This document shows, piece after piece, positions 1 through 64,000 of a stretch of DNA of 64,000 nt. How positions within the stretch are numbered: the stretch's first letter is position 1; the number at the start of each line of letters is the position of its first letter. The position numbers and the translations under genes were made by a program. Origin of the DNA: an uncultured Psychrobacter sp. (GTDB lineage Bacteria > Pseudomonadota > Gammaproteobacteria > Pseudomonadales > Moraxellaceae); assembly GCA_947489525.1 (NCBI GenBank), contig CANLDW010000002.1:558001-622000 (forward strand), in the 5' to 3' direction. Below the pieces are notes generated by a model, which was not told the DNA's origin, did not search any database, and saw only the letters and a program-made list of their open reading frames with translations.

Positions 1-837
1 AAACTCCTTGTCGCTTTGCTGTTTGCTCAAGCCTTCGGTAAAAGCGCGTGAGAAGCTAGCAATCATACCCGGGTTTTCTTCCAGCTTGTCACAGGCTTGC
101 TGACGACTATAGCCGCCTGAAAGCGCCACGACTTTAAGCACTTTTGGATGATCAATCAGCTCTTGATAAAAACCGCCCTCTTCTGGTAGCGTCAGCTTGA
201 GCATCACTTGATGATCATCGTCTAAAAACTGCAAATTATGCAAAATTTCTGCTTTGAGTAGTACTTCACACTCATACTTTTCAGCGCTATCAATATTGAC
301 CTCTGGCTCAACAATCGGCATAAAGCCTTTTGAGAGGATTTGTTTAGCCACATCGAACTGCTGTTGCAATAACTTTTCGATACCCTCAGCACTAGGCTCA
401 TAAATTACTGAGCGCATCTTTGTGCCAAAGATCGGATATTTCTTTGCTTTATCAAGCAGCGTGTCCAAATCTGGTATGGGGCGCATGACTTGTACACCGC
501 TCATCTGCTCAGCAAGACCTTTATCTACTTTTAAGAAAGGCACGATGTGTTTGTCTTCCCATAGATAGTTAGCTGTTGGTTTACCCTTGACTTCGCGATC
601 CATCGTATCTTCAAACAAGATAGCGCCAAGAACTCGCTCATCATCAAAAGCACTGCACGTCATAATGCGAGCACGCATCTCGTGCACGAGATCAAACATG
701 GCTTCGTCATTATCGTATTCATCGCCCGTAACACCATAGTTCTCTAGCGCTTTTGGCGTACTACCGCCGCTTTGATCAAGAGCTGCGATAAATCCTGAGC
801 CGTTCTTGATACGTTGTAGTTGTTTTTCGTATTCCAT
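1..837 (-). CDS. fda: Class I fructose-bisphosphate aldolase, 3' end outside window
   Basis: This gene encodes a Schiff-base (class I) fructose-1,6-bisphosphate aldolase, a cytoplasmic enzyme of glycolysis and gluconeogenesis that interconverts fructose bisphosphate with dihydroxyacetone phosphate and glyceraldehyde phosphate. The visible 279 residues begin MEYEKQLQRIKNGSGFIAAL and include DQSGGSTPKAL, the GTKMRS segment, the MPIVEPEVN strand and VVALSGGYSR near the end, all typical of the bacterial single-domain class I family of about 296 residues. Roughly 15-20 C-terminal residues lie left of the window. The ATG at 837 has a GAGG ribosome-binding site about 9 bases upstream. A hexanucleotide repeat lies 30 to 66 bases upstream of the start, inside the probable leader or promoter. 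Family assignment is secure. Confidence 0.93.
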   Translation of the reverse strand, partial: MEYEKQLQRIKNGSGFIAALDQSGGSTPKALENYGVTGDEYDNDEAMFDLVHEMRARIMTCSAFDDERVLGAILFEDTMDREVKGKPTANYLWEDKHIVPFLKVDKGLAEQMSGVQVMRPIPDLDTLLDKAKKYPIFGTKMRSVIYEPSAEGIEKLLQQQFDVAKQILSKGFMPIVEPEVNIDSAEKYECEVLLKAEILHNLQFLDDDHQVMLKLTLPEEGGFYQELIDHPKVLKVVALSGGYSRQQACDKLEENPGMIASFSRAFTEGLSKQQSDKEF

Positions 838-867
838 GGGATACCGTCCTCTATTGTGGAACAAAAG

Positions 868-903
868 TTACTGTTGCTGTTGCTGTTGCTGTTACTGTTA
901 CTG
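868..903. repeat. Hexanucleotide tandem repeat (TTRCTG)x6 upstream of fda
   Basis: Six head-to-tail copies of TTRCTG (R varies: A,G,G,G,A,A) form a 36-bp run. It ends 30 bp before the fda start codon, so it sits in the aldolase leader or promoter. Copy number changes by slippage could alter spacing or leader length. This is inference; the repeat itself is directly seen. Confidence 0.9.
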
Positions 904-1040
904 TCTTGATAAATTGTATCGGTTATTAAACGAGTCAATACTGAATAAGTGCTACTCGCAACCAATTGCAGATAACCTTACCATAAGCGCTAGTATTTGC
1001 CTGTATTTCGTCAGTTAACGGCTGCATCAAACAGACATAT

Positions 1041-1931
1041 CTATGCTAAAAATAGAAGGATTACGCAGCAAATTGCTAGCAGTATACCAAGCTTATTGAT
1101 AGCATTCAGCTGCTCTTTAAATACCCCAACGCCGATGATAGTAGCCACGCTAATGACGCCGACATTCATACCCGTGAACACAAGGCTTGGCGACTCAGAC
1201 AATACTTGATGCGCGCGTACATAGGCATATATATTGCCCATGTTGAGCGCGCCAAGTAGCAGTCCTGCTAGTAGTGCTGATCCCTGCCAGCGCACACGTA
1301 TGATGATCAGATATAGCCACAACAATAGCCCTGCTAGCCCAAAACTGATCAATAGCGTTAGAGAAAACGCCCCACCTTGCTTGGCGACTTGTTTAAACAA
1401 GATATCGATAATGCCATAGCCTGCCCATACACCAAACAGCCATAGCGATGTCCGCCCTGCATATTTAGGAGCTTTATTATAGGCAACAGTCTTGGTAGTT
1501 ATAGTTGTCTTTAGACCTAGGTTTTGAGGGCGATAGACCAGCGCACCTAAGGCCAAAAACCCTAGGAGCAGTCCAAATACCCGCGTTGCGGTCAGCGTCT
1601 CACCGAATAACACAAAGGCGGCGACAATAGGAATTATCAAGGATAAGCGCTGGGCGGCATCAGTAGCAACGATACCTACAGCAGCGATTGCGCGTCCTAA
1701 AATAACAAACACCGCAGGCAACAATACGCCAAGTGCGGCAATGAGCAACCACGTATCACCAAGTCTAGGTATAGCGCTAATGTCAGGCTCTAGTAGTATC
1801 CCTGTCAACAAAAAAGCAATCGGATAGCCTGCCACGATGGTTTGCCGAATATCGATAGCTTTTTGACGCAGAACTTTGAGTAGTACGGAGACAGCAACAC
1901 TGCACAGTACCGCTATCGTTAAATACCACAT
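1041..1931 (-). CDS. EamA/DMT-superfamily membrane transporter
   Basis: This gene encodes a hydrophobic inner-membrane protein of about 296 residues with roughly ten predicted membrane segments in two similar halves, the pattern of the drug/metabolite transporter (EamA) superfamily. The substrate cannot be read from the sequence; relatives export amino acids, metabolites or drugs. The second half begins with a WLFGVWAGYGIIDILFK stretch and ends in a membrane helix ILLAICCVILLFLA, as is typical. A GTG lies at 1937, but the AAAGGA ribosome-binding site is only 2 bases from it and 8 bases from the ATG at 1931, so I use 1931 (MWYLTIAV). It stands alone, facing away from the ABC exporter gene on its right. 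Confidence 0.8.
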   Translation of the reverse strand: MWYLTIAVLCSVAVSVLLKVLRQKAIDIRQTIVAGYPIAFLLTGILLEPDISAIPRLGDTWLLIAALGVLLPAVFVILGRAIAAVGIVATDAAQRLSLIIPIVAAFVLFGETLTATRVFGLLLGFLALGALVYRPQNLGLKTTITTKTVAYNKAPKYAGRTSLWLFGVWAGYGIIDILFKQVAKQGGAFSLTLLISFGLAGLLLWLYLIIIRVRWQGSALLAGLLLGALNMGNIYAYVRAHQVLSESPSLVFTGMNVGVISVATIIGVGVFKEQLNAINKLGILLAICCVILLFLA

Positions 1932-2207
1932 TGCCACTGTCCTTTAATAAAAGAGTTAAATCTATAGCTCACCATAACCAAAAGCGCATGAGCGCATGAG
2001 CGCAAATAATATAGCTTATAACCGTTAATATTTATAGATGCAGCGCTTAGTTTATTCCAATACTATTAACAACGCCCCTCCTATTGAAGTTCAGTTTATG
2101 TGCCCAATTTACAATTAGTCTGCATGTTAGATTACTAAGTTTTGCTAAAATACATCGCGACTTTATTCACAAAATTTACAGTACAAGATAACGTATTAGC
2201 ATTGTTC
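1932..2207. other. Divergent intergenic region between DMT permease and ABC exporter
   Basis: This spacer holds no gene that I can support. A short imperfect tandem run, GCGCATGA twice plus GCGCA, lies at 1984-2004. A TGCTAAAAT extended -10-like string lies near 2142-2150 and could serve the ABC exporter gene with a normal leader. The best promoter is annotated separately to the right. Confidence 0.5.
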
Positions 2208-2236
2208 TTGACGTATAACTATTGGTATTTTATAAC
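2208..2236 (+). promoter_or_regulatory. Sigma70-type promoter very close to the ABC exporter start
   Basis: TTGACG (2208-2213) is followed after exactly 17 bp by TATAAC (2231-2236). The ABC exporter ATG begins at 2242, only 6 bases after the -10 box, so a transcript from here would be leaderless or nearly so. No Shine-Dalgarno sequence precedes the ATG, which fits. The promoter match is good, but use of this promoter is inferred. Confidence 0.55.
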
Positions 2237-2241
2237 CGCCT

Positions 2242-4158
2242 ATGAACGCACTATTTCGCTTTTTTGAAAATCGTCTACCTGCCTTTCCCGAAACGCCAAT
2301 GCCGCTACCATCACCGCAAGATGGACTGCTAAAGTTTTTGTGGGCGTGTACTAAGGGGCTGCGCGGCTGGTTGCTGCTATTTATGATTCTGTCCGCCGGG
2401 ATCGGTGTTTATGAGGCGATCTTATTTGCTTGGATTGGCGATATTGTCGATTGGCTCGGGATCTATACGCCGCAGACGTTGTGGGGTGAGAAAGGCAATG
2501 TACTCTTACTAATGCTCGCCGTAATGGTGCTCAGTCCGATTTGGATTGCGCTGACCTCCTTTGTGCATTTTCAGACCATCCAAGGGGTGTTTCCGATGCA
2601 GATGCGCTGGCGTTTTCACCAGCACATGCTTGGACAATCGATGCAGTTCTATCAAGATGAGTTCTCTGGTCGTGTATCAGCAAAGGTGATGCAAACCGCT
2701 TTGGCAGTGCGCGATACAGTGATGACTGTCACCGATATGTTTACCTATGTAGGTGTCTATTTTATAACCTCAGGTATCATTTTATTTAACCTCGATAGCC
2801 TGCTTCTCATTCCTTTTATTATCTGGTTTATTTTAGTCGGCTTTAACCTGCGTTATTTTATTCCTCGGCTCAAACGTACGGCTATCGTGCAAGCAGATGC
2901 GCGGGCATTGATGGTAGGACGGGTCACCGATGCTTATGCCAATATTATGACCGTTAAGCTGTTTAGTCATTCTCGCCGTGAGCTTGGTTATGCCAAAAAT
3001 GCGATGGGACAGTTTTTGGGTACGGTACACGCGCAGATGCGTTGGGTGACGAGTCTTGAGATCTCAACGCATGTCATTAGCGTTGTTTTAATCAGTAGTA
3101 CGGCTGGTATCAGCGTTTATTTGTGGCAACAAAACGCCATTGGGGTTGGGGCAGTAGCAGCAGCAACAGCGATGGCTCTACGCTTAAATGGTATCACTCA
3201 CTGGATCATGTGGGAGACAGCGAGATTGTTTGAGAGTATTGGTACGGCGCAAGATGGTATGCGCACTTTATCCGCGCCGCAAACGATCATTGATGTCCCT
3301 GATGCGCCTGAGCTTAAAGTCACTGAGGGTCATATCGTCTTTGATCACGTGGATTTTAGTTATGAGACGGAGCAAGATGCCGATAGTTTAGAGGGCAAAA
3401 AAATCAGTGACGTCAATATGGATAAGACGTCTAGCCACTCGTCTGTCAAACTACTCGATAACTTCTATTTAGATATCAAACCCGGCGAAAAGATCGGTTT
3501 GGTCGGACGCTCAGGTGCGGGTAAATCGACACTCGTTAATCTATTGCTGCGCTTTTTTGAAGTGGATAGCGGCCAGATCTGTATTGATGGACAAGCGATA
3601 GACAAGGTCACTCAAGAGTCGCTACGCCAGCACATAGGTATGGTCACGCAAGATACCTCGCTGCTACACCGTACTGTGCGCGAAAACATCGCTTATGGTC
3701 GCCCTGATGCTAGCGATGCAGAGATTATTCACGCCACCAAGCAGGCACAAGCTTGGGATTTCATCAAAGACTTGTATGATGATGAAGGCAATACGGGCCT
3801 AGATACTAGAGTGGGCGAACGCGGGGTTAAGCTCTCTGGTGGTCAGCGTCAGCGTATCGCTATCTCGCGTGTCATGCTAAAAAACGCGCCTATTCTACTG
3901 CTCGATGAAGCTACCAGTGCATTAGATTCTGAGATTGAGTTTGCCATTACTGAGAGTCTAAATGATATTATGACTGGCAAAACCGTCATTGCTATTGCTC
4001 ATAGGCTATCCACTATTGCTGCTCTTGATCGACTGGTCGTTATGGATAAAGGTCGTATCATTGAGCAAGGCAGTCACGAAGAGCTATTGGAGCTTGGCGG
4101 TGTTTATGCAGGTTTATGGGAGCGTCAGAGTGGTGGCTTCTTGGGCGAAACCGAGTAA
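2242..4158 (+). CDS. ABC exporter, fused permease and ATPase (MsbA/multidrug type)
   Basis: This is a half-transporter of 638 residues: an N-terminal type IV exporter membrane domain (about residues 40-340, several long hydrophobic helices) fused to a nucleotide-binding domain. The ATPase has Walker A GRSGAGKST near residue 420, the signature LSGGQRQR near 531, Walker B ILLLDEAT near 552 and the switch histidine in AIAHRLST. It would work as a homodimer in the inner membrane, exporting a lipid or hydrophobic compound; the substrate is unknown. A charged insertion of roughly 25 residues (EQDADSLEGKKISDVNMDK) sits between the first ATPase strand and Walker A. The N-terminus MNALFRFFENRLPAFP looks family-like and supports the start at 2242 despite the missing ribosome-binding site. 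Confidence 0.88.
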   Translation: MNALFRFFENRLPAFPETPMPLPSPQDGLLKFLWACTKGLRGWLLLFMILSAGIGVYEAILFAWIGDIVDWLGIYTPQTLWGEKGNVLLLMLAVMVLSPIWIALTSFVHFQTIQGVFPMQMRWRFHQHMLGQSMQFYQDEFSGRVSAKVMQTALAVRDTVMTVTDMFTYVGVYFITSGIILFNLDSLLLIPFIIWFILVGFNLRYFIPRLKRTAIVQADARALMVGRVTDAYANIMTVKLFSHSRRELGYAKNAMGQFLGTVHAQMRWVTSLEISTHVISVVLISSTAGISVYLWQQNAIGVGAVAAATAMALRLNGITHWIMWETARLFESIGTAQDGMRTLSAPQTIIDVPDAPELKVTEGHIVFDHVDFSYETEQDADSLEGKKISDVNMDKTSSHSSVKLLDNFYLDIKPGEKIGLVGRSGAGKSTLVNLLLRFFEVDSGQICIDGQAIDKVTQESLRQHIGMVTQDTSLLHRTVRENIAYGRPDASDAEIIHATKQAQAWDFIKDLYDDEGNTGLDTRVGERGVKLSGGQRQRIAISRVMLKNAPILLLDEATSALDSEIEFAITESLNDIMTGKTVIAIAHRLSTIAALDRLVVMDKGRIIEQGSHEELLELGGVYAGLWERQSGGFLGETE

Positions 4159-4200
4159 GATAGTAGCTATCTAGCACTATAGATCTATACAAGGATGTTT

Positions 4201-5106
4201 ATGGAAACCTTTGCAAAGAGTATCAAAATAAACGGTAAACAAGCGCGTTACTACGATTTATCTGATTTAAATAATAGTAGCGCGACACCGTCGCAGCCGT
4301 CTGCGCATTTTTATGGGGGTAATGGCTTTACCGTCGGTAACTACACCCCTCTACTCACTGAGCTGGCTGCGGACTTTGAGCTGAGCGCGCTTGCTATGCG
4401 CGGCTATTGGTATGACAAACCTACTAAGCGTACATTGACCCGAGAGCAAGACGCTAGTGTACTTATTGAGTTCCTAGAGCGAACGCAAGATGGTCCTGTT
4501 ATTGGTATTGGTCACTCGCAAGGCGCAACAGCGACAGCCATGGCAGCAGCCAAGCGTCCCGATTTATTCTCGCAGCTGTTTTTGATAGAGCCTGTAACCT
4601 TTACCAAAAAGCAGGCATTATTGTACAAAGCCATTCCGCGCCGCGTTAAGCTAAACCGTGAGCCTTTTAAAAGCGCCTTGTCCAAACCACTGACTTGGTC
4701 AAGTACAATTGCCTTTTATGAGCATCTGCGGGCTAAGCGCGCCTATCGCCGTATCAGTGATGAGCACTTACAAATATTTGCTAAAGAGAGCCTAACCCGC
4801 CATGATGATGGCAGTTATCGCTATATATTTAGTCCAAAGCGGGAGCTTGCTAGTTATTTTGGTATTCCCTTTATTGATAGCGCCTTAAAAAAACTCAATA
4901 AAACTCAGGTACCCTACACATTGATAATAGGTAAACCAACGATTTTTATTAGTGATAAGGTACGTAAAAATTGGCAACAATTTGTGCCTGCTGAGCGTAT
5001 CATTACGCTAAATGAATACGGTCATCTGTTGCCCATCGAAGCCCCTAAAGAGTGTGCCAACCTTATCTTGACTCGCCATGCTAGTTTTACTAAAGAACAC
5101 GCTTAG
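4201..5106 (+). CDS. Alpha/beta-hydrolase fold protein
   Basis: This gene encodes a predicted cytoplasmic hydrolase of 301 residues with an alpha/beta-hydrolase fold. The nucleophile elbow is GHSQG with Ser106, and the catalytic histidine is probably His275 in YGHLLPIE. An oxyanion-hole region with FYGGNGF follows the first strand. The substrate (ester, lactone or other) cannot be read. An ATG at 4195 overlaps the AAGGA ribosome-binding site at 4191-4195, so translation should start at 4201 (METFAKS), 5 bases downstream of it. Its stop codon is followed without a gap by the ATG of the alkB fragment at 5107, so it was probably once the first gene of a hydrolase-alkB operon. Confidence 0.85.
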   Translation: METFAKSIKINGKQARYYDLSDLNNSSATPSQPSAHFYGGNGFTVGNYTPLLTELAADFELSALAMRGYWYDKPTKRTLTREQDASVLIEFLERTQDGPVIGIGHSQGATATAMAAAKRPDLFSQLFLIEPVTFTKKQALLYKAIPRRVKLNREPFKSALSKPLTWSSTIAFYEHLRAKRAYRRISDEHLQIFAKESLTRHDDGSYRYIFSPKRELASYFGIPFIDSALKKLNKTQVPYTLIIGKPTIFISDKVRKNWQQFVPAERIITLNEYGHLLPIEAPKECANLILTRHASFTKEHA

Positions 5107-5385
5107 ATGACTGATTTATTTGCGCCGCGCCCTACTGATAATCTGCTGCCTTATGATGGTCAGGTGTATGATCTAGGCGTGGTTATCAATAATACAAAAC
5201 CGCTTTATCACGATTTATTAAATAACCTTCCTTGGCAGTCTGATATCGTCACTTTATTTGGCAAAACCCATATCACCCGCCGTCAAATCGTATGGATGGG
5301 TGATGCAAGTATCAGGTATCAGCTACCGTCATTCATGCTACAAACATCAAACGATAGGTTAGCACTCTCTAGTATTGCCGATTAA
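5107..5385 (+). pseudogene. alkB': Truncated, frameshifted 5' fragment of alkB
   Basis: This 92-codon frame matches the first third of the complete alkB at 7361. The two ATG codons align without gaps at a constant offset of 2254 bp, and from 5158 to 5306 I count about 12 mismatches in 149 bp. At 5307 the fragment carries an extra AAGTATC before AGGTATC, a near-perfect 7-bp tandem duplication that shifts the frame. Homology then ends near 5328, and the reading frame runs into unrelated sequence until a TAA at 5383. The iron ligands and the arginine region of AlkB are absent, so no active enzyme can be made. It directly follows the hydrolase gene, the likely ancestral place of alkB, and marks the left edge of an inserted AT-rich module. 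A functional short peptide is possible but unlikely. Confidence 0.88.
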
Positions 5386-5441
5386 AACAAAATTTGAAGC
5401 TAAAATAATAATTAAAGAAAAATATAAATATCATAAAATAG

Positions 5442-5470
5442 TTTACAAAATTTAAAAATAGAACTAAAAT
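5442..5470 (+). promoter_or_regulatory. Promoter of the accessory module
   Basis: TTTACA (5442-5447), a 17-bp spacer and TAAAAT (5465-5470) form a good sigma70-type promoter. Transcription would start near 5477, giving a leader of about 34 bases that includes the GGAGG ribosome-binding site at 5501-5505. The -10 box lies inside the operator-like sequence at 5461-5475. A second copy of the string, TAAAATAGTTGACA at 5465-5478, repeats TAAAATAGTTTACA at 5434-5447 with a 31-bp offset, about three helical turns. Confidence 0.6.
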
Positions 5471-5475
5471 AGTTG
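5461..5475. promoter_or_regulatory. Predicted operator over the module promoter -10 box
   Basis: GAACTAAAATAGTTG is an imperfect inverted repeat (GAACTA, 3-base spacer, TAGTTG). It shares its first ten bases, GAACTAAAAT, with the perfect palindrome inside the regulator gene at 6199-6226. Its position over the -10 box is where an XRE-family repressor would block transcription. A further 8-bp inverted pair, CTAAAATA (5464-5471) and TATTTTAG (5485-5492), brackets the start point. Binding is inferred. Confidence 0.5.
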
Positions 5476-5510
5476 ACATATATATATTTTAGAACAAATT
5501 GGAGGGGTTT

Positions 5511-6131
5511 ATGGACAAATTTATTGATGTTAGTAATTTGATATCAGATGAGCTTTTAGATGCTTTAACAGAGCATTTATTAGACGTGTATGACTTGGCT
5601 GAACAATCTACTGTACTTGAGAATCATGATAATTATACTTTTTCTTGCTGTCTTTATAGACTGACACTTAATGCTACTAGTGAACGTTTTAGAAAGAGCA
5701 AGTTGGTAGAAGATTATAGTAAAAATAATAAGTCAATTTTAAAAGTTGTTGGTTCTAATTTATATTTGAGATTCTTAACTACTAATCCTACTGAACATAG
5801 AAAAAAACATGGAACGGATGTTCTAGAAATGTTCGATATAGATAAAGAGTATCAAAATAATTTAGACTTGTTTAAGAATAATAATCAACAAGAAAAAAAT
5901 CTCTACGGTTTCTTTTTTTATGACAAAACTCCCGATGGTACGGCATATTTAAAACTTCAAGTATTTGATGAGTTCTGGAACTCTAAGACTGTATGGTCTT
6001 CTGATAAAATACAAGATATTTCTCTTGAGATAGACGAAACTTCTAAAGAATATCCAGCAGCTAAGTTACTTACTAACGAGCAGCTTACTCCTATTGTTCA
6101 AACTACGCCTGATAAAAAGAAAGACTCTTAA
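5511..6131 (+). CDS. Unknown 206-aa protein paired with XRE-ImmA regulator
   Basis: I do not recognise this family. The protein has 206 residues and no signal peptide or membrane segment. It starts with a helical acidic region (about residues 1-40), then has a mixed alpha/beta body with aromatic-rich strands such as NLYGFFFYD and AYLKLQVFDEFW, and ends in a polar tail TTPDKKKDS. A TTG at 5499 is in frame, but the GGAGG at 5501-5505 points to the ATG at 5511. It is the first gene behind the module promoter and lies 46 bp before the XRE-ImmA gene, so both are probably co-transcribed. Genes in this place next to XRE-COG2856 proteins are often toxins, effectors or stress-induced partners; that role is inference only. 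Base composition is strongly AT-rich, unlike the core genes. Confidence 0.7.
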   Translation: MDKFIDVSNLISDELLDALTEHLLDVYDLAEQSTVLENHDNYTFSCCLYRLTLNATSERFRKSKLVEDYSKNNKSILKVVGSNLYLRFLTTNPTEHRKKHGTDVLEMFDIDKEYQNNLDLFKNNNQQEKNLYGFFFYDKTPDGTAYLKLQVFDEFWNSKTVWSSDKIQDISLEIDETSKEYPAAKLLTNEQLTPIVQTTPDKKKDS

Positions 6132-6177
6132 TAACATCTGCTAATTAGATCTTTATTCTGATTTATAAGGAAATACA

Positions 6178-7329
6178 ATGTTATTCAAAACAATTAACAA
6201 TATCGAACTAAAATTAGTTCGATATTTTTATAGGATGTCATTACAAGAAGTTGCTAATGAACTTGGTATATCAAGACAGTATCTACATAAGTTTGAAACT
6301 ATGCAGAGTATACCTAATGATGAAATGCTAGCGAAATTAGCAAAGATATATAATGTAAGACCAGATTTTTTCACACTCAATAAAGCTACAGTACAAGAAG
6401 ATCAAGTTCATTTTAGAAAATTACAACGTACCAAAGAAATGGATAAACAAGCACTAGTATCCACCGCTGAATACATCGATAGACTATTAGATGTAATCCA
6501 AATGAAGCTTGCTGGTAAAGTAGCTTTACCCGCTATTAATTTACCCAACTTAGAAGAACATAACAAGAACTTCAATATAGAAAAGCCATTAGATATTGAG
6601 CGAATAGCTGAGTATTGTAGAGAGTATTGGGGTTTAGGACATGGTCCTATTAGTAACATGACAAGACTATGTGAAAACATGGGAGTTATTATCACTCTAT
6701 ATGGCATGCATGAGGGCAGTATGGATATCGATGCTTTATCAGTAACTTTAAAGCGTCCTATCATTATCAGCAGTACATCTAAAAACAACGCTTTTCGTTT
6801 AAGATTTGACCTTGCTCACGAACTTGGGCATCTAATTTTTCACGAGGGTATTATTACAGGCTGTAGAAAAACTGAAAGCCAAGCGAACCATTTCGCAGGT
6901 GCTTTCCTTCTACCTAGAGCAATAATGATTAAGTATTTTCCTTCTATATTTAATGGCAGAAGCTTTAATTGGGCCAATATGTCAAAGTTTAAAATGCATT
7001 TTAAAGTGAGTAAAGCTGCAATTTTGTATCGTGCCAAGCAACTTTCTTTGTTAGATGACAAACAATACCGAAGAGGCGTTATTTATTTGAAAAATCAAGG
7101 TGAGTCTCGTCAAGAAGCTGAAGACAAAAACCTACAGTTGGAACAACCAGAATTACTTGAAAATTGCATTACATATTTAGCAGAGCACGAAAATATATAT
7201 ATTGAAGATATTGCAAAAGAGCTTAAGGTTACCCCTCAGTTTCTAGAAGATTTAGTCTCTATGAGTTTTCACAACTCATTATATTCTCGTAATTATAGAA
7301 TTAAGAAGCTAGGTTTAGAAATTAGCTAA
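6178..7329 (+). CDS. XRE-family HTH regulator fused to ImmA/IrrE metallopeptidase
   Basis: This 383-residue protein joins an N-terminal helix-turn-helix (about residues 9-55, with LQEVANELGISRQYLHKFE as the DNA-reading part) to a COG2856 zinc peptidase domain. The peptidase has HELGH at 214-218 and the downstream glutamate in ESQANHFAGAFLLP, so it looks catalytically intact. A C-terminal helical tail of about 85 residues follows. In relatives (ImmA of ICEBs1, IrrE/DdrO systems, XRE-COG2856 toxin-antitoxin pairs) such proteins cleave or act as repressors in response to stress. The ATG at 6178 has AAGGA 6 bases upstream and is needed to complete the first HTH helix. A perfect 13-bp inverted repeat lies inside codons 8-17, suggesting autoregulation. 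Composition is AT-rich, as in its partner gene. Confidence 0.88.
   Translation: MLFKTINNIELKLVRYFYRMSLQEVANELGISRQYLHKFETMQSIPNDEMLAKLAKIYNVRPDFFTLNKATVQEDQVHFRKLQRTKEMDKQALVSTAEYIDRLLDVIQMKLAGKVALPAINLPNLEEHNKNFNIEKPLDIERIAEYCREYWGLGHGPISNMTRLCENMGVIITLYGMHEGSMDIDALSVTLKRPIIISSTSKNNAFRLRFDLAHELGHLIFHEGIITGCRKTESQANHFAGAFLLPRAIMIKYFPSIFNGRSFNWANMSKFKMHFKVSKAAILYRAKQLSLLDDKQYRRGVIYLKNQGESRQEAEDKNLQLEQPELLENCITYLAEHENIYIEDIAKELKVTPQFLEDLVSMSFHNSLYSRNYRIKKLGLEIS
6199..6226. promoter_or_regulatory. Perfect 13-bp inverted repeat in the XRE-ImmA coding start
   Basis: AATATCGAACTAA (6199-6211) and its exact reverse complement TTAGTTCGATATT (6214-6226) are separated by two A bases. The core GAACTAAAAT recurs at 5461-5470 over the module promoter. 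It lies 21 bases after the ATG and encodes residues around NIELKLVRY of the HTH domain, so the DNA is both coding and palindromic. It may be an operator or an RNA hairpin that limits translation. The symmetry is seen directly; the function is inferred. Confidence 0.7.
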
Positions 7330-7360
7330 ATGTATTTTTATTAAGGAAAACTATTGGCTT

Positions 7361-8029
7361 ATGGATAACTCACGTGTCCTTGCTCAGACAAATAACCTAC
7401 TACCTTTTGACGGTCAGGTGTATGATTTAGGCGTGGTCATTGATGATACAAAACTGCTTTATCATAACTTATTAAATAACCTTTCTTGGCAGTCTGATAT
7501 CGTCACCTTATTTGGCAAAACCCATATTACCCGCCGCCAAATCGTATGGATGGGTGATGCAGGTATCAGCTATCGCTACTCGGGTCACGCGCGTCAAGCT
7601 GTACCGTGGTCTAATACGGTAATGGATGTAAAACAGCTTGTTGAACAACACCTACTAAAAAATGGTATTAACGCGCGTTTTAATTCATGTTTACTTAACT
7701 ATTATCCCTCAGGAAACGAAGGCATGGGCTACCATGCTGATGATGAAGCTGAGCTTGGCGATCAGCCTTTGATTGCCGCCTTATCGTTAGGCGCTACCCG
7801 CAAGATGCTGTTTAGACCTAAAGTGACTGCCAAACCCAAACCCAAACCCAAATCTAGCGCCCATACAAAAACGTCAGATAAAGTTGATCTTTATTTAGAG
7901 TCAGGACAGCTGATCGTGATGGCCGGCGTCACGCAGCAGCATTGGAAGCACAGTATCGCCAAAACGACTAGGGTCAATGACGGACGTATCAGCTTAACTT
8001 TTCGGCGCATGCTGGCTACGCCCTTATAA
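7361..8029 (+). CDS. alkB: AlkB-type Fe(II)/2-oxoglutarate-dependent DNA repair dioxygenase
   Basis: This gene encodes a 222-residue AlkB protein, which repairs N-alkylated DNA bases (1-methyladenine, 3-methylcytosine) by oxidative demethylation. The iron ligands are His125 and Asp127 in YHADDE and His197 in WKHSIAK; the 2-oxoglutarate-binding arginines are Arg209 and Arg215 in RISLTFR. A lysine/proline-rich insertion (four KP units near residues 155-163) sits between the core strands. The AAGGA ribosome-binding site is 13 bases from the ATG, longer than usual, perhaps because the 5' region was replaced. The first 70 or so codons are a diverged second copy of the fragment at 5107. The gene follows the XRE-ImmA gene by 31 bp and could be transcribed with it. 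Confidence 0.92.
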   Translation: MDNSRVLAQTNNLLPFDGQVYDLGVVIDDTKLLYHNLLNNLSWQSDIVTLFGKTHITRRQIVWMGDAGISYRYSGHARQAVPWSNTVMDVKQLVEQHLLKNGINARFNSCLLNYYPSGNEGMGYHADDEAELGDQPLIAALSLGATRKMLFRPKVTAKPKPKPKSSAHTKTSDKVDLYLESGQLIVMAGVTQQHWKHSIAKTTRVNDGRISLTFRRMLATPL

Positions 8030-8046
8030 TCCTTATAACATTGGGG

Positions 8047-8097
8047 TAACCTGAGTAGTAGCTTAACCTGAGTAGTAGTTTAACCTGAATAGTAAAC
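8047..8097. repeat. 17-bp tandem repeat x3 (TAACCTGAGTAGTAGYT)
   Basis: Three adjacent 17-bp units (8047-8063, 8064-8080, 8081-8097, the last with changes) fill most of the gap between the convergent alkB and oxidoreductase genes. No stem-loop terminator with a T run is evident here. Confidence 0.85.
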
Positions 8098-8125
8098 CAC
8101 GCTGTGATGACGTAAATAACAAGGC

Positions 8126-9157
8126 TTAACTATCAGGATCTACTGCTAACACTATTTTGCCAAAGGTATCACCTTTTTGGAGCTTAGTGTGGGCTGCGAC
8201 AGCATCGGATAATGGATAAGTGTTTTGAATATGCAGCTTAAGCTTGCCCTCATGCATCTTTTGTAGCACCTCTGCCATAGACTGACCCGAGGGTTTGCAA
8301 GTAAAACCATCAACGGTTAAGTTTTTACCCTCTCCAGCTTCTTTGAGCTTATCCGCCCAAATAGTTGGCAACACTTTGACGCGGGCGTCAGATTTTAGCG
8401 TACTCAGCGCGCGCACACCTGCATCATCACCGACTAAATCTAACAAGACATCAGCTTGTAAGTCAGGAAAATCCTCGTCTTTGGTGTAGTCAATCCAGCC
8501 CTCAAGCTTAGCTTTATCGATAAATGTATCGAGTTTACCGTACTTCTCAGGCGAGCAAATCACTGTGACTTTTATATTGTCGGTAGCGACTTTGTCTATA
8601 AGTTGCTGCACCACCAATTGACCGACACCGCCCGCTGGCGCATTCATCACCACGTGCTCGCCTGTTTTTATGTTCGCAAATTCGACAAACTGTAGCGCGG
8701 TCTGTCCTACGCAAGGTAACGCGCCTGCTTGCTCTAAAGTAACGCCGTTTGGAACTTTTGCTAATAGATTAGCATCAACTGCCATATATTCAGCATAGCC
8801 GCCGCCAGCAAAAGTCAGGGCGGCAACTTGGTCACCCATAGCGAATTTATCACTGTTGCTTTTGACCACCACGCCCGCGACATCAAAGCCTAGAATAGCA
8901 GCTTTGTCATGATCGAACTTTTCTTTTTGAATATTATTAGCGCCCCAGCCTTTGCCTTGACGCGTTTTGTAGTCGACTGGATTGATACCCGCGTAAGCGA
9001 CTTTGACTAAGACCTGATCGTCACTAAGCTTAGGCACATCGACACCGTCTTGATATGTCATGACCTCGGGTTCACCAAATTCGGTTATAAGAACAGCGTG
9101 CTGCGTACTTGGAAGATCAAAAGAGGCGTTGGTATGGTTAGCAGTGGTAGTATTCAT
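8126..9157 (-). CDS. NADP-dependent MDR-family oxidoreductase (quinone reductase type)
   Basis: This 343-residue protein belongs to the medium-chain dehydrogenase/reductase family without structural zinc, like quinone oxidoreductase (QorA type). The N-terminal GroES-like half has YAGINPVDYKTRQGKGW and GFDVAGVV; the Rossmann half has a nucleotide-binding APAGGVGQLVVQQL near residue 170. The four-cysteine zinc lobe is absent. It probably reduces a quinone or an activated double bond using NADPH in the cytoplasm; the natural substrate is unknown. The ATG at 9157 follows a GGAAGG ribosome-binding site. It converges with alkB and lies 50 bp downstream of the EEP-family gene in the same direction, so the two may be co-transcribed. 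Confidence 0.85.
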   Translation of the reverse strand: MNTTTANHTNASFDLPSTQHAVLITEFGEPEVMTYQDGVDVPKLSDDQVLVKVAYAGINPVDYKTRQGKGWGANNIQKEKFDHDKAAILGFDVAGVVVKSNSDKFAMGDQVAALTFAGGGYAEYMAVDANLLAKVPNGVTLEQAGALPCVGQTALQFVEFANIKTGEHVVMNAPAGGVGQLVVQQLIDKVATDNIKVTVICSPEKYGKLDTFIDKAKLEGWIDYTKDEDFPDLQADVLLDLVGDDAGVRALSTLKSDARVKVLPTIWADKLKEAGEGKNLTVDGFTCKPSGQSMAEVLQKMHEGKLKLHIQNTYPLSDAVAAHTKLQKGDTFGKIVLAVDPDS

Positions 9158-9207
9158 AGTAGCCTTCCTTGTGTTGGTTACATCTTATAAGGAACTTCTT
9201 AGCTTTA

Positions 9208-9963
9208 TCAAAACCGCGTAAGCTTAGCGCTAATAGGTAGATGGTCTGATAGCGCTGACCAAGGTTTGCCTGTATGTACCCACGCCTCTTCAACCACCAA
9301 ATTACGCACGTAGATACGATCTAAGCTGAGCACTGGCAATTTGGCTGGAAACGTTGGCGACAACTTGCCATGACAATGTCGAAACGCTTCTACCATACCC
9401 AGATCTGAGGCGAGTTTATCGCACGACATGCGTTTCCAATCGTTAAAATCCCCTGCTAGTATTAGCGGCTGATCGCAAGCAATCTCATTGCGCATGTAGT
9501 TGCTGATCGCTTGATACTGCTTGACGCGGTCACGCTCAAGTAAGTTGAGATGCGCGCACAACACGACAATAGGCGTCTCCCAACCGACAGGCTGTACCTC
9601 ACAGTGCAAAACACCGCGCTGCTCAAGCTTGTTAACGGTGATATTGACGTTGTGTTTGGGGTCTAAAGGAAAGCGGCTGAGTACCGCATTGCCATGGTGA
9701 CCATTGTCGTACTCTGAGTTTTTACCGTAGCTGTTTTGTAGCTGCAAGTACTCACCAAACCACTCGTGCTGTGACTGATCTGGATACTCGTTGTACTGGA
9801 TGTTGCGTTTGAGGTTCTGTCCTTGCACTTCTTGGAGACAGATAATATCAGAACCGACAGACTCTAGCGCTTGGGCGATACCTTGCATTTTGACTTGGCG
9901 ATTCATAGGCGACATGCCTTTGTGAATATTGTAACTGGTTAAAACAAAAGAGGTCGTAGTCAT
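9208..9963 (-). CDS. Endonuclease/exonuclease/phosphatase (EEP) family hydrolase
   Basis: The 251-residue protein has the Mg-dependent EEP fold shared by exonuclease III, DNase I and sphingomyelinases. Visible motifs are YNIHKG at the N-terminus, ICLQEVQG with the metal-binding glutamate, GNAVLSRFPL, LCAHLNLLERDR with the catalytic histidine, ILAGDFNDW, and the closing SDHLP. There is no signal peptide. Short stand-alone members of this kind are often annotated as endonuclease/exonuclease/phosphatase or cardiolipin-synthase-associated proteins; the true substrate (nucleic acid or lipid phosphodiester) is not determinable. It lies upstream of the MDR oxidoreductase on the same strand. Confidence 0.85.
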   Translation of the reverse strand: MTTTSFVLTSYNIHKGMSPMNRQVKMQGIAQALESVGSDIICLQEVQGQNLKRNIQYNEYPDQSQHEWFGEYLQLQNSYGKNSEYDNGHHGNAVLSRFPLDPKHNVNITVNKLEQRGVLHCEVQPVGWETPIVVLCAHLNLLERDRVKQYQAISNYMRNEIACDQPLILAGDFNDWKRMSCDKLASDLGMVEAFRHCHGKLSPTFPAKLPVLSLDRIYVRNLVVEEAWVHTGKPWSALSDHLPISAKLTRF

Positions 9964-10037
9964 ATATATCGTAATTTATTAAAAGTGAAAGTGTGGTCTT
10001 ATTAACCATAAGTTTTGTTTAAATAGTCAATAATATT

Positions 10038-10109
10038 CTTAGTTTTGTACTCTTAGTTTTGTACTCTTAGTTTTCATACTCTTCTTTTTATATTACTCTT
10101 CTTTTTATA
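10038..10109. repeat. T-rich tandem repeats (14/15-bp units)
   Basis: Three units of about 14 bp (CTTAGTTTTGTACT twice, then CTTAGTTTTCATACT) are followed by two CTTCTTTTTATAT-type units. They lie upstream of the EEP gene (minus strand), about 75 bp from its start, in the 400-bp gap before Balon. The rest of the gap, 10110-10277, shows only short repeated AAATGCAAAATGC strings and no gene. Confidence 0.8.
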
Positions 10110-10277
10110 TATAGTAGCATTATCTTTAGGGTGTGTTGAAACTTACAAGGTACTGCACTCTTTAGAGTCATGCGCAAACAAATGATCAATGGTCGCTTGC
10201 AAAACGCAAAGATCGCAAGTTAGCATTTTTAATGCTTGTCGCCTTTAAAGCTTTAACTCATGCAAATCCAAAATGCA

Positions 10278-10316
10278 AAATGCAAAAGGACATTGATTCT
10301 TTATGAACCAATGCCC
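10278..10316 (-). terminator. Rho-independent terminator of the Balon gene
   Basis: Read on the minus strand, GGGCATTGGTTC pairs with GAATCAATGTCC (12 bp with two G-U pairs, 5-base loop ATAAA) and is followed by TTTTGCATTTTG. It lies about 50 bp beyond the stop codon of the gene at 10363-11475. Confidence 0.75.
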
Positions 10317-10362
10317 TCAAATGCTAATTTATATGGTCTATTACAAACTTATGATCTATAGA

Positions 10363-11475
10363 TCAATAGCGAGTAACGAGAGCAATAGGTTGATCCTCGC
10401 CCATAATATCTTCAGGCATAAAGACCACTTCACCGCCATTGTGCATCACGTGTTCAATGATTTCACCAATAGCGTCGTCGGTAACGCCTTCACCTGATGG
10501 ATCATCGACAACATTTAGTGTCTGCGCTTTTTCGTCAATCTTGGCAGGCTTGATATAACCGCGACGGACGTATAGCGTCTCACCAGCCCCTTGGAAAGCG
10601 CCGCGATAGACCTCTTGTAGATCCGTACGTAGCATCTCTGCACCGCGCGCTTTATCAATCTCGCTCATTGCTGCTTCGTGTAACGATGAACGGTACTCTT
10701 CTACTGCTTCTTGCACGCCGTCAACGATGTGCTGGGCGCTACCATCGTCTAAATTGGTAACGTTGGTAACCGTAGCGATGATGTTGTCTGGACGATCACA
10801 AACTTCTTTATAGTAACTGACGTTTTTAGCGTCTCCCACGATGACAAGTGGCATTTTGTGCTCGCCCCACAGCTCTTGTACGCTTTTGTCCACTTGATTA
10901 AAAAACTCTTTGAGATGGCTGCTTTCGTTGTTTGATGAGCGATCAGAGCCACCATCGCCAGTGGTGTATAGACCATTATTATCGATAGGGAATGGGATGT
11001 TTTCCATATTGTTTTGCGCATCGTCATCGGCTTCAAACTCTCTGACCACGCGATCATTTGATGCTTCAATCAGACGCGCCATATCGCGCGTTAGAACCAC
11101 CGCATAGAAGTGTACCGCACTAGCCATATCACGTACCAAATCACGCGTTGCAAAGCTATCTGAGATGACCACGCGCTCAGTGGTATCAAGCGGCATACGA
11201 ATGATTTGCACATCATCTGTGCTAGCAAAAATAGCTAGCGTGTCAAGATTATAATTATGATTGAGATCATCAGTCTTGGCGTGGATAGCATCCATGATCT
11301 GAGTGGCGGTATGTTTGTCATACTCGTTATTTAGGCGCTCTTCTGCAACCTTTAATTGGTTTTTGAGGGCAATAGGATCTTTCTCGTTTGCTGGATGCTC
11401 GCGATGTGTTTTTACAAAGATGCTGACCGCAGGATTGGCTTTGGTTTGACGTAAACTTTTGAGTGTTGCTTTCAT
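10363..11475 (-). CDS. Balon: aeRF1/Pelota-like ribosome hibernation factor
   Basis: This 370-residue protein matches what I recall of the bacterial aeRF1-like family (baeRF family 3), whose Psychrobacter urativorans member was named Balon. That factor enters the ribosomal A site, can do so together with EF-Tu, and holds ribosomes inactive during cold shock and stationary phase. Visible order: an N-terminal domain starting MKATLKSLRQTK with VSIFVKTHREHP, a central domain with VVLTRDMARLIEAS and MPLVIVGDAKNVSYY, and a C-terminal domain ending GGEVVFMPEDIMGEDQPIAL, which resembles the eL30-like last domain of Pelota. A GGQ release motif is not seen. AAGGAG lies 8 bases before the ATG, and a strong terminator follows. 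It is monocistronic. The family call is strong; the hibernation role is transferred from the published homologue. Confidence 0.85.
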   Translation of the reverse strand: MKATLKSLRQTKANPAVSIFVKTHREHPANEKDPIALKNQLKVAEERLNNEYDKHTATQIMDAIHAKTDDLNHNYNLDTLAIFASTDDVQIIRMPLDTTERVVISDSFATRDLVRDMASAVHFYAVVLTRDMARLIEASNDRVVREFEADDDAQNNMENIPFPIDNNGLYTTGDGGSDRSSNNESSHLKEFFNQVDKSVQELWGEHKMPLVIVGDAKNVSYYKEVCDRPDNIIATVTNVTNLDDGSAQHIVDGVQEAVEEYRSSLHEAAMSEIDKARGAEMLRTDLQEVYRGAFQGAGETLYVRRGYIKPAKIDEKAQTLNVVDDPSGEGVTDDAIGEIIEHVMHNGGEVVFMPEDIMGEDQPIALVTRY

Positions 11476-11933
11476 AAAGTGTGCTCCTTATTTATTATTA
11501 ACTCAATACTGCACGATTAAACAAAAATAGTTGGTATTATAAAATAGACAATTTAATTGGTATTTTTAGTCCTAACGCCTAAATAGCGATAGTTTGTCTG
11601 ATACTCATCGTTTTATTCTTCTCATTATCTCTTGGCATCAGACTCTTTTATACTATCAATACCACTCCTACAGCTATATGGTGAGTTTGCAAGCAAATGA
11701 TGACGCTTTGTAAGCGCAGCGATAGATAATCAATCATGCCATAGCTTATGGGTCTAGCTGTTATAGACTTGTATTTCGCGCTGAGTATACCCATCTTTTA
11801 TAACATCAGCCGTCCTTGTCATTGTATGTGTAAGTGTAAGTATAAGTCACTCTAAGCGTAAGCGAGCTGTTGCTCAGTTTAGTTTGCAGTAATACAAACC
11901 TACGAGGCGGCCCTTCTATTATTGGATACTTAT
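11476..11933. other. Divergent intergenic region between Balon and oligopeptidase A
   Basis: This 458-bp spacer must hold the promoters of both divergent genes. A TATAAT string on the minus strand lies roughly 65 bp before the Balon ATG but lacks a convincing -35 partner. A short GTAAGT/GTGTAAGT-like run lies near 11823-11863. I see no additional gene. Confidence 0.5.
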
Positions 11934-14126
11934 ATGACCACTCTTGCCCCTGATCTACATTTGATTGATTTTACAACCACAACGCCCGAGGCGCTCAAGC
12001 AACAAGTAATTGATGCTATTGAAAATGCGAATGCTTTTTTGGATGCGCTTTCTTCTGCTAGCCCTAATGACGAGCAAGGGCTTAGCGCGGCGCATGCTTT
12101 GCGCGATATCATGGACTTTGATCATATCAATCTCGCTTTGGATCGTAGCTGGGGCGTGTTGTCGCATCTAAACAGTGTGATGAGTAATGATGATATCCGT
12201 CACGTCCATCATGAGCTGCTTCCTTTACTCTCTGCTTATGGCACGCGCGTAGGTCAACACGAAGCGCTGTTTAATCGCTATCAGACGGTTGCTAATGATG
12301 CCGCTTTTATGGCGCAGCTTGAGCCTGCACGCGCGCGGGCTATCGAGCTTGCCTTGCAGCGCTTTGAGCTATCAGGGGTTGCCTTGCCAAAAGCTGAGCA
12401 AGATGAGTTTGCTGCTATTCAAAGCCAGCTCTCCACCTTATCAGCGACTTTTTCTGACAATATTTTGGACGCTACGCAAGCTTTTGCCTTGCCTTTAGAG
12501 CCTGAGCAATTGGCAGGTCTTACCGAAAGCGGTTTGGCGCTGTTAGCGGATGCAGGCGAGCAGTACAAAGCGCGCCAGCTTGACAACGCTACGCTTACGC
12601 AAGAGGAGGTGGACGCGCTACCCTCGCCTTATTATGTTGCTACTTTAGATATTCCTGTGTATTTGGCGGTAATGACTTACGCTGATGATCGTCAGCTACG
12701 CCAGACGCTGTACCGCGCTTATGTGACGCGGGCTTCAGAGTTTGATACGCATACGAACAAAAAAGGCGAAGCGCTAAATAACGCTGAGGTTATGAGTCAG
12801 ATACTAGCACTGCGCGAACAAAAAGCGCACTTATTAGGTTTTAATAATTACGCTGAGGTTTCTTTGTCTACTAAGATGGCGGAAAGCGTTGCTGAGGTTG
12901 AAGAATTTTTACGTAACCTTGCTGCGCAAGCGGCGCCTACTGCCAAGCAGGACGTAGCCCAGCTACAAGACTGCGCGCGCGAACACAACATCGCAATCCT
13001 TGAGCCTTGGGACAATGCTTACTTAGCCGAGAAGCTCAAACAATCTAAGTTTAGCTTATCGCAAGAGGAGATCCGTCCTTATTTCCCCTTACCAACGGTT
13101 ATCGATGGTCTGTTCGCTATCGTTAAGCGTTTATACGGCATTAGCGTTGTAGAGCAAGAGATTGATGAGAATGAGCAAAGCACCGGCGTATCACGCTGGC
13201 ACAAAGACGTGCGTTTTTATCAGCTGTTCGATAGCGATGATAGCCTGATTGGCGGCTTTTATTTCGATCTATTTGCTAGAAGTGGTAAGCGCGGCGGTGC
13301 GTGGATGAGTGGTTTTCAAGCGCGTTATCGTCATGATAGTGCAGGGTACGAGCAGTTGCCAGTGTGTTTTATGGTGGGTAATTTTACGCCTGCCCTTGGC
13401 GGCAAGCCTAGTCTATTGACGCACAATGAAGTCTTGACCCTATTCCATGAGTTCGGTCACGGTCTACATCATCTACTCACGCAAGTGAGCGTTGGTGACG
13501 TGGCAGGTGTCAATGGCGTTGAGTGGGACGCCGTCGAGCTACCTAGTCAGTTTATGGAAAACTGGGCATGGGACGCTGAGGGTATTGCGCTTATCAGTAG
13601 TCACGTCGAGACTGGTGAGCCTTTGCCGCAAGATAAGCTCAATGCTTTACTGGCTGCTAAAAACTTCCAAAGCGGTATGCAAACCCTGCGTCAAGTCGAG
13701 TTTGCGCTGTTCGATTTGCTTATTCACGCCCATACCCCAACGCTGGATTATAGAGGTATATTAGCCACACTAGATGAGGTGCGCCGTGACATCGCTGTGA
13801 TGCCAACTCCTGATTACAACCGTTTTGCTAATGGCTTTAGTCATATCTTTGCTGGCGGCTATGCTGCGGGATACTACTCATACAAGTGGGCTGAGCTGTT
13901 GTCAGCAGATGCCTTTAGTAAGTTTGAAGAGGAAGGCATCTTTAATCCAGCGACTGGTAAAGCGTTTCGCGAGACTATCTTAGCGGTTGGGGGTAGTTTT
14001 GGTGCTAAGGTGAACTTTGAGCGCTTCCGTGGTCGTAGCGCCAGTATTGCGGCACTGCTACGCCATAGTGGATTCACGAATAGTAAAGATTCTGCAAATA
14101 CTTCGATCAAGAGCGAGGCAAGCTAA
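11934..14126 (+). CDS. prlC: Oligopeptidase A, M3-family zinc peptidase
   Basis: This 730-residue cytoplasmic zinc metallopeptidase degrades short peptides, including signal peptides and products of ATP-dependent proteases. It contains HEFGH at residues 505-509 (in LTLFHEFGHGLHHLL) and the downstream glutamate in EWDAVELPSQFMENW, together with the M3 C-terminal FANGFSHIFAGGYAAGYYSYKW. Length is slightly above the E. coli enzyme (680). A TTG at 11922 would add four residues; I prefer the ATG at 11934 (MTTLAPDLHLIDF), although its ribosome-binding site is weak. The stop codon overlaps the next ATG by one base (14126), so the zinc-ribbon gene that follows is translationally coupled. Confidence 0.92.
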   Translation: MTTLAPDLHLIDFTTTTPEALKQQVIDAIENANAFLDALSSASPNDEQGLSAAHALRDIMDFDHINLALDRSWGVLSHLNSVMSNDDIRHVHHELLPLLSAYGTRVGQHEALFNRYQTVANDAAFMAQLEPARARAIELALQRFELSGVALPKAEQDEFAAIQSQLSTLSATFSDNILDATQAFALPLEPEQLAGLTESGLALLADAGEQYKARQLDNATLTQEEVDALPSPYYVATLDIPVYLAVMTYADDRQLRQTLYRAYVTRASEFDTHTNKKGEALNNAEVMSQILALREQKAHLLGFNNYAEVSLSTKMAESVAEVEEFLRNLAAQAAPTAKQDVAQLQDCAREHNIAILEPWDNAYLAEKLKQSKFSLSQEEIRPYFPLPTVIDGLFAIVKRLYGISVVEQEIDENEQSTGVSRWHKDVRFYQLFDSDDSLIGGFYFDLFARSGKRGGAWMSGFQARYRHDSAGYEQLPVCFMVGNFTPALGGKPSLLTHNEVLTLFHEFGHGLHHLLTQVSVGDVAGVNGVEWDAVELPSQFMENWAWDAEGIALISSHVETGEPLPQDKLNALLAAKNFQSGMQTLRQVEFALFDLLIHAHTPTLDYRGILATLDEVRRDIAVMPTPDYNRFANGFSHIFAGGYAAGYYSYKWAELLSADAFSKFEEEGIFNPATGKAFRETILAVGGSFGAKVNFERFRGRSASIAALLRHSGFTNSKDSANTSIKSEAS

Positions 14127-14383
14127 TGCGTTATCAGTCCACTCGTCCCAAGCGCCGGTTTTTAGCCGGCGTCAGTTGTCCTAAATGCCAAGCTATGGAT
14201 GCGGTTGTACAAGTCAATATCGCTTTGCCAGAGCCCGATGAGTACATTGAGTGTACCCAGTGCGGGCACAGCGAGCGTCGTCCTGATTCTGATGAAATTA
14301 GTGCCAAGAATCATGCGCAAGACGAGCTTGCGCGTGATGCCTTGTCTACAGGCACTAGTGGTACGGTTAAGTTTAAGTTATAG
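14126..14383 (+). CDS. YheV-family small zinc-ribbon protein
   Basis: This 85-residue protein has two CxxC pairs (SCPKCQAMDAV and ECTQCGHSE) about 28 residues apart, which make a zinc ribbon, after a basic start MRYQSTRPKRRFLAG. The pattern fits the YheV (DUF2387) family of putative metal-binding proteins; their job is unknown. The start codon overlaps the prlC stop codon (TAATG), implying co-expression with oligopeptidase A. The C-terminal part is acidic and probably flexible. No terminator was found directly after it. Confidence 0.82.
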   Translation: MRYQSTRPKRRFLAGVSCPKCQAMDAVVQVNIALPEPDEYIECTQCGHSERRPDSDEISAKNHAQDELARDALSTGTSGTVKFKL

Positions 14384-14492
14384 ATCACGCTTACTTCCAT
14401 CTCATCGTTGACCGAAGATTAGCAATTGTTAGGTTTTTTGTTTCTAATTTGTTATAGTATGCTTACTTCAATTTTACTATATTGATATTGGC

Positions 14493-15047
14493 ATGAAAAA
14501 TAAAAACTCGCGTAAGCCTTTGAGCCGTCCTCTTAACCCTACGCGTAGGCACACCTCATCGCGTAAGCCATCATGGCTGTGGATTATTGCTATTGCTGTT
14601 GTTATTGCCGCTATTGCGTATGTGGTTTGGACGCAATCCTTATCCCGTACCGCAGCACCTGTGGATACTGTCAAGCCCGCTGAGCAACAGGCGCAAATCT
14701 CAGATGACACTACTGTATCGACTACAAGCGAGGTAGAGTCTACTACTGAAAGCCTAAATACGGATGTTCCTATAAACAGTGAGAGGAGCACGTCAGTTGT
14801 AAGTAATGAAGCAAGCGATGCGAATACGGATAAGATTATCAATGCGCCGCTGCCTGCAACCAATAGCTTAGCTAAAGAAGAGATTGATCGTTTAAGAGAT
14901 GAAGAGCAGCGACTAGCCGCGCAGCAAAAACTTGCAGCTGAGCAGGTCGAGATGAACAAGCAACTCACTGAGATGAAAGCTGAGCAGATCGCCTTATTAG
15001 AGCAGCAAATCGCGCAGTTAGAAGCCAGCGGTAGAACTACTCCTTAA
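14493..15047 (+). CDS. Single-pass membrane protein with C-terminal coiled coil
   Basis: I do not recognise a named family. The 184-residue protein has a basic N-terminus rich in R, K, S and P (residues 1-27), one hydrophobic helix (about 28-47, WLWIIAIAVVIAAIAYVVW), a Ser/Thr-rich low-complexity linker (about 50-125), and a glutamine/glutamate-rich coiled coil at the end with repeated QQ, AEQ and LEQQIAQLEA. The basic side should stay in the cytoplasm with the coiled coil outside. It lies between the YheV-like gene and the macrodomain gene, same strand, with about 70-110 bp on each side. A role as an envelope spacer is only a guess. Confidence 0.7.
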   Translation: MKNKNSRKPLSRPLNPTRRHTSSRKPSWLWIIAIAVVIAAIAYVVWTQSLSRTAAPVDTVKPAEQQAQISDDTTVSTTSEVESTTESLNTDVPINSERSTSVVSNEASDANTDKIINAPLPATNSLAKEEIDRLRDEEQRLAAQQKLAAEQVEMNKQLTEMKAEQIALLEQQIAQLEASGRTTP

Positions 15048-15114
15048 ATATCTGATCACAAAAACGATTTGATATCGATAATACTTATGACAACTGAATT
15101 AGGGGCGAGCACTT

Positions 15115-15699
15115 ATGGCGATACTGTCACTGACCCATGCCCCTATCTTGAGCAGCAATGCACAAGTACTTATCTTACCTGTCAATAGCGCAGGTGTCCT
15201 CTTAGACCCTGTTCTTGGTCGCTGCAAGACCCTCTTTCCTGATAATTACCAACGCTACTACCGTGCCTGTCGCGATAGCACGCTACATGCAGGTAGCTGT
15301 CTGCTCCATAAACGCCAACGTGAGCTGACAGGACTTGGGGTCGCACACAATGGCCATCAGCCCAATTATATTGCCAACCTTGTGATCTCAGACCACCCTT
15401 ATCATCCTACTCGCACGCGCTGGCTCAACGAGGCGCTCGTTGATTTGCAACAGCAACTAATCCCTTTGATTCGCTATCAAGGCATACGCCGAGCGGCCCT
15501 ACTAGCAAGGCCTCTACTATCTGATACCATCTCTAACAAAGAGGCTAGCGCTTCTACTAGCAATATAAATAGCATCGATAACGCAAGCGCTCTGCCTCTG
15601 GATTGGCAAACGGTTGTCCTACCCCTTATTACCCAGCACTTACAAGGTTTATCCAAGTTACGTATTGATGTGCATATGCCTAAGCTGCCTAATATCTGA
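15115..15699 (+). CDS. DarG-like macrodomain protein
   Basis: The 194-residue protein resembles the ADP-ribose-binding macrodomain, especially the DarG antitoxin type. Evidence: VLILPVNSAGVLLDPVLG in the place of the family's N(T/S)xGxMGxG loop, LFPDNYQRYYRACRDSTLHAG matching the FPxNxxxYxxAC segment, and YIANLVISDHPYHPTRTRWLNEAL matching the YIxNFPTKxHWR segment. Such domains remove or bind ADP-ribose on DNA or protein. No DarT-like toxin gene lies next to it. The glycine pattern of the binding loop is altered (LLDPVLG), so activity is uncertain. A GGGGCGAG ribosome-binding site precedes the ATG. A Ser/Asn-rich insert lies near residues 140-165. Confidence 0.7.
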   Translation: MAILSLTHAPILSSNAQVLILPVNSAGVLLDPVLGRCKTLFPDNYQRYYRACRDSTLHAGSCLLHKRQRELTGLGVAHNGHQPNYIANLVISDHPYHPTRTRWLNEALVDLQQQLIPLIRYQGIRRAALLARPLLSDTISNKEASASTSNINSIDNASALPLDWQTVVLPLITQHLQGLSKLRIDVHMPKLPNI

Positions 15700-15872
15700 T
15701 GACTAAGACATAAAATACTGCTTAAGTTTGTCTTTAAAACTTAATAAAGACACGTTAATACAATGACTAAACGTTATAAAACTTACTATTATTCTATTCT
15801 TATCGCATGCCTATCTCAGTGTTATACTGGATATGCAACGGACCTTAAGTGGCTGTTTTGCCATGGAAGCAA

Positions 15873-15907
15873 TATAGTCAATCAATATTAATGATGGATC
15901 GACTATA
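15873..15907. repeat. Minimal copy of the TATAGTC...GACTATA repeat
   Basis: This 35-bp element has TATAGTCAATCAATATTA on the left and GATCGACTATA on the right. Both ends match the 107-bp element at 21356-21462, but the interior is missing. It lies 20 bp upstream of the dehalogenase start, inside its probable leader or promoter, and could form a hairpin. Confidence 0.75.
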
Positions 15908-15926
15908 CTTTATACAAGGATGACTC

Positions 15927-16835
15927 ATGAAGACCCTTAGAACCCCAGACGAACATTTTACAGATCTACCTGATTTTGACTTTGCCCCTCACTACCTTAT
16001 GATTGATGATACCGAAGGCGGCGAGCTGCGCGTACATTATCTGGATGAAGGCCCAAAAGACGCTAATCCTGTTTTGCTATTACACGGCGAGCCGTCGTGG
16101 TGTTATTTGTATCGCAAAATGATACCCATTCTGACTGCCGCAGGACATCGGGTTATCGCCCCTGACCTTCCCGGATTTGGACGCTCTGATAAACCTGCGT
16201 CCCGTACGGATTATACCTATCAGCGCCACGTTGATTGGATGCAAGCAGTACTTGAGCAGTTAGATTTGCAAAATATCACTCTGTTCTGTCAAGACTGGGG
16301 CGGCTTAATTGGCTTACGTTTGGTCGCTGACAATCCAGAGCGTTTTGCACGCGTCGCTGCTGGCAATACCATGCTCCCTACAGGCGATCACGACCCAGGA
16401 GAGAGCTTTCGTCAGTGGCAACAGTTCTCGCAGGATACGCCGCAGTTTCATATTGGCGGTATCATTAAAGGCGGTACTACCACTGAGCTGTCGCAAGCCG
16501 TTATCGACGCTTACAATGCCCCCTTCCCTGATGAGTCGTATAAAGAAGGCGCAAGACAGTTTCCTATACTCGTACCGACCACGCCAGATGATCCGGCATC
16601 AAAGGCTAACCGCGCCGCTTGGGGCAAGCTTAGCCAGTGGACTAAGCCTTTTATCACCTTATTTAGCGACTCCGATCCGATTACCGCAGGCGGCGAGCGC
16701 GTATTGCAAAAGCTTATCCCAGGTACCCAAGGTCAAGCGCATACCACTATCACTAATGCTGGACATTTTTTACAAGAAGATCAAGGAGAAAAAGTAGCTG
16801 AGCGCTTAGTCCAGTTTATCGCTGATAATCCTTAA
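15927..16835 (+). CDS. dhmA: Haloalkane dehalogenase
   Basis: This 302-residue alpha/beta hydrolase belongs to the haloalkane dehalogenase family (subfamily I), which replaces the halogen of haloalkanes with hydroxyl. The nucleophile is Asp123 followed by the halide-binding Trp124 in CQDWGG. HGEPSW provides the oxyanion/halide region, an aspartate at about 248-250 (SDSDPIT) is the likely catalytic acid, and His280 in NAGHFLQED is the base. The usual family length is about 300. The natural substrate and physiological role are unknown. The ATG follows an AAGGATG-like ribosome-binding site. The gene stands alone between the macrodomain and the acidic protein, with a minimal repeat just upstream. 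Confidence 0.9.
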   Translation: MKTLRTPDEHFTDLPDFDFAPHYLMIDDTEGGELRVHYLDEGPKDANPVLLLHGEPSWCYLYRKMIPILTAAGHRVIAPDLPGFGRSDKPASRTDYTYQRHVDWMQAVLEQLDLQNITLFCQDWGGLIGLRLVADNPERFARVAAGNTMLPTGDHDPGESFRQWQQFSQDTPQFHIGGIIKGGTTTELSQAVIDAYNAPFPDESYKEGARQFPILVPTTPDDPASKANRAAWGKLSQWTKPFITLFSDSDPITAGGERVLQKLIPGTQGQAHTTITNAGHFLQEDQGEKVAERLVQFIADNP

Positions 16836-17085
16836 CACTTGGCTGCCTTCAATAGATTTTTGACCTCATTAGAGTTATTTATTATGTAGTGATATGCAAG
16901 CAGGCGGTTACTAAATAAGGGTTTAAGCAATAGCCTGTGTGTTCTTGTAGACATTGAACAGTAAATTTATATCTATGTATTGATTCACATGCCCTCTTAT
17001 CCTAGTATCTTATCTATGGGTAAATAGCATGATTCTTATGGTTTAAAAACTATAATTTCAAATACATAGATAAGGAGAATAATGA

Positions 17086-17736
17086 ATGTCAAACAATAAC
17101 ACTCAAAATAATAATACCTCTACTGAAAACGATGCGGTCATCGGTGTAGAAGTCGTTAAAGACGATACTGTCGTGTATGAAGATGGCGATTTTGAAGAGT
17201 ACAACGAAGAGCACGACTATGAAGTCGATACTGATGCCAGTTTAGATATTGCCAGTTCAGATATTGATAACATTGATACCAAAAGCACTGACGCAAAGAG
17301 TAGAGCAGACAAAAACTCAGATGCTGATAATCGCCAAACAGCTGACAAGGACCAGACGTCTAACGACAGTGATGACTCTGATAAGAACAACCGCAAGAAA
17401 AATGACGATAAGAAAAAAGATAACAGCACAACAGATGATACCGAACAAGACGACAAATCTGGTATGACAATATCAGGTATTTATCAGTGGGCAGCTAAGC
17501 TAAAGGATGACTTTACCGCCGGTACTAGTGGCAAAACGCAAGATGTGTCAGAAAAAGCGACCGCTATGATGCTCAGCAAACTTATAGATGCTGTCGATCT
17601 TGAACTCGTCGCCTTTGATAAAAGCTTAGAGTTCGCAAAAAATCTTATCGCTACTGCCGAAGAGAGACGCGAGAAGATAGTGGCTAGAAAGCAGAAATAT
17701 CAAGGTATGATTGATGAGCTAGATCAAGAAGACTAA
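17086..17736 (+). CDS. Acidic protein with disordered Asp/Ser/Lys-rich middle
   Basis: I do not recognise a family. The 216-residue protein has an Asn-rich start, a long hydrophilic middle (about residues 25-125) made mostly of D, S, N, T and K and probably disordered, and a helical C-terminal third with AKLKDDFTAGTSGK, ISGIYQWAAKL and a charged coiled-coil-like end (LIATAEERREKIVARKQKYQGMIDELDQ). There is no signal peptide or membrane helix. AAGGAG lies 9 bases before the ATG. A strong terminator follows. It may be a cytoplasmic stress or scaffold protein; this is a guess from composition only. Confidence 0.7.
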   Translation: MSNNNTQNNNTSTENDAVIGVEVVKDDTVVYEDGDFEEYNEEHDYEVDTDASLDIASSDIDNIDTKSTDAKSRADKNSDADNRQTADKDQTSNDSDDSDKNNRKKNDDKKKDNSTTDDTEQDDKSGMTISGIYQWAAKLKDDFTAGTSGKTQDVSEKATAMMLSKLIDAVDLELVAFDKSLEFAKNLIATAEERREKIVARKQKYQGMIDELDQED

Positions 17737-17756
17737 TTTTAGCCAGTTAGTTAAGA

Positions 17757-17802
17757 ATCCAATGTCAGACGTTTACGATCAGCGTTTGACATTGGATTTT
17801 TT
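17757..17802 (+). terminator. Rho-independent terminator after the acidic protein
   Basis: ATCCAATGTCAGACG pairs with CGTTTGACATTGGAT (15 bp, one G-U) around an 11-base loop, then T6 follows. It lies 20 bp after the stop at 17736 and directly before the end of the convergent glsA gene. Confidence 0.88.
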
Positions 17803-17807
17803 GTATT

Positions 17808-18731
17808 TTATTTCGAGAATACAGACCAGCCTGTCTGTTTGACTAGACGCTCTAATGCTTTTGAGCCGAGCTTAGAGTTCCCAACAGGATTAAGGCCGGG
17901 TGACCATACCGCAATTGAACCCTTACCTGGCGCAATCGTCAAGATGCCACCACCGACACCGCTTTTTCCCGGCAAGCCTACGCGATACGCAAACTCACCA
18001 GAGCCATCGTAGTGACCGCACATCATCATTAAGGAGTTAATCCGCCGCGACTGCTGTGAGTTAATCACCTTCACTCCTGTAGGTTGATTGACCCCATTGG
18101 ACACCAAAAACAGCCCAGCACGCGCCAACTGCTCACAACTCATCGCAATTGAGCAGTGATGAAAGTAAGTATTAAGTATCTTATCCACATCGTGTTTGAG
18201 GTGACCAAAAGATTTCATAAAATGAGCTAATGCAGCGTTACGATCCTCATGGTCGATCTCAGACATCGCCACTCTATAATCAAAGCCAATCGAATCATCA
18301 TCTGCGATAACTTGAACAAACTGCAAAATCTCATCCAATATCTCTGTGGGTTCGCGTCCGCTCATAATCGCATCGACCACTGCTATCGCGCCCGCATTAA
18401 TGAAGGGATTACGCGGCTTTCCCGATTCATATTCTAATATGGTAATAGAGTTAAATGGGTCGCCTGAGGGCTCACGACCGACGTGATTCCAGAGCGTACT
18501 CCCCAACCTATTGAGAGCTAGGGTTAAGGTAAATACTTTAGAGATACTTTGAATCGAGAACAGCGTATCGGCATCCCCTGCTGAATATACTTTCCCATCA
18601 GGGGTTGCGACGGCGATACCGAACTGGTTTGGATCGACATGAGCCAACTGCGGGATGTAATCTGCCACTTTTCCACGCTCGGTCTCAAGCGCCATTTCTG
18701 CAGCGATATCATCTAGAATGTGTTGCATCAT
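17808..18731 (-). CDS. glsA: Glutaminase A
   Basis: This 307-residue enzyme hydrolyses glutamine to glutamate and ammonia. It has the serine beta-lactamase-like fold with the SxxK pair Ser62-Lys65 in [10 protein letters not shown], the [12 protein letters not shown] and [12 protein letters not shown] motifs, and the C-terminal [12 protein letters not shown]. Length matches E. coli GlsA (308-310). It is cytoplasmic and supports nitrogen balance and acid resistance. It is transcribed alone on the minus strand; its end is 6 bp from the terminator of the convergent gene. The start could be either of the first two ATG codons, at 18731 or 18728. Confidence 0.95.
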
Positions 18732-18874
18732 AAGGGGGTAACCGTGCTTTATTGGTTTGTTGAGTTAAATAGTGTCGAGTTTAACTGAATTTAGCAAGAT
18801 GTTGCGTGCAGCTTACGACACTCAATATTGTAAAGTATAAATTACTTTCATAATATTATTCAGAATCAGAACCT

Positions 18875-18911
18875 AAAAAAACCGCCCCGACCTAAGTCAA
18901 AGCGGTTTTTC
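18875..18911 (-). terminator. Rho-independent terminator of pnp
   Basis: On the minus strand AAAAACCGC pairs with GCGGTTTTTT around a 17-base loop and ends in T7. It lies about 20 bp after the pnp stop codon. Confidence 0.8.
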
Positions 18912-18929
18912 TAACTCTACTGAAACTAT

Positions 18930-21053
18930 TTATTCAGCAGTTGCTTCCTGCTCAACGCCTTTCATGGTCAGTTTAATGCGCCCACGGTTATCGACGTCTT
19001 GCACAAGTACTTTGACCGTCTGCCCTTCTTTTAGATAGTCAGAGACATTCTCGACGCGCTCTTCTGCGATTTGCGAGATATGTACCAGACCATCAGTGTT
19101 CGGTAGCACATTAACAAAGGCACCAAAGTCAACGATACGCGCAACTGTACCTTCATAGGTTTTGCCCACTTCAACTTCAGCGGTCAATGCTTCAATCTTA
19201 CCGATAGCCGCTTTCGTCGCCGCTTTGTTCTCACCAAAGATACGGATCGTACCGCCATCATCGATATCGATGACCGCGCCTGTCTCTTCGGTCAGCTGAC
19301 GAATCATCGCGCCGCCTTTACCGATCACATCACGGATCTTGTCAGGATTGATCTCAATCACGGCATAGTTAGGTGCATGCGCATTGATCTCTTTGCGGCT
19401 CTCAGGTAATACTTTGTTCATCGCATCTAAGATATGGATGCGGCCTGCGTGGGCTTGCTTCAGCGCCTGCTCCATGATGTCAGGGGTAATGCCTTCGATT
19501 TTGATATCCATCTGCAGCGCTGTAATACCATCTTTAGAACCGGCAACTTTAAAGTCCATATCGCCAAGATGATCTTCATCACCCAAGATGTCAGATAGAA
19601 CGGCAAAGCGCTCGCCTTCTTTGACCAGACCCATGGCAATACCAGCAACTGGCGCTTTTAGAGGGACACCAGCATCCATCAAAGCAAGGCTGGCACCGCA
19701 AACAGAGGCCATAGAAGACGAACCGTTTGATTCCGTAATCTCTGATACCACACGGATGACGTACGGGAAGCGCTCGCTATCAGGTAGCATCGCTTGCACA
19801 CCACGGCGCGCTAGGCGACCGTGACCGATCTCACGACGTTTTGGAATGCCTTCGCGGCCCGTCTCGCCTACTGAGAAATGCGGGAAGTTATAGTGCAGCA
19901 TGAAATGATCACGGATCGTACCCGCTAATGAGTCAATCATATTGACATCACGGCTATTGCCTAAAGTCGTCGTGACCAAGGCTTGCGTCTCACCGCGTGT
20001 AAAGAGCGCAGAACCATGCGTGTAAGGCAGTACGCCTACTTGAATATCAAGCGCGCGTACGGTCTCAAGATCTCGGCCATCAATACGCGGCTTACCCGAT
20101 AAGATGTTATCGCGAACGGTACGGTATTTTAGATCGTTATAGATGTCTTTTAATTCAGATACCTTACTATCATAATCATCAGAATCCGCATCACCTGCTA
20201 AAGCCTCTATCGCAGCATCTTTAATCTCATCAAGCTTAGCATAGCGCTCTTGCTTATCAGTAATCGTATAGGCATCCGCGACTTGTGCGCCGAACTTATC
20301 TTTCATGTTCGACTCTAGCGTTGCGTCATGCTTAGGCGCTTCGAACTGCTGCTTTGCTGTACCAACTTCCTCAGCGAGTGAGATAATGTTATCGATAACA
20401 ATTTGCTGCTGCTCGTGCCCGTACAGAACTGCGCCTAACATCTGATCTTCTGATAATTCTTTGGCCTCAGACTCAACCATGAGCACGGCAGACTTAGTTC
20501 CTGCAACCACTAGATCAAGATCACTATTCTCTAATTGCTCAAGCGTTGGATTTAGGACGTACTCGCCGCCCATGAAGCCAACACGTGCGGCTGCAACAGG
20601 ACCATTAAATGGCGCATCAGAGATAGCAAGTGCTGCTGAGGCACCAATTAAGGCAGCGATATCGGCAGACTGGGTTTTATCTGATGAGATGACAGTGGCT
20701 GTAATCTGAATCTCATTGACGTAGCCTTCTGGGAATAGCGGACGAATAGGACGGTCAATAAGACGTGAGGTTAAGGTTTCAAACTCGCTGGCACGGCCTT
20801 CGCGCTTGCCGTAAGCGCCTGGAATTTTACCTGCAGCGTACATTTTTTCTTGATAGTTTACAGTTAAGGGAAAGAAATTTTGACCCTCACGCGCTTCTGA
20901 TTTGACAACAGCAGCGACCAGTACTGAAACGCCGCCCATGTGTACTAAAATAGAATTGGCTTGGCGGGCAATACGGCCAGTTTCAATAACCACTTGTTGA
21001 TTACCGTACTGAAATTCACGCTTAACCGTGTTGAACATTGACGTATTTGTCAT
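18930..21053 (-). CDS. pnp: Polynucleotide phosphorylase
   Basis: PNPase degrades RNA 3'-to-5' using phosphate, within the degradosome and in sRNA and cold-shock metabolism. The 707-residue protein has two RNase PH domains (about residues 10-145 and 315-540) joined by an alpha-helical linker, followed by a KH domain ([20 protein letters not shown], about 558-615) and an S1 domain ([19 protein letters not shown], about 622-692). Length agrees with E. coli (711). In many gammaproteobacteria pnp lies directly behind rpsO; here 829 bp with a repeat and an rpsO terminator separate them, so pnp probably has its own promoter. A terminator follows. Confidence 0.97.
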
Positions 21054-21355
21054 ATAGGTTTCCTAATATTAATGATTAAAAATAATACCAGCGCTATAGC
21101 GCACGTATATTATTGCGAAAGTTTTTTGTCATCATGAATGAATAATGACAGTGTTAATAATGCAGTTGTGCTTGATCTTATCTATGCTTTCTTGATTGTT
21201 GTCTAATCGATCATCAGGACTTATTGCCTCTCGTACGTCTTACTCTATCGATATATAATCAATTCAAAATAAAATCGATACCTGAATATCGTCGTGCTCG
21301 GGTTACAAATCTTCTTTACTTGCTGTGCGCATCACACTTTTTGATACTACGGAAC
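21054..21355. other. pnp upstream region
   Basis: This is the pnp-proximal part of the 829-bp rpsO-pnp gap. It must carry the pnp leader and probably a promoter, but I could not fix one. The GGAAACC-type ribosome-binding region precedes the pnp ATG. No RNA gene or ORF with support is seen. Confidence 0.4.
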
Positions 21356-21462
21356 TATAGTCAATCAATATTAAAAGTGGTACAAGGCAGACGAGTGCAA
21401 GTACTACAGTAGTAGACTAAACGAGTCTAACGCTGTAACACTTTAATAGTGATTCGACTATA
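21356..21462. repeat. MITE-like 107-bp repeat with inverted ends
   Basis: The left end TATAGTCAATCAATATTAAA and the right end TTTAATAGTGATTCGACTATA are imperfect inverted repeats of about 20 bp. The inside contains GTGGTACAAGGCAGACGAGTG and related text. I recall such repeats as common in Psychrobacter genomes. A short internal-deletion form occurs at 15873-15907. It lies between rpsO and pnp. No transposase is present, so any mobility would be in trans. Confidence 0.8.
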
Positions 21463-21815
21463 TCATTTATAAAAAAACATCCTAGTAGCACTAAAGCGGT
21501 TTTATAGTGAAACAACTATGTGCAAGGCGTTCCTATTCTAAAATGGACTTCTTATAAAAAGGCTTTTTAATCTGTAATCTGTTCGCTCTAACCTGTTCTT
21601 ACTAGTGCAGCTAAAGAAATGTCGGTGTTTACGCTGCACTATTTTACAGTGATTTATAGCCATTGACCAATTAATTGCAAAACTTAGCAAATACTGCTAC
21701 TCCCATGATCCGACTCTAACCTCGTTATAGAAACTACTAAGAACAAAAAAGGTCAAAAAGGGATTAGAAAAGATCAATTTATTCATTCAGAAGTCATATC
21801 CTATCGAATAGCCAT
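21463..21815. other. Gap between repeat and rpsO terminator
   Basis: About 350 bp without a supported gene. Its sequence is AT-rich and carries no clear hairpin other than the rpsO terminator to its right. Nothing else is recognised. Confidence 0.4.
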
Positions 21816-21849
21816 AAAAAAACGGTGTGAAATGACTCCACACCGTTTT
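21816..21849 (-). terminator. Rho-independent terminator of rpsO
   Basis: On the minus strand AAAACGGTGTG pairs with CACACCGTTTTTTT around a 10-base loop (GAGTCATTTC). It lies 33 bp after the rpsO stop, which should largely uncouple pnp from rpsO. Confidence 0.88.
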
Positions 21850-21882
21850 GTATAACCTTCAAGTCGTATGTTACCACTTCAA

Positions 21883-22149
21883 TTAACGACGTAGACCTAA
21901 TTGGCTAATAACTGTCGTGTAACGACCAAGATCTTTACCTTTCAGATAATCTAGTAGTTTACGGCGCGTGTTAACCATACGGATAAGACCACGGCGGCTA
22001 TGGTGATCCGCTTTGTGCTCTTTAAAATGGTTTTGTAGGTCGTTGATACGCGCGCTTAGGAGTGCAATTTGCACCTCTGGTGAGCCCGTATCGTTTTCAC
22101 TGCGCTGATATTGAGCAATGATTTGTTCGCGGTCGGTATTTGTTAGCAT
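21883..22149 (-). CDS. rpsO: 30S ribosomal protein S15
   Basis: S15 is a primary 16S rRNA-binding protein of the small subunit platform. From the ATG at 22149 the protein has 88 residues, exactly the family's usual length, starting [15 protein letters not shown] and ending ISQLGLRR, with the conserved [12 protein letters not shown] and [11 protein letters not shown] segments. An upstream in-frame ATG at 22164 is rejected because GGAGA lies just before 22149. A terminator follows, then an 829-bp gap to pnp. Confidence 0.97.
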
Positions 22150-22350
22150 AATAATCTCCAGCAATGCTAAAGCCCAGATATACTCAATTATGAGTATTTT
22201 TAAAGGCGTAAAAATAAAACTTATATATCATTCAGGACAACCCTGCATTACTAGAGTTAACCTATTAATAAATAAGCATAAATGGATGACAATCTAGCAC
22301 TCATTGATCATGACAGAACAATGCGCTAAATCGACTGGCAATTATAACAA

Positions 22351-22376
22351 GAAACTGCTGAATTATCAGCAGTTTC
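22351..22376 (-). terminator. Perfect 11-bp hairpin after the small acidic gene
   Basis: GAAACTGCTGA and TCAGCAGTTTC form a perfect stem with a 4-base loop. It lies 38 bp downstream of the stop of the 61-aa gene (minus strand). Only short T runs flank it, so it may be a weak terminator or an RNA-stabilising hairpin; its strand is not certain. Confidence 0.55.
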
Positions 22377-22413
22377 TTTAAATATTTTTAATTATTCGTA
22401 ATGGATGGCAACA

Positions 22414-22599
22414 TTACTTCTTATTACGTTTGGCTTCATCTTCAGTCGCACTGCCACCTAGATCATCATCATCAAGCGGTACTGTAGTAGCTTCAGCCAA
22501 ACTGTCAGGTGTATCATCTTCTCGTGGATTAATATCCTCAGCGAGTTTTTCTATTTGTTTTTCTTCGGCATCCATATCTTTTTTGGGCTTATCCATCAT
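22414..22599 (-). CDS. Small highly charged protein (61 aa)
   Basis: I do not recognise a named family. The 61-residue protein is almost entirely hydrophilic, with many D, E and K residues (MDKPKKDMDAEEKQIEKLAED at the start, DDDDLGG near the end), and is probably disordered. AGGAG lies 6 bases before the first of two adjacent ATG codons, so it is likely expressed. It lies in a run of small stress-type genes with the 54-aa protein and the PfpI-family protein on the same strand. Function unknown. Confidence 0.6.
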   Translation of the reverse strand: MMDKPKKDMDAEEKQIEKLAEDINPREDDTPDSLAEATTVPLDDDDLGGSATEDEAKRNKK

Positions 22600-22740
22600 T
22601 TGTCTCCTAAGATTACCATTATTAAATGCTGATCTAAATATTGATTTAAATACTGATTTAGATACTACGTCACGTATTAAATCTCAAAAATGCTAACAAG
22701 TAGTTAACATTCTGAATATATTAAGATTTTAGAATTACTT

Positions 22741-22905
22741 TTAGTTATCGTCTTTCTTAGCGTTTTCTACATTATCGGCGATGCGATCTGCAGCCTTTTC
22801 ATTATCTTTGGTATAGTTATCTTCGGTTTGGTTCTTAAGTGAAGCCATCGCTGACTCAGAACGTTCTTGTTCGATCTTAGTATCGTTTGGATTAGGCTGT
22901 GCCAT
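22741..22905 (-). CDS. Small hydrophilic protein (54 aa)
   Basis: A short frame reads MAQPNPNDTKIEQERSESAM and continues to KDDN, 54 residues, rich in N, D, E and K without hydrophobic segments. AAGGAA precedes the ATG by 6 bases. Its composition and small size resemble the 61-aa neighbour, and it lies 54 bp downstream of the PfpI-family gene on the same strand, so the three may form one unit. It has the look of hydrophilic stress-induced proteins, but no family is assigned. Confidence 0.6.
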   Translation of the reverse strand: MAQPNPNDTKIEQERSESAMASLKNQTEDNYTKDNEKAADRIADNVENAKKDDN

Positions 22906-22959
22906 AATAAATTCCTTAATATTTTAGTTATTTAAACGAAATGAGATTTAGAGTAATAA

Positions 22960-23484
22960 TTAAGATAATGCTTTATCAATCGCTTCAACGAAGTTCTTGA
23001 TGTCATCAGGATTTCGTGAAGTAATTAAGTTGCCATCAACGACAACGGTTTTATCTTCAAAGTTTGCGCCAGCGTTTTCAAGATCATTTTGCAGCGTGTG
23101 ATAAGCAGTTAAAGTTTTACCTTTAGCGATACCTGTATTAACCAGTATCCAAGGCGCGTGACAAATCACTGCTAAAGGCTTACCAGCATCGTTGATAGCG
23201 TTGACAATGCTATGAGCTTCTTCGTTGCCACGTATAGTATCTGCATTTACCGTACCGCCTGGTACAACCAACGCATCATAATCAGCTGGGTTAGCATCTT
23301 TTGCAAAATTATCAGCAGTAAACGTATCTGCCTTGTTAACATCTTGCTGCATAGCTTGTACTTGCTTGTCATCATTAGTAGTAATCAGCAAGGTCTTATA
23401 GCCCTTTTCTTCTAATAGCTTATTGACCTCTTCGTACTCAGCTTGTTCAAAATTATTGTGGAGTAAAAAAGCAATGGTTTTCAT
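22960..23484 (-). CDS. DJ-1/PfpI-family protein (type 1 glutamine amidotransferase-like)
   Basis: The 174-residue protein has the DJ-1/PfpI fold: a nucleophile elbow with Cys108-His109 in AVICHAPW, a glutamate near residues 18-19 (AEYEEV) expected to contact the cysteine, and the ALVVPGG strand. It is close to the YhbO/YraA/PfpI group, described as general stress proteins, glyoxalases or deglycases; which activity applies here is not decidable. AAGGA lies before the ATG. It heads a run of small hydrophilic proteins toward rpsO. Confidence 0.87.
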   Translation of the reverse strand: MKTIAFLLHNNFEQAEYEEVNKLLEEKGYKTLLITTNDDKQVQAMQQDVNKADTFTADNFAKDANPADYDALVVPGGTVNADTIRGNEEAHSIVNAINDAGKPLAVICHAPWILVNTGIAKGKTLTAYHTLQNDLENAGANFEDKTVVVDGNLITSRNPDDIKNFVEAIDKALS

Positions 23485-23623
23485 AGTAATCCTTATATTT
23501 ATGAGTAAATTTTAGTTAGTAAGTAAAATTAAGTTTTTATTATAATTAGTCTTTTACTTTCCAAAATAATTATTGTTAATGTTACTTATAATCTTACTTC
23601 TTATTATTACTTATTATTTTTAG
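23485..23623. other. AT-rich spacer upstream of the PfpI-family gene
   Basis: Part of a 394-bp AT-rich gap between truB and the PfpI gene. It contains many TTAGT/TTATT strings and presumably the PfpI promoter, but nothing specific can be fixed. Confidence 0.4.
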
Positions 23624-23663
23624 CTTCCTATCTTCCTATCTTCCTATCTTCCTATCTTCCTAT
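23624..23663. repeat. Octanucleotide tandem repeat (CTTCCTAT)x5
   Basis: Five exact head-to-tail copies of CTTCCTAT form a 40-bp run, about 140 bp upstream of the PfpI-family start codon. A second direct repeat, ATAGTTATATCAAA twice, follows at about 23720-23749. Confidence 0.9.
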
Positions 23664-23786
23664 CTTAGTATAATTATTATTTCTCCTAAACTATCTTATA
23701 AAGTTATTATTTTCTTATTTATAGTTATATCAAATTATAGTTATATCAAAACTGAACGCTTTCCTTAGCCTTCATATTAAGTATAT

Positions 23787-23820
23787 AAAAAAAGCAGGTT
23801 ACACCATAGAAGTAACCTGC
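23787..23820 (-). terminator. Rho-independent terminator of truB
   Basis: On the minus strand GCAGGTTAC pairs with GTAACCTGC (9 bp, 9-base loop) and is followed by T7. It lies about 60 bp after the truB stop and closes the rimP-truB block. Confidence 0.88.
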
Positions 23821-23878
23821 AATGAAATGTGAGGATATGTGATTAGTGTAATGCGCTGGTAATTAGTATAAGGTAAAA

Positions 23879-24940
23879 CTACAGTTGGATGAGCTTTTTA
23901 GGTTGTAAGCGACCACTTAGACTCAAAGCTCCTAAACCGATGAAGCAACCTGACTCGTCAACAAGACGAATATCGGTAGGTATCTCTTGAGCTAAGTTAG
24001 TATCAGTATTGCGTGCACCACTAATATCAGTCTGTGAAGGCCTGTCTACGAGTGTATTTGGATTGCTTAGCTGCTGCTGAACTGTAGTGGCGAGGTAAGC
24101 TTTCAGCTCACTATCGATCTGTTCAGTTACATTTAAACGTTGACCCAAGCGTACACGGGCTACTTGTTCAGCGCTGAGCGCAAGCTTAGCGTTAATATCT
24201 ATGCATGCATCTACTGGTAGGAGCTGGGTTTGACGTGTCTCAATAGTCATAGCCTCAAGCGTGGGCAGATCAACGGCATTATCGATAGTAAAATTGCCTA
24301 CTTGTAAGCGGCGTAAAGCAGTTAGATGTCCTACGGTACCAAGAGCTTGAGCAATATCTTCTGCTAAAACACGTACATAAGTCCCTTTAGAACAAGTGAC
24401 TGTTAGCTCAATACGTGTGTCACTGATAAGGTGAAGCGCAATATCCTTGATCACAATAGCTCTTGGTGGCCGCTCAACCTCTATTCCTGCGCGCGCATAC
24501 TCATACAGCTTTTTGCCATCCTTTTTGAGCGCAGAATACATCGGTGGTACCTGCTGCTGCGCGCCCATAAACTGCTTAGCGATAGCGTCAAGTAAGTCTT
24601 GCTTCAGTACAGGAACAGCCATGTGCTGGATTACTTGACCCTCCGCATCACCTGTATCGGTCTGCGCCCCTAACAATACAGTAGCTCGATAAGACTTATC
24701 GGCATCCAGCTGATAATGACTAAACTTGGTTGCCTCTCCTAAGCAAATCGGCAATAAACCTGTCGCCATAGGATCAAGCGTACCTGTGTGACCAGCCTTT
24801 TTGCTATTGTGCTTGGGCGATTGAAATAAGTATTTGACCTTTGACACAACCTGCTGTGACGTCATTCCTTGTGGTTTATCAATCAATATAACCCCAGAAA
24901 CTTTAGTTTTATTCGATAATGTATCAGCTTGTTTAGACAT
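23879..24940 (-). CDS. truB: tRNA pseudouridine-55 synthase
   Basis: TruB converts uridine 55 in the T loop of tRNAs to pseudouridine and acts as a tRNA chaperone. The 353-residue protein has GVILIDKPQGMTS, the catalytic Asp56 in HTGTLDPMATGLLP and the CSKGTYVRVLAEDI motif. It is longer than E. coli TruB (314); a polar stretch of about 40 residues (near 285-325) precedes the short C-terminal sheet segment GCFIGLGALSLSGRLQPKKLI. It starts 9 bp after the rbfA stop codon and is clearly co-transcribed with it. Confidence 0.95.
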   Translation of the reverse strand: MSKQADTLSNKTKVSGVILIDKPQGMTSQQVVSKVKYLFQSPKHNSKKAGHTGTLDPMATGLLPICLGEATKFSHYQLDADKSYRATVLLGAQTDTGDAEGQVIQHMAVPVLKQDLLDAIAKQFMGAQQQVPPMYSALKKDGKKLYEYARAGIEVERPPRAIVIKDIALHLISDTRIELTVTCSKGTYVRVLAEDIAQALGTVGHLTALRRLQVGNFTIDNAVDLPTLEAMTIETRQTQLLPVDACIDINAKLALSAEQVARVRLGQRLNVTEQIDSELKAYLATTVQQQLSNPNTLVDRPSQTDISGARNTDTNLAQEIPTDIRLVDESGCFIGLGALSLSGRLQPKKLIQL

Positions 24941-24949
24941 AGCAGCAAT

Positions 24950-25339
24950 TTACTCGTCGTCTTCGTTTTGTTCTGTCTTATTGACTGCTTGATTGATCAA
25001 ATCCATCATGTAGTTGCCACGCGCGGTGACTTCGTCATAATGAAAACGCAGGCGCGGTGTAGTACGAGTCTTTAGGATATGACTGAGCTGCGTGCGCAAA
25101 AAACCAGCGGCTTTATTTAGTACCTTAATGCTGTCCTCGTGGTTGGTCTTGGTCATCGTATCGTTGAGCTCAGGCTCCATGATAGTGACATAGATATCTG
25201 CGTATCCCAAATCTGAGCTGACTTTGACGCTTGAGATGGTAACAAAACCCGTTAGACGTGGGTCGTTTACTTCATCGCGAATAAGCACAGCCAGTTCACG
25301 CTGAATCTGATCTCCTAAACGTTGTAGACGTTGATTCAT
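24950..25339 (-). CDS. rbfA: Ribosome-binding factor A
   Basis: RbfA binds immature 30S subunits and helps 16S rRNA 5' end maturation; it is needed for cold adaptation. The 129-residue protein starts MNQRLQRLGDQIQRELAVLI and has the KH-like core with NDPRLTGFVTISSVKVSSDL and TTPRLRFHYDE, ending in an acidic tail. Usual length is about 120-135. It sits between infB and truB, the classical order, but a strong hairpin terminator separates it from infB, so it may be partly independent. Confidence 0.95.
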   Translation of the reverse strand: MNQRLQRLGDQIQRELAVLIRDEVNDPRLTGFVTISSVKVSSDLGYADIYVTIMEPELNDTMTKTNHEDSIKVLNKAAGFLRTQLSHILKTRTTPRLRFHYDEVTARGNYMMDLINQAVNKTEQNEDDE

Positions 25340-25426
25340 AGTATTATCCTAGTATTAAATATAATTATCGTTTTGGGTACAGCTTTGGGCTTTACTATAG
25401 CGATAGTTTTGCTGTAAAGGTAAGAT

Positions 25427-25460
25427 AAAAAAGGCCTAGCAGGATAAACCTGTTAGGCCT
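25427..25460 (-). terminator. Rho-independent terminator after infB
   Basis: On the minus strand AGGCCTAACAGG pairs with CCTGCTAGGCCT (12 bp with one mismatch, loop about TTTAT) and is followed by T6. It lies between infB and rbfA, an unusual place for a strong terminator in this operon. Confidence 0.85.
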
Positions 25461-25521
25461 GAGTCTATCGTAATAACAGTACGCTAAGCTAAGCGAGCTT
25501 GCATCTACTTAATGCTCAAGC

Positions 25522-28248
25522 TTAGATCGTGCGTTCGAACTCTTGGATCTCAAAGACTTCGATCTTATCGCCTGCTTCGACATCGTAGCCACGAACTGCA
25601 AGGCCGCATTCCATACCAGTACGCACTTCATTGACGTCTTCTTTGTAACGACGTAACGACTGCAATTGACCGGTAAAGATCACTTGGTCATCACGCAATA
25701 CGCGAATAGGTTTGTTGCGATAGATAGTACCTTCAACCACCATACAACCGGCTGCTGCGCCAAACTTGCTCGAACGGAACACTTCACGCACCTCGGCGAC
25801 ACCGAGGATTTTTTCACGGTGCTCTGGTGCTAAGAGTCCACTCATCGCTGCTTTGACGTCATCAATCAAGCCATAGATGACGCTATAATAGCGAATATCC
25901 ATACCGGCGTTGTCGGCTTTGCGTCGAGCCGTACTATCAGCACGAACATTGAAGCCTAATAATACTGCTTCACTAGATTCGGCAAGCGTTACATCAGACT
26001 CTGATATAGGTCCTACGCCTGAGCTAATCACGCGTACTTTGACTTCATCGGTTGATAGCTCATTCAGTGCTGCTAACAACGCTTCGAGCGAACCACGAAC
26101 ATCGGTTTTTAGGACAATGTTTAAGAAGGACACATCACCTTGTTCCATCTGCTCAAACATGCTCTCAAGACGCATTTTGTTCTGACGCTCGAGCTGACGC
26201 TCACGCTCACGATTGCTTCTAAAATCAGCAACTTCGCGTGCTTTTTTCTCATCCGTTACGACTAAGAACTCGCTACCAGCAGCGGGCGTATCAGGTAATC
26301 CTAAAATCTCAACAGGGATGGAGGGGCCTGCTGATTTGACGCGCTGCGCGTTTTCATCAGTCATCGCCCGCACTTTACCGTAGTATTCGCCAGCCAGTAC
26401 GAGATCGCCTTGCTTTAGTGTTCCTTTTTTGACGAGGACACTGACTACAGGACCACGACCTTTTTCGAGACGCGACTCAATGACTACGCCCTGCGCTGCA
26501 CCGTCTACAGGAGCTTCTAGCTCCATAAGCTCAGCTTGTAAGCTAATATATTCTAATAGCTCATCAATGCCTTCGCCTGTTTTAGCTGAGATACGCGCCA
26601 TTGGCGTATCGCCGCCCCATTCTTCAGAGACGACTTCTTTGGCAGTCAGTTCATTGAGGACGCGATCAGGATCAGCATTTGGCTTATCCATTTTGTTAAT
26701 AGCAACAATGAGCGGTGTACCAGCAGCGCGAGCGTGATCGATGGCCTCTTCTGTCTGCGGCATCATACCATCATCAGCGGCAACAACGAGCACGACGATA
26801 TCAGTCGCTTGTGCACCGCGTGAACGCATGGCACTAAAAGCGGCGTGACCGGGTGTATCAAGGAAAGTAATCACTCCTCGATCAGTCTTCACATGGTAAG
26901 CACCAATGTGCTGAGTGATACCGCCCGCTTCGCCTGTAGCAACTTTGGTCTCACGAATTTTATCAAGTAATGAGGTTTTACCATGATCGACGTGACCCAT
27001 GATAGTTACTACGGGTGGACGCGTTTGGACGTTACTGCTACGCTCATCAACCGCTTCATGAAGGTCATCTTCAACTTTGGTATCGCTGACGAGGACAGGG
27101 TTGTGACCCATCTCTTCTACAATAAGACTAGCGGTGGCTTGGTCGATAGTATCGCTCTCACGTGCCATCTCACCCATTTTCATGAGTAGTTTAGTCACTT
27201 CGCGCGCTTTAACCGCCATGCGCTGGGCTAAATCGGCAACGGTGATCTGTTCTGTAACCTCAACATCGTAGATAATTTTTTCGACTGGTTTTTCAAACTT
27301 ATGCTGCGCTGCTTGCGTTGAGGTCAGACCATTTTTGCGGTTTTTGATCTCGCGCTCGTCTTGATTTTTGCGACGACGGCCGCGTGCACCAGTACTATTA
27401 GCGCCGCGTTTGATCTCACGGCGCTCTTTTTCAAACGACTCTTCTAATGCTTCACCGACAATACCTTCTGCTAAAGGCTCATCTTTACGAACTTCAGCTA
27501 CTGGTTCCCGATCCGTGTACTTACCAGCCATCTTACGCATCTGCTCAAGCGTACGCTTTTGCGCTTCTTCAGCTTGTTTGCGGCGGGTTTCAGCTTCTAT
27601 TTGACGTAAGCGCTCTTCTTCTTTCTCACGTGCTTCACGCTCTTTGCGCTCGCTTGCGCTTTCAACTTTTGGCTTAGTCGGTGCGGGCTTCTTCTTTGGC
27701 TGCTCTTTTGATTTTACTTCAACCGCAGCTTTACCGCCTTTTTTGACCACGACAGATGCCGCAACATCATCGTTCTTGTCATCGGCGTTTTTGTTTGAAC
27801 CAAGGCTTGCACGCATAGCAGCAAGCGTTGCCGCTTGACGTTCCTCAGCTTGCTTTTTGGCAGCGGCACGCTCTTCGGCTTCTTTAGCAGCGCGCTCTTT
27901 TGCTTCAAGCTGAGCTTGTTCACGTGCAGCAAGCTCTGCTGCAATCTTTTCTGGATCAGGTTTTTCAAATACTTTTTTCTTACGTCTCTCAACGTTGACG
28001 CTCTTAGACTTACCTGACGAACCTGTGACGCGCGCGGTACTCGTCGTCTTAGATTTAAGACTAATGCGGCGCTTCTCTTGTTGACCATGACTTTGCTTGA
28101 GATGCGTGACCAGTTTTTCTTGTTCACGCTCAGTTACCAAGTCATTTTCTGCGCGAGCTGGTAGGCCTGCATCCACAAGCTGCTGTTGTACAGCGCTTGT
28201 AGTTTTGCCCACCATCTCTGCCAGTTCTTTGACGGTCTTATCTGCCAT
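25522..28248 (-). CDS. infB: Translation initiation factor IF-2
   Basis: IF-2 is the GTPase that brings initiator tRNA to the 30S subunit and promotes subunit joining. The 908-residue protein has an N-terminal IF2-N domain ([21 protein letters not shown]), a long charged linker rich in K, E, A and R (about residues 70-310), a second IF2-N domain near 335-385 and the G domain with [22 protein letters not shown] and NKMDKP (about 415-580). The C-terminal domains that bind fMet-tRNA follow. Length is close to E. coli (890). The charged linker creates several long but meaningless frames in other phases. It follows nusA by 152 bp. Confidence 0.97.
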
Positions 28249-28400
28249 TTATTATCACCTACTGTCTATTGTTTGCTACGTGTTCAATTCAGTTGTTAGC
28301 TACAAATGATTGTGTTAAGGCTAGTATGATTTATATGTTAATACTAGCGCCTCATTGTTAATAGCACATCACTGAAAAGACAGCGATGTGCAGTTAGCGC

Positions 28401-29885
28401 CTATTCATCGAACCAAGATTCCCGAGCTTTCATAATAAGTTTTCCTGCGGTTTCCGTATCTAAGCCTTCGATATCTTCTAAATCAAATACCGCTTGCTCT
28501 GCTAAATCATCTACGGTAATGATGTCTTTTTGAGCCATTTTATACGCCCAATTTACAGTCATTCCTTCTAAATCTTGCAGCTCTTGGCTCGGCTCTTTCA
28601 TATTTTGTTGTTTTACCAGCTCATCTGCGATGACGACCTCTTTGGCGCGCTCTTGAATCATATCAATGGCTTCATCATCTAAGCCTTCGATATCATAAAA
28701 GGTCTCGACAGGAACATAAGCAACCTCTTCGATACTAGTAAAACCGATATCAACAAGAGCTTGTGCCAGATCTTGATCCACTTCCAAGCGCTCATAAAAT
28801 AGATCGATAAATTCTTTGGTCTCATTTTCTTGACGCTGTTGATACTCTTCTTCGAGCATCATATTTAGCTTATAGCCCGTCAGCTCAGAAGCTAGACGTA
28901 CATTTTGACCTTGCGAACCAATAGCGCGCGCTAATTGATCGTTGGTGCTAAAGACGATATCAGCAGTTTGGGTATCTTCATCTAAGATAATACTGCTTAC
29001 ATCAGCGGGTTCAAGGGCGCTGATAATGAACTGCGCTGGGTCATCAGACCAAACAACAACATCAATACGCTCGCCATCAAGCTCTTGTTGTACCGCTTGA
29101 ATACGCGTACCACGCATACCGATACAAGCCCCTACAGGATCGATGCGGCTATCGTTGGTTTTAACAGCAATCTTAGCACGCGTGCCAGGCAGACGCGCTA
29201 CGTTGCGGATCTCAATGATTTCTTCTGCAATCTCAGGGACTTCTTTTTGCATAAGCGCTGAGAGCATCTCAGGGTGGGTGCGCGAGAGCAAAAGCTGCGC
29301 TCCGCGATTATCACGGTTCACATGATATAAGATAGCATTGATACGCGACTTTGGACGCAACTGCTCGCGCGGCAACATCTGATCGCGCGACAAATAACCT
29401 TCTGCATTATCACCCAGATCTATGATATAGCCATCACGCGTTTGTTTTTTGACCTCACCGTACATCATCTCACCAATTCTTGGCTCAAAAGCATCGGCAA
29501 CAAGCGCACGCTCAGCTTCACGAATCTTTTGAATGATGACCTGTTTGGCTTGAGTTGCCGCGATACGGCCAAACTCGATGGATTCGATCTGCTCTTCTTT
29601 AATATCGCCAATAGACCACTCGTCTTGATCCAAGTCAGTAATTGCGAGCTGACAAGCTGGCATTTCGTGATCTTCGTCAGCAACGACAGTCCAATAACGG
29701 TACGTGTCATAATCGCCAGTTGAGCGGTCGATGGATACTCGCACCGCTACTTCTGGTTGATCGGTGTATACTTTTTTCTTAGTAGACACGACTAGGGCGT
29801 CTTCTATGGCTTCAAAGATATCTTCAGGGTTTAAGCCCTTCTCATTACTAACAGTTTCTACTACCGTTAAGATTTCACGACTCAT
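28401..29885 (-). CDS. nusA: Transcription termination/antitermination factor NusA
   Basis: NusA binds RNA polymerase and controls pausing, termination and antitermination. The 494-residue protein (E. coli 495) has the N-terminal polymerase-binding domain, an S1 domain (GEMMYGEVKKQTRDGYIIDLG, about 134-200), two KH domains with GACIGMRGTRIQAVQ and AIGSQGQNVRLASELTG, and two acidic C-terminal repeats (about 365-420 and 440-494), the form found in gammaproteobacteria. It lies between rimP and infB on the minus strand in the conserved operon order. Confidence 0.97.
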   Translation of the reverse strand: MSREILTVVETVSNEKGLNPEDIFEAIEDALVVSTKKKVYTDQPEVAVRVSIDRSTGDYDTYRYWTVVADEDHEMPACQLAITDLDQDEWSIGDIKEEQIESIEFGRIAATQAKQVIIQKIREAERALVADAFEPRIGEMMYGEVKKQTRDGYIIDLGDNAEGYLSRDQMLPREQLRPKSRINAILYHVNRDNRGAQLLLSRTHPEMLSALMQKEVPEIAEEIIEIRNVARLPGTRAKIAVKTNDSRIDPVGACIGMRGTRIQAVQQELDGERIDVVVWSDDPAQFIISALEPADVSSIILDEDTQTADIVFSTNDQLARAIGSQGQNVRLASELTGYKLNMMLEEEYQQRQENETKEFIDLFYERLEVDQDLAQALVDIGFTSIEEVAYVPVETFYDIEGLDDEAIDMIQERAKEVVIADELVKQQNMKEPSQELQDLEGMTVNWAYKMAQKDIITVDDLAEQAVFDLEDIEGLDTETAGKLIMKARESWFDE

Positions 29886-30043
29886 GCTATACCTGTCCTA
29901 TCATTTTATCATTGACTTGCGTCTTATAATTGGGGTACTAACGCTATACTGTCACCGTAGACCACTCTTAATACTAAATTATGTCTCGCCTACTACAACT
30001 GTGCTGATTTGGTAATAAGGGTTTATCCCTAAAAACTTAGTAG

Positions 30044-30544
30044 CTACTCGTCCTCAAAGACCAGATTGGCTTTATCGATGTTACTATAGGCAATCTCAAA
30101 GCGCTCGCCATCAGTCGCTGTTAGCACCAAGGATGATTCATCCATACTCTCAAGTTTGCCTGTCGCTTTACGGCGTTTTTTATCGCCTTGCCCTATCGCT
30201 TGGATAAGACGTAAGCTAACTGTCTGACCGATATAGTCGCGCATTTGCGTCTCTGAAAAAAACGCCCGATCGAATCCTGGGGAGGACACCTCTAAAACGT
30301 ACTCACCTGCTATGGGGTCATGCACCTCTAAAACACCGCTAACTTGGTGATTAACCGCCGCGCAATCTTCAATAGTCACATGTTTGTCTTTTGCTTGTTC
30401 ATCAGGTAGCGCTTCTATATAGATACGCAGCAAAGAGCGATTGCCTTGCGGTACAAACTCTACGCCCCACAATGCGACATCACAAGCAGCAACGGCAGGT
30501 TCGATAATAGTGGTAAGCTCTGTCACTTTGGTCGACAATTTCAT
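30044..30544 (-). CDS. rimP: Ribosome maturation factor RimP
   Basis: RimP binds free 30S subunits and is needed for their maturation. The 166-residue protein has LWGVEFVPQGNRSLLRIYIE, the ITIEDC-type segment (VTIEDCAAVNHQVSGVLEV), and the YVLEVSSPGFDRAF signature, ending in the SH3-like domain. Usual length is 150-160. It lies upstream of nusA; in front of it are the initiator tRNA and a terminator, as in the E. coli metY-rimP-nusA-infB arrangement. Confidence 0.95.
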   Translation of the reverse strand: MKLSTKVTELTTIIEPAVAACDVALWGVEFVPQGNRSLLRIYIEALPDEQAKDKHVTIEDCAAVNHQVSGVLEVHDPIAGEYVLEVSSPGFDRAFFSETQMRDYIGQTVSLRLIQAIGQGDKKRRKATGKLESMDESSLVLTATDGERFEIAYSNIDKANLVFEDE

Positions 30545-30734
30545 AATCTATTTATGGCTTCCTATGGCGGTATCTTATACTAAGAGCAAGTGCTGCTCCT
30601 ATAGACATTATATTACGGATAATACACGACTCAATACGTAGCGTATCAGCTTATAGAAGAAGAACATTGCGCTCTTGAAGGATAGAGCTTAGCACAAGTA
30701 GGCAATCACTATGCCAGCACTAAGCGTTAGATAC

Positions 30735-30761
30735 AAAAAAACCCACAAGCATAATGGTGGG
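30735..30761 (-). terminator. Terminator between initiator tRNA and rimP
   Basis: On the minus strand CCCAC pairs with GTGGG around a 10-base loop and is followed by T7. It lies 46 bp beyond the tRNA 3' end and should separate tRNA transcription from rimP, at least in part. Confidence 0.7.
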
Positions 30762-30806
30762 CTAATTGACACTGACTATGTAGTGCACAAATATCAGTAT
30801 AAAAAG

Positions 30807-30883
<77 letters not shown>

Positions 30884-30980
30884 ACAATTTAGAATGCGTA
30901 TTATAGGTAGGTTATGTAGACTTGTCAATGCTTATTTGAAATTTCGACAACTAAAACACTGAGCGCTACTACGTATAATT

Positions 30981-31065
30981 TGGTGCGATTGGGGGGACTT
31001 GAACCCCCACAGCTTGCGCTACCACCCCCTCAAGATGGCGTGTCTACCAATTCCACCACAATCGC
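30981..31065 (-). tRNA. tRNA-Leu (anticodon GAG)
   Basis: The 85-nt class II tRNA has acceptor GCGATTG/CAATCGC, encoded CCA, the loop TTGAGGG with anticodon GAG and a variable arm (GTAGCGCAAGCTGT). It lies between secG and the initiator tRNA, as leuU does beside secG in E. coli. Confidence 0.95.
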
Positions 31066-31272
31066 TTTGTACTATTCTCTACTCTCAAACTTGTACTAAG
31101 CTTTAATAAATGACTGACAATCTAATAAATCACTTACTAAAGGTTTGCTGTCCAACCGAATCGTTATCTTGTAATAGCTTGAGGTATAGGCTTATACAAG
31201 GACTCTTAAAAACAGACAGGCATTGTAAAACTAACGTCCCAAAATAGCAAGCACTACGCTAATAAAAGCGTT

Positions 31273-31581
31273 TTACTGCGGATTTTGCGTCAAAGGACGC
31301 GGCGTCTGCGGCACTGAGACTGGTGCATCTAAACGAAACTGATCTTCGGCTTGTTCGCGAGCATGAACCGCAAGCACCATACTGGTAATAAAAAATATAA
31401 CTGTCAGCACCGCTGTTGCACGAGTCAAGAAGTTAGCAGTGCCCGCGGCGCCAAAGACTGTACCCGACGAGCCAGCACCAAAGGAGGCACCCGCGTCCGC
31501 GCCTTTACCATGCTGGATTAAGATCAAGCCGATCATAGCAATAGCCACGATAATGTGCAGGGCTAATATAAACGTAAACAT
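31273..31581 (-). CDS. secG: Preprotein translocase subunit SecG
   Basis: SecG is a small membrane subunit of the SecYEG channel that helps the SecA cycle. The 102-residue protein has two membrane helices (about residues 2-20 and 52-70), the conserved LIQHGKGADAGASFGAGSSG loop between them and a proline-rich tail. It is followed by tRNA-Leu and preceded by tpiA, the gene order tpiA-secG-leuU seen in many proteobacteria. Confidence 0.95.
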   Translation of the reverse strand: MFTFILALHIIVAIAMIGLILIQHGKGADAGASFGAGSSGTVFGAAGTANFLTRATAVLTVIFFITSMVLAVHAREQAEDQFRLDAPVSVPQTPRPLTQNPQ

Positions 31582-31754
31582 GATGTCCTCTTTGATCGCA
31601 TGATCTTTTATCGGATAGTGAAACTATAAATAGTTAAGTTTTGAACAACAAATAACGCAGTCTATAACAACTTATTCAAAACCATAAATCTAGTCGTTTA
31701 AATAAGGCGCATTGTACACGATTGCAAGGCGAGTGTTAACTCTACTTTTTTGAG

Positions 31755-32600
31755 CTAAGCCTTAGCGCTTGCAAACGCCTCAGCAATGGCCAAAAAACTT
31801 TGGGCTTTTAGGGAAGCGCCGCCAACGAGCGCGCCATCTATCATGGGATCTGCGGCAAAACTACTAGCGTTGTCAGCATTAACACTACCACCGTATAATA
31901 CACTGATATCGGTAAGTTCAGCCGCGTAGTCCGCTAGCGTCTGTTTGATATACTCATGAGTACGGCTTACCTCAGAGACGGTAGGTACTTTACCTGTGCC
32001 GATAGCCCACACGGGTTCGTAAGCAATGATTAAGCGCTCAGTCATATTGTCAATGCTAGGAGCATTTGGGGTATCATTATTAGTATCTACATTTGTAGAC
32101 CTCAAGCTCTCTAACACTCCTGGTATGACACTAAGCTGCTCGCCTAAAACGCTGAGCGTCTGCTCGTTGTCATACTGCTCTTGCGTCTCACCGATACACA
32201 GGATAACGCCTAAGTTTTGTTTAAAGGCAAAAGCCATCTTTTGTACTAATCTATCGTATGGCTCTTTATGATACTGACGGCGCTCAGAGTGACCAAGGAT
32301 CGTCCACGTAGCACCAGCATCAGCGATCTGCTGCGCTGAACAATCGCCTGTATACGCTCCTGTACTATCACTGTGCGCACTAATATCTTGGGCGGCGCAC
32401 AGTATTGGCGTCTCTTGCAAGCGAGCACTCACAGCGGCTAGATGAATACAGCTAGGTGCTACCATAAGCTGACACGTATTTGTTAAACGACCTTCTGTAG
32501 GCGCTAATAAATCGTTTACTAATAAATCATTTAACAGTGCCTGAGCCTCATGACTCGTCGCTGGATTCTGTTTCCAATTTCCAATTACCCAAGCTTGCAT
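31755..32600 (-). CDS. tpiA: Triosephosphate isomerase
   Basis: TpiA interconverts dihydroxyacetone phosphate and glyceraldehyde 3-phosphate. The TIM barrel has VIGNWKQN with the active-site lysine and asparagine, ILGHSERRQ with the catalytic histidine, [12 protein letters not shown] with the catalytic glutamate, and the phosphate-binding [10 protein letters not shown] and [10 protein letters not shown]. At 281 residues it is longer than usual (about 250); an Asn/Asp/Thr-rich insertion near residues 173-190 accounts for part of the extra length. A GTG at 32603 precedes the ATG at 32600 ([10 protein letters not shown]), which I prefer. It is the first gene of the tpiA-secG-tRNA block. Confidence 0.95.
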
Positions 32601-33126
32601 CACTTATCTACCTTTATATATGTATCCGTCTTAGTGCTCGTTATGTGCTTCTGCCTGACTGCTATCTTTGGTCACCGTACACCTGCAATCGCCGATGATT
32701 ATAACAAATATTTGACCCGCACATACGTTATCCTTTTATAGTACACCTTTTATTCTTATGACCACTTTCAGGGCGATTTCCTTATATCGCTATTTTTTAC
32801 TGATAGTCACTACTTAACTATACTTTTAACTATGTTTTTAACCGCAATTAAATTCAACCATGCATTCGACGGTGCACAAGCTAAGCCATTGTTTTATTAT
32901 TACAACTGCTATGAGTTACATAAATGCTATAGTATAGTGCACTTATTACTAACGTTATATATACGTACTTAGTCTTTTTATATTTTGTCATGTTTTTTGC
33001 ATCGTTTCTTGGATGATGGACTTAATATCATCTACCGCATGTCGTTATTATTAATGTATATATAGGTAATCAAATATTGAGAGCCGTAAGTCTGAGTATG
33101 CCGGATTTGGAATTTAGGAGAGATAA
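32601..33126. other. Divergent intergenic region between tpiA and pilB
   Basis: The 526-bp spacer separates divergent genes and should carry the promoters of both. It is AT-rich. I do not see a sigma54-type TGGC-N8-TTGC site in front of pilB. AGGAGAG 6 bases before the pilB ATG is a strong ribosome-binding site. No gene or RNA is recognised. Confidence 0.5.
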
Positions 33127-34836
33127 ATGTCTATCGCAGCGAGTAAGTACGGCGGTTTAGCCCAGCAGCTCATCAGTGAAGGCGTCGTTAGTGACGCTCA
33201 TATGAAGACAGCTTTGGCGGAATCGCAGCAGCAGCAAATAGGCTTAGTGCCCTATCTAGTAGACAATAAGATGGCTAAGGCGTATGAGCTTGCAAAAATG
33301 CTCTCGCAAGCTTTTGGGGATCCTCTATTTGATTTAGATGCTTTAAATAGCGAAGTGGTACCTAAAGACCTCGTCGATGAAAAAATCGTACGTAAGTTCA
33401 ACGCCCTACCTATATTTAAACGCGGCCAAAGACTATTTGTAGCGCTCAGCGATCCGACGCGTATTGATGCAATCGATGCTATTGCTTTTAACTCGCGGCT
33501 ATCTGTTGAGACGGTTGTGGTTGAGGAAGATAAGCTCAAAAGGCGTATCGAAAGCCTCTATGCAGATACGATACAAAGCTTTGATAGCTTCTCTGATGGC
33601 GACCTAGCCGTTGATTTTGATGAAGGTGCTGAAGAGGACAATGAGACCAAGCTTAGCGACGGTATTGATGAAGCCCCTGTTGTTAAGTTTGTGAATAAAA
33701 TGCTGGTTGATGCTATTCGTATGGGTGCATCGGACTTACATTTCGAGCCTTATGAAAAGAGCTATCGTGTGCGTTTTCGGGTCGATGGCGTCATGCAAAA
33801 GATGGCAAACCCGCCTGTGCAGCTGGCTGGTAAAATTGCCGCACGTCTCAAAGTTATGTCGCAAATGGACATCTCCGAGCGCCGCGTACCCCAAGACGGT
33901 CGTATCAAACTCAAGCTGTCTAAGAATAAAGCGATTGATTTTCGGGTAAACTCCTTACCGACTTTGTTTGGTGAAAAAATCGTATTGCGTATTTTGGATC
34001 CCTCCTCCGCTATGCTCGGCATCGAGGCTCTAGGGTATGAGCCGGATCAAAAAGAGATGTTCTTGGAGGCGCTGCACAAGCCACAAGGTATGCTGCTCAT
34101 CACAGGTCCCACAGGCTCTGGTAAAACGGTCTCGCTATATACAGGGATAAATATTTTAAATACAGGCGCGACCAATATATCGACTGCTGAGGATCCTGTT
34201 GAGATCAACTTAGAAGGTATTAACCAAGTCAACGTCAATCCTAAAGTCGGTCTAACCTTTGCCAATGCACTCAAGTCATTTTTGCGTCAGGATCCTGATA
34301 TCGTGATGGTTGGTGAGATACGAGATTTGGAGACTGCTGAGATTGCGATCAAAGCAGCGCAAACCGGTCACATGGTACTCTCAACCTTGCACACCAATTC
34401 AGCTCCCGAAACTTTGACGCGTCTACGTAATATGGGTGTGGCTTCCTTTAACATTGCCACCTCAGTGAACCTCGTTATCGCTCAGCGACTTGCCAGACGT
34501 CTGTGTAATACCTGCAAAAAACCTATCAATGTACCACGCCAAAGCTTACTTGAGCTCGGCTTTTTGGATGCGGATTTGGATAATCCAGACAATACTATCT
34601 ATGAGCCCGTTGGCTGTAGCGAGTGCCGCGAAGGGTATAAAGGTCGTGTTGGTATCTATGAGGTCATGAAGGTGAGCCAAGATATCTCACGCATCATCAT
34701 GGAGGATGGCAACGCTATTGATATTAAGGACGCTGCGCTAAAAAACGGCTTTCGAGATCTGCGTCGCTCCGGCATTTTGAAGGTACTGCAAGGGGTTACT
34801 AGCATTCAAGAGATGATGCGCGTCACCTCAGAATAG
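33127..34836 (+). CDS. pilB: Type IV pilus assembly ATPase PilB
   Basis: PilB is the cytoplasmic hexameric motor that powers pilin polymerisation. The 569-residue protein has the N-terminal MshEN/GSPII domain, the N2 domain with DLHFEPYE and RFRVDGVM, Walker A GPTGSGKT at 327-334, the Asp box TAEDPVE, Walker B SFLRQDPDIVMVGEIRD, the His box, and a tetracysteine zinc element (CNTCKK and CSECREGYKGR). Length matches Pseudomonas PilB (566). It opens the pilB-pilC-pilD cluster, used for twitching, attachment and natural transformation. Confidence 0.96.
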   Translation: MSIAASKYGGLAQQLISEGVVSDAHMKTALAESQQQQIGLVPYLVDNKMAKAYELAKMLSQAFGDPLFDLDALNSEVVPKDLVDEKIVRKFNALPIFKRGQRLFVALSDPTRIDAIDAIAFNSRLSVETVVVEEDKLKRRIESLYADTIQSFDSFSDGDLAVDFDEGAEEDNETKLSDGIDEAPVVKFVNKMLVDAIRMGASDLHFEPYEKSYRVRFRVDGVMQKMANPPVQLAGKIAARLKVMSQMDISERRVPQDGRIKLKLSKNKAIDFRVNSLPTLFGEKIVLRILDPSSAMLGIEALGYEPDQKEMFLEALHKPQGMLLITGPTGSGKTVSLYTGINILNTGATNISTAEDPVEINLEGINQVNVNPKVGLTFANALKSFLRQDPDIVMVGEIRDLETAEIAIKAAQTGHMVLSTLHTNSAPETLTRLRNMGVASFNIATSVNLVIAQRLARRLCNTCKKPINVPRQSLLELGFLDADLDNPDNTIYEPVGCSECREGYKGRVGIYEVMKVSQDISRIIMEDGNAIDIKDAALKNGFRDLRRSGILKVLQGVTSIQEMMRVTSE

Positions 34837-35021
34837 CGAGCGCGATTTAACTTATTGAACAAGATCACATTTGGCTCTGATAAAAATATAAAATAAAACA
34901 GATAAACACTATTTATTTACGTTAAAATACAGTAAGCAATGTGACGATGATATTCTTTACCTAGTTACAACAGGGTACTTAGTCACAACAGGCGCAAGAG
35001 ACTACACTTGAGGATATACAG

Positions 35022-36245
35022 ATGGCAAAAGCTAAAACCGATATGTTGTCAGACTTTGTCTACGACGGGGTTAACCGACGGGGACAAAAAGTCAAGGGAG
35101 AGACTACCAGTCGTAGCTTAGAGTTGGCAAAGGCAACTTTGCGTAAACAAGGCATCTCGGTCAAGGGTATTAAGAAAAAGCCCAAGCCTTTATATACGTT
35201 CAAGCAGTCCATCAAACCTGTCGATATTGCCATCTTTTCGCGTCAATTAGCGACGATGATGAAAGCCGGTGTTCCTCTGACTCAATCCTTTGAGATCGTC
35301 GCCGACTCACTTGATAATCCTAGTATGAAAGATTTGGTGCTACAGATTAAGGCGGATATTGAAGCAGGGGGTACGTTTGCATCGGCTCTACGCCGTCACC
35401 CGCGCTACTTTGATGATCTGTTTTGTTCGCTTGTAGAGTCGGGTGAACAGTCAGGGGCGCTTGAAACCATGCTTGAGCGCGTCGCAACTTATAAAGAAAA
35501 GAGCGAGCTGCTCAAAGCTAAAATCAAAAAAGCCATGAAGTACCCTATCGCTGTTATCGTTGTTGCTATCATTGTGACGATGATTCTACTGATCAAAGTA
35601 GTTCCGGTATTCTCTGATTTATTTTCCTCCTTTGGTGCTGAGCTGCCTGCCTTTACACAGATGGTCGTAGGTATGTCTGAGTGGATGCAGTCGTGGTGGT
35701 TTATTCTTGTTATTTTAATTGGCGGCGCGATCATTGCGTTTTCAGAGGCTAAAAAACGCTCTAAAAAATTCCGCGACTTTTTAGATCGGGCGGTGTTAAA
35801 GATGCCTATTTTTGGCAATATTGCCTATCAAGCGGTTATTGCTCGCTTTTCGCGTACGCTATCAACAACTTTTGCCGCTGGTGTACCCCTTATCGATGCC
35901 CTCGACTCCACAGCTGGCGCCGCTAATAACGTCGTCTTTTATAACGCCACGCAGCAGATCAAAAACGATGTGTCGACCGGTCAACAATTGCAGTTCTCTA
36001 TGCGCTCGACCAATTTGTTTCCTAGTATGGCGATCCAAATGGTCGGTATTGGCGAGGAGTCAGGAAGTCTTGAGGAGATGCTAGATAAAGTAGCCGTCTA
36101 CTACGAAAACGAAGTGGATAACGCCGTCGATGGTTTAACCAGTCTTATGGAGCCGCTCATTATGGCGGTACTTGGGGTGTTAGTTGGTGGTCTTGTGATT
36201 GCAATGTACTTGCCAATCTTCCAGATGGGTTCAGTCGTAGGCTAA
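35022..36245 (+). CDS. pilC: Type IV pilus inner-membrane platform protein PilC
   Basis: PilC is the polytopic inner-membrane platform that couples the PilB motor to pilin insertion. The 407-residue protein has two T2SF domains (about residues 72-195 and 275-397), each with the conserved FxRQLATMMKAGVPL-type and ARFSRTLSTTFAAGVPL-type segments, and membrane helices near 170-195, 225-245 and 378-400. GAGGA lies 7 bases before the ATG. It lies 185 bp after pilB and 58 bp before pilD; a weak promoter between pilB and pilC is possible but not identified. Confidence 0.95.
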   Translation: MAKAKTDMLSDFVYDGVNRRGQKVKGETTSRSLELAKATLRKQGISVKGIKKKPKPLYTFKQSIKPVDIAIFSRQLATMMKAGVPLTQSFEIVADSLDNPSMKDLVLQIKADIEAGGTFASALRRHPRYFDDLFCSLVESGEQSGALETMLERVATYKEKSELLKAKIKKAMKYPIAVIVVAIIVTMILLIKVVPVFSDLFSSFGAELPAFTQMVVGMSEWMQSWWFILVILIGGAIIAFSEAKKRSKKFRDFLDRAVLKMPIFGNIAYQAVIARFSRTLSTTFAAGVPLIDALDSTAGAANNVVFYNATQQIKNDVSTGQQLQFSMRSTNLFPSMAIQMVGIGEESGSLEEMLDKVAVYYENEVDNAVDGLTSLMEPLIMAVLGVLVGGLVIAMYLPIFQMGSVVG

Positions 36246-36303
36246 AGCACGGCGTAAAAGCTGTTCCGTAAAGCCTATCAAGATGGTTAAGGACTGTCGT
36301 TTA

Positions 36304-37203
36304 ATGCAATTTATAACCCTGTTACAAAGTCATATGACGCTGGCCTTGGTTGTTTTTGGACTCTTAGGGCTCTGTGTTGGAAGCTTTTTAAATGTTGTGA
36401 TCCACCGCATACCGCTGACCATGCTGTATAACTGGCGTCAAGAATGTAGCGAGTTTATGACGCAACAAGCGGATATGCCGCGTACGCATACGGCGCCAAT
36501 TGCTGCTATCGTAGCAAATGACACGCCTATTACCCTGAGCACACCAGCTTCTCGCTGTCCGCACTGCGCGCATAGGATTAGATGGTACGAAAACATTCCT
36601 GTAGTCAGCTGGCTTGCGCTACGTGCCCGCTGCTCAAACTGTCATGCGCCTATTAGTCCGCGCTACCCTATTGTTGAGCTGGTCACAGCGCTGCTATCCG
36701 TTATCGTTATCTACCAGTTTGGGGTCAGCGTCCAAGGTATCGCGGCACTAGTGCTGGTCTGGACACTCATTGCGCTCACAGGTATTGATTTTGATACTCA
36801 GCTCTTACCTGATCGTCTCACCTACCCGCTAGCAGGACTGGGTTTAGCCGTTAACTCACAAAGCTGGTTTGTCACTCCAACTCAGTCTATTTGGGGCTTG
36901 CTACTTGGGTTTTTATCGCTGTGGATCGTGGTAAAAATCTTTTATCTTATTACCAAAAAGCACGGCATGGGACAAGGCGACTTTAAGTTACTAGCAGTCT
37001 TAGGCGCATGGCTTGGCCCTATGATGCTACCGCTGATTATTTTGTTGTCCTCGCTATTAGGCTCTATCGTGGGCATGATACTTATGAAAAAACAAGGTGA
37101 GAGTCGTCCCTTTGCTTTTGGGCCTTATATTGCGATTGCAGGTATTATCGCCTTGCTCTACGGCGAGCACATCGTTAATTGGTACTTAGGTATGTACGTT
37201 TAG
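36304..37203 (+). CDS. pilD: Prepilin peptidase/N-methyltransferase PilD
   Basis: PilD cleaves the leader of type IV prepilins and pseudopilins and methylates the new N-terminus. Seen: GSFLNVVIHRIP near the N-terminus, a four-cysteine zinc site (Cys85, 88, 110, 113), the first catalytic aspartate in TGIDFDTQLLPD (162/164) and the second, Asp226, in GMGQGDFK. About eight membrane helices are present. An upstream ATG at 36283 is possible, but AAGGA at 36289-36293 and homology at the N-terminus (MQFITLLQSH) favour 36304. It follows pilC and precedes coaE, the standard order. Confidence 0.94.
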   Translation: MQFITLLQSHMTLALVVFGLLGLCVGSFLNVVIHRIPLTMLYNWRQECSEFMTQQADMPRTHTAPIAAIVANDTPITLSTPASRCPHCAHRIRWYENIPVVSWLALRARCSNCHAPISPRYPIVELVTALLSVIVIYQFGVSVQGIAALVLVWTLIALTGIDFDTQLLPDRLTYPLAGLGLAVNSQSWFVTPTQSIWGLLLGFLSLWIVVKIFYLITKKHGMGQGDFKLLAVLGAWLGPMMLPLIILLSSLLGSIVGMILMKKQGESRPFAFGPYIAIAGIIALLYGEHIVNWYLGMYV

Positions 37204-37459
37204 ACACGCTTAGTTATCCACGTTTTGATCTCTATTTCTAACTGCACTCATCTGTCTTATCCATTGACGTCATTGACCGACTTACAACTGCGGTAATACC
37301 TAGCAGTTGTCATTAAACTTCTTATCATCCTTTAGCAAAAAATTGCATTACACCAACGCTGCTAATAATTTTAGTTGTTATCATCGTCATTATGCGCCCT
37401 ATACACTCTAGTCATAGAGCGTGACTCACACTACATATTGGATACCATAAGTGATTACT

Positions 37460-38143
37460 ATGCCAAATTACGCCCCATCGTCAGCTGCTGCAATATCGCC
37501 TACACAGCGCAATAATAAAACCTTAGTCGTCGGTTTGACAGGCGGCATTGGCAGCGGTAAAACCGCGGTAAGTGACTGGTTTGCGGCGCAAGGTATTGAT
37601 ATCGTTGACGCTGATGTGATCGCGCACAAAGTGGTTGCCAAAGGCAGTCCAACGCTGCGTCAGATTCAAAAGAAATTCGGTGATTGGACGCTGACACCGA
37701 CAGGTGAGATGGATCGGGCGGCGGTACGCACGCATGTGTTTACCCATCCTGAGGCGCTCATTGATTTAGAAGCTATTACCCATCCTGCTATACGTGAGGC
37801 AGCAAAAGTGCAGCTGCTTGCTAGTACCTCGCCTTACGCCATATTATCAGCGCCACTACTCATTGAAGGGGCTGAGGCAGGTCTTGCTCATTTATGTCAG
37901 CGTATTTTGGTTGTGGATGCAACAGAAGATACGCAAATGACGCGGGCAAGCCTGCGTGATGATCAAAGCGTACAAAAGATAAAAGCGATCATGAGTAATC
38001 AGCTGAGCCGCGATGAGCGCAATCGTCACGCTGATGATGTGGTGTTAAACGAAGGCGATCTGCCTACGCTTTACGCTAAGCTTGAACCGCTACATCAAGC
38101 CTATCTTACTCTTGCGCAGCAGCTAAAGTACGCTGTCGATTAA
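37460..38143 (+). CDS. coaE: Dephospho-CoA kinase
   Basis: CoaE performs the last step of coenzyme A synthesis, phosphorylating dephospho-CoA. The protein has the P-loop GGIGSGKT (28-35), the DADVIAHK substrate segment, and the LID-like region near SLRDDQSVQKIKAIMSNQLSRDER. It is 227 residues from the ATG at 37460; a GTG at 37451 is an alternative start. An N-terminal extension of about 20 polar residues precedes the first strand. Its 3' end overlaps the convergent rlmB by 38 bp. It completes the pilBCD-coaE cluster. Confidence 0.94.
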   Translation: MPNYAPSSAAAISPTQRNNKTLVVGLTGGIGSGKTAVSDWFAAQGIDIVDADVIAHKVVAKGSPTLRQIQKKFGDWTLTPTGEMDRAAVRTHVFTHPEALIDLEAITHPAIREAAKVQLLASTSPYAILSAPLLIEGAEAGLAHLCQRILVVDATEDTQMTRASLRDDQSVQKIKAIMSNQLSRDERNRHADDVVLNEGDLPTLYAKLEPLHQAYLTLAQQLKYAVD

Positions 38144-38876
38144 CCTCATACAGCGCCATGCCTGTAGCCACACTGACGTTTAAGCTCTGTAAGTTACCGT
38201 ACTCATTACCTGACATCGGGATATAAACGAGCTCATCGCAGCGCTCAAGCGTCAAACGGCGCATACCATCACCCTCAGAACCCATGACCAAGGCTGTCTT
38301 ACCCTGCAAGTTTGCTTGGTGTATGGGTTTAGCGTCAGCGTTAAGCGCCGTACCAAAAACAAACACACCTGACTTTTTGATTTGAGTGAGCGTACGAGCC
38401 AGATTGGTGACGCTTATAATAGGCATCATCTCAGCGGCGCCTACGGAAACTTTGGCTACGGTAGGCGTTAAGCTTGCGGCATGATGCTTGGGACAGATGA
38501 CCGCGTCCACACCCATCGCCACTGCCGTACGCAAACAGGCGCCAAAGTTATGGGCGTCGGTAATCTGGTCAAGAATAAGTAGTAGACACTGCTTGCGCTC
38601 TGTAATGGTATCTAACAACCCTTCATCTGCAAATGCTAGCGGTCGGGCGTTTAATACCAAGCCTTGGTGCTGCGGACTACCACACAACTGTGTCAGTTTG
38701 TCTTTTTGAGTAGGTTGTATGCTGATACCATTATTTTTTGCCGTCTCTATAATGGTCTGTATTTGCACATCGCTTTCGCGTCCCGGTTGTACAAATAGGC
38801 TGAGTCCATCAAGTGGGCGGTGCTCAAGCAGTGCTTCAATAGCGTGAATACCATAAAAATAGCTGGGTTTTGCCAT
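38106..38876 (-). CDS. rlmB: 23S rRNA 2'-O-methyltransferase (G2251)
   Basis: RlmB is a SPOUT-fold methyltransferase that methylates the ribose of G2251 of 23S rRNA. From the ATG at 38876 (MAKPSYFYGIHAIEALLEHRP) it has 256 residues, close to the usual 243-250, with the RNA-binding N-terminal domain and the knot motifs LDQITDAHNFGACLRTA, VMGSEGDGMRRLTLE and IPMSGNEYGNLQSLNVSVA. A longer frame back to 38957 lacks family sequence. The ribosome-binding site is weak. Its last 38 bp overlap the end of coaE on the other strand. Confidence 0.93.
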   Translation of the reverse strand: MAKPSYFYGIHAIEALLEHRPLDGLSLFVQPGRESDVQIQTIIETAKNNGISIQPTQKDKLTQLCGSPQHQGLVLNARPLAFADEGLLDTITERKQCLLLILDQITDAHNFGACLRTAVAMGVDAVICPKHHAASLTPTVAKVSVGAAEMMPIISVTNLARTLTQIKKSGVFVFGTALNADAKPIHQANLQGKTALVMGSEGDGMRRLTLERCDELVYIPMSGNEYGNLQSLNVSVATGMALYEVNRQRTLAAAQE

Positions 38877-39091
38877 AAGGGGTCTACTGATTAGAATGAA
38901 AGGTGAAAATATAGGAGGATGACTAGAAGTTGATGACACTGATGAACGGTGGTGCAACTTGTGAGTATTTAGATAGCTGATATAACCAGTTGATGGTACA
39001 ACTAGGATGGTTAGTATAGTTAATTAAAGTAAATACTCAAATCAGGTACAACCGCATTGTAATCATGAGTCATACCTGTGTGACTCGCTTT

Positions 39092-39427
39092 TTAACCTTC
39101 TAAATGACAGACGTACTGAACAATCTCGTCGGTACGTAAATTAAAGCCACTATCGCCTTCAACCATAAACGACTGACCAGCTCGGTAATAACTAAAGTCT
39201 TCATCACCATTAATTTTAACTTCGCATTCACCGCTGATGATTTCAATACGTTCAGAGGTATTAGTACTAAAGTGATAATGATCAACCAGATTGTCACAAG
39301 GCAAAATAACACCTAAAGTTTTGTGACGCCCATCTTCGAACATAATAGTATGGCTTGAGCAACGACCATCGTACGATATCATCGCTTGGGCATTGACGGT
39401 CACGTTAGTAAATTTTGCCGCTGTCAT
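39092..39427 (-). CDS. ppnP: Pyrimidine/purine nucleoside phosphorylase PpnP
   Basis: The 111-residue protein is a small cupin of the YaiE/DUF1255 family, now known as PpnP, which phosphorolyses several nucleosides to free base and ribose-1-phosphate. It has the family segments DGRHKTLGVILPC, TSERIEIISGECEV and AGQSFMVEGDSGFNLRT, and its length is close to the E. coli protein (94) plus a short N-terminal extension. AAGGAAG precedes the ATG. It is transcribed alone, away from recN. Confidence 0.92.
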   Translation of the reverse strand: MTAAKFTNVTVNAQAMISYDGRCSSHTIMFEDGRHKTLGVILPCDNLVDHYHFSTNTSERIEIISGECEVKINGDEDFSYYRAGQSFMVEGDSGFNLRTDEIVQYVCHLEG

Positions 39428-39912
39428 AGTGGCTTCCTTATCAAATAATTGTTGCTAAACTAAATGAATACATCAGTAACGACATCAAAAGGGTGCCTCA
39501 GCTGCCGTCAATACACATCGTAAAATGATAACCAAAACATGCACAACTTATAATGCAATGAGTTGCATCAAAGTGATGTGGCAAGAGTTTATCATTGTGT
39601 GAGATTATGCTACCACATTATATCTATAAAGTTTGTTACCACCGCTGTGAAAATTTTACTCGAATTTAACATTTTTTTGCTAAATATCTTTAGTGCTGAC
39701 GACCTTATATATTTTGTCTGATCAAATATAGAGCCATAAAGTAGGTGTGGTAACCACAAAATCTTATTGCCTGCTGTGGTTAACGCTAAATTGTATAATA
39801 TAAATCCGCATAGCAACTCAGCTAATGATCTAGTAATCGCACAAATTTTAATAGTAAATAGGTCGCGCTCTTTGTATGATTGATTACTTTAAAGGTTTGT
39901 ATTTACACAAAT
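39428..39912. other. Divergent intergenic region between ppnP and recN
   Basis: The AT-rich spacer has no supported gene. A short symmetric string, TGTGGTAACCACA, lies near 39743-39757, and related TGTGGT/GTTACCACC strings occur nearby (39636, 39775); they could be binding sites, but no regulator can be named. Confidence 0.4.
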
Positions 39913-39940
39913 TTGACACCATACTATTGCCCTATTTAAT
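39913..39940 (+). promoter_or_regulatory. Sigma70-type promoter of recN
   Basis: TTGACA (39913-39918) and TTTAAT (39935-39940) are 16 bp apart, giving a start near 39947 and a leader of about 55 bases. GACAG (39952-39956) and CTGTC (39964-39968) form an inverted repeat with a 7-base spacer directly after the start point and may be a regulator site. It is not a canonical LexA box (CTGT-N8-ACAG). Confidence 0.6.
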
Positions 39941-40002
39941 CTATTTTGGACGACAGTGTTCTGCTGTCAGGTGCAATTCATGGTCTATTACGCGAGGCGT
40001 TG

Positions 40003-41685
40003 ATGCTACTATCCTTAACACTACATCAGTTTGCCCTAATCGCTCAGCACGAGCTTAGTATGGCTGAGGGTTTTAACGTCATTACGGGTGAAACTGGCGC
40101 TGGTAAGTCGCTGCTTCTAGATGCTTTATCCTTGTGTGTGGGCGCGCGTGCCGATAGTGCTATGGTCAGACACGGCGCTGAAAACGCGGATATCTACGCG
40201 CAGTTCGATGTTACGGACAATAGCGTTATCGCGGAGTGGTTCACACAAAACGAGAGAGAGTTTGATGATGAAGTAATGATCCGTCGGCAGCTCAGCAGCA
40301 ATGGCCGCTCAAAAGCGTGGTTGAATGGGGCGCCTGTCAGCTTAGCTGAGCTAAAAAGCTTAGGTAGTTTGCTGGTGAATATCCATAGTCAACACGCGCA
40401 GCAAGCGCTACTTAAGCCGCAATTTGTCGTGCAGTGGCTCGATGAGATGGCGCAAACAACGTCGCTTGCGGTGCAGACCGCTACTAGCTACCAGCACTAT
40501 CACCAGCTTAAACGCCGCGCTGATGACATTGCTAGCCGCGAGTCGCAGCGTCAAGATAGAATACAGTTATTACAAAATCAGCTCGCTGATATCGCACCGC
40601 TATTAAGTGTCAATTACGATGAGATCGAAGCGGAACACGAAGAGCTCTCAAACCTTGAAGCGCTTATGCATGAGGCTAGTCGCAGCTTACATCTGCTCGA
40701 TAGCGATACCGATGAGCCTGATGTTATGAGCCTGCTTGGGCAAGCCATTAAGCTATGTGATACTCAAGCGGGCGTTAGTCAAACCTTTGGACTGGCCGCA
40801 GAGCAGCTGCATTTAGCGCAGCAGCAGATTACAGAGGCAACTGCCCTCCTCTCTGATTACGCCGAGCAGCAGTTGCCTGATCCTGAGCGCTTGCAGACTC
40901 TAGATAGTTTGATTAGTCTAGCTCATCGTCTCTCGCGTAAGCACAGCTTACCAGCAACTGAGCTTATAGAGGAAGCCAAAGCGTGGCAGGCGCAGTTAGA
41001 AGATTTGGAGAACGAGCCAAGCAGCGATGCGCTCGCTACGCAAATCGAGGCGGCCTGGCAAGAGTATTTAACCTCCGCCCGTTTGCTCAATGACGCCCGA
41101 AAAAAAGCAGCGCCACAGATCAGCCAGCAGCTTATCGAGCAACTACAGCCCTTAGCGCTGCCCAACGCACGCTGCGAGTTTGTCTTTACTAAACGTGCCG
41201 ACTCCTCTCAATACAACGCGCAAGGCTGCTTTGATATTGATCTACTGTTTAGTGCCAACGTTGGTATGCCCATGCAGCCTTTACATAAGATTGCCTCGGG
41301 AGGTGAGCTGTCACGTATGGCACTTGTCATGCAGGTGCTACAAGCCACCAATGCTGACCATAATGCAGCCAAACCTATGCTGGTCTTTGATGAAGTCGAT
41401 GTCGGTATCAGTGGCGGCACCGCACAGGTGGTCGGTGAGCTACTGCGTACACTTGGCCAGTCGCAGCAGCTCCTTGCGATCACGCACCAAGCGCAAGTGG
41501 CAGCGCAGGCGCATCAGCATATCTTAGTGCAAAAACATCACAATGAGCAGACCCAAAGCGAGCTCGTTGTCCTAGCAGGTCAGGCGCAAGTTGACGAGTT
41601 AGCCCGTATGTCAGGCGGCGTCACCATCACTGATGTCACTCGTGATCACGCGCGCAGTTTACTCAGCGACGTCAAACACCCTTAA
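40003..41685 (+). CDS. recN: DNA repair protein RecN
   Basis: RecN is an SMC-like ATPase that acts early in double-strand break repair and recombination. From the ATG at 40003 the protein has 560 residues (E. coli 553), with Walker A GETGAGKS at 29-36, a long helical coiled-coil centre (about 150-385), the signature ASGGELSRMALVMQ and Walker B PMLVFDEVDVGISGG. GAGG lies 5 bases before this ATG; a longer frame from 39946 would add 19 residues that do not look like RecN. A promoter with an inverted repeat lies upstream. Confidence 0.95.
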   Translation: MLLSLTLHQFALIAQHELSMAEGFNVITGETGAGKSLLLDALSLCVGARADSAMVRHGAENADIYAQFDVTDNSVIAEWFTQNEREFDDEVMIRRQLSSNGRSKAWLNGAPVSLAELKSLGSLLVNIHSQHAQQALLKPQFVVQWLDEMAQTTSLAVQTATSYQHYHQLKRRADDIASRESQRQDRIQLLQNQLADIAPLLSVNYDEIEAEHEELSNLEALMHEASRSLHLLDSDTDEPDVMSLLGQAIKLCDTQAGVSQTFGLAAEQLHLAQQQITEATALLSDYAEQQLPDPERLQTLDSLISLAHRLSRKHSLPATELIEEAKAWQAQLEDLENEPSSDALATQIEAAWQEYLTSARLLNDARKKAAPQISQQLIEQLQPLALPNARCEFVFTKRADSSQYNAQGCFDIDLLFSANVGMPMQPLHKIASGGELSRMALVMQVLQATNADHNAAKPMLVFDEVDVGISGGTAQVVGELLRTLGQSQQLLAITHQAQVAAQAHQHILVQKHHNEQTQSELVVLAGQAQVDELARMSGGVTITDVTRDHARSLLSDVKHP

Positions 41686-41795
41686 ACAGTAACTTTTAGT
41701 TATTCGCTTTGATGGATTGACACTGATGTATGAGTTGATTTTCTGCTCAACATCGCCATATAACCTGTCACTCTTTTATTTATTGTACCTGTTTT

Positions 41796-42359
41796 ATGCC
41801 TAGAGCTAATCTTACTCATCATTTCTTAATTGCAGCGCCGCAGCTTTCAGACCCTAGGTTTGCAGAGGCGCTTATCTATATCTGTCGCCATGATAAGCAG
41901 GGCGCATTGGGTCTTATGATTAACCGTCCGCTTGAGCACGCTCGCGTGGGTAAGCTGCTTGAGGATTTGAGTATTGAGGTGAGCGATCCGCAAGTGATGG
42001 AAGATGTCGCCTTAGAGGGCGGACCTATGTACCCTGAGGTCGGCTTTGTGCTGCACACCGGACAACCCGAGTGGGCATCTTCTTTTGCCATCTCAGAAAA
42101 CGTCTGCATTACTACCAGTCAAGATGTACTGGGGCGCATCGCCGCTGGTCACGGTGTCGGTCATTATCATTTGTGTCTAGGACATGCCAGCTGGGGTAAA
42201 AAACAGCTGGAAAATGAGCTCGATAGTGGCGACTGGCTGGTGTGTCCTGCTGATTTGACTTTGTTGTTCGACACACCATTTGATGAGCGCTGGCGCTCGG
42301 CTGCGGACAAAATCGGTGTCAATTTTGACTATTTGAGTAATGATATTGGTCATGCGTAG
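41796..42359 (+). CDS. yqgE: YqgE/AlgH-family protein (UPF0301)
   Basis: This 187-residue protein belongs to the UPF0301/DUF179 family (YqgE, AlgH), whose exact function is unknown. It has the opening [37 protein letters not shown] and [15 protein letters not shown] motifs. It precedes ruvX (yqgF), a conserved pairing. A 13-bp tandem repeat begins in its last codons and runs past the stop. Confidence 0.92.
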
Positions 42360-42403
42360 TACTGATGCGTAGTACTGATGCTTAGTACTGAGCGTAGTAC
42401 CGA
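42353..42403. repeat. 13-bp tandem repeat x4 overlapping the yqgE stop codon
   Basis: Units of TGCGTAGTACTGA (two exact, one with T for G, one 12-bp variant) run from the last codons of yqgE into the yqgE-ruvX gap. Each unit contains an in-phase-changing TAG, so copy number changes would not lengthen YqgE. Confidence 0.85.
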
Positions 42404-42432
42404 TATTACAGGCATAGGAGAGCTTTGCTGCG

Positions 42433-42954
42433 ATGAGTGAGCGTAACGTCATAAAAACCCATATAGATAGCCAAGTGGCTGAAACTACGCCGCAGCCGCA
42501 TCTTATATTGGGGCTAGATTACGGCGTCAAAAAAATGGGAATGGCGCTTGGTAATACCTTGACTCAGACGGCACGCGCCTTTGATATTCTAGCGATGAAT
42601 AATGGTCAGCCTGATTGGGACAATCTGCTTGGTATTATAAAGGTATGGGGCATCACCCAAATCGTCGTTGGCCTACCGCTCAATATGGATGGGTCAAGCT
42701 CTATGCTCTCAAAGCGGGCGCACAAGTTTGCTCGTCGTTTGGCACACCGTTTGCTTGAGCAGCGCTCAGGCGCTAGTGTCATGCTATGTGATGAGCGTCT
42801 CACCTCAGTAGCGGCTCGCGAGATCGCTTGGGAGCGTGGCTGGATTACAGATCCGCGCGATCCAATCGATGATATTTCGGCTTGTTTGTTGCTATCAGCG
42901 CATTTTTCTGATCCCAGTCACAGCATAGCTATTGATGCGCCAAGAGCCGATTAG
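42433..42954 (+). CDS. ruvX: RuvX/YqgF putative pre-16S rRNA nuclease
   Basis: RuvX (YqgF) has an RNase H-like fold and is thought to process the 5' end of pre-16S rRNA; it was earlier named a Holliday junction resolvase. The 173-residue protein has LGLDYGVKKMGMALGN with the first catalytic aspartate, VVGLPLNMDGSSS, CDERLTSVAA and a final DDISACLLL with acidic residues. An N-terminal polar extension of about 25 residues precedes the core. It follows yqgE by 73 bp, the usual partner. Confidence 0.93.
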   Translation: MSERNVIKTHIDSQVAETTPQPHLILGLDYGVKKMGMALGNTLTQTARAFDILAMNNGQPDWDNLLGIIKVWGITQIVVGLPLNMDGSSSMLSKRAHKFARRLAHRLLEQRSGASVMLCDERLTSVAAREIAWERGWITDPRDPIDDISACLLLSAHFSDPSHSIAIDAPRAD

Positions 42955-43087
42955 TTGCACTCGCTGTATGTTTTTCAAGTACTATACATAATACGGTGCA
43001 TAGCCAAAGCGTTTGAGGTTAAGGCGTCTGAAAACATATAAGTATGCTACCTTTGATATTATCTATACGGATAAATAACTGATTATT

Positions 43088-43531
43088 ATGACGACGGTCT
43101 CCGATCAAAAACAACACGGCTTTGCCCCGCTTGCTATCGAGCGCATTCGCGGCGCGCAGCGTGTTAATCGTATTGCAGTATATATGCTCTACGCTGCTAT
43201 GCTCGCATTCATTCTGTTTGGCACTATCGCTAGTATTAAAAGATTCCACGACAGTCAGCTGCTATATCAATTATATTTTACGCTACCCTACGCACTGATT
43301 GCCTTAACGATCCCTATTACCCTTTACAGTGCCTTTATTATTCATCGCTACCGTCTCAGTCAGCCCTCTATGGTTGCACTAGCTATCGGTGTTTCAACTA
43401 TCGTGCTTGTTGGCGGCTTACTCTTTGCCGATACAGCATGGCTAGGACTCTCTTGCTGGCTTGGCGTAGCGTTTTTGTTTAAAGCTAATTTTAAGCGCTT
43501 CTTTGACTTTTTGGCAGATCCGTCCACTTAG
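43088..43531 (+). CDS. Small integral membrane protein, four predicted helices
   Basis: The 147-residue protein has a polar N-terminus of about 30 residues and four hydrophobic stretches (about residues 31-50, 62-85, 97-115 and 118-133), followed by a basic end [19 protein letters not shown] do not recognise a family. It lies between ruvX and tusA on the same strand, and its end overlaps the region upstream of tusA, so it may be expressed with them. Function unknown. Confidence 0.7.
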
Positions 43532-43580
43532 TCATGACTCTTTTATTACTCTATTTATTCCTATTACTCTATTCAATACT

Positions 43581-43919
43581 ATGCCTATGACCACTTCCTC
43601 TACTGACTTATCTCAACCAATCAATCATCACTTAGACACGCAAGGTCTCATTTGCCCAGAGCCTGTTATGATGCTGCATCGCACTATACGCCAAGCAGAT
43701 AGTGGCGAAGTTGTTGAGATCCTTGCGACCGATCCGGCGACCACACGTGATATTCCTAATTTTTGTCGTCACCTTGGTCATGAGCTTGTGCATCAAGAAA
43801 CGCTGGCAGAAAATATCAGCTTAGCTATCGATCCTGATGAGATCACCGTCGATAGCGATAAAACAGTACCAGAGACTACTACGCTCTATCGTTATCTGGT
43901 AAAGAAAAAAGACGCCTAA
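43581..43919 (+). CDS. tusA: Sulfur carrier protein TusA
   Basis: TusA receives persulfide sulfur from IscS and passes it on for tRNA 2-thiouridine and other sulfur pathways. The protein has the signature CPEPVMMLH with the carrier Cys25, [10 protein letters not shown] before it and [22 protein letters not shown] after it. From the ATG at 43581 it has 112 residues, more than the usual 80; about 30 extra residues at the end include [14 protein letters not shown] at 43587 is an alternative start. An upstream frame from 43503 overlaps the membrane protein and lacks family sequence. Confidence 0.9.
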
Positions 43920-43989
43920 TCGCAATCTACATACAAAGTATGACTTACATTATACTGCTTAAACCGATTAAATCTTAAGGATAAACCAC

Positions 43990-45225
43990 GTGCTCCTACC
44001 TCAACAGCAATACGTACAGTGGTTTGAAAATCAAAACGGAAAAGAGGTACAGCAACGTGCGCGCTGGCTCTCTGCTAGCAATTATGAGCCGCCTGAGCGT
44101 ATTGTCTTAGTTGATGATACTACCAGTGCTGATGAAGCTTATCGTTTAGCGAATGCAGGAATCTCAATGCTATGGCGCGGTGACTTTTATAACGCGCGTC
44201 AGCTAATGCAAGCCCTCAATCGGCGCATTGAGCGTACAGAGGCGCGCTCCAAAAAGCGTAGAGTAAAAAAAGCCAATAACGCACCTAATCAGGATGCGTC
44301 TACTCAAGATAGTCGCAGTCAACACACTTTGCCAAACTTATTCCATCAGCAGCGGCAAACGACTGCTCAGCGCGCGCGACTTTTAAGTCGTCTGCTATTA
44401 GAATTTGACGCCAATTACGTCAGTCAACTACGCCGCGCTCCTGACGTCAGCAAGGCATGCATCGTGGCCTTTGGTCAGTTTGAGGAAGAGAAGAGTGAGC
44501 CGTGTGTGCTCTCCTTTCGTGATTTGCAAGGCGCTCTAGGTGCAGCGCAGTGGCGCAAAAAAGGCGTAAAAATCGATAGTTTAGACTTGTCTATTTATCC
44601 GCACTACGGCGTCTTTGCGCCCACTCGTCATGAGTATGTGCCCCTACTCCTCGAGGCGCCGTTGCCAAACCCTTGCGATATCGCCTACGATATCGGTACG
44701 GGAACGGGCTTGCTAGCAATTATCTTAGCAAAGCGCGGTGTTAAACAAATCATTGCCACGGATCTCAGTCCGCGAGCGCTCGCCTGCGCTAGCGATAACT
44801 TTGCACGTCAAAGTCTATCTATACAGCTACAGCAAGCGGATTTGTTCCCGACCGATGCACCACTTGCCGATCTAATCGTTTGCAATCCACCTTGGCTACC
44901 GGCCAAACCTACCTCTGCGCTCGAATATGCCGTTTACGATGCCAATAGCGCGATGCTGCGCGGATTGTTACAAGGCGCAAAGCAGCACCTATCTGATCAA
45001 GGCGAGGTGTGGCTGATACTATCAGACCTAGCTGAGCATCTGCAGCTGCGTAGCCGAGAAGAGCTGCTAAGTTGGATTGATGCGGCTGGTCTGAGCGTAA
45101 AATATCGTTTGGATACCACACCGAAGCATAATCGCAGCCAAGATAAGACCGATCCGCTGTATGCCGCGCGTAGTAGCGAGATTACCTCGCTTTGGTGTTT
45201 AGAGAGTACATCCTATGAGCCGTGA
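43990..45225 (+). CDS. Class I SAM-dependent methyltransferase with N-terminal extension
   Basis: The 411-residue protein has a C-terminal Rossmann methyltransferase domain with DIGTGTGLLAIILAKRG, ATDLSPRALACASDN and the NPPW tetrapeptide typical of enzymes that methylate exocyclic amino groups or glutamine (HemK, RlmG, RsmC relatives). The first 200 residues carry a basic low-complexity segment (RSKKRRVKKANN, about 87-110) and a domain that I cannot name. Translation starts at a GTG (43990) with AAGGA 9 bases upstream; no nearby ATG is in frame. The target is unknown; RNA or a translation factor is likely. It overlaps xerD by 11 bp, implying coupling. Confidence 0.85.
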   Translation: MLLPQQQYVQWFENQNGKEVQQRARWLSASNYEPPERIVLVDDTTSADEAYRLANAGISMLWRGDFYNARQLMQALNRRIERTEARSKKRRVKKANNAPNQDASTQDSRSQHTLPNLFHQQRQTTAQRARLLSRLLLEFDANYVSQLRRAPDVSKACIVAFGQFEEEKSEPCVLSFRDLQGALGAAQWRKKGVKIDSLDLSIYPHYGVFAPTRHEYVPLLLEAPLPNPCDIAYDIGTGTGLLAIILAKRGVKQIIATDLSPRALACASDNFARQSLSIQLQQADLFPTDAPLADLIVCNPPWLPAKPTSALEYAVYDANSAMLRGLLQGAKQHLSDQGEVWLILSDLAEHLQLRSREELLSWIDAAGLSVKYRLDTTPKHNRSQDKTDPLYAARSSEITSLWCLESTSYEP

Positions 45226-46153
45226 TCGCGCCGTACAGCAACGTCAGCCCAAAGCGCTTGCCGTCGATGACGAGCCAAGCTATATGACTGAGTTTCGTCA
45301 AGCCATGCTGGCGCGCGGTCTGGCAACGCGCACGCGCAACGCTTATGTCCGTGACTTGCGTACTTGCGAGCTGACCAACAAAGCCGCACTGACCCAATGG
45401 CAAGCGGACGATGTACTGCATTGTCTCTCTATTCTTACGCAAGAAGGCAAAACCCCGCGCACGCAAGCGCGCATGCTCTCAAGCCTGCGCCAATTCTATC
45501 TGTGGATGATCGCTAGCAATCTGCGTGAAGACAACCCTTGCGAGCGTATCAAAAGCCCTAAACTCGGACGTCCCTTGCCCAAAGACTTAAGCGAGTCGGA
45601 TGTCGATAACCTGCTTGCCGCGCCTGATACCAGTACCGCGCTGGGACTACGTGATAAAGCCATGCTAGAGGTGCTCTACGCTTGTGGTCTACGCGTCAGT
45701 GAGCTGATTAACCTTTCTCTTGAGCAAGTCAATCTCAATGCCGGCTGGCTACAGATCACCGGCAAAGGCAATAAAACGCGCCTCGTACCTCTAGGCGAAT
45801 ACGCCGCGGACGCGCTGGAAGATTATCTAACGCATGGGCGCGGTGAGTTGATCGCGCATTTGAAATCTGGCAATTGCCAAGCGGTGTTTCTGACCGCGCA
45901 AGGGGGCTATATGACGCGGCAGAACTTTTGGTACTTACTCAAAAAGCACGCCAAAGTCGCTGGCATCGATAAGGAACTCTCCCCCCATACCCTACGCCAC
46001 GCCTTCGCTACCCATCTGCTTAATCATGGCGCGGATTTGCGTAGCGTGCAGTTATTGCTTGGACATAGTGATCTATCCACCACGCAGATTTATACCCATG
46101 TGGCGACGGCGAGATTGCAGAAGTTGCATGCGGAGCATCATCCGCGTGGCTAG
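45215..46153 (+). CDS. xerD: Site-specific tyrosine recombinase XerD
   Basis: XerD acts with XerC at the dif site to resolve chromosome dimers. The 312-residue protein contains the SAM-like core-binding domain (about 24-108) and the catalytic domain with Arg160, Lys184, His258, Arg261, His284 and Tyr293. The segments SPKLGRPLPKDLSE, QITGKGNKTRLVPLG and the ending HAEHHPRG match XerD rather than XerC. It is somewhat longer than E. coli XerD (298) because of an N-terminal extension of about 20 residues. The start overlaps the end of the methyltransferase gene. Confidence 0.93.
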   Translation: MSRDRAVQQRQPKALAVDDEPSYMTEFRQAMLARGLATRTRNAYVRDLRTCELTNKAALTQWQADDVLHCLSILTQEGKTPRTQARMLSSLRQFYLWMIASNLREDNPCERIKSPKLGRPLPKDLSESDVDNLLAAPDTSTALGLRDKAMLEVLYACGLRVSELINLSLEQVNLNAGWLQITGKGNKTRLVPLGEYAADALEDYLTHGRGELIAHLKSGNCQAVFLTAQGGYMTRQNFWYLLKKHAKVAGIDKELSPHTLRHAFATHLLNHGADLRSVQLLLGHSDLSTTQIYTHVATARLQKLHAEHHPRG

Positions 46154-46197
46154 AATCGAATTTGAACATTGATTGATGATCGTAAAAGGAATATCTA

Positions 46198-46536
46198 GTG
46201 CTACAAGCCAAGCCCTCTACTCCGCCCAATCTAACCAAGAGTCAAAACTCTGTGCTCAAAACGCTCACGATCATGGGTTATTTAGAGGGCACGTCCTTTC
46301 TGTTATTGTTAGGCATTGCGATGCCCATGAAGTATATGCTGGACATCCCCGAACCTGTAAGATATATCGGTATGGCGCACGGAGCACTGTTTATCGGCTA
46401 TATTGTTGTGCTGATGTTCACCGCGAGTAAAATAAAAATGCCGTTATGGGCACTACCCGCTGGGATCCTCGGCTCGTTTTTGCCTTTTGGGCCGTTTGTG
46501 TTTGATCATATTTTGAAGAAGAAGTTGAGAAGGTAG
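46198..46536 (+). CDS. DUF3817-family integral membrane protein
   Basis: The 112-residue protein has three or four membrane helices and the DUF3817 pattern: LEGTSFLLLLGIAMPMKYM, GMAHGALFIGYIVVL and GSFLPFGPFVFDHIL near the end. Function unknown; members are often next to transport or respiration genes. It starts at a GTG (46198) with AAAAGGA 7 bases upstream. It follows xerD by 44 bp. Confidence 0.82.
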   Translation: MLQAKPSTPPNLTKSQNSVLKTLTIMGYLEGTSFLLLLGIAMPMKYMLDIPEPVRYIGMAHGALFIGYIVVLMFTASKIKMPLWALPAGILGSFLPFGPFVFDHILKKKLRR

Positions 46537-46556
46537 CTAAATTAACGGCTGTTGAT

Positions 46557-46955
46557 TTAGATAGGAATAGTAATTAGCGAAAAGGTAATAAACGATCGAA
46601 ACAGTAAAAAGATCAGTCCAACTCTAAACCCCGTACTATTGACGAGACTTAATAGTCTTGGATTTAATTTGATGAAATCATTGATGATATCGGCAATGAC
46701 AAACAGCACTATGAAAGCTGAAATTAAAATGAGCAGTACTAACTGACTTTGACTAAAAAAATCTGTTAGATATAAAATGAATATTGATAGGATAAAAAGA
46801 ACCAAACCTAACAATTTGAAATAAATGGATTTTTTGATATCTTTTTTGGTTTTAGGTTGTTTGATCAAAAAGTCTTCTGTAATCACTCCTTTAACCTGCA
46901 AGACTAACAGCACTGTCATTAAGAATATAATTATGAAGATAAATAGTAATAACAC
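46557..46955 (-). CDS. Small AT-rich membrane protein
   Basis: The 132-residue protein is very hydrophobic with about four helices (residues 1-20, 44-64, 68-90 and 108-130) separated by a short basic loop (IKQPKTKKDIKKS). I do not recognise a family. Translation would begin at a GTG (46955) with AAGGA 9 bases upstream. Base composition is more AT-rich than in the neighbours, and REP-like hairpins lie just beyond it, suggesting a variable spot. It converges with the DUF3817 gene. Confidence 0.6.
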   Translation of the reverse strand: MLLLFIFIIIFLMTVLLVLQVKGVITEDFLIKQPKTKKDIKKSIYFKLLGLVLFILSIFILYLTDFFSQSQLVLLILISAFIVLFVIADIINDFIKLNPRLLSLVNSTGFRVGLIFLLFRSFITFSLITIPI

Positions 46956-47004
46956 TCGATAGAGTCCTTATTAAAGTTTGGGATTGACTAGTGGATATTA
47001 CGAG

Positions 47005-47137
47005 GCTGGGCTTTTAGCCCAGCACTATCTATAAAAGATCAAAAACTTTAATATCAACAAATCTACTCGCTTATATATAAAGAGATAATCTTAAGGTGTT
47101 AGCTTAACTCGTTAATTCGCTGGGCTAAAAGCCTAGC
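47005..47137. repeat. Two REP-like hairpins in opposite orientation
   Basis: GCTGGGCT-TTT-AGCCCAGC (47005-47023) is a perfect hairpin. GCTGGGCT-AAA-AGCCTAGC (47119-47137) is its inverted, slightly changed copy (the reverse complement reads GCTAGGCTTTTAGCCCAGC). Together they form a REP-like pair bracketing about 95 bp. A third partial motif, AGGCTTTTTAGCCC, occurs at 47791-47804. Confidence 0.7.
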
Positions 47138-47195
47138 CTACAAAACTAAATTATCTATGAGTTTCACATTATCTCATACACTCCAAACGACTATT

Positions 47196-47639
47196 CTAAT
47201 CGTTTTTATAGCCAATCACTATATTAGGATTACGTACCTTTATCTCTTGATAAAAGTGCGATTTGTGTTTTGGAGATATCAAAACCCTGTCGTCTTTATA
47301 GCGTATCTCTATTCTATCTAATGACAGCGCTGGTGCAGAAAGTGCATTTCGAGTGGGGGTAATATGTGAGATATCTGCAAGCTCAATATATTCAGTAGAA
47401 AAACCATTATCCACTTGCAACTGGCTATCGGTTAAGGTGTATTTAATACCAAAGACAGGTATAACTATGAGCGCTATGAAGGGTGTGAGAATAAGAGCGA
47501 GCAATATACTTTTTTTACGTGAACGCTTATCACCTTGTATCCATTCCCACAATGGAATAGATATCATCGCCAATAGGACAAGACAAAGAACGAAGGCAAT
47601 CCAAAAATCGACTTTAGATGTGAATATAATACCTGACAT
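47196..47639 (-). CDS. Membrane-anchored protein with bacterial PH-like domain
   Basis: The 147-residue protein has two membrane helices (about residues 11-30 and 45-65) followed by a soluble beta-rich domain (about 66-147) with KYTLTDSQLQVDNGFSTEYI and RIEIRYKDDRVLISPK, the pattern of the bacterial PH (DUF1200/bPH) domain. Such proteins have unknown roles, often regulatory, in the envelope. The composition is AT-rich, as in the nearby small membrane protein. Its promoter region faces the structured element at 47801. Confidence 0.65.
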   Translation of the reverse strand: MSGIIFTSKVDFWIAFVLCLVLLAMISIPLWEWIQGDKRSRKKSILLALILTPFIALIVIPVFGIKYTLTDSQLQVDNGFSTEYIELADISHITPTRNALSAPALSLDRIEIRYKDDRVLISPKHKSHFYQEIKVRNPNIVIGYKND

Positions 47640-47800
47640 AACGATGCTTAAACTTTGTTTATTATAAAACCAATTTTAGCATGATAATCTGTGCACCAAT
47701 TATTAATCCTTATCTTGAAGGTGCGCTAGGCGCACCCTACCTACCCTTTCGCTATTGCAGTTCAACAACAAGCTAAACCTAAATCAAACTAGGCTTTTTA

Positions 47801-47947
47801 GCCCTGATAGTAGCGGTATCCTGTTGCAGGCGCTGGCAATGTGGACTGTGGCTAGGGATGGTCTCGAGATAACAGGAACAGCGCTAGACACGATAGTCCG
47901 CATGCCAGCGGCAAGGCAGATACAAGCGGATAGCAGGATCAGCTCCC
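47801..47947 (+). ncRNA. Structured intergenic element of unknown function
   Basis: The element starts GCCCTGATAGTAGCGGTATCC and ends ACAAGCGGATAGCAGGATCAGC. Inner pairings can be drawn: TCCTGTT with AACAGGA, and GGCGCTGGCA with TGCCAGCGGC, the latter across about 75 bases. I recall similar end motifs (GATAG-AG-GG-ATCC ... GGATAGCAGGA-AGCTCC) in intergenic DNA of Bacteroidetes and other genomes but cannot name a family safely. A 79-codon frame crosses it without coding features. GGTGCGC-TAG-GCGCACC, a hairpin, lies upstream near 47720. Orientation is arbitrary. Confidence 0.4.
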
Positions 47948-48066
47948 CATACTTAACCTACCCACACTCCTCTCTTTTAACGATCCTCAACTGAAAACAC
48001 GTGCGGTTGGCGCTACACTATAACCATAAAAATTGGGCGGTGTACGCTTAGGACAGGGAGTCTGTT

Positions 48067-48510
48067 ATGTTTGGTTTTGATATCGATATGGAGCTGATGG
48101 GGTATCATTTTTTTCAGTTGGGGATTGCGTTTGTGTTATCGTTGCCGATTGCGCTGAACCGCGAGATGAATGATAACGGCGCGGGTTTACGCACATTTCC
48201 GCTGGTGACGATTGCGTCGTGTGCCTTTATGCTAGTAGGACGTGATATCTACGTGGATGGCGATGCCGAGGCGCGTATTATGTACGCGATTATTACGGGG
48301 ATGGGCTTCATCGGTGGCGGCGCTATCTTTAAAGGTAGCGGCACTGTAAAAGGGACAGCGACGGCGGCGGGGCTTTGGAACACGGGGGCAATTGGGATTT
48401 CGGTGGCGTATAGTCGTTATGAGATTGCGATTATTTTATCAGTGGTGAGTTTTTTGATTTTACAGTTCTCAGAACCTTTTAAATCTCATAGCAATAAGGA
48501 GTCGGATTAA
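48067..48510 (+). CDS. MgtC/SapB-family membrane protein
   Basis: The 147-residue protein has four membrane helices and the MgtC N-terminal domain features: ALNREMNDNGAGLRTFPLVTIAS and IITGMGFIGGGAIFKGSGTVKGTATAAGLWNTGAIGI in parts. It lacks the C-terminal ACT-like domain of Salmonella MgtC, as short SapB types do. Roles in magnesium limitation or ATP synthase control are known for MgtC; for short forms the role is open. GGGAG precedes the ATG. Confidence 0.88.
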   Translation: MFGFDIDMELMGYHFFQLGIAFVLSLPIALNREMNDNGAGLRTFPLVTIASCAFMLVGRDIYVDGDAEARIMYAIITGMGFIGGGAIFKGSGTVKGTATAAGLWNTGAIGISVAYSRYEIAIILSVVSFLILQFSEPFKSHSNKESD

Positions 48511-48608
48511 GGGTGGCGCCAATATCCCTGCGCGTCATTCAAATCTATAGCTGAAATCATTGCCTTTAGTCGTTACAATACCTTTTATTTTTATGGATTG
48601 AGACCTTT

Positions 48609-49217
48609 ATGAGCCATCGACCTCCTGCTGAGCTATTAAAGAGCGCCGAACGCTGGCGTGAAGATATTCACTTTGTGGATGACGTGCTGGGTAAGCCGTT
48701 TGCGTTTACGACCACATGGGGGATTTTCTCGCCGCAAAAGCTCGATGATGGTAGCCTGATGCTGCTTGATTATGTGGACTTTCAAGCAGATGATGATTCA
48801 ATCGATTTGGGCTGCGGCTATGGCGTGCTCGGAATGACGGCAGCGCGCGAGTGTCCGAACGGTCAGCATACTTTGATCGATAAGGACTTTATGGCGGTAG
48901 AGTATGCGCGGCGTAATTGTGAGAAAAACGGCTTGAGCAATGTCGATGTGCATTTGTCCAATGGCTTTAACCAAGTGGCAGCGGACAAAGACTTTAGCTT
49001 GGTGATGTCAAACTTGCCTGCCAAGGTTGGTAAAGAGCAGCACTATCTATACTTCCTTGATGCCTATGCGCGGATGCGTCCCGGTGGGCGTTTTTATGTG
49101 GTGACCATTAATGGCCTACGGCAGTTTATGAAGCGCTCGTTTACTGAGGTGTTTGGTAATAGTGACAAGGTCAAGCAAGGCAAAACGTATACGGTTACGA
49201 TGGCGGTAAAAGAATAA
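48609..49217 (+). CDS. Class I SAM-dependent methyltransferase (RsmC-like domain)
   Basis: The 202-residue protein matches the catalytic half of RsmC/RlmG-type rRNA guanine-N2 methyltransferases: FTTTWGIFSPQKLDDGSLMLLDY, SAM-binding IDLGCGYGVLGMTAA, and NLPAK in place of the NPP motif. The N-terminal catalytically inactive half of RsmC is absent. The substrate is probably RNA but is not proven. It is monocistronic between the MgtC-like gene and the convergent lptG. Confidence 0.85.
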   Translation: MSHRPPAELLKSAERWREDIHFVDDVLGKPFAFTTTWGIFSPQKLDDGSLMLLDYVDFQADDDSIDLGCGYGVLGMTAARECPNGQHTLIDKDFMAVEYARRNCEKNGLSNVDVHLSNGFNQVAADKDFSLVMSNLPAKVGKEQHYLYFLDAYARMRPGGRFYVVTINGLRQFMKRSFTEVFGNSDKVKQGKTYTVTMAVKE

Positions 49218-49279
49218 GCTTATTTAGAGCATAAAAAACCTGCTGGATTTTTGTGCAATATAGCTATAGAGCCACATTG

Positions 49280-50473
49280 CTACATTTGGCGTTTTATTAA
49301 GTAAAAGCCAAGCAGCGCACTACCAACAATAGGCAGTAATACCATAATAAAAGGCGAAAAGCCCGTCGCTAACGAGATAAAACCAACTAAGTCTTGGATG
49401 TAGCTAAATAATAAGCCAAACATCAAGGCGACGACGATACGTAACCCCAAGCTGTGCGTGCGCAGTGAACCAAAAACAAAAGAGCAAGCAACAATGACCA
49501 ATGACAAGATGGACAACGGCGAGAGCAGCTTTTGCCAAAAGGTCAGCTCGTGCAATAGTGAGCGCTGGTCTTGTCCACGCATAAACTGACGATGCGCGTA
49601 CAGCTGGGTGAGCGATAGATCCTCAGCTTCCCGGGTCAAGAGGTAGACGGACTCAGGTGCGAAAGGCAAGCTTAGAGTGTCGGATATTGCGGTGTCTTGA
49701 CTGCTATCAAAGCCTGTATTAATGGTCAGCGTCGTCATGTTTTTTAGCTGCCACTCGTAGCGATACTTGGATGCAGCGTCAGTGGGGTTGATCGGAGTAC
49801 GACCTGTATACTGTCCACCTTCGGCGACAACCGCTGTCTGTAAACGCCCATCATTATCTAAATGCCAGCGCTGAACCTTGCCGATATTGCCTTCTACATC
49901 CGCGTAATCAATGTAGAGAATATCGCTCCCATCTGGCTGCGTCTCGCCTGCTGCATCGCTTTTTAAGCGCGGCTGCACGGTCCAATATCCCTCAACCGAG
50001 GTGATACGCTCTTGGATGTCATCGTTATTAATATCTTGCGCTAGCTGATTGCTATACGGCAGTACAAACTGATTGATAACAAGCGCCAACAATACAAAGA
50101 TAAGCGCTGGCTGCAGTACCCAGCCAACGATTCGATAGACGCTAACCCCTGAAGCACGCATCACTACCAGCTCGCTTTTGCTGGCTAGTAGTCCTAAACC
50201 AATGATGGCGCCAAGCAGTGCGCCTGTTGGCATAAACTGCTCTAAAAAGTAAGGCGAGCGATAAAAGATATACTTGAGCGCAGCGCCTATCGTATAGCTA
50301 TCATCTATTGAGTCCAACTCGCTTAAGTAAGAGAACACCAGTTGTAGCGCCCACAGACCAAATACTGCTGAGATAATAGCCAATAGGGCATTTATCTTGA
50401 CGTAGCGACTGAGTACCGAGAGCGACGTTACCTTACTTTGCCGTGTAGACGAGTTTGCTGAGGCGCGCATCAT
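49280..50473 (-). CDS. lptG: LPS export ABC transporter permease LptG
   Basis: LptG forms, with LptF and LptB2, the inner-membrane ABC transporter that extracts lipopolysaccharide and sends it to LptC-LptA. The 397-residue protein has six helices with a large periplasmic beta-jellyroll domain (about residues 145-290). The N-terminus RYVKINALLAIISAVFGLW and the QFMPTGALLGAIIGLG, SELVVMRASGVSVYRI segments are typical. It overlaps the lptF stop codon by 4 bp (ATGA) and is translated with it. Confidence 0.94.
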   Translation of the reverse strand: MMRASANSSTRQSKVTSLSVLSRYVKINALLAIISAVFGLWALQLVFSYLSELDSIDDSYTIGAALKYIFYRSPYFLEQFMPTGALLGAIIGLGLLASKSELVVMRASGVSVYRIVGWVLQPALIFVLLALVINQFVLPYSNQLAQDINNDDIQERITSVEGYWTVQPRLKSDAAGETQPDGSDILYIDYADVEGNIGKVQRWHLDNDGRLQTAVVAEGGQYTGRTPINPTDAASKYRYEWQLKNMTTLTINTGFDSSQDTAISDTLSLPFAPESVYLLTREAEDLSLTQLYAHRQFMRGQDQRSLLHELTFWQKLLSPLSILSLVIVACSFVFGSLRTHSLGLRIVVALMFGLLFSYIQDLVGFISLATGFSPFIMVLLPIVGSALLGFYLIKRQM

Positions 50474-51738
50474 AGCTGCCCTCCATCTACGCTTGAGGAG
50501 ATACTGTTGTTCTGCGCCTGTTTACCATCTAACCGAAAGCGCAGCCGATGCTGCAAACGGCTGGCCCAATTGAGATACAGCGCTAACATCATAAACCCAA
50601 CGATTAACCAAGCATAGGACCAGACGCTAACGCTGCCTTTTGCCACGGCGTTCTTTAAAGAGATAATACCAAGCGCGCAGCTCACAAATAGCAGTATCGC
50701 TGGAAACAAACGCAGCCAGCGCCCTTGACGCGGGCGTACTTGTGCCAGTGGTACGGCGAGCATAGGCGCAATAATCATCAGCCAAGGCAGCGCAAAGCGG
50801 TAGCCCACCTCGCCTTGAGCAGCGCGTATCGTCTCCATACTCGCACCCGGCACATTGCCGCTAGCTATTTGCCACAGCGGCGTGATCGCTTGCGTTTCTA
50901 TATTATGTTCTGTGACGGTTGCGTTTGAGGATTCGAGCAGAGTAATGCGGTAGCGATCAAAGCTGACTTGATTGTATTTGAGACTATTAGCACCGACCTC
51001 ATAGCGACGACCTTGGAATAAGTCCAATTGCGTGATGCCACTGTCACCGGTGTCTACTTGCTCAGCGCGTCTAGCAAGGGTGATAGTGTCTTTACTCACC
51101 GCTGAGCGCGTATCCACTATTGACTTAGGAATATCTGGCATGTTCAGTGAATCAGCAGTGTCATCTTGAGCCATTGTGTCATCTGTATCATCAGGTTCAG
51201 TTTGAATCAAGATGACATCTTGTAGCTGCGTTTTATCATCGCTTAAACTACCGACATATAAGTTATAGTTACCGCTGCTAATAAACTCATTAGGACGAAT
51301 CAGATCAAAAGCACTACTCAAAGCTTGCTGCTGCCAGATGCTCTCTGACGAGCGCACTCCCCACGGCTTACCCACAATAGACAATCCTGCTTCACATATA
51401 AAAAACACGATAATCAGAGGAATCATCAGCCGAGCTAGCCTGCCACGCGAGACGCCGCTAGCGTTCAATACGGCCATCTCTTGATCGACGTAGAGCCTAC
51501 CAAATACCAGCATCAAGGCGATAAAAAACGCTAACGGCAAGATAAGCTCTAAAAAGTACGGTAAGTTATAACCGATAATCGTAAACAACAAGCTGATATC
51601 AAGATTGCCTTCTGCTGCAATTCCGAAATAGCGTATCAAACGTCCGCCTAACATCATCACGACCAAAAACCCCAAAACCAAAGCGGTCGTTGAGGCAACT
51701 TGTTGGGTCATATAGCGACGTAATATCACAATAAACAC
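50470..51738 (-). CDS. lptF: LPS export ABC transporter permease LptF
   Basis: LptF is the partner permease of LptG in lipopolysaccharide export. The 422-residue protein starts MFIVILRRYMTQQVASTTALVL, has the ELILPLAFFIALML and YVDQEMAVLNASGVSRGRL cytoplasmic coupling segment, a long periplasmic domain (about 130-310) and three more helices. The length exceeds E. coli LptF (366); part of the extra length is an Asp/Thr-rich insertion (DDTDDTMAQDDTADS, near 180-195) in the periplasmic part. It is the first gene of lptFG. In many relatives pepA lies directly opposite; here a hydrolase gene is between them. Confidence 0.93.
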   Translation of the reverse strand: MFIVILRRYMTQQVASTTALVLGFLVVMMLGGRLIRYFGIAAEGNLDISLLFTIIGYNLPYFLELILPLAFFIALMLVFGRLYVDQEMAVLNASGVSRGRLARLMIPLIIVFFICEAGLSIVGKPWGVRSSESIWQQQALSSAFDLIRPNEFISSGNYNLYVGSLSDDKTQLQDVILIQTEPDDTDDTMAQDDTADSLNMPDIPKSIVDTRSAVSKDTITLARRAEQVDTGDSGITQLDLFQGRRYEVGANSLKYNQVSFDRYRITLLESSNATVTEHNIETQAITPLWQIASGNVPGASMETIRAAQGEVGYRFALPWLMIIAPMLAVPLAQVRPRQGRWLRLFPAILLFVSCALGIISLKNAVAKGSVSVWSYAWLIVGFMMLALYLNWASRLQHRLRFRLDGKQAQNNSISSSVDGGQL

Positions 51739-52281
51739 TCTTGATAATTGATAATTACCTTTACTAGGAGTACAGGTACGAGGTTGTAGGCAAAGTCGGT
51801 GTTATGATTTATAGTCACCTGACAGTTTAGTTTGTAGTTTGGTGTGCTTACGACGTTTACTAAGTATATATAGTTAAGTAATCATAAACGAGCTTTAACG
51901 ACTCATAAGCCAAAACGTATAAGTATTGGTTATACAAATAGCTGCTAATGCTAGCATAGTTTGTAAAGGATGGCTGTTTAATGTGCAGTAAATAACCACT
52001 CTGCCTGATAAGCGGCCTTATTATACTAACTTATTGTTGAGGGCAAAGAAGAATATAATGTATAAGATCGTGTTTGATTGATTCAATATAGAAGCCCTTT
52101 ATAAAGGCTTTGTTTGTGCTTCGTATCCTACCTGCAATATCACTGGCAATCCTTGCTAGAATCTACTAATTAAGATCGCAATTCTAAAAGGTTTTCATCA
52201 GCTCTTATTGAGCAGTCTAACTACTTGGTTTAGCTCCTTAACTTTTAATAATAAAAAACTTATCTCACAACGGAGAACACT
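51739..52281. other. Divergent intergenic region between lptF and cysteine hydrolase
   Basis: The 543-bp AT-rich spacer should carry the lptFG and hydrolase promoters. A small inverted string, AAGCCTTTATAAAGGCTT-like (near 52091-52110), is visible. No gene or RNA is recognised. Confidence 0.45.
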
Positions 52282-52914
52282 ATGTCTAATAACACATCAT
52301 CTAATAGCAACGCTGCCCCTGCAACCTTACTTGAGCTTGCTGGTGGTCAATACAGTGAAGTGAAATGGTCAAACTGCGCGATCGTCTTTATTGATTTTCA
52401 AAACGAGTACGTCGATGGTGCGATGCCGTTAGGTGAGCCTGGTGCTAAAGCAACCAAAAATGCGCGCTTAATACTAGACCAAGCCCGTAAAGACAATCGA
52501 CCTATCTTCCATATTGCCCATCATGGCGAGAAAAACGATGGTGTGTTTGATCCGTCAACCAAGAATGTCGATATCGTTGAGAGCTTGCAGCCGATAGATG
52601 GCGAAAAAGTCATTACCAAAAAACACCCCAATGCCTTTTATAATACCTCGCTACAAGCGGACCTTGAATCGACGGCAGCCAAACAAGTCCTCTTTGTAGG
52701 GTTTATGAGTCACATGTGCGTCAGCTCAAGTGTGCGCGCTGCGTTTGATCTGGGCTTTGAGTGTGTGGTTGCGCGCGATGCCTGTGCCACTCGCGCTTTG
52801 CCTGATCCGCAGGGCAATACCATCAGCGCAGATACCATGCACAACACCGCTATGGCAGCCATTCACGATAGGTTTACCGCTTTAATCACTACTGATAAGC
52901 TGCTGAATAACTAA
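52282..52914 (+). CDS. Isochorismatase-family cysteine hydrolase
   Basis: The 210-residue cytoplasmic enzyme has the isochorismatase-like fold with the catalytic triad Asp38 (IVFIDFQNEY), Lys113/114 (ITKKHPNAFY) and Cys146 (GFMSHMCVSSSVRAAFDLG), the latter with the cis-peptide pattern. Relatives hydrolyse amides such as nicotinamide, ureidoacrylate or N-carbamoyl compounds; the substrate cannot be told. GGAGA lies before the ATG. It sits between the divergent lptFG and pepA genes and may be a later insertion in that conserved neighbourhood. Confidence 0.88.
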   Translation: MSNNTSSNSNAAPATLLELAGGQYSEVKWSNCAIVFIDFQNEYVDGAMPLGEPGAKATKNARLILDQARKDNRPIFHIAHHGEKNDGVFDPSTKNVDIVESLQPIDGEKVITKKHPNAFYNTSLQADLESTAAKQVLFVGFMSHMCVSSSVRAAFDLGFECVVARDACATRALPDPQGNTISADTMHNTAMAAIHDRFTALITTDKLLNN

Positions 52915-52935
52915 TAAAAACCGTATACCGCTATT

Positions 52936-53005
52936 CGTTGTAGGGGCAGATGAGTGACAGACGCTTGCGCGCCCTTACGCAGGGGTACTGCGCCACCCTA
53001 CAACG
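52936..53005. repeat. 70-bp inverted-repeat element with CGTTGTAGGG ends
   Basis: CGTTGTAGGG (52936-52945) is the exact reverse complement of CCCTACAACG (52996-53005). The inside is GC-rich with GCGCGCCCTTACGC and further self-complementarity. It lies between the hydrolase and pepA and could act as a REP element or a terminator-like hairpin; no T run follows. Confidence 0.7.
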
Positions 53006-53144
53006 GTATGCTACACTACTAGCGTTAAAACTCTCCCTACGGCAAGCCTGTATGAGACAAAAGCCTATATGTGATAGAAGTATCTTTAAGATAAGGTATA
53101 ACCTTTAAAATATACTCTACAAACTTAAATAAGGATAATAATAT

Positions 53145-54788
53145 ATGAATATTAAACTGACCCAACACCTACCTAAAACGCACACTCAAAAAATACTAAA
53201 AAAAGAAGCTAAGGATAAAGACTCCAGCTGTCTGGTGGTACTGGTCGATAAAGACAAAAACATACTAGCACCAGCGGCGCTGAGCACTTATCAAGAACGT
53301 ATCGAGCAACTCATCGATGTCTCCCACTTCAACGGTGGCGTTGGCGAAACAGTGGCAGACTATGCGCTAGCAGGGGATAAAAAGACTACTAAACAAAACC
53401 CACTACAGCTCCTACTGGTTGGGGTTGGTGCAGCGAATAAACTAAGTAACAGCACCTTGCAAAAAGTCGCTAAGACAATCTATAACAGTACACAAAAACG
53501 CGTTGCCTCTATCACTATCGCTTTGGACGATGATTTAGATGAAACGCAGTTTGGTCAACTTGTCCTAAACCTACTCGCTGCAACCTACCGCTTTGATAAG
53601 TACAAGTCTGAGCAAAAAACGCCAGTGCTTACCGATATCTACCTCCTTGCTGATAAGTCCCTACAATCTGCTTTAGATTTTGCTCAGTCTGTATTCGCAG
53701 GTCAAAGCCTAACTCGCGATGTGGCGAATGAACCAGGTAATATTTGCTTCCCAGGCTTTATGGCAGAACAAGCCGAAGCACTTGGCAAAGCGCATTCAGA
53801 CGTCTTAAAAGTGACGGTACTGGGCGAAAAAGAAATGGCTGCGCTTGGCATGAACTGCTTTTTAGCCGTAGCAAAGGGCTCAGTACGCGAAGGTAAGCTG
53901 GTCATCATGGAGTATCAAGGTAAGTCAAAATTTAGTGCCAGCAGTACCGCTCCGATGGTCAGTAGCGCCAAAGTCAGCGAGAGCTTAAAAGCCTTGACTG
54001 ATAAGCTGCCTGCTAAAAAATCAGCTAAAAATGATAGTGAGCAAAAACGAGCAAAAGCCAATCCTGATGCGCCTATTGCCCTCGTCGGTAAAGGCATTAC
54101 CTTTGATTCAGGTGGTATCTCTATCAAGCCCGGTGCTGCGATGGATGAGATGAAGTTTGATATGGGCGGCGCCGCTGCCGTACTGGGTACAGTAAAAGCC
54201 TTGTGTGAGTCGCGTTTGCCTATCAACGTTGTAGCGACGCTTGCTTGCGCAGAAAACATGCCATCAGGAGAAGCGACGCGTCCGGGCGATATCGTCAAAG
54301 CGATGAACGGCAAATCAGTTGAGATCTTAAATACTGATGCTGAGGGTCGTTTGGTACTAGCAGATACGCTTTGCTACGTACAACGCTATCAACCAAAAGC
54401 CATCATCGATGTCGCAACGCTAACTGGGGCTTGTGTAATCGCCTTAGGTCACGTACGTTCAGCAGTGTTTAGTAATGATGAAGACGTGCTGTTTGAGCTT
54501 GAAAATGCCAGCATGCAATCAGGCGATCTAATCTGGCACATGCCAATGGATGATGAGTATCAGTCGCAGCTTGACTCTCCTATCGCTGATATGCAAAATA
54601 TCGGCGGGCGCGCTGCCGGAGCCGTGACTGCTGCTTGCTTTTTATCGCGCTTCGTTGAAGAGGGTCAGGCATGGGCGCATTTAGACATCGCCGGTACGGC
54701 ATGGAACTCGGGTAAAGAAAAAGCGGCGACAGGTCGTCCCGTTCCGCTATTTATGCAGTACTTAAAAAACTGCGTCACATCAGCGTAG
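53145..54788 (+). CDS. pepA: Leucyl aminopeptidase (M17 family)
   Basis: PepA is a hexameric two-metal aminopeptidase; in E. coli it also binds DNA for Xer recombination. The 547-residue protein has the M17 signature NTDAEGRL at 396-403 and metal-binding VGKGITFDSGGISIKPG and MDEMKFDMGGAAAV. It is longer than E. coli PepA (503): a Ser/Lys-rich insertion of about 40 residues (near 261-303) sits between the EYQGK strand and the VGKG loop. AAGGA precedes the ATG. holC follows 6 bp later, as in E. coli. Confidence 0.95.
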   Translation: MNIKLTQHLPKTHTQKILKKEAKDKDSSCLVVLVDKDKNILAPAALSTYQERIEQLIDVSHFNGGVGETVADYALAGDKKTTKQNPLQLLLVGVGAANKLSNSTLQKVAKTIYNSTQKRVASITIALDDDLDETQFGQLVLNLLAATYRFDKYKSEQKTPVLTDIYLLADKSLQSALDFAQSVFAGQSLTRDVANEPGNICFPGFMAEQAEALGKAHSDVLKVTVLGEKEMAALGMNCFLAVAKGSVREGKLVIMEYQGKSKFSASSTAPMVSSAKVSESLKALTDKLPAKKSAKNDSEQKRAKANPDAPIALVGKGITFDSGGISIKPGAAMDEMKFDMGGAAAVLGTVKALCESRLPINVVATLACAENMPSGEATRPGDIVKAMNGKSVEILNTDAEGRLVLADTLCYVQRYQPKAIIDVATLTGACVIALGHVRSAVFSNDEDVLFELENASMQSGDLIWHMPMDDEYQSQLDSPIADMQNIGGRAAGAVTAACFLSRFVEEGQAWAHLDIAGTAWNSGKEKAATGRPVPLFMQYLKNCVTSA

Positions 54789-54794
54789 TGTCCT

Positions 54795-55256
54795 ATGCAA
54801 AATGTGCAAAACGTTAGCTTTTATGTGCTAAGCGAGAATAAAGCCCAAGATCTCTTGGGCTTTATTTGTCAGCTGACACAAACCGCGCTTAACAAAGGCG
54901 CCCAACCACTCCTTATTCTTACAACAGATGATACACTGCTAGATGCTCTTGATGAGGCACTATGGACTTTTGAGCCAGCAAGCTTTATTCCGCATCAACG
55001 CTTAGAGAGTAGTGAGACGTCGACTACGAATAATGCGCCTGTACTACTAGGCTCTTATTTACCAGACGCTTTTACAGGTATGGTTGTCAATACCACATTG
55101 CATCCTGTTCATGACTTTGTAGCCGCGCACGCTCAGGTAACTTTGACGCGTGTACTTGAGATTATCAAGCCTGATGAGGTCAGCGTGCAGGCAGGTCGTA
55201 CTAAGTACAAGCACTATAAACAATTAGGCTTTGAGCTGACGCACTTTAAAGTGTAG
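54795..55256 (+). CDS. holC: DNA polymerase III chi subunit
   Basis: HolC (chi) links the clamp loader to single-strand binding protein. The 153-residue protein matches the family: VSFYVLSENKAQDLLGFICQL at the start, a DEALWTFEPASFIPHQR segment, and an EIIKPDEVSVQAGRTKYKHYKQLGFELTHF ending spread over the last third. The length is close to E. coli chi (147). It begins 6 bp after the pepA stop codon and is co-transcribed with it. Confidence 0.92.
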   Translation: MQNVQNVSFYVLSENKAQDLLGFICQLTQTALNKGAQPLLILTTDDTLLDALDEALWTFEPASFIPHQRLESSETSTTNNAPVLLGSYLPDAFTGMVVNTTLHPVHDFVAAHAQVTLTRVLEIIKPDEVSVQAGRTKYKHYKQLGFELTHFKV

Positions 55257-55323
55257 CCAAACTCAGCAACACGTTTTATTTATCAATTATCTACTGTTTT
55301 AACTTTATATTAGGAAGATACAG

Positions 55324-56532
55324 ATGCGCTCACTCATTGACATGTATCAGCGAATAGGACTTGTGCCTTTAATCATCATTGGACTGATACTCGGAATACT
55401 TATCGGCTGGTTACTGCCCAGTTTTGGTATTGCTTTGGGCTTATTGGGGACGTTGTTCGTTGGCGCGCTAAAAGCAGTCGCACCAGTACTGGTGTTTATA
55501 TTGGTAGTAGCGGCAATTAGTCAGCATCGTAGTAGCGACGGTGAGGTTTATATCAAACCTGTCCTAGTCCTGTACATTTTTGGCACCTTGTTAGCAGCAC
55601 TGACAGCAGTTGGGGCGAGCTTCTTATTTCCAACGGAACTGGTATTGGTCAGCGGCGAGGCAGTAGAACAGATACCACCTGCTGATCTAAAAGAAGTCCT
55701 AAACAATCTATTGATGAGTCTAGTAGCCAACCCTGTCAACGCCATTGCCAATGCTAACTATACAGGTATATTGGCGTGGGCGATCATCATCGGTTTTGCT
55801 CTGCGTCAAGCTAGTGAGGCGACACGTACCGCTATCACTGATTTTTCTGATGCTATTACTCGGGTAGTTAAGTGGATCATTGCTTTAGCGCCTATTGGTA
55901 TCTTAGGTCTAGTGGCAAACACCGTTGCCGAAACTGGTTTTGGGGTACTATTGGGCTACGCACGCATTCTTATGATTTTGATTGGGTGTATGCTGTTTAT
56001 CGCATTGATTGCCAATCCACTCCTAGTATTTATAAAAACAGGCAAAAACCCTTACCCGCTTGTTTTTACCTGCTTGCGTGAGTCGGGTATTACTGCCTTT
56101 TTTACGCGCAGCTCAGCGGCCAATATTCCTATTAATATGAGTCTTGCTGAACGATTAGGTCTCAATAAGCAGACTTACTCAGTTACTATTCCACTAGGGG
56201 CTACTATCAATATGGCAGGCGCGGCCATTACCATCAACGTTTTAACTTTAGCCGCTGCCAACACTTTAGGTATTGAGGTTAGCTTTGCTTCAGCACTGCT
56301 GCTCAGCTTGGTCGCAACCATTAGCGCGTGCGGTGCATCAGGGGTACCCGGTGGCTCACTACTGCTGATTCCGCTTGCTGCCAGTTTATTTAGTATTCCA
56401 AATGATATCGCCATTCAAGTCGTCGCTATTGGCTTTATTATCAGCGTGCTACAAGACTCTGCCGAAACCGCGCTTAACTCGTCAACAGACGTATTGTTTA
56501 CTGCTGCGGCAGATCCAAAATATGCGCGTTAA
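55324..56532 (+). CDS. sstT: Serine/threonine:sodium symporter SstT
   Basis: SstT imports serine and threonine with sodium and belongs to the dicarboxylate/amino acid:cation symporter (DAACS) family. The 402-residue inner-membrane protein has the [20 protein letters not shown] hairpin segment, [20 protein letters not shown] and [17 protein letters not shown], all family hallmarks, and ends with [17 protein letters not shown] lies 7 bases before the ATG. A terminator follows. Confidence 0.94.
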
Positions 56533-56557
56533 GTTTTTATCGTTTCCCGTATATACC

Positions 56558-56586
56558 AAAAAAGAGCATATTCATGCTCTTTTTTT
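56558..56586 (+). terminator. Rho-independent terminator of sstT
   Basis: AGAGCAT and ATGCTCT form a stem with a 4-base loop, flanked by A5 on the left and T6 on the right. It can act in both directions, for sstT and for the convergent cbpM. Confidence 0.85.
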
Positions 56587-56643
56587 GTGGTGCTTTGATT
56601 AAGTATTGAGCTTTCAGTCACAAGCTTTCAGTATTAAATAAGC

Positions 56644-56967
56644 TTATTTCAGATGACTAATATCCACCTCAATGATGGGCGCTGCATTGTCCATTTGCCG
56701 CTTTAGCTGGCGCAGTTGTTCGAGCTCATCCAATAGCTCTAAGATTAAGCCAATAGCCGGTACGCTGGCATCAAAGTCGCGGCTTAAGCGTGATGCTCGG
56801 CGCACGGTCGTGAGCTGATAACCACTAAACTGCTGCTGCTCTGGAACATCGTATTCAATAATGTTTTCGTCTATCAGCGCCATAACCCAATGTGGCTCTT
56901 GACCACAGGCGGCTACTAGCTCATCAAAACTCATAATTAGATCGGTTAATTCAGTTGAGTGTTTCAT
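56644..56967 (-). CDS. cbpM: Chaperone modulator CbpM
   Basis: CbpM binds the J domain of CbpA and inhibits its co-chaperone and DNA-binding activity. The 107-residue protein has a MerR-like helix-turn-helix-type fold with SFDELVAACGQEPHWVMALI, YQLTTVRRASRLSRDFDASVPAIGLILELLDEL and a coiled-coil end. It lies 108 bp downstream of cbpA on the same strand, the usual cbpA-cbpM operon. Confidence 0.92.
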   Translation of the reverse strand: MKHSTELTDLIMSFDELVAACGQEPHWVMALIDENIIEYDVPEQQQFSGYQLTTVRRASRLSRDFDASVPAIGLILELLDELEQLRQLKRQMDNAAPIIEVDISHLK

Positions 56968-57075
56968 CGTTACTATCCTCTTTGCTCATTGAGCGTATCC
57001 ATATTCTAACGTTTAGCTACATTGCTTTAACTATCGCTCTTATTGTAAAAAGGCGTCTGCGTTATCGCCCAAACG

Positions 57076-58089
57076 TTAGCGCTCGATTGTCACGGTGCCA
57101 AAGGCTTGTTTTAGCTGCTCATAAGCTTGCACGGCCTCGTCGGTACTGATTTTTGGATTAACAATATTTAAGGTCAAGTACAGATCACCTGCTTGTTTGG
57201 CAGGGATGCCTTTACCCTTTAGTCGCAAGTTGCTGCCAGATTTGCTGTTCTTAGGTATAGTCACGCCAAGCGTTCCAGCAGGCGTTGTGACATTAATCTT
57301 CTCACCTAACGCCGCCTCCCACGGGGCGATATTTACTGTTTGATAGACATCAGCGCCTTCTAAGCGGATGCGATCACTGTGAGTGATTTTTACCTTTAAA
57401 AATAGATCACCGTTTTTGCCGCCGCCTATACCAGCAGCGCCTTGACCGGCTAAGCGAATCTGCTTGCCATCGGTAATGCCTTTTGGAATCTTTATTTTTA
57501 GAGTCTTATTATCGTAGCTGACACTACCGTTGGGCTGACGGACAGGGACATTGAGCTTAATACTGTAATCGTCACCGCTGTAAACGGATGCCAGATCGAC
57601 GTTGATCTCCGCATGCTGATCTTGACCTTTACTCTCTGATGACCCAAAGCCACCGCTAAACTGATCAAAGCCGCCTTGACGCCCGCTACCTTGGCCACGC
57701 GCGCCGCGACCAAATGCCGAAAAGATATCATCGAAGCGAAAGCCACCACCACCAAAAGCTTCACCTTCGCCAAACTGATCCTTAATATCTTCCCAGCGAA
57801 AGCCGCCCTGAGCGCCGCCTTGACCACCAAAACCTGCACCACCAAATCCGCCTGCCCCGCCTTGATTAGCAAATGGATTATTCAGCATAGCATCGTACTC
57901 AGCACGCTTGTCTTTGTCTCTGAGCGTCTCATACGCGTTGTTGATCTCGGCAATCTTATTATCCGCGTCAGCATCGTCACTGACGTCCGGATGGTACTGG
58001 CGTACTAGTTTACGGTACTTTTTTTTGATTTCAGCGTCTGAGGCGTCTTTACTGACCCCAAGAATGTCGTAATAGTTTTTTTCTGCCAT
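57076..58089 (-). CDS. cbpA: DnaJ-class co-chaperone CbpA
   Basis: CbpA is a J-domain partner of DnaK and a nucleoid-associated curved-DNA-binding protein. The 337-residue protein has the J domain (about 4-68, HPD at 33-35), a long Gly/Phe/Gln-rich linker (about 73-155) and two C-terminal substrate-binding domains with QIRLAGQGAAGIGGGKNGDL and LRLKGKGIPAKQAGDLY. It has no zinc-finger CxxCxGxG repeats, which separates it from DnaJ. It is somewhat longer than E. coli CbpA (306) because of the G/F region. cbpM follows. Confidence 0.93.
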   Translation of the reverse strand: MAEKNYYDILGVSKDASDAEIKKKYRKLVRQYHPDVSDDADADNKIAEINNAYETLRDKDKRAEYDAMLNNPFANQGGAGGFGGAGFGGQGGAQGGFRWEDIKDQFGEGEAFGGGGFRFDDIFSAFGRGARGQGSGRQGGFDQFSGGFGSSESKGQDQHAEINVDLASVYSGDDYSIKLNVPVRQPNGSVSYDNKTLKIKIPKGITDGKQIRLAGQGAAGIGGGKNGDLFLKVKITHSDRIRLEGADVYQTVNIAPWEAALGEKINVTTPAGTLGVTIPKNSKSGSNLRLKGKGIPAKQAGDLYLTLNIVNPKISTDEAVQAYEQLKQAFGTVTIER

Positions 58090-58288
58090 ATGAGTTGTCC
58101 TTTTTTTATATTTTTGCCCTGTTGTATAGCATAACGCAGTTCAGGCTTATTTTTTGTTTTTAAACCTTAAGGGACTCGTAGCGTTTTAGTCAGTCTTATA
58201 TTTGTTCGCGTCGCAAGTTTTACAATCCTTTTTTAAGGGTTATGTTAGTGATGATCAAGTTGTTCATAACAAAGCGCTATGGTGTAGC

Positions 58289-58320
58289 AAAAAAAAGAGC
58301 AACCGTTAGCGGGTTGCTCT
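58289..58320 (-). terminator. Rho-independent terminator of the lipoprotein pair
   Basis: On the minus strand AGAGCAACC pairs with GGTTGCTCT (9 bp, 7-base loop) and is followed by T7. It lies about 70 bp after the stop of the lipoprotein gene at 58388. Confidence 0.88.
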
Positions 58321-58387
58321 TTTACACAAGCGACTTAGATAAGTCGATTTATTAAGCGAGGTGTCTTGCGCTCAATGGTATATGGAT

Positions 58388-58681
58388 CTATCTACAAAAT
58401 ACTTTTGCAGTACGCGGCGTGTAGATACCAAAGGTTACCACGCTAAGAGCGACTTCTAAAGGCTGTTGAATCGTCTCTACTTTAGCGACGTTTTCGCCGC
58501 CATTACAAACTTGTGCGGCGTCAACCGTTTGCTCTTGACCAATACCTTGGATGAAGAAAGTTTGCGACTTAGAGTAGGTCGGTACGACTTGATTAGTAGG
58601 CTGAATCAATGCGGTTTGCGACGCGCAACCTGATGCCAATACTACTGAACCGAGTACAGCTGATACGATGAGTTTTTTCAT
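58388..58681 (-). CDS. Bor/Iss-family lipoprotein, second copy
   Basis: The 97-residue protein has a lipoprotein signal with the lipobox LASGC (modified Cys19) and then matches the lambda Bor/Iss family: TFFIQGIGQEQTVDAAQVCNG, ENVAKVETIQQ and the ending VVTFGIYTPRTAKVFCR. Bor and Iss are outer-membrane lipoproteins tied to serum resistance in E. coli; here the role is unknown. The gene lies 12 bp after its paralogue at 58694, so they form a tandem pair with a shared terminator. Confidence 0.87.
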   Translation of the reverse strand: MKKLIVSAVLGSVVLASGCASQTALIQPTNQVVPTYSKSQTFFIQGIGQEQTVDAAQVCNGGENVAKVETIQQPLEVALSVVTFGIYTPRTAKVFCR

Positions 58682-58693
58682 TATTATGTCTCC

Positions 58694-58993
58694 TTACTGA
58701 CAATAGACGCGAACTTGACGAGGGGTGTAAATACCAAAGGTCACCACGCGCAGCACTACATCTACAGGGTTTTCTTCGGTTTGAATGCTAGCAACGTTTT
58801 GTTTGCCATTACAGGCTTGAGCAGCATCAATTTGTTGTGACTGACCTATCCCACTTAAAAAGAAGGTTTGCATCTCGTCAACCTCTGCCTCTGTAGCTGC
58901 AGTTGGCGCAGTTTGTGATGATACAAGGTACGTTTGAGTAGCACATCCTGAGGTGAGGATAGCGAGCAGAGCTAGAGTGGCTGCTTTCTTCAT
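58694..58993 (-). CDS. Bor/Iss-family lipoprotein, first copy
   Basis: From the ATG at 58993 (MKKAATLALLAILTSGC) the 99-residue protein has a lipobox LTSGC and the same family features as its neighbour: TFFLSGIGQSQQIDAAQACNG, QNVASIQTEENP and VVTFGIYTPRQVRVYCQ. A longer frame from 59005 is rejected because GGAG lies 6-7 bases before 58993. The two copies share the pattern but differ at many positions, so the duplication is not recent. Confidence 0.87.
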   Translation of the reverse strand: MKKAATLALLAILTSGCATQTYLVSSQTAPTAATEAEVDEMQTFFLSGIGQSQQIDAAQACNGKQNVASIQTEENPVDVVLRVVTFGIYTPRQVRVYCQ

Positions 58994-59005
58994 GTATAAC
59001 TCCAA

Positions 59006-59332
59006 AGATTAATATTTGTTCAGAGAAAAAATATTACTCTTAAACTTGCTATAAAGCAACGAATTTGTAATGATTATTATACTTATATTTCTGCAACCTT
59101 ATCTTGCCTTGTTATTCACACCGGAGTAACTATATTAGAAATCAATCTAAAACACTGACAATTTCTTTTAATATGAATAAGTTAGTGCTTATGACTTAGG
59201 GCGTTTTTTACATAAGAGTAAAACTATTGCAAGATAGCTCTTGTAGAATAGCGTCACTATTTTAGTTAGCAGAAGTAAAGAGCGCATAGGCAAGAGTATC
59301 TGTCTATTTCATTAACAACTCATAGGTATTGA
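59006..59332. other. Divergent intergenic region, lipoprotein pair and RlpA-like gene
   Basis: The 327-bp AT-rich spacer contains the promoters of both divergent units, but none is fixed. No gene or repeat is recognised. Confidence 0.45.
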
Positions 59333-59695
59333 ATGTCTTATTTTATTAAGTCTTTAGTGGTTACTTTATCTTTGCTTTTAAGTATCAGTTCTTTTGCTGG
59401 TAATACAAGCTATTACGGTAGTAAGTTCCATGGTAAGCGCACCGCCAGTGGTAGCATCTTTAATATGCATGAGATGACGGCGGCTCACAAAACGCTACCC
59501 TTTGGTACTGAGGTTGAAGTCACTAACAAAAAGACGAAACAAAGTGTCGTCGTAAAGATTACAGATCGAGGCCCTTTTACTCGTGGTCGTATTCTTGATT
59601 TATCCAAAGGCGCGGCGAGTAAAATAAATTGCCAACTTTGTACTACTACCATGAAGATCCTCTCTTATGGTGATGGTAAATATCGTAGACAGTAA
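59333..59695 (+). CDS. Short RlpA-like double-psi beta-barrel secreted protein
   Basis: The 120-residue protein has a signal peptide (about 1-22, ending SSFAG) and one RlpA-like DPBB domain with YYGSKFHGKRTASGSIFNM, MTAAHKTLPFGTEVEVTN and VKITDRGPFTRGRILDLSKGAA. RlpA proteins are septal lytic transglycosylases; this one is short and lacks the lipobox and SPOR domain, so it is periplasmic or secreted. The aspartate of DRGPF is present. Two late cysteines (Cys105 and Cys108 in INCQLC) are an oddity. A terminator follows. Confidence 0.88.
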   Translation: MSYFIKSLVVTLSLLLSISSFAGNTSYYGSKFHGKRTASGSIFNMHEMTAAHKTLPFGTEVEVTNKKTKQSVVVKITDRGPFTRGRILDLSKGAASKINCQLCTTTMKILSYGDGKYRRQ

Positions 59696-59701
59696 ATCAT
59701 T

Positions 59702-59732
59702 AAAAAAGGAGAGCACATGCTCTCCTTTTTTA
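59702..59732. terminator. Bidirectional terminator between RlpA-like gene and yheS
   Basis: AAAAAAGGAGAGCA and TGCTCTCCTTTTTT form an 8-bp GC-rich stem with an A-T extension and a 2-base loop. The A run on one side and the T run on the other let it serve both convergent genes. Confidence 0.9.
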
Positions 59733-59758
59733 TGTCTTATCATCAGTCAAGATGAGTC

Positions 59759-61831
59759 TCAGCTAAATTCAGCTTCCATCTCTTCAAGCGTCGTCATGGC
59801 AATCAATAGCTTCTCTTCATGTTCACTATGCTGCTGCTGCAACGATGCCTGCTCCTCAAGTAATTTGAGTAGATCCGCTTTACGGTTTTCTTCATACAGA
59901 TCCGTTTCAGCTAGTTTTTTCTCAAGTGTTGTCAGTTTAGTATCAATCGCTGCTAAAGATTTTTCATTCGTCTCAATATCACGACGAATAGGCGCTGTCA
60001 GTTTGCGCTGTTCGGCTGCTATCTTGCGCAGCTCCTCTTTACTAAGAGGGTTACTAACAGCGGTATTGTCTGCTTTAGTCTGTACCGGACGAGACGTTGC
60101 TGTTAAGTGTTCAAGCGTTTCAGTATTACGCCCTTGATTAGCTTGCACATTGGCTTTAGCCGTTTCACGTGAAACGAACTTTTTACTCTCTTTTTTGTTC
60201 TTAGGCTTTTTGTCGCTATTCTTGTCAGCCGCATTATCTTGTTTGCGCTTCTCTGCCAGCCACTTACCGTAATCACTAATATCACCGTCAAACTCATCAA
60301 TACGGCCATCATGAACTAAGTAGAGCTCATCACAGACATTGGCAATGAGTTCACGATCATGCGATACAAGGACGACCGCGCCCTCAAAGCCTTGTAGCGC
60401 GAGTGTCAACGCTTGACGCATTTGCAGATCTAAGTGGTTAGTGGGTTCATCAAGTACCAGTACGTTAGGGCGTTGCCAGACGATCAGGGCGAGCGTTAGA
60501 CGCGCGCGCTCACCGCCTGAAAATAACTCACTTGGCGTGTCGATTCTCTCGCCGCGAAAATCAAAGCTACCAAGGAACGAGCGTAGCTGGGCATCTGAGG
60601 TCTTACCTGCTAGACGCCGTAGCATCTGTAGCGGTGAGGCTTTAGCATCCAGTGCGTCCATCTGATGCTGGTTAAAGTAGCCAAGCTTTAGGGTATCGGA
60701 GACGCGATAACTGCCCGATAAAATCTCAAGCTCCCCGACCAAAGCTTTTATCAGGGTCGACTTACCTGCGCCATTCATCCCTAATAGCCCAAGGCGGGTA
60801 TCAGGCGTGACCTGTACATTTGCATTATGCAGTAGCGGTGTCTCGCCATAACCGATATCTGCTTGCGTCAGCTCTATGAGTGGCGAGCTCATGTTAGCAG
60901 GGGGATAAAATTTGAATGAGAACGGGTTATCTGCCATCATTGGTGATAGCTCACTCATACGCTCAAGCTGCTTAATACGGCTTTGCGCTTGCTTAGCTTT
61001 ACTGGCTTTGGCACGAAAACGGCGAATGAAGTCATCAAGGTGCGCGCGGGTTGCTTGTTGCTTCTCAAACGCTTGCTGCTGCTGCGCCATACGCTCATGA
61101 CGGGTGCGAATAAACTGCTGATAGTTACCTGTGTATAGGGTGATTTTTTGTTGTTCCACGTGCAGGATGTGATCGACAGTCGCATCCAGAAACGCTTGAT
61201 CGTGCGAGATGACGATGACAAGACCTGTAAACTGATTGATCCAAGTCTCAAGCCAAAGGATAGCATCTAGATCCAAATGGTTAGTAGGCTCATCAAGCAG
61301 CATAAGATCAGCGCGGCTCATCAAGGTCTTAGCGAGGTTTAGACGCATACGCCAGCCGCCAGAGAAGCCCTCTACGGGCAGCTCATGCTGGCTGGTATTA
61401 AAGCCAAGACCCGCCATAATCTGCGCCGCTTTGGTTGGCGTCCGGTAGCCATCGATCTCATCGAACTGCTGATGCAGCACCCCTATTTGCTCGTCGCTTA
61501 TCGAACTTAAATCATTTAAAGCCGCGTTAATCTCGTACCACTGCTCATCACCGCTTAACACATAATTGATGGCCGTTTGGCGACTAGCACCCACTTCTTG
61601 CGCCATATGCGCAACGTGCCAGCTATCGGGTATACTGACTTCACCTTTATCGAGCGTGACTTCGGTATCACCTGTACCCATTTGCGTTAGTAGCAGCGCA
61701 AACAAGGTTGACTTACCTGTACCGTTGTTGCCAGTCAAGCCAATCTTTTGGTTGGGATGTAGCTGAAAGCTTGCGCCGCTAAATAACACACGACCATCAC
61801 GGCGTACGCTTACGTCTTTAAATTCGATCAT
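59759..61831 (-). CDS. yheS: ABC-F family ATPase YheS
   Basis: YheS is a soluble ABC-F protein that acts on the ribosome (translation factor/ribosome rescue type), not a transporter. The 690-residue protein has two ATPase domains: Walker A GNNGTGKST (near 35) and GMNGAGKST (near 345), signatures GFSGGWRMRL and LFSGGERARLTL, and Walker B LLLDEPTNHLDL and VLDEPTNHLDL. The linker between them contains RFRAKASKAKQAQSRIK, the ABC-F P-site tRNA-interacting region. A charged coiled-coil tail (about 545-690) follows. E. coli YheS has 637 residues. Confidence 0.92.
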   Translation of the reverse strand: MIEFKDVSVRRDGRVLFSGASFQLHPNQKIGLTGNNGTGKSTLFALLLTQMGTGDTEVTLDKGEVSIPDSWHVAHMAQEVGASRQTAINYVLSGDEQWYEINAALNDLSSISDEQIGVLHQQFDEIDGYRTPTKAAQIMAGLGFNTSQHELPVEGFSGGWRMRLNLAKTLMSRADLMLLDEPTNHLDLDAILWLETWINQFTGLVIVISHDQAFLDATVDHILHVEQQKITLYTGNYQQFIRTRHERMAQQQQAFEKQQATRAHLDDFIRRFRAKASKAKQAQSRIKQLERMSELSPMMADNPFSFKFYPPANMSSPLIELTQADIGYGETPLLHNANVQVTPDTRLGLLGMNGAGKSTLIKALVGELEILSGSYRVSDTLKLGYFNQHQMDALDAKASPLQMLRRLAGKTSDAQLRSFLGSFDFRGERIDTPSELFSGGERARLTLALIVWQRPNVLVLDEPTNHLDLQMRQALTLALQGFEGAVVLVSHDRELIANVCDELYLVHDGRIDEFDGDISDYGKWLAEKRKQDNAADKNSDKKPKNKKESKKFVSRETAKANVQANQGRNTETLEHLTATSRPVQTKADNTAVSNPLSKEELRKIAAEQRKLTAPIRRDIETNEKSLAAIDTKLTTLEKKLAETDLYEENRKADLLKLLEEQASLQQQHSEHEEKLLIAMTTLEEMEAEFS

Positions 61832-62061
61832 AGGGTTTCTTCATTTTAAGTGATATATAGAGGTATGCTGAGTGCTTGATACAACTAAAGGATTGACTGA
61901 CAATAGAGTGGATGCAGACTATTATTTCAAACGTATACAGACTAAGCAAACAATTAAGCTACTTTTTTATTGTGAGCTGCTGTAGTTGGAGTATCATTGC
62001 TATAAATCAAGTGCCATAAATCAAGCCATTGTCCTTGATAAATCAAGCAAAACCCCAATTA
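61832..62061. other. Divergent region between yheS and erpA
   Basis: The AT-rich spacer holds three spaced copies of ATAAATCAAG (62002-62011, 62016-62025, 62038-62047). No gene is seen. A region with partial dyad symmetry, AGACGCAGGCGTAGCTC and AGCTCTACGTCTGC, lies at about 62107-62157 in the erpA leader and could fold into a hairpin. Confidence 0.45.
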
Positions 62062-62078
62062 TGATATACTGGTAAAAT
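62062..62078 (+). promoter_or_regulatory. Candidate extended -10 promoter(s) of erpA
   Basis: TGATATACT (62062-62070) and TGGTAAAAT (62070-62078) are two overlapping extended -10 strings about 110-130 bp before the erpA ATG. No good -35 box is seen. The leader would contain the hairpin-like region at 62107-62157. Confidence 0.35.
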
Positions 62079-62190
62079 ACTAATGACATCAGAGAGTTGT
62101 AAAGCGTAGACGCAGGCGTAGCTCATAATTATAGCAATCACTAGCTCTACGTCTGCACCAAACACTCTGATTTTAGCCACTGAGGTAGAT

Positions 62191-62562
62191 ATGAACGAAC
62201 AAGCCAATCAATTTAGTCCAAGTACAGTAGATCCTACTGTGCTCAGCCTCACGGATAATGCTGCGCAAAAAGTGCGCCGTCTACGCGAAGAGGAAGGCGA
62301 TAGTAGTTTGATGCTACGCGTCTATGTTACTGGCGGCGGCTGCTCGGGGTTTTCTTACGGTTTTAGATTCGACAGTGATTTGAACGAAGACGACGCTAAC
62401 TTTGATAACGATGATGTCACTTTGGTTATCGATTCACTCAGTTATCAGTACTTGCAAGGCTCTACGGTTGATTATACTGAAGGATTAGAGGGCGCGCGCT
62501 TTGTTGTTCAAAACCCAAACGCAACCACAACGTGCGGCTGTGGTTCGTCCTTTTCTATATAG
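62191..62562 (+). CDS. erpA: Iron-sulfur cluster insertion protein ErpA
   Basis: ErpA is an A-type carrier that inserts iron-sulfur clusters into target proteins, for example in isoprenoid synthesis and respiration. The 123-residue protein has the three cluster-binding cysteines Cys51 ([11 protein letters not shown]), Cys115 and Cys117 ([11 protein letters not shown]). The length is close to E. coli ErpA (114) with a small N-terminal extension. It stands alone. Confidence 0.94.
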
Positions 62563-63034
62563 ACTTCGATGCTCTAATATAGCTTAAGGTCTGTTATACG
62601 TATTTGACTACCTGTCATGAAACGTCAAGTCGCGTTTGTTTTTCTACAAGTTTTAACAAGATTAAATAAAACAACTGTTGATTGATACAATGTTTTCTCC
62701 TCTTAGTGTACAACTGTACTCTCATAAATATGGCTCGTACCGATAACGCAATCAAATGTACATCTAATCGGTTTTATGTTGTTTTTAGATAAGTATATGC
62801 TTAAATGGACTCTTATATTAAGTAGCTCTACTAAACAATATAAACGCTGGTGAATATATAGTAAAAGACAGCATTTAATGTGCTGTCTTATCAGTTTGGC
62901 ACTGGGCTTTGATGGTTGTAAACCAAGTATTGTTCTTTTGCCATTCAAGATTTGATCAGACGTAAACCACTTGTTGTATAGCTATTAAAAAATATTGTTC
63001 CATTATCTAATTCCTATACATAAGGTATATACAC
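62563..63034. other. Intergenic region after erpA
   Basis: The 472-bp AT-rich spacer has only short antisense frames without family features or ribosome-binding sites. No hairpin terminator was found directly after erpA. Nothing else is recognised. Confidence 0.4.
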
Positions 63035-63391
63035 ATGGCTAAGTTATCACTTGACGAGTTAAATGAAATTGACGGCTTCATCGCAGCAGCACTGGTAGAC
63101 GGCGAATCAGGATTGGCGTTAGCAACGACAGGTACTGGTATTGACCTTGAGCTTGCAGCCGCTGGTAACACTGAAGTGGTGCGCTCAAAGCGCAAAGTCG
63201 CTGAAGCATTAGGTCTAAACGAAAATATCGAGGATATCCTCATTACCCTTAGCAAGCAGTATCACTTGATCCGTCCGCTCGTACGTAACGAAAACTTGTT
63301 TTTGTATCTAGTACTAGACCGTCAAAAGTCGAACCTAGCAATGGCGCGTCACAACCTAAAAAGCTTTGAGACTGAATTAGACTTTTCGTAG
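63035..63391 (+). CDS. Roadblock/LC7-like protein
   Basis: The 118-residue protein has the layout of a Roadblock/LC7 (profilin-like) domain: [22 protein letters not shown] at the start, a helix with [16 protein letters not shown], a strand [16 protein letters not shown] and [23 protein letters not shown]. Such domains often regulate small GTPases or form complexes; no partner GTPase is next to it here. Family assignment is moderate. A strong terminator follows, so it is monocistronic. Confidence 0.7.
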
Positions 63392-63464
63392 TTCAGGTAT
63401 CAACTAGTCTAGGTATCAATCTAGGTAGCGACTGGCAGTCTTAGTAGCTGGAGTCGTTATCACA

Positions 63465-63497
63465 AGCACCTACCCTTACCGGTAGGTGCTTTTTTTA
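63465..63497 (+). terminator. Rho-independent terminator of the Roadblock-like gene
   Basis: AGCACCTACC and GGTAGGTGCT form a perfect 10-bp stem with a 6-base loop, followed by T7. Confidence 0.92.
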
Positions 63498-63670
63498 CGC
63501 GAATAAAAAAGCAAAACAGTACAGGCAAAGCTTACGCTATTTGTAATTGTACGTGGTTTTTAGTACCGCTTTGGGCTAAACTGACGGGATTATTAGCCCC
63601 TTGATTATTCTTTTACGCTCGCCTGTAATCTGCGGCGATCCGCCATAATAAATAACATTAGATGACTATT

Positions 63671-64000
63671 ATGAGTAATGTTGTAAGTAGCTTTGTCGAT
63701 TTTAAAATTCCAAGCTGGTTTGAGACCCAGCACCTAGCAGGTATGCTACGTGGTATCGAAAAAGAGGGTCTGCGCGTAACGCCTGATGGCTATTTAGCGC
63801 AAACACCGCACTCAACCAAGCTTGGCTCAAAGCTGACTCACCCTTTTATCACTACAGATTACTCTGAGAGCTTGCTTGAGCTGATCACGGAGCCTAAAAA
63901 TACGCCAAAAGAGACGCTCACTATGTTGCGCCAACTGCACGTCTTGGTTTATCAAGGCATTGCAGCAGATGAGCTGATGTGGCCGCTGTCCATGCCTTGC
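63671..64000 (+). CDS. gshA: Glutamate-cysteine ligase, 3' end outside window
   Basis: GshA makes gamma-glutamylcysteine, the first step of glutathione synthesis. The first 110 residues are visible and include SWFETQHLAGMLRGIEKEGLRV with the ATP-binding EKEGLR motif and TTDYSESLLELITEP, hallmarks of the gammaproteobacterial enzyme (about 520 residues). An in-frame ATG at 63662 would add three residues; neither start has a clear ribosome-binding site. The gene runs off the right edge. Confidence 0.93.
   Translation, partial: MSNVVSSFVDFKIPSWFETQHLAGMLRGIEKEGLRVTPDGYLAQTPHSTKLGSKLTHPFITTDYSESLLELITEPKNTPKETLTMLRQLHVLVYQGIAADELMWPLSMPC

Follow-up and report, generated by a model that had tools for sequence, protein, structure and literature searches.

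The first codons of rmrA, the antitoxin-like gene of a RosmerTA-like module, carry a modest excess of RNA structure across the gene family, and a perfect palindrome among these codons, at 6199–6226 of the window (the whole stretch of 64,000 nucleotides analyzed here, from whose first letter all positions are counted), may be a lineage-specific instance of that early structure. Our best explanation, which we hold tentatively and to which we give somewhat less than an even chance, is that the palindrome acts as a hairpin in the rmrT-rmrA transcript rather than as an operator, and that RmrA represses from conserved units at the promoter. The hairpin would most likely be one case of a family tendency for codons 6–65 to be more structured than the protein demands, and this early structure would tune the production of antitoxin from a message in which the toxin comes first. 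It might do so by slowing early elongation, by coupling rmrA to the upstream gene, or by marking a processing site.

The family was represented by homologous loci, of which 203 were put in (the weaker matches L009–L026 being left out) and 198 were usable; these reduced to 123 nonredundant homologs at 97% identity and to 77 clusters at 75% nucleotide identity. The alignment search behind the homologs contributed the best 80 of 507 matches, and the corresponding viral search the best 80 of 427. A search of 390 genomes of the order (E 1e-70) returned, besides the window's own locus, two places at 46% and 42%, both left out of the homolog counts. Scanning genome contigs with a single protein yielded no confirmed relative, and in plasmids a DNA-level search returned one match, which spanned 11% of the query.

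An early inverted repeat at P ≤ 0.05 was found in 31 of the 123 homologs, against six expected. Measured against gene-wide codon usage, the first five stretches of 48 nt had mean z between -0.50 and -0.88, and z fell below -1.5 in 20–30% of homologs in each of them, whereas mean z in later stretches lay mostly between -0.4 and +0.2. When synonymous codons were permuted within blocks, codons 6–65 of rmrA gave a mean z of -1.09 over the 77 clusters (P = 2e-9), and the next four blocks gave -0.55, -0.52, -0.21, and -0.34; blocks two and three were thus also below zero (P = 6e-6 and P = 8e-5, respectively), and GC3 was 0.44–0.47 throughout. Control values were -0.25 and -0.31 for toxin genes (toxin ORFs being present in 69 of the 77 clusters), -0.38 and -0.22 for host ORFs (180 uncurated ORFs of at least 900 nt), and -0.21 for generic HTH_3 genes (24 usable loci among the 27 that remained of 29 once the window's gene and a near-duplicate had been removed). 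Clustering at 62% returned a compatible result (early z = -0.94 vs. -0.20, 53 clusters). Counted over all places, stems of at least six pairs were in slight surplus (7460 pairs vs. 7022 by permutation).

One hairpin recurs in the family. Six pairs at +39/+57 were formed in 34 of the 123 homologs and in 11 of the 77 clusters, against 1.8 clusters by permutation, although the related sequences behind these counts are not independent; none of 2,000 permutations reached 11, and with any place allowed, 40 permuted sets reached at most eight clusters. The pairs +41/+55 and +44/+52 vary on both sides (GCCCGC/GCGGGC and GCTCGT/ACGAGC), the single departures from pairing are ten G-U and one A-C, with nine of the ten G-U on one pair, and changes in the 3′ arm alter amino acids. 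The two main forms largely track lineage, and independent events are accordingly few. The early excess remains when the clusters with this hairpin are removed, both at 75% (z = -0.87 vs. -0.14, n = 66, paired P = 4e-4) and at 62% (z = -0.75 vs. -0.14, 48 clusters, P = 0.009). Three homologs on enterobacterial plasmids (L036, L038, and L039) have another early inverted repeat, GCGGGTC...GACCCGC, in HTH codons at about +80 to +98, and L037 has a shorter form of it.

The palindrome in the window, AATATCGAACTAA-AA-TTAGTTCGATATT on the forward strand, has perfect arms of 13 bp (6199–6211 and 6214–6226) and occupies codons 8–17 of the ORF that starts at 6178, exactly where the sequence-only reading had placed it; gapless extension yields an inverted repeat at 6195–6230 with arms of 17 nt that are 94% complementary. 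That reading had also noticed that the core, GAACTAAAAT, is present again at 5461–5470, over the -10-like box TAAAAT, and so it is. With the protein fixed, an inverted repeat of score 14 arose in seven of 20,000 synonymous recodings of the first 40 codons (119 of 20,000 for a score of at least 13), and whole-gene recodings of rmrA reached score 14 once in 1,500. Twenty runs of first-order Markov sequence, each of 64 kb, produced perfect arms of 12 once and arms of 13 never. We further counted 27 perfect inverted repeats with arms of at least 11 bp and a loop of at most 8 in 464 kb of host DNA (the window and a further 20 stretches, each of 20 kb); the rmrA palindrome is the only one of them inside an ORF of at least 600 nt, and three others lie inside ORFs of 462, 471, and 579 nt. 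Because of these recoding, Markov, and host counts, the palindrome exceeds what ordinary chance would produce in coding DNA; extended to a whole genome, about one such coding palindrome would not be shocking. It is the longest early inverted repeat among 124 genes. The 10-mer that it has in common with the promoter is weaker evidence than the palindrome itself, because GAACTAAA occurs in frame, encoding Glu-Leu-Lys at the same codons, in six of the 123 nonredundant homologs, where the right arm is absent.

Two explanations for the origin of the palindrome could be set aside from counts of its core. Near-matches to the core with at most two mismatches numbered nine in the host genome (the palindrome included) vs. 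27 for a reversed control pattern, on which a dispersed genomic element was rejected, and a palindrome conserved by the family was rejected because its core is absent from all 198 homologs, none of them above ~50% identity among the matches listed. A search of viral contigs gave no hit to the full 28-mer; an 18-base core pattern was found in three of them, and among the ORFs of at least 60 aa listed within ~100 nt of those three places none reads like rmrA.

As RNA, the palindrome is predicted to form a hairpin of -12.5 kcal/mol on its own, and the fold of the surrounding 121 nt (6140–6260) has a z of -3.05 relative to shuffles, in agreement with the earlier suggestion that the message could fold near the start codon. 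The early block of the window's rmrA has a z of -1.78 by mean energy and -3.10 by lowest energy. The hairpin starts 21 nt downstream of the start codon's first base, close to where the leading edge of a ribosome would stand during initiation. The ribosome-binding site AAGGA and the start codon (6167–6180, forward strand) lie mostly outside it, the mean unpaired probability being 0.63 over 6169–6174 and 0.60 over 6175–6190; because they are mostly unpaired, a direct block of initiation is not predicted. A known RNA family was rejected as a candidate, since Rfam gave no match reaching its gathering score in 5100–7500. Nor does the hairpin behave as a conserved structured RNA element: it occurs in none of the 198 homologs, and stems centered at +27 to +39, the place of the window's hairpin, comprised 324 pairs vs. 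316 after permutation, which is no excess in the family. The window's rmrA is without the +39/+57 hairpin, its own beginning 18 nt earlier, and this position off the recurrent one speaks against our best explanation, as do the absence from the homologs, the lack of a stem excess at its place, and the modest size of the family excess.

The lack of a family stem excess at that place is what one would expect if the palindrome were a mutational by-product with no function, one arm having been copied onto the other by a template switch (or the match having arisen by chance) and the protein having tolerated the result, an account that we consider as probable as our best explanation. Template switching can give paired changes without selection (PMC8794818), and it is described as yielding perfect stems together with clustered amino acid changes (PMC8794818, PMC8604942). 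The right arm differs from the homologs as a block (TTA GTT CGA TAT vs., for example, CTT CTT AGA CAA in L056), and three of the residues encoded in the arms are rare in the family (N8 in 1/123, I9 in 0/123, and Y16 in 0/123). Rare residues make up three of ten positions in the palindrome vs. 23 of 346 elsewhere (Fisher's exact test: P = 0.03), a slight enrichment because they occur elsewhere too, at five of 55 positions of the HTH region outside the palindrome. They fit the block copying of one arm, and they fit equally selection for pairing over protein, which may have acted on the window's hairpin. Given the protein, moreover, the recodings that reached a score of at least 13 (119/20,000) leave room for a fortuitous repeat. 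A by-product alone leaves unexplained the family-wide excess of structure in early rmrA.

A promoter of the sigma-70 type (TTTACA-17-TAAAAT, 10 of 12 consensus matches) lies at 5442–5470 on the forward strand. The promoter scan by itself is little proof, since it flagged 15 promoter-like sites overall vs. 12.8 in shuffles; the sequence-only reading was right that a regulated-looking promoter lies here. Homologous promoters contain a conserved tandem unit, RGTTGACA-N11-TTGCA, and two direct GTTGACA-like copies 30–38 nt apart were found upstream of rmrA in 73 of the 123 homologs (the tandem rule missing the other 50), compared with 0 of 123 in coding control sequence of equal length. The period is 33 in 38 homologs, 34 in 21, and 31 in eight. 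We built an operator matrix from 82 units of 41 distant homolog clusters, with the window excluded, and scanned both strands of the window (~128,000 positions). The two best sites are adjacent units on the forward strand: unit 1 at 5440–5464 (AGTTTACA-N11-TAGAAC, score 18.2, rank 1), which contains the -35 box TTTACA, and unit 2 at 5471–5495 (AGTTGACA-N11-TAGAAC, score 18.1, rank 2), 31 nt downstream; the third-ranked site, at 30927, scores 15.6. With a flexible-spacing matrix, the unit at 5440 ranks 8 and that at 5471 ranks 2. The distance from GTTGACA to TTGCA is fixed within a unit of the matrix, whereas the spacing between units varies across homologs. The left motif coincides in part with the -35 box, and some of its conservation is therefore that of a promoter; unit 2, however, retains both the left motif and the right element with no good -10 box after it in the window. 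TAGAAC, the right element of the window's units, is also found in unit 1 of the homolog L163. The conservation of these units suggests that they are bound by RmrA, which would most likely repress the operon from them.

The copy of GAACTAAAAT at 5461–5470 thus consists of the right end of unit 1 and the -10 box, which bears on the proposal that the palindrome is a second site for the HTH protein, either looping to the promoter or serving as a roadblock to RNA polymerase. In favor of a second operator are this shared sequence, the order AAC...GTT in both places, and the exceptional character of the palindrome for coding DNA. Yet the palindrome does not resemble the conserved unit: the best matrix site overlapping it has a negative score (-6.6) and ranks 473 over both strands of the window, and its best site under flexible spacing ranks 595. 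What it does resemble is the junction between units 1 and 2 (AAC-TAAAATA-GTT vs. AAC-TAAAATTA-GTT), whose spacing varies among homologs, and the six of 123 nonredundant homologs that keep the GAACTAAA codons do so without the right arm. The sequence-only reading had named absence of the palindrome from close homologs that keep the protein as grounds for giving up the idea; the absence itself holds, the core being missing in 198 of 198, and the closeness does not, the nearest homologs being only ~50% identical. On the matrix, the junction, and the homologs together we reject the palindrome as an operator and regard binding of RmrA there as very improbable; the conserved tandem unit in RosmerTA promoters takes the place of this tempting but unsupported operator.

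Least probable of all, and hardly credible, is a transcription attenuator in which the hairpin and a T run would stop part of the transcription on its way from rmrT into the remainder of rmrA: TTTAT does follow the stem on the sense strand, but the terminator scan flags the palindrome only on the opposite strand, which makes a conventional terminator a weak reading, the stem has only three G-C pairs, and the antitoxin would be expected to drop relative to the toxin.

The module to which these features belong resembles in sequence a RosmerTA toxin-antitoxin pair. Its downstream gene, rmrA (6178–7329, forward strand), encodes an antitoxin-like protein of 383 aa with the HTH domain and ImmA/IrrE (M78) protease domain of a RosmerTA antitoxin (Pfam HTH_3, PF01381, E = 2.4e-11; Peptidase_M78/ImmA, PF06114, E = 8.9e-15; PADLOC RmrA profile PDLC03943, E = 9.7e-132), and H214, E215, and H218 are invariant across 12 aligned sequences. 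The adjacent toxin gene of such a pair is represented by rmrT (5511–6131, forward strand), whose 206-aa toxin-like product matches the PADLOC RmrT profile over residues 11–205 (E = 2.5e-8), and 106 of the 123 homologs have an ORF of 400–900 nt at the corresponding place. In a single-sequence search, RmrT matched five of these 106 ORFs with E-values no higher than 0.0012; a profile made from 81 toxin-position ORFs and RmrT matched all of them, which is circular, and the toxin alignment comprised 53 of the 81 toxins and the window's RmrT. A structural model of RmrT (pLDDT 80.6) had no Foldseek match below E = 0.001. In a second structural comparison Z reached 6.1, which is below a trustworthy level; the matches included unrelated folds, and the top one and several other low-level ones were type II restriction endonucleases, which hints weakly at a nuclease-like fold.

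The module lies between a truncated 5′ copy (5107–5385) and a complete copy (7361–8029) of an alkB-like gene; the copies are ~89% alike over 5138–5327 and 7392–7580, and their first codons differ. Because a hydrolase gene directly adjoins alkB at a locus of the same genus (L283), the arrangement suggests that the toxin-antitoxin module was inserted between the alkB-like copies. In a Providencia homolog (L037:5829–6047) a 2OG-Fe(II) oxygenase gene lies downstream of rmrA, as alkB does here.

Systems with the toxin gene in front have to ensure that enough antitoxin is produced, and the excess of early structure falls within the opening codons of the antitoxin gene. A wider proposal, which we consider unlikely though worth stating, is that the beginning of the gene forms a structured element of control in the RNA, for which different lineages evolved different hairpins, some at the cost of amino acid changes, and which would set antitoxin output from the toxin-first message or sense altered translation in the course of a phage infection. 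Our literature search found mention of neither the tandem promoter unit, or any other RosmerTA operator, nor early structure in the antitoxin gene.

Compared with known systems, the palindrome is like the hairpins attributed to template switching (PMC8794818, PMC8604942) in that coding DNA holds a perfect inverted repeat with a short spacer and clustered changes; those studies infer events from reconstructed ancestors, whereas our searches turned up no close relative. RosmerTA is described as a phage-defense system of a toxin and an antitoxin with an ImmA protease, the toxin studied there being that of Gordonia phage Kita (PMC10440598), and the available part of that description holds nothing on operators or on structure in the antitoxin gene. 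The module is like RosmerTA in that an antitoxin with HTH and ImmA-protease domains is encoded beside a toxin gene, with profile hits for both genes. Its toxin-first order is the one given for 58% of the ImmA/Rosmer node in the same source. RmrA also recalls ImmR/ImmA of a Bacillus conjugative element, as that source presents it (PMC10440598), in pairing an HTH repressor with an ImmA-type protease, and differs from it in that both functions would reside here in one protein, with a toxin-like gene upstream.
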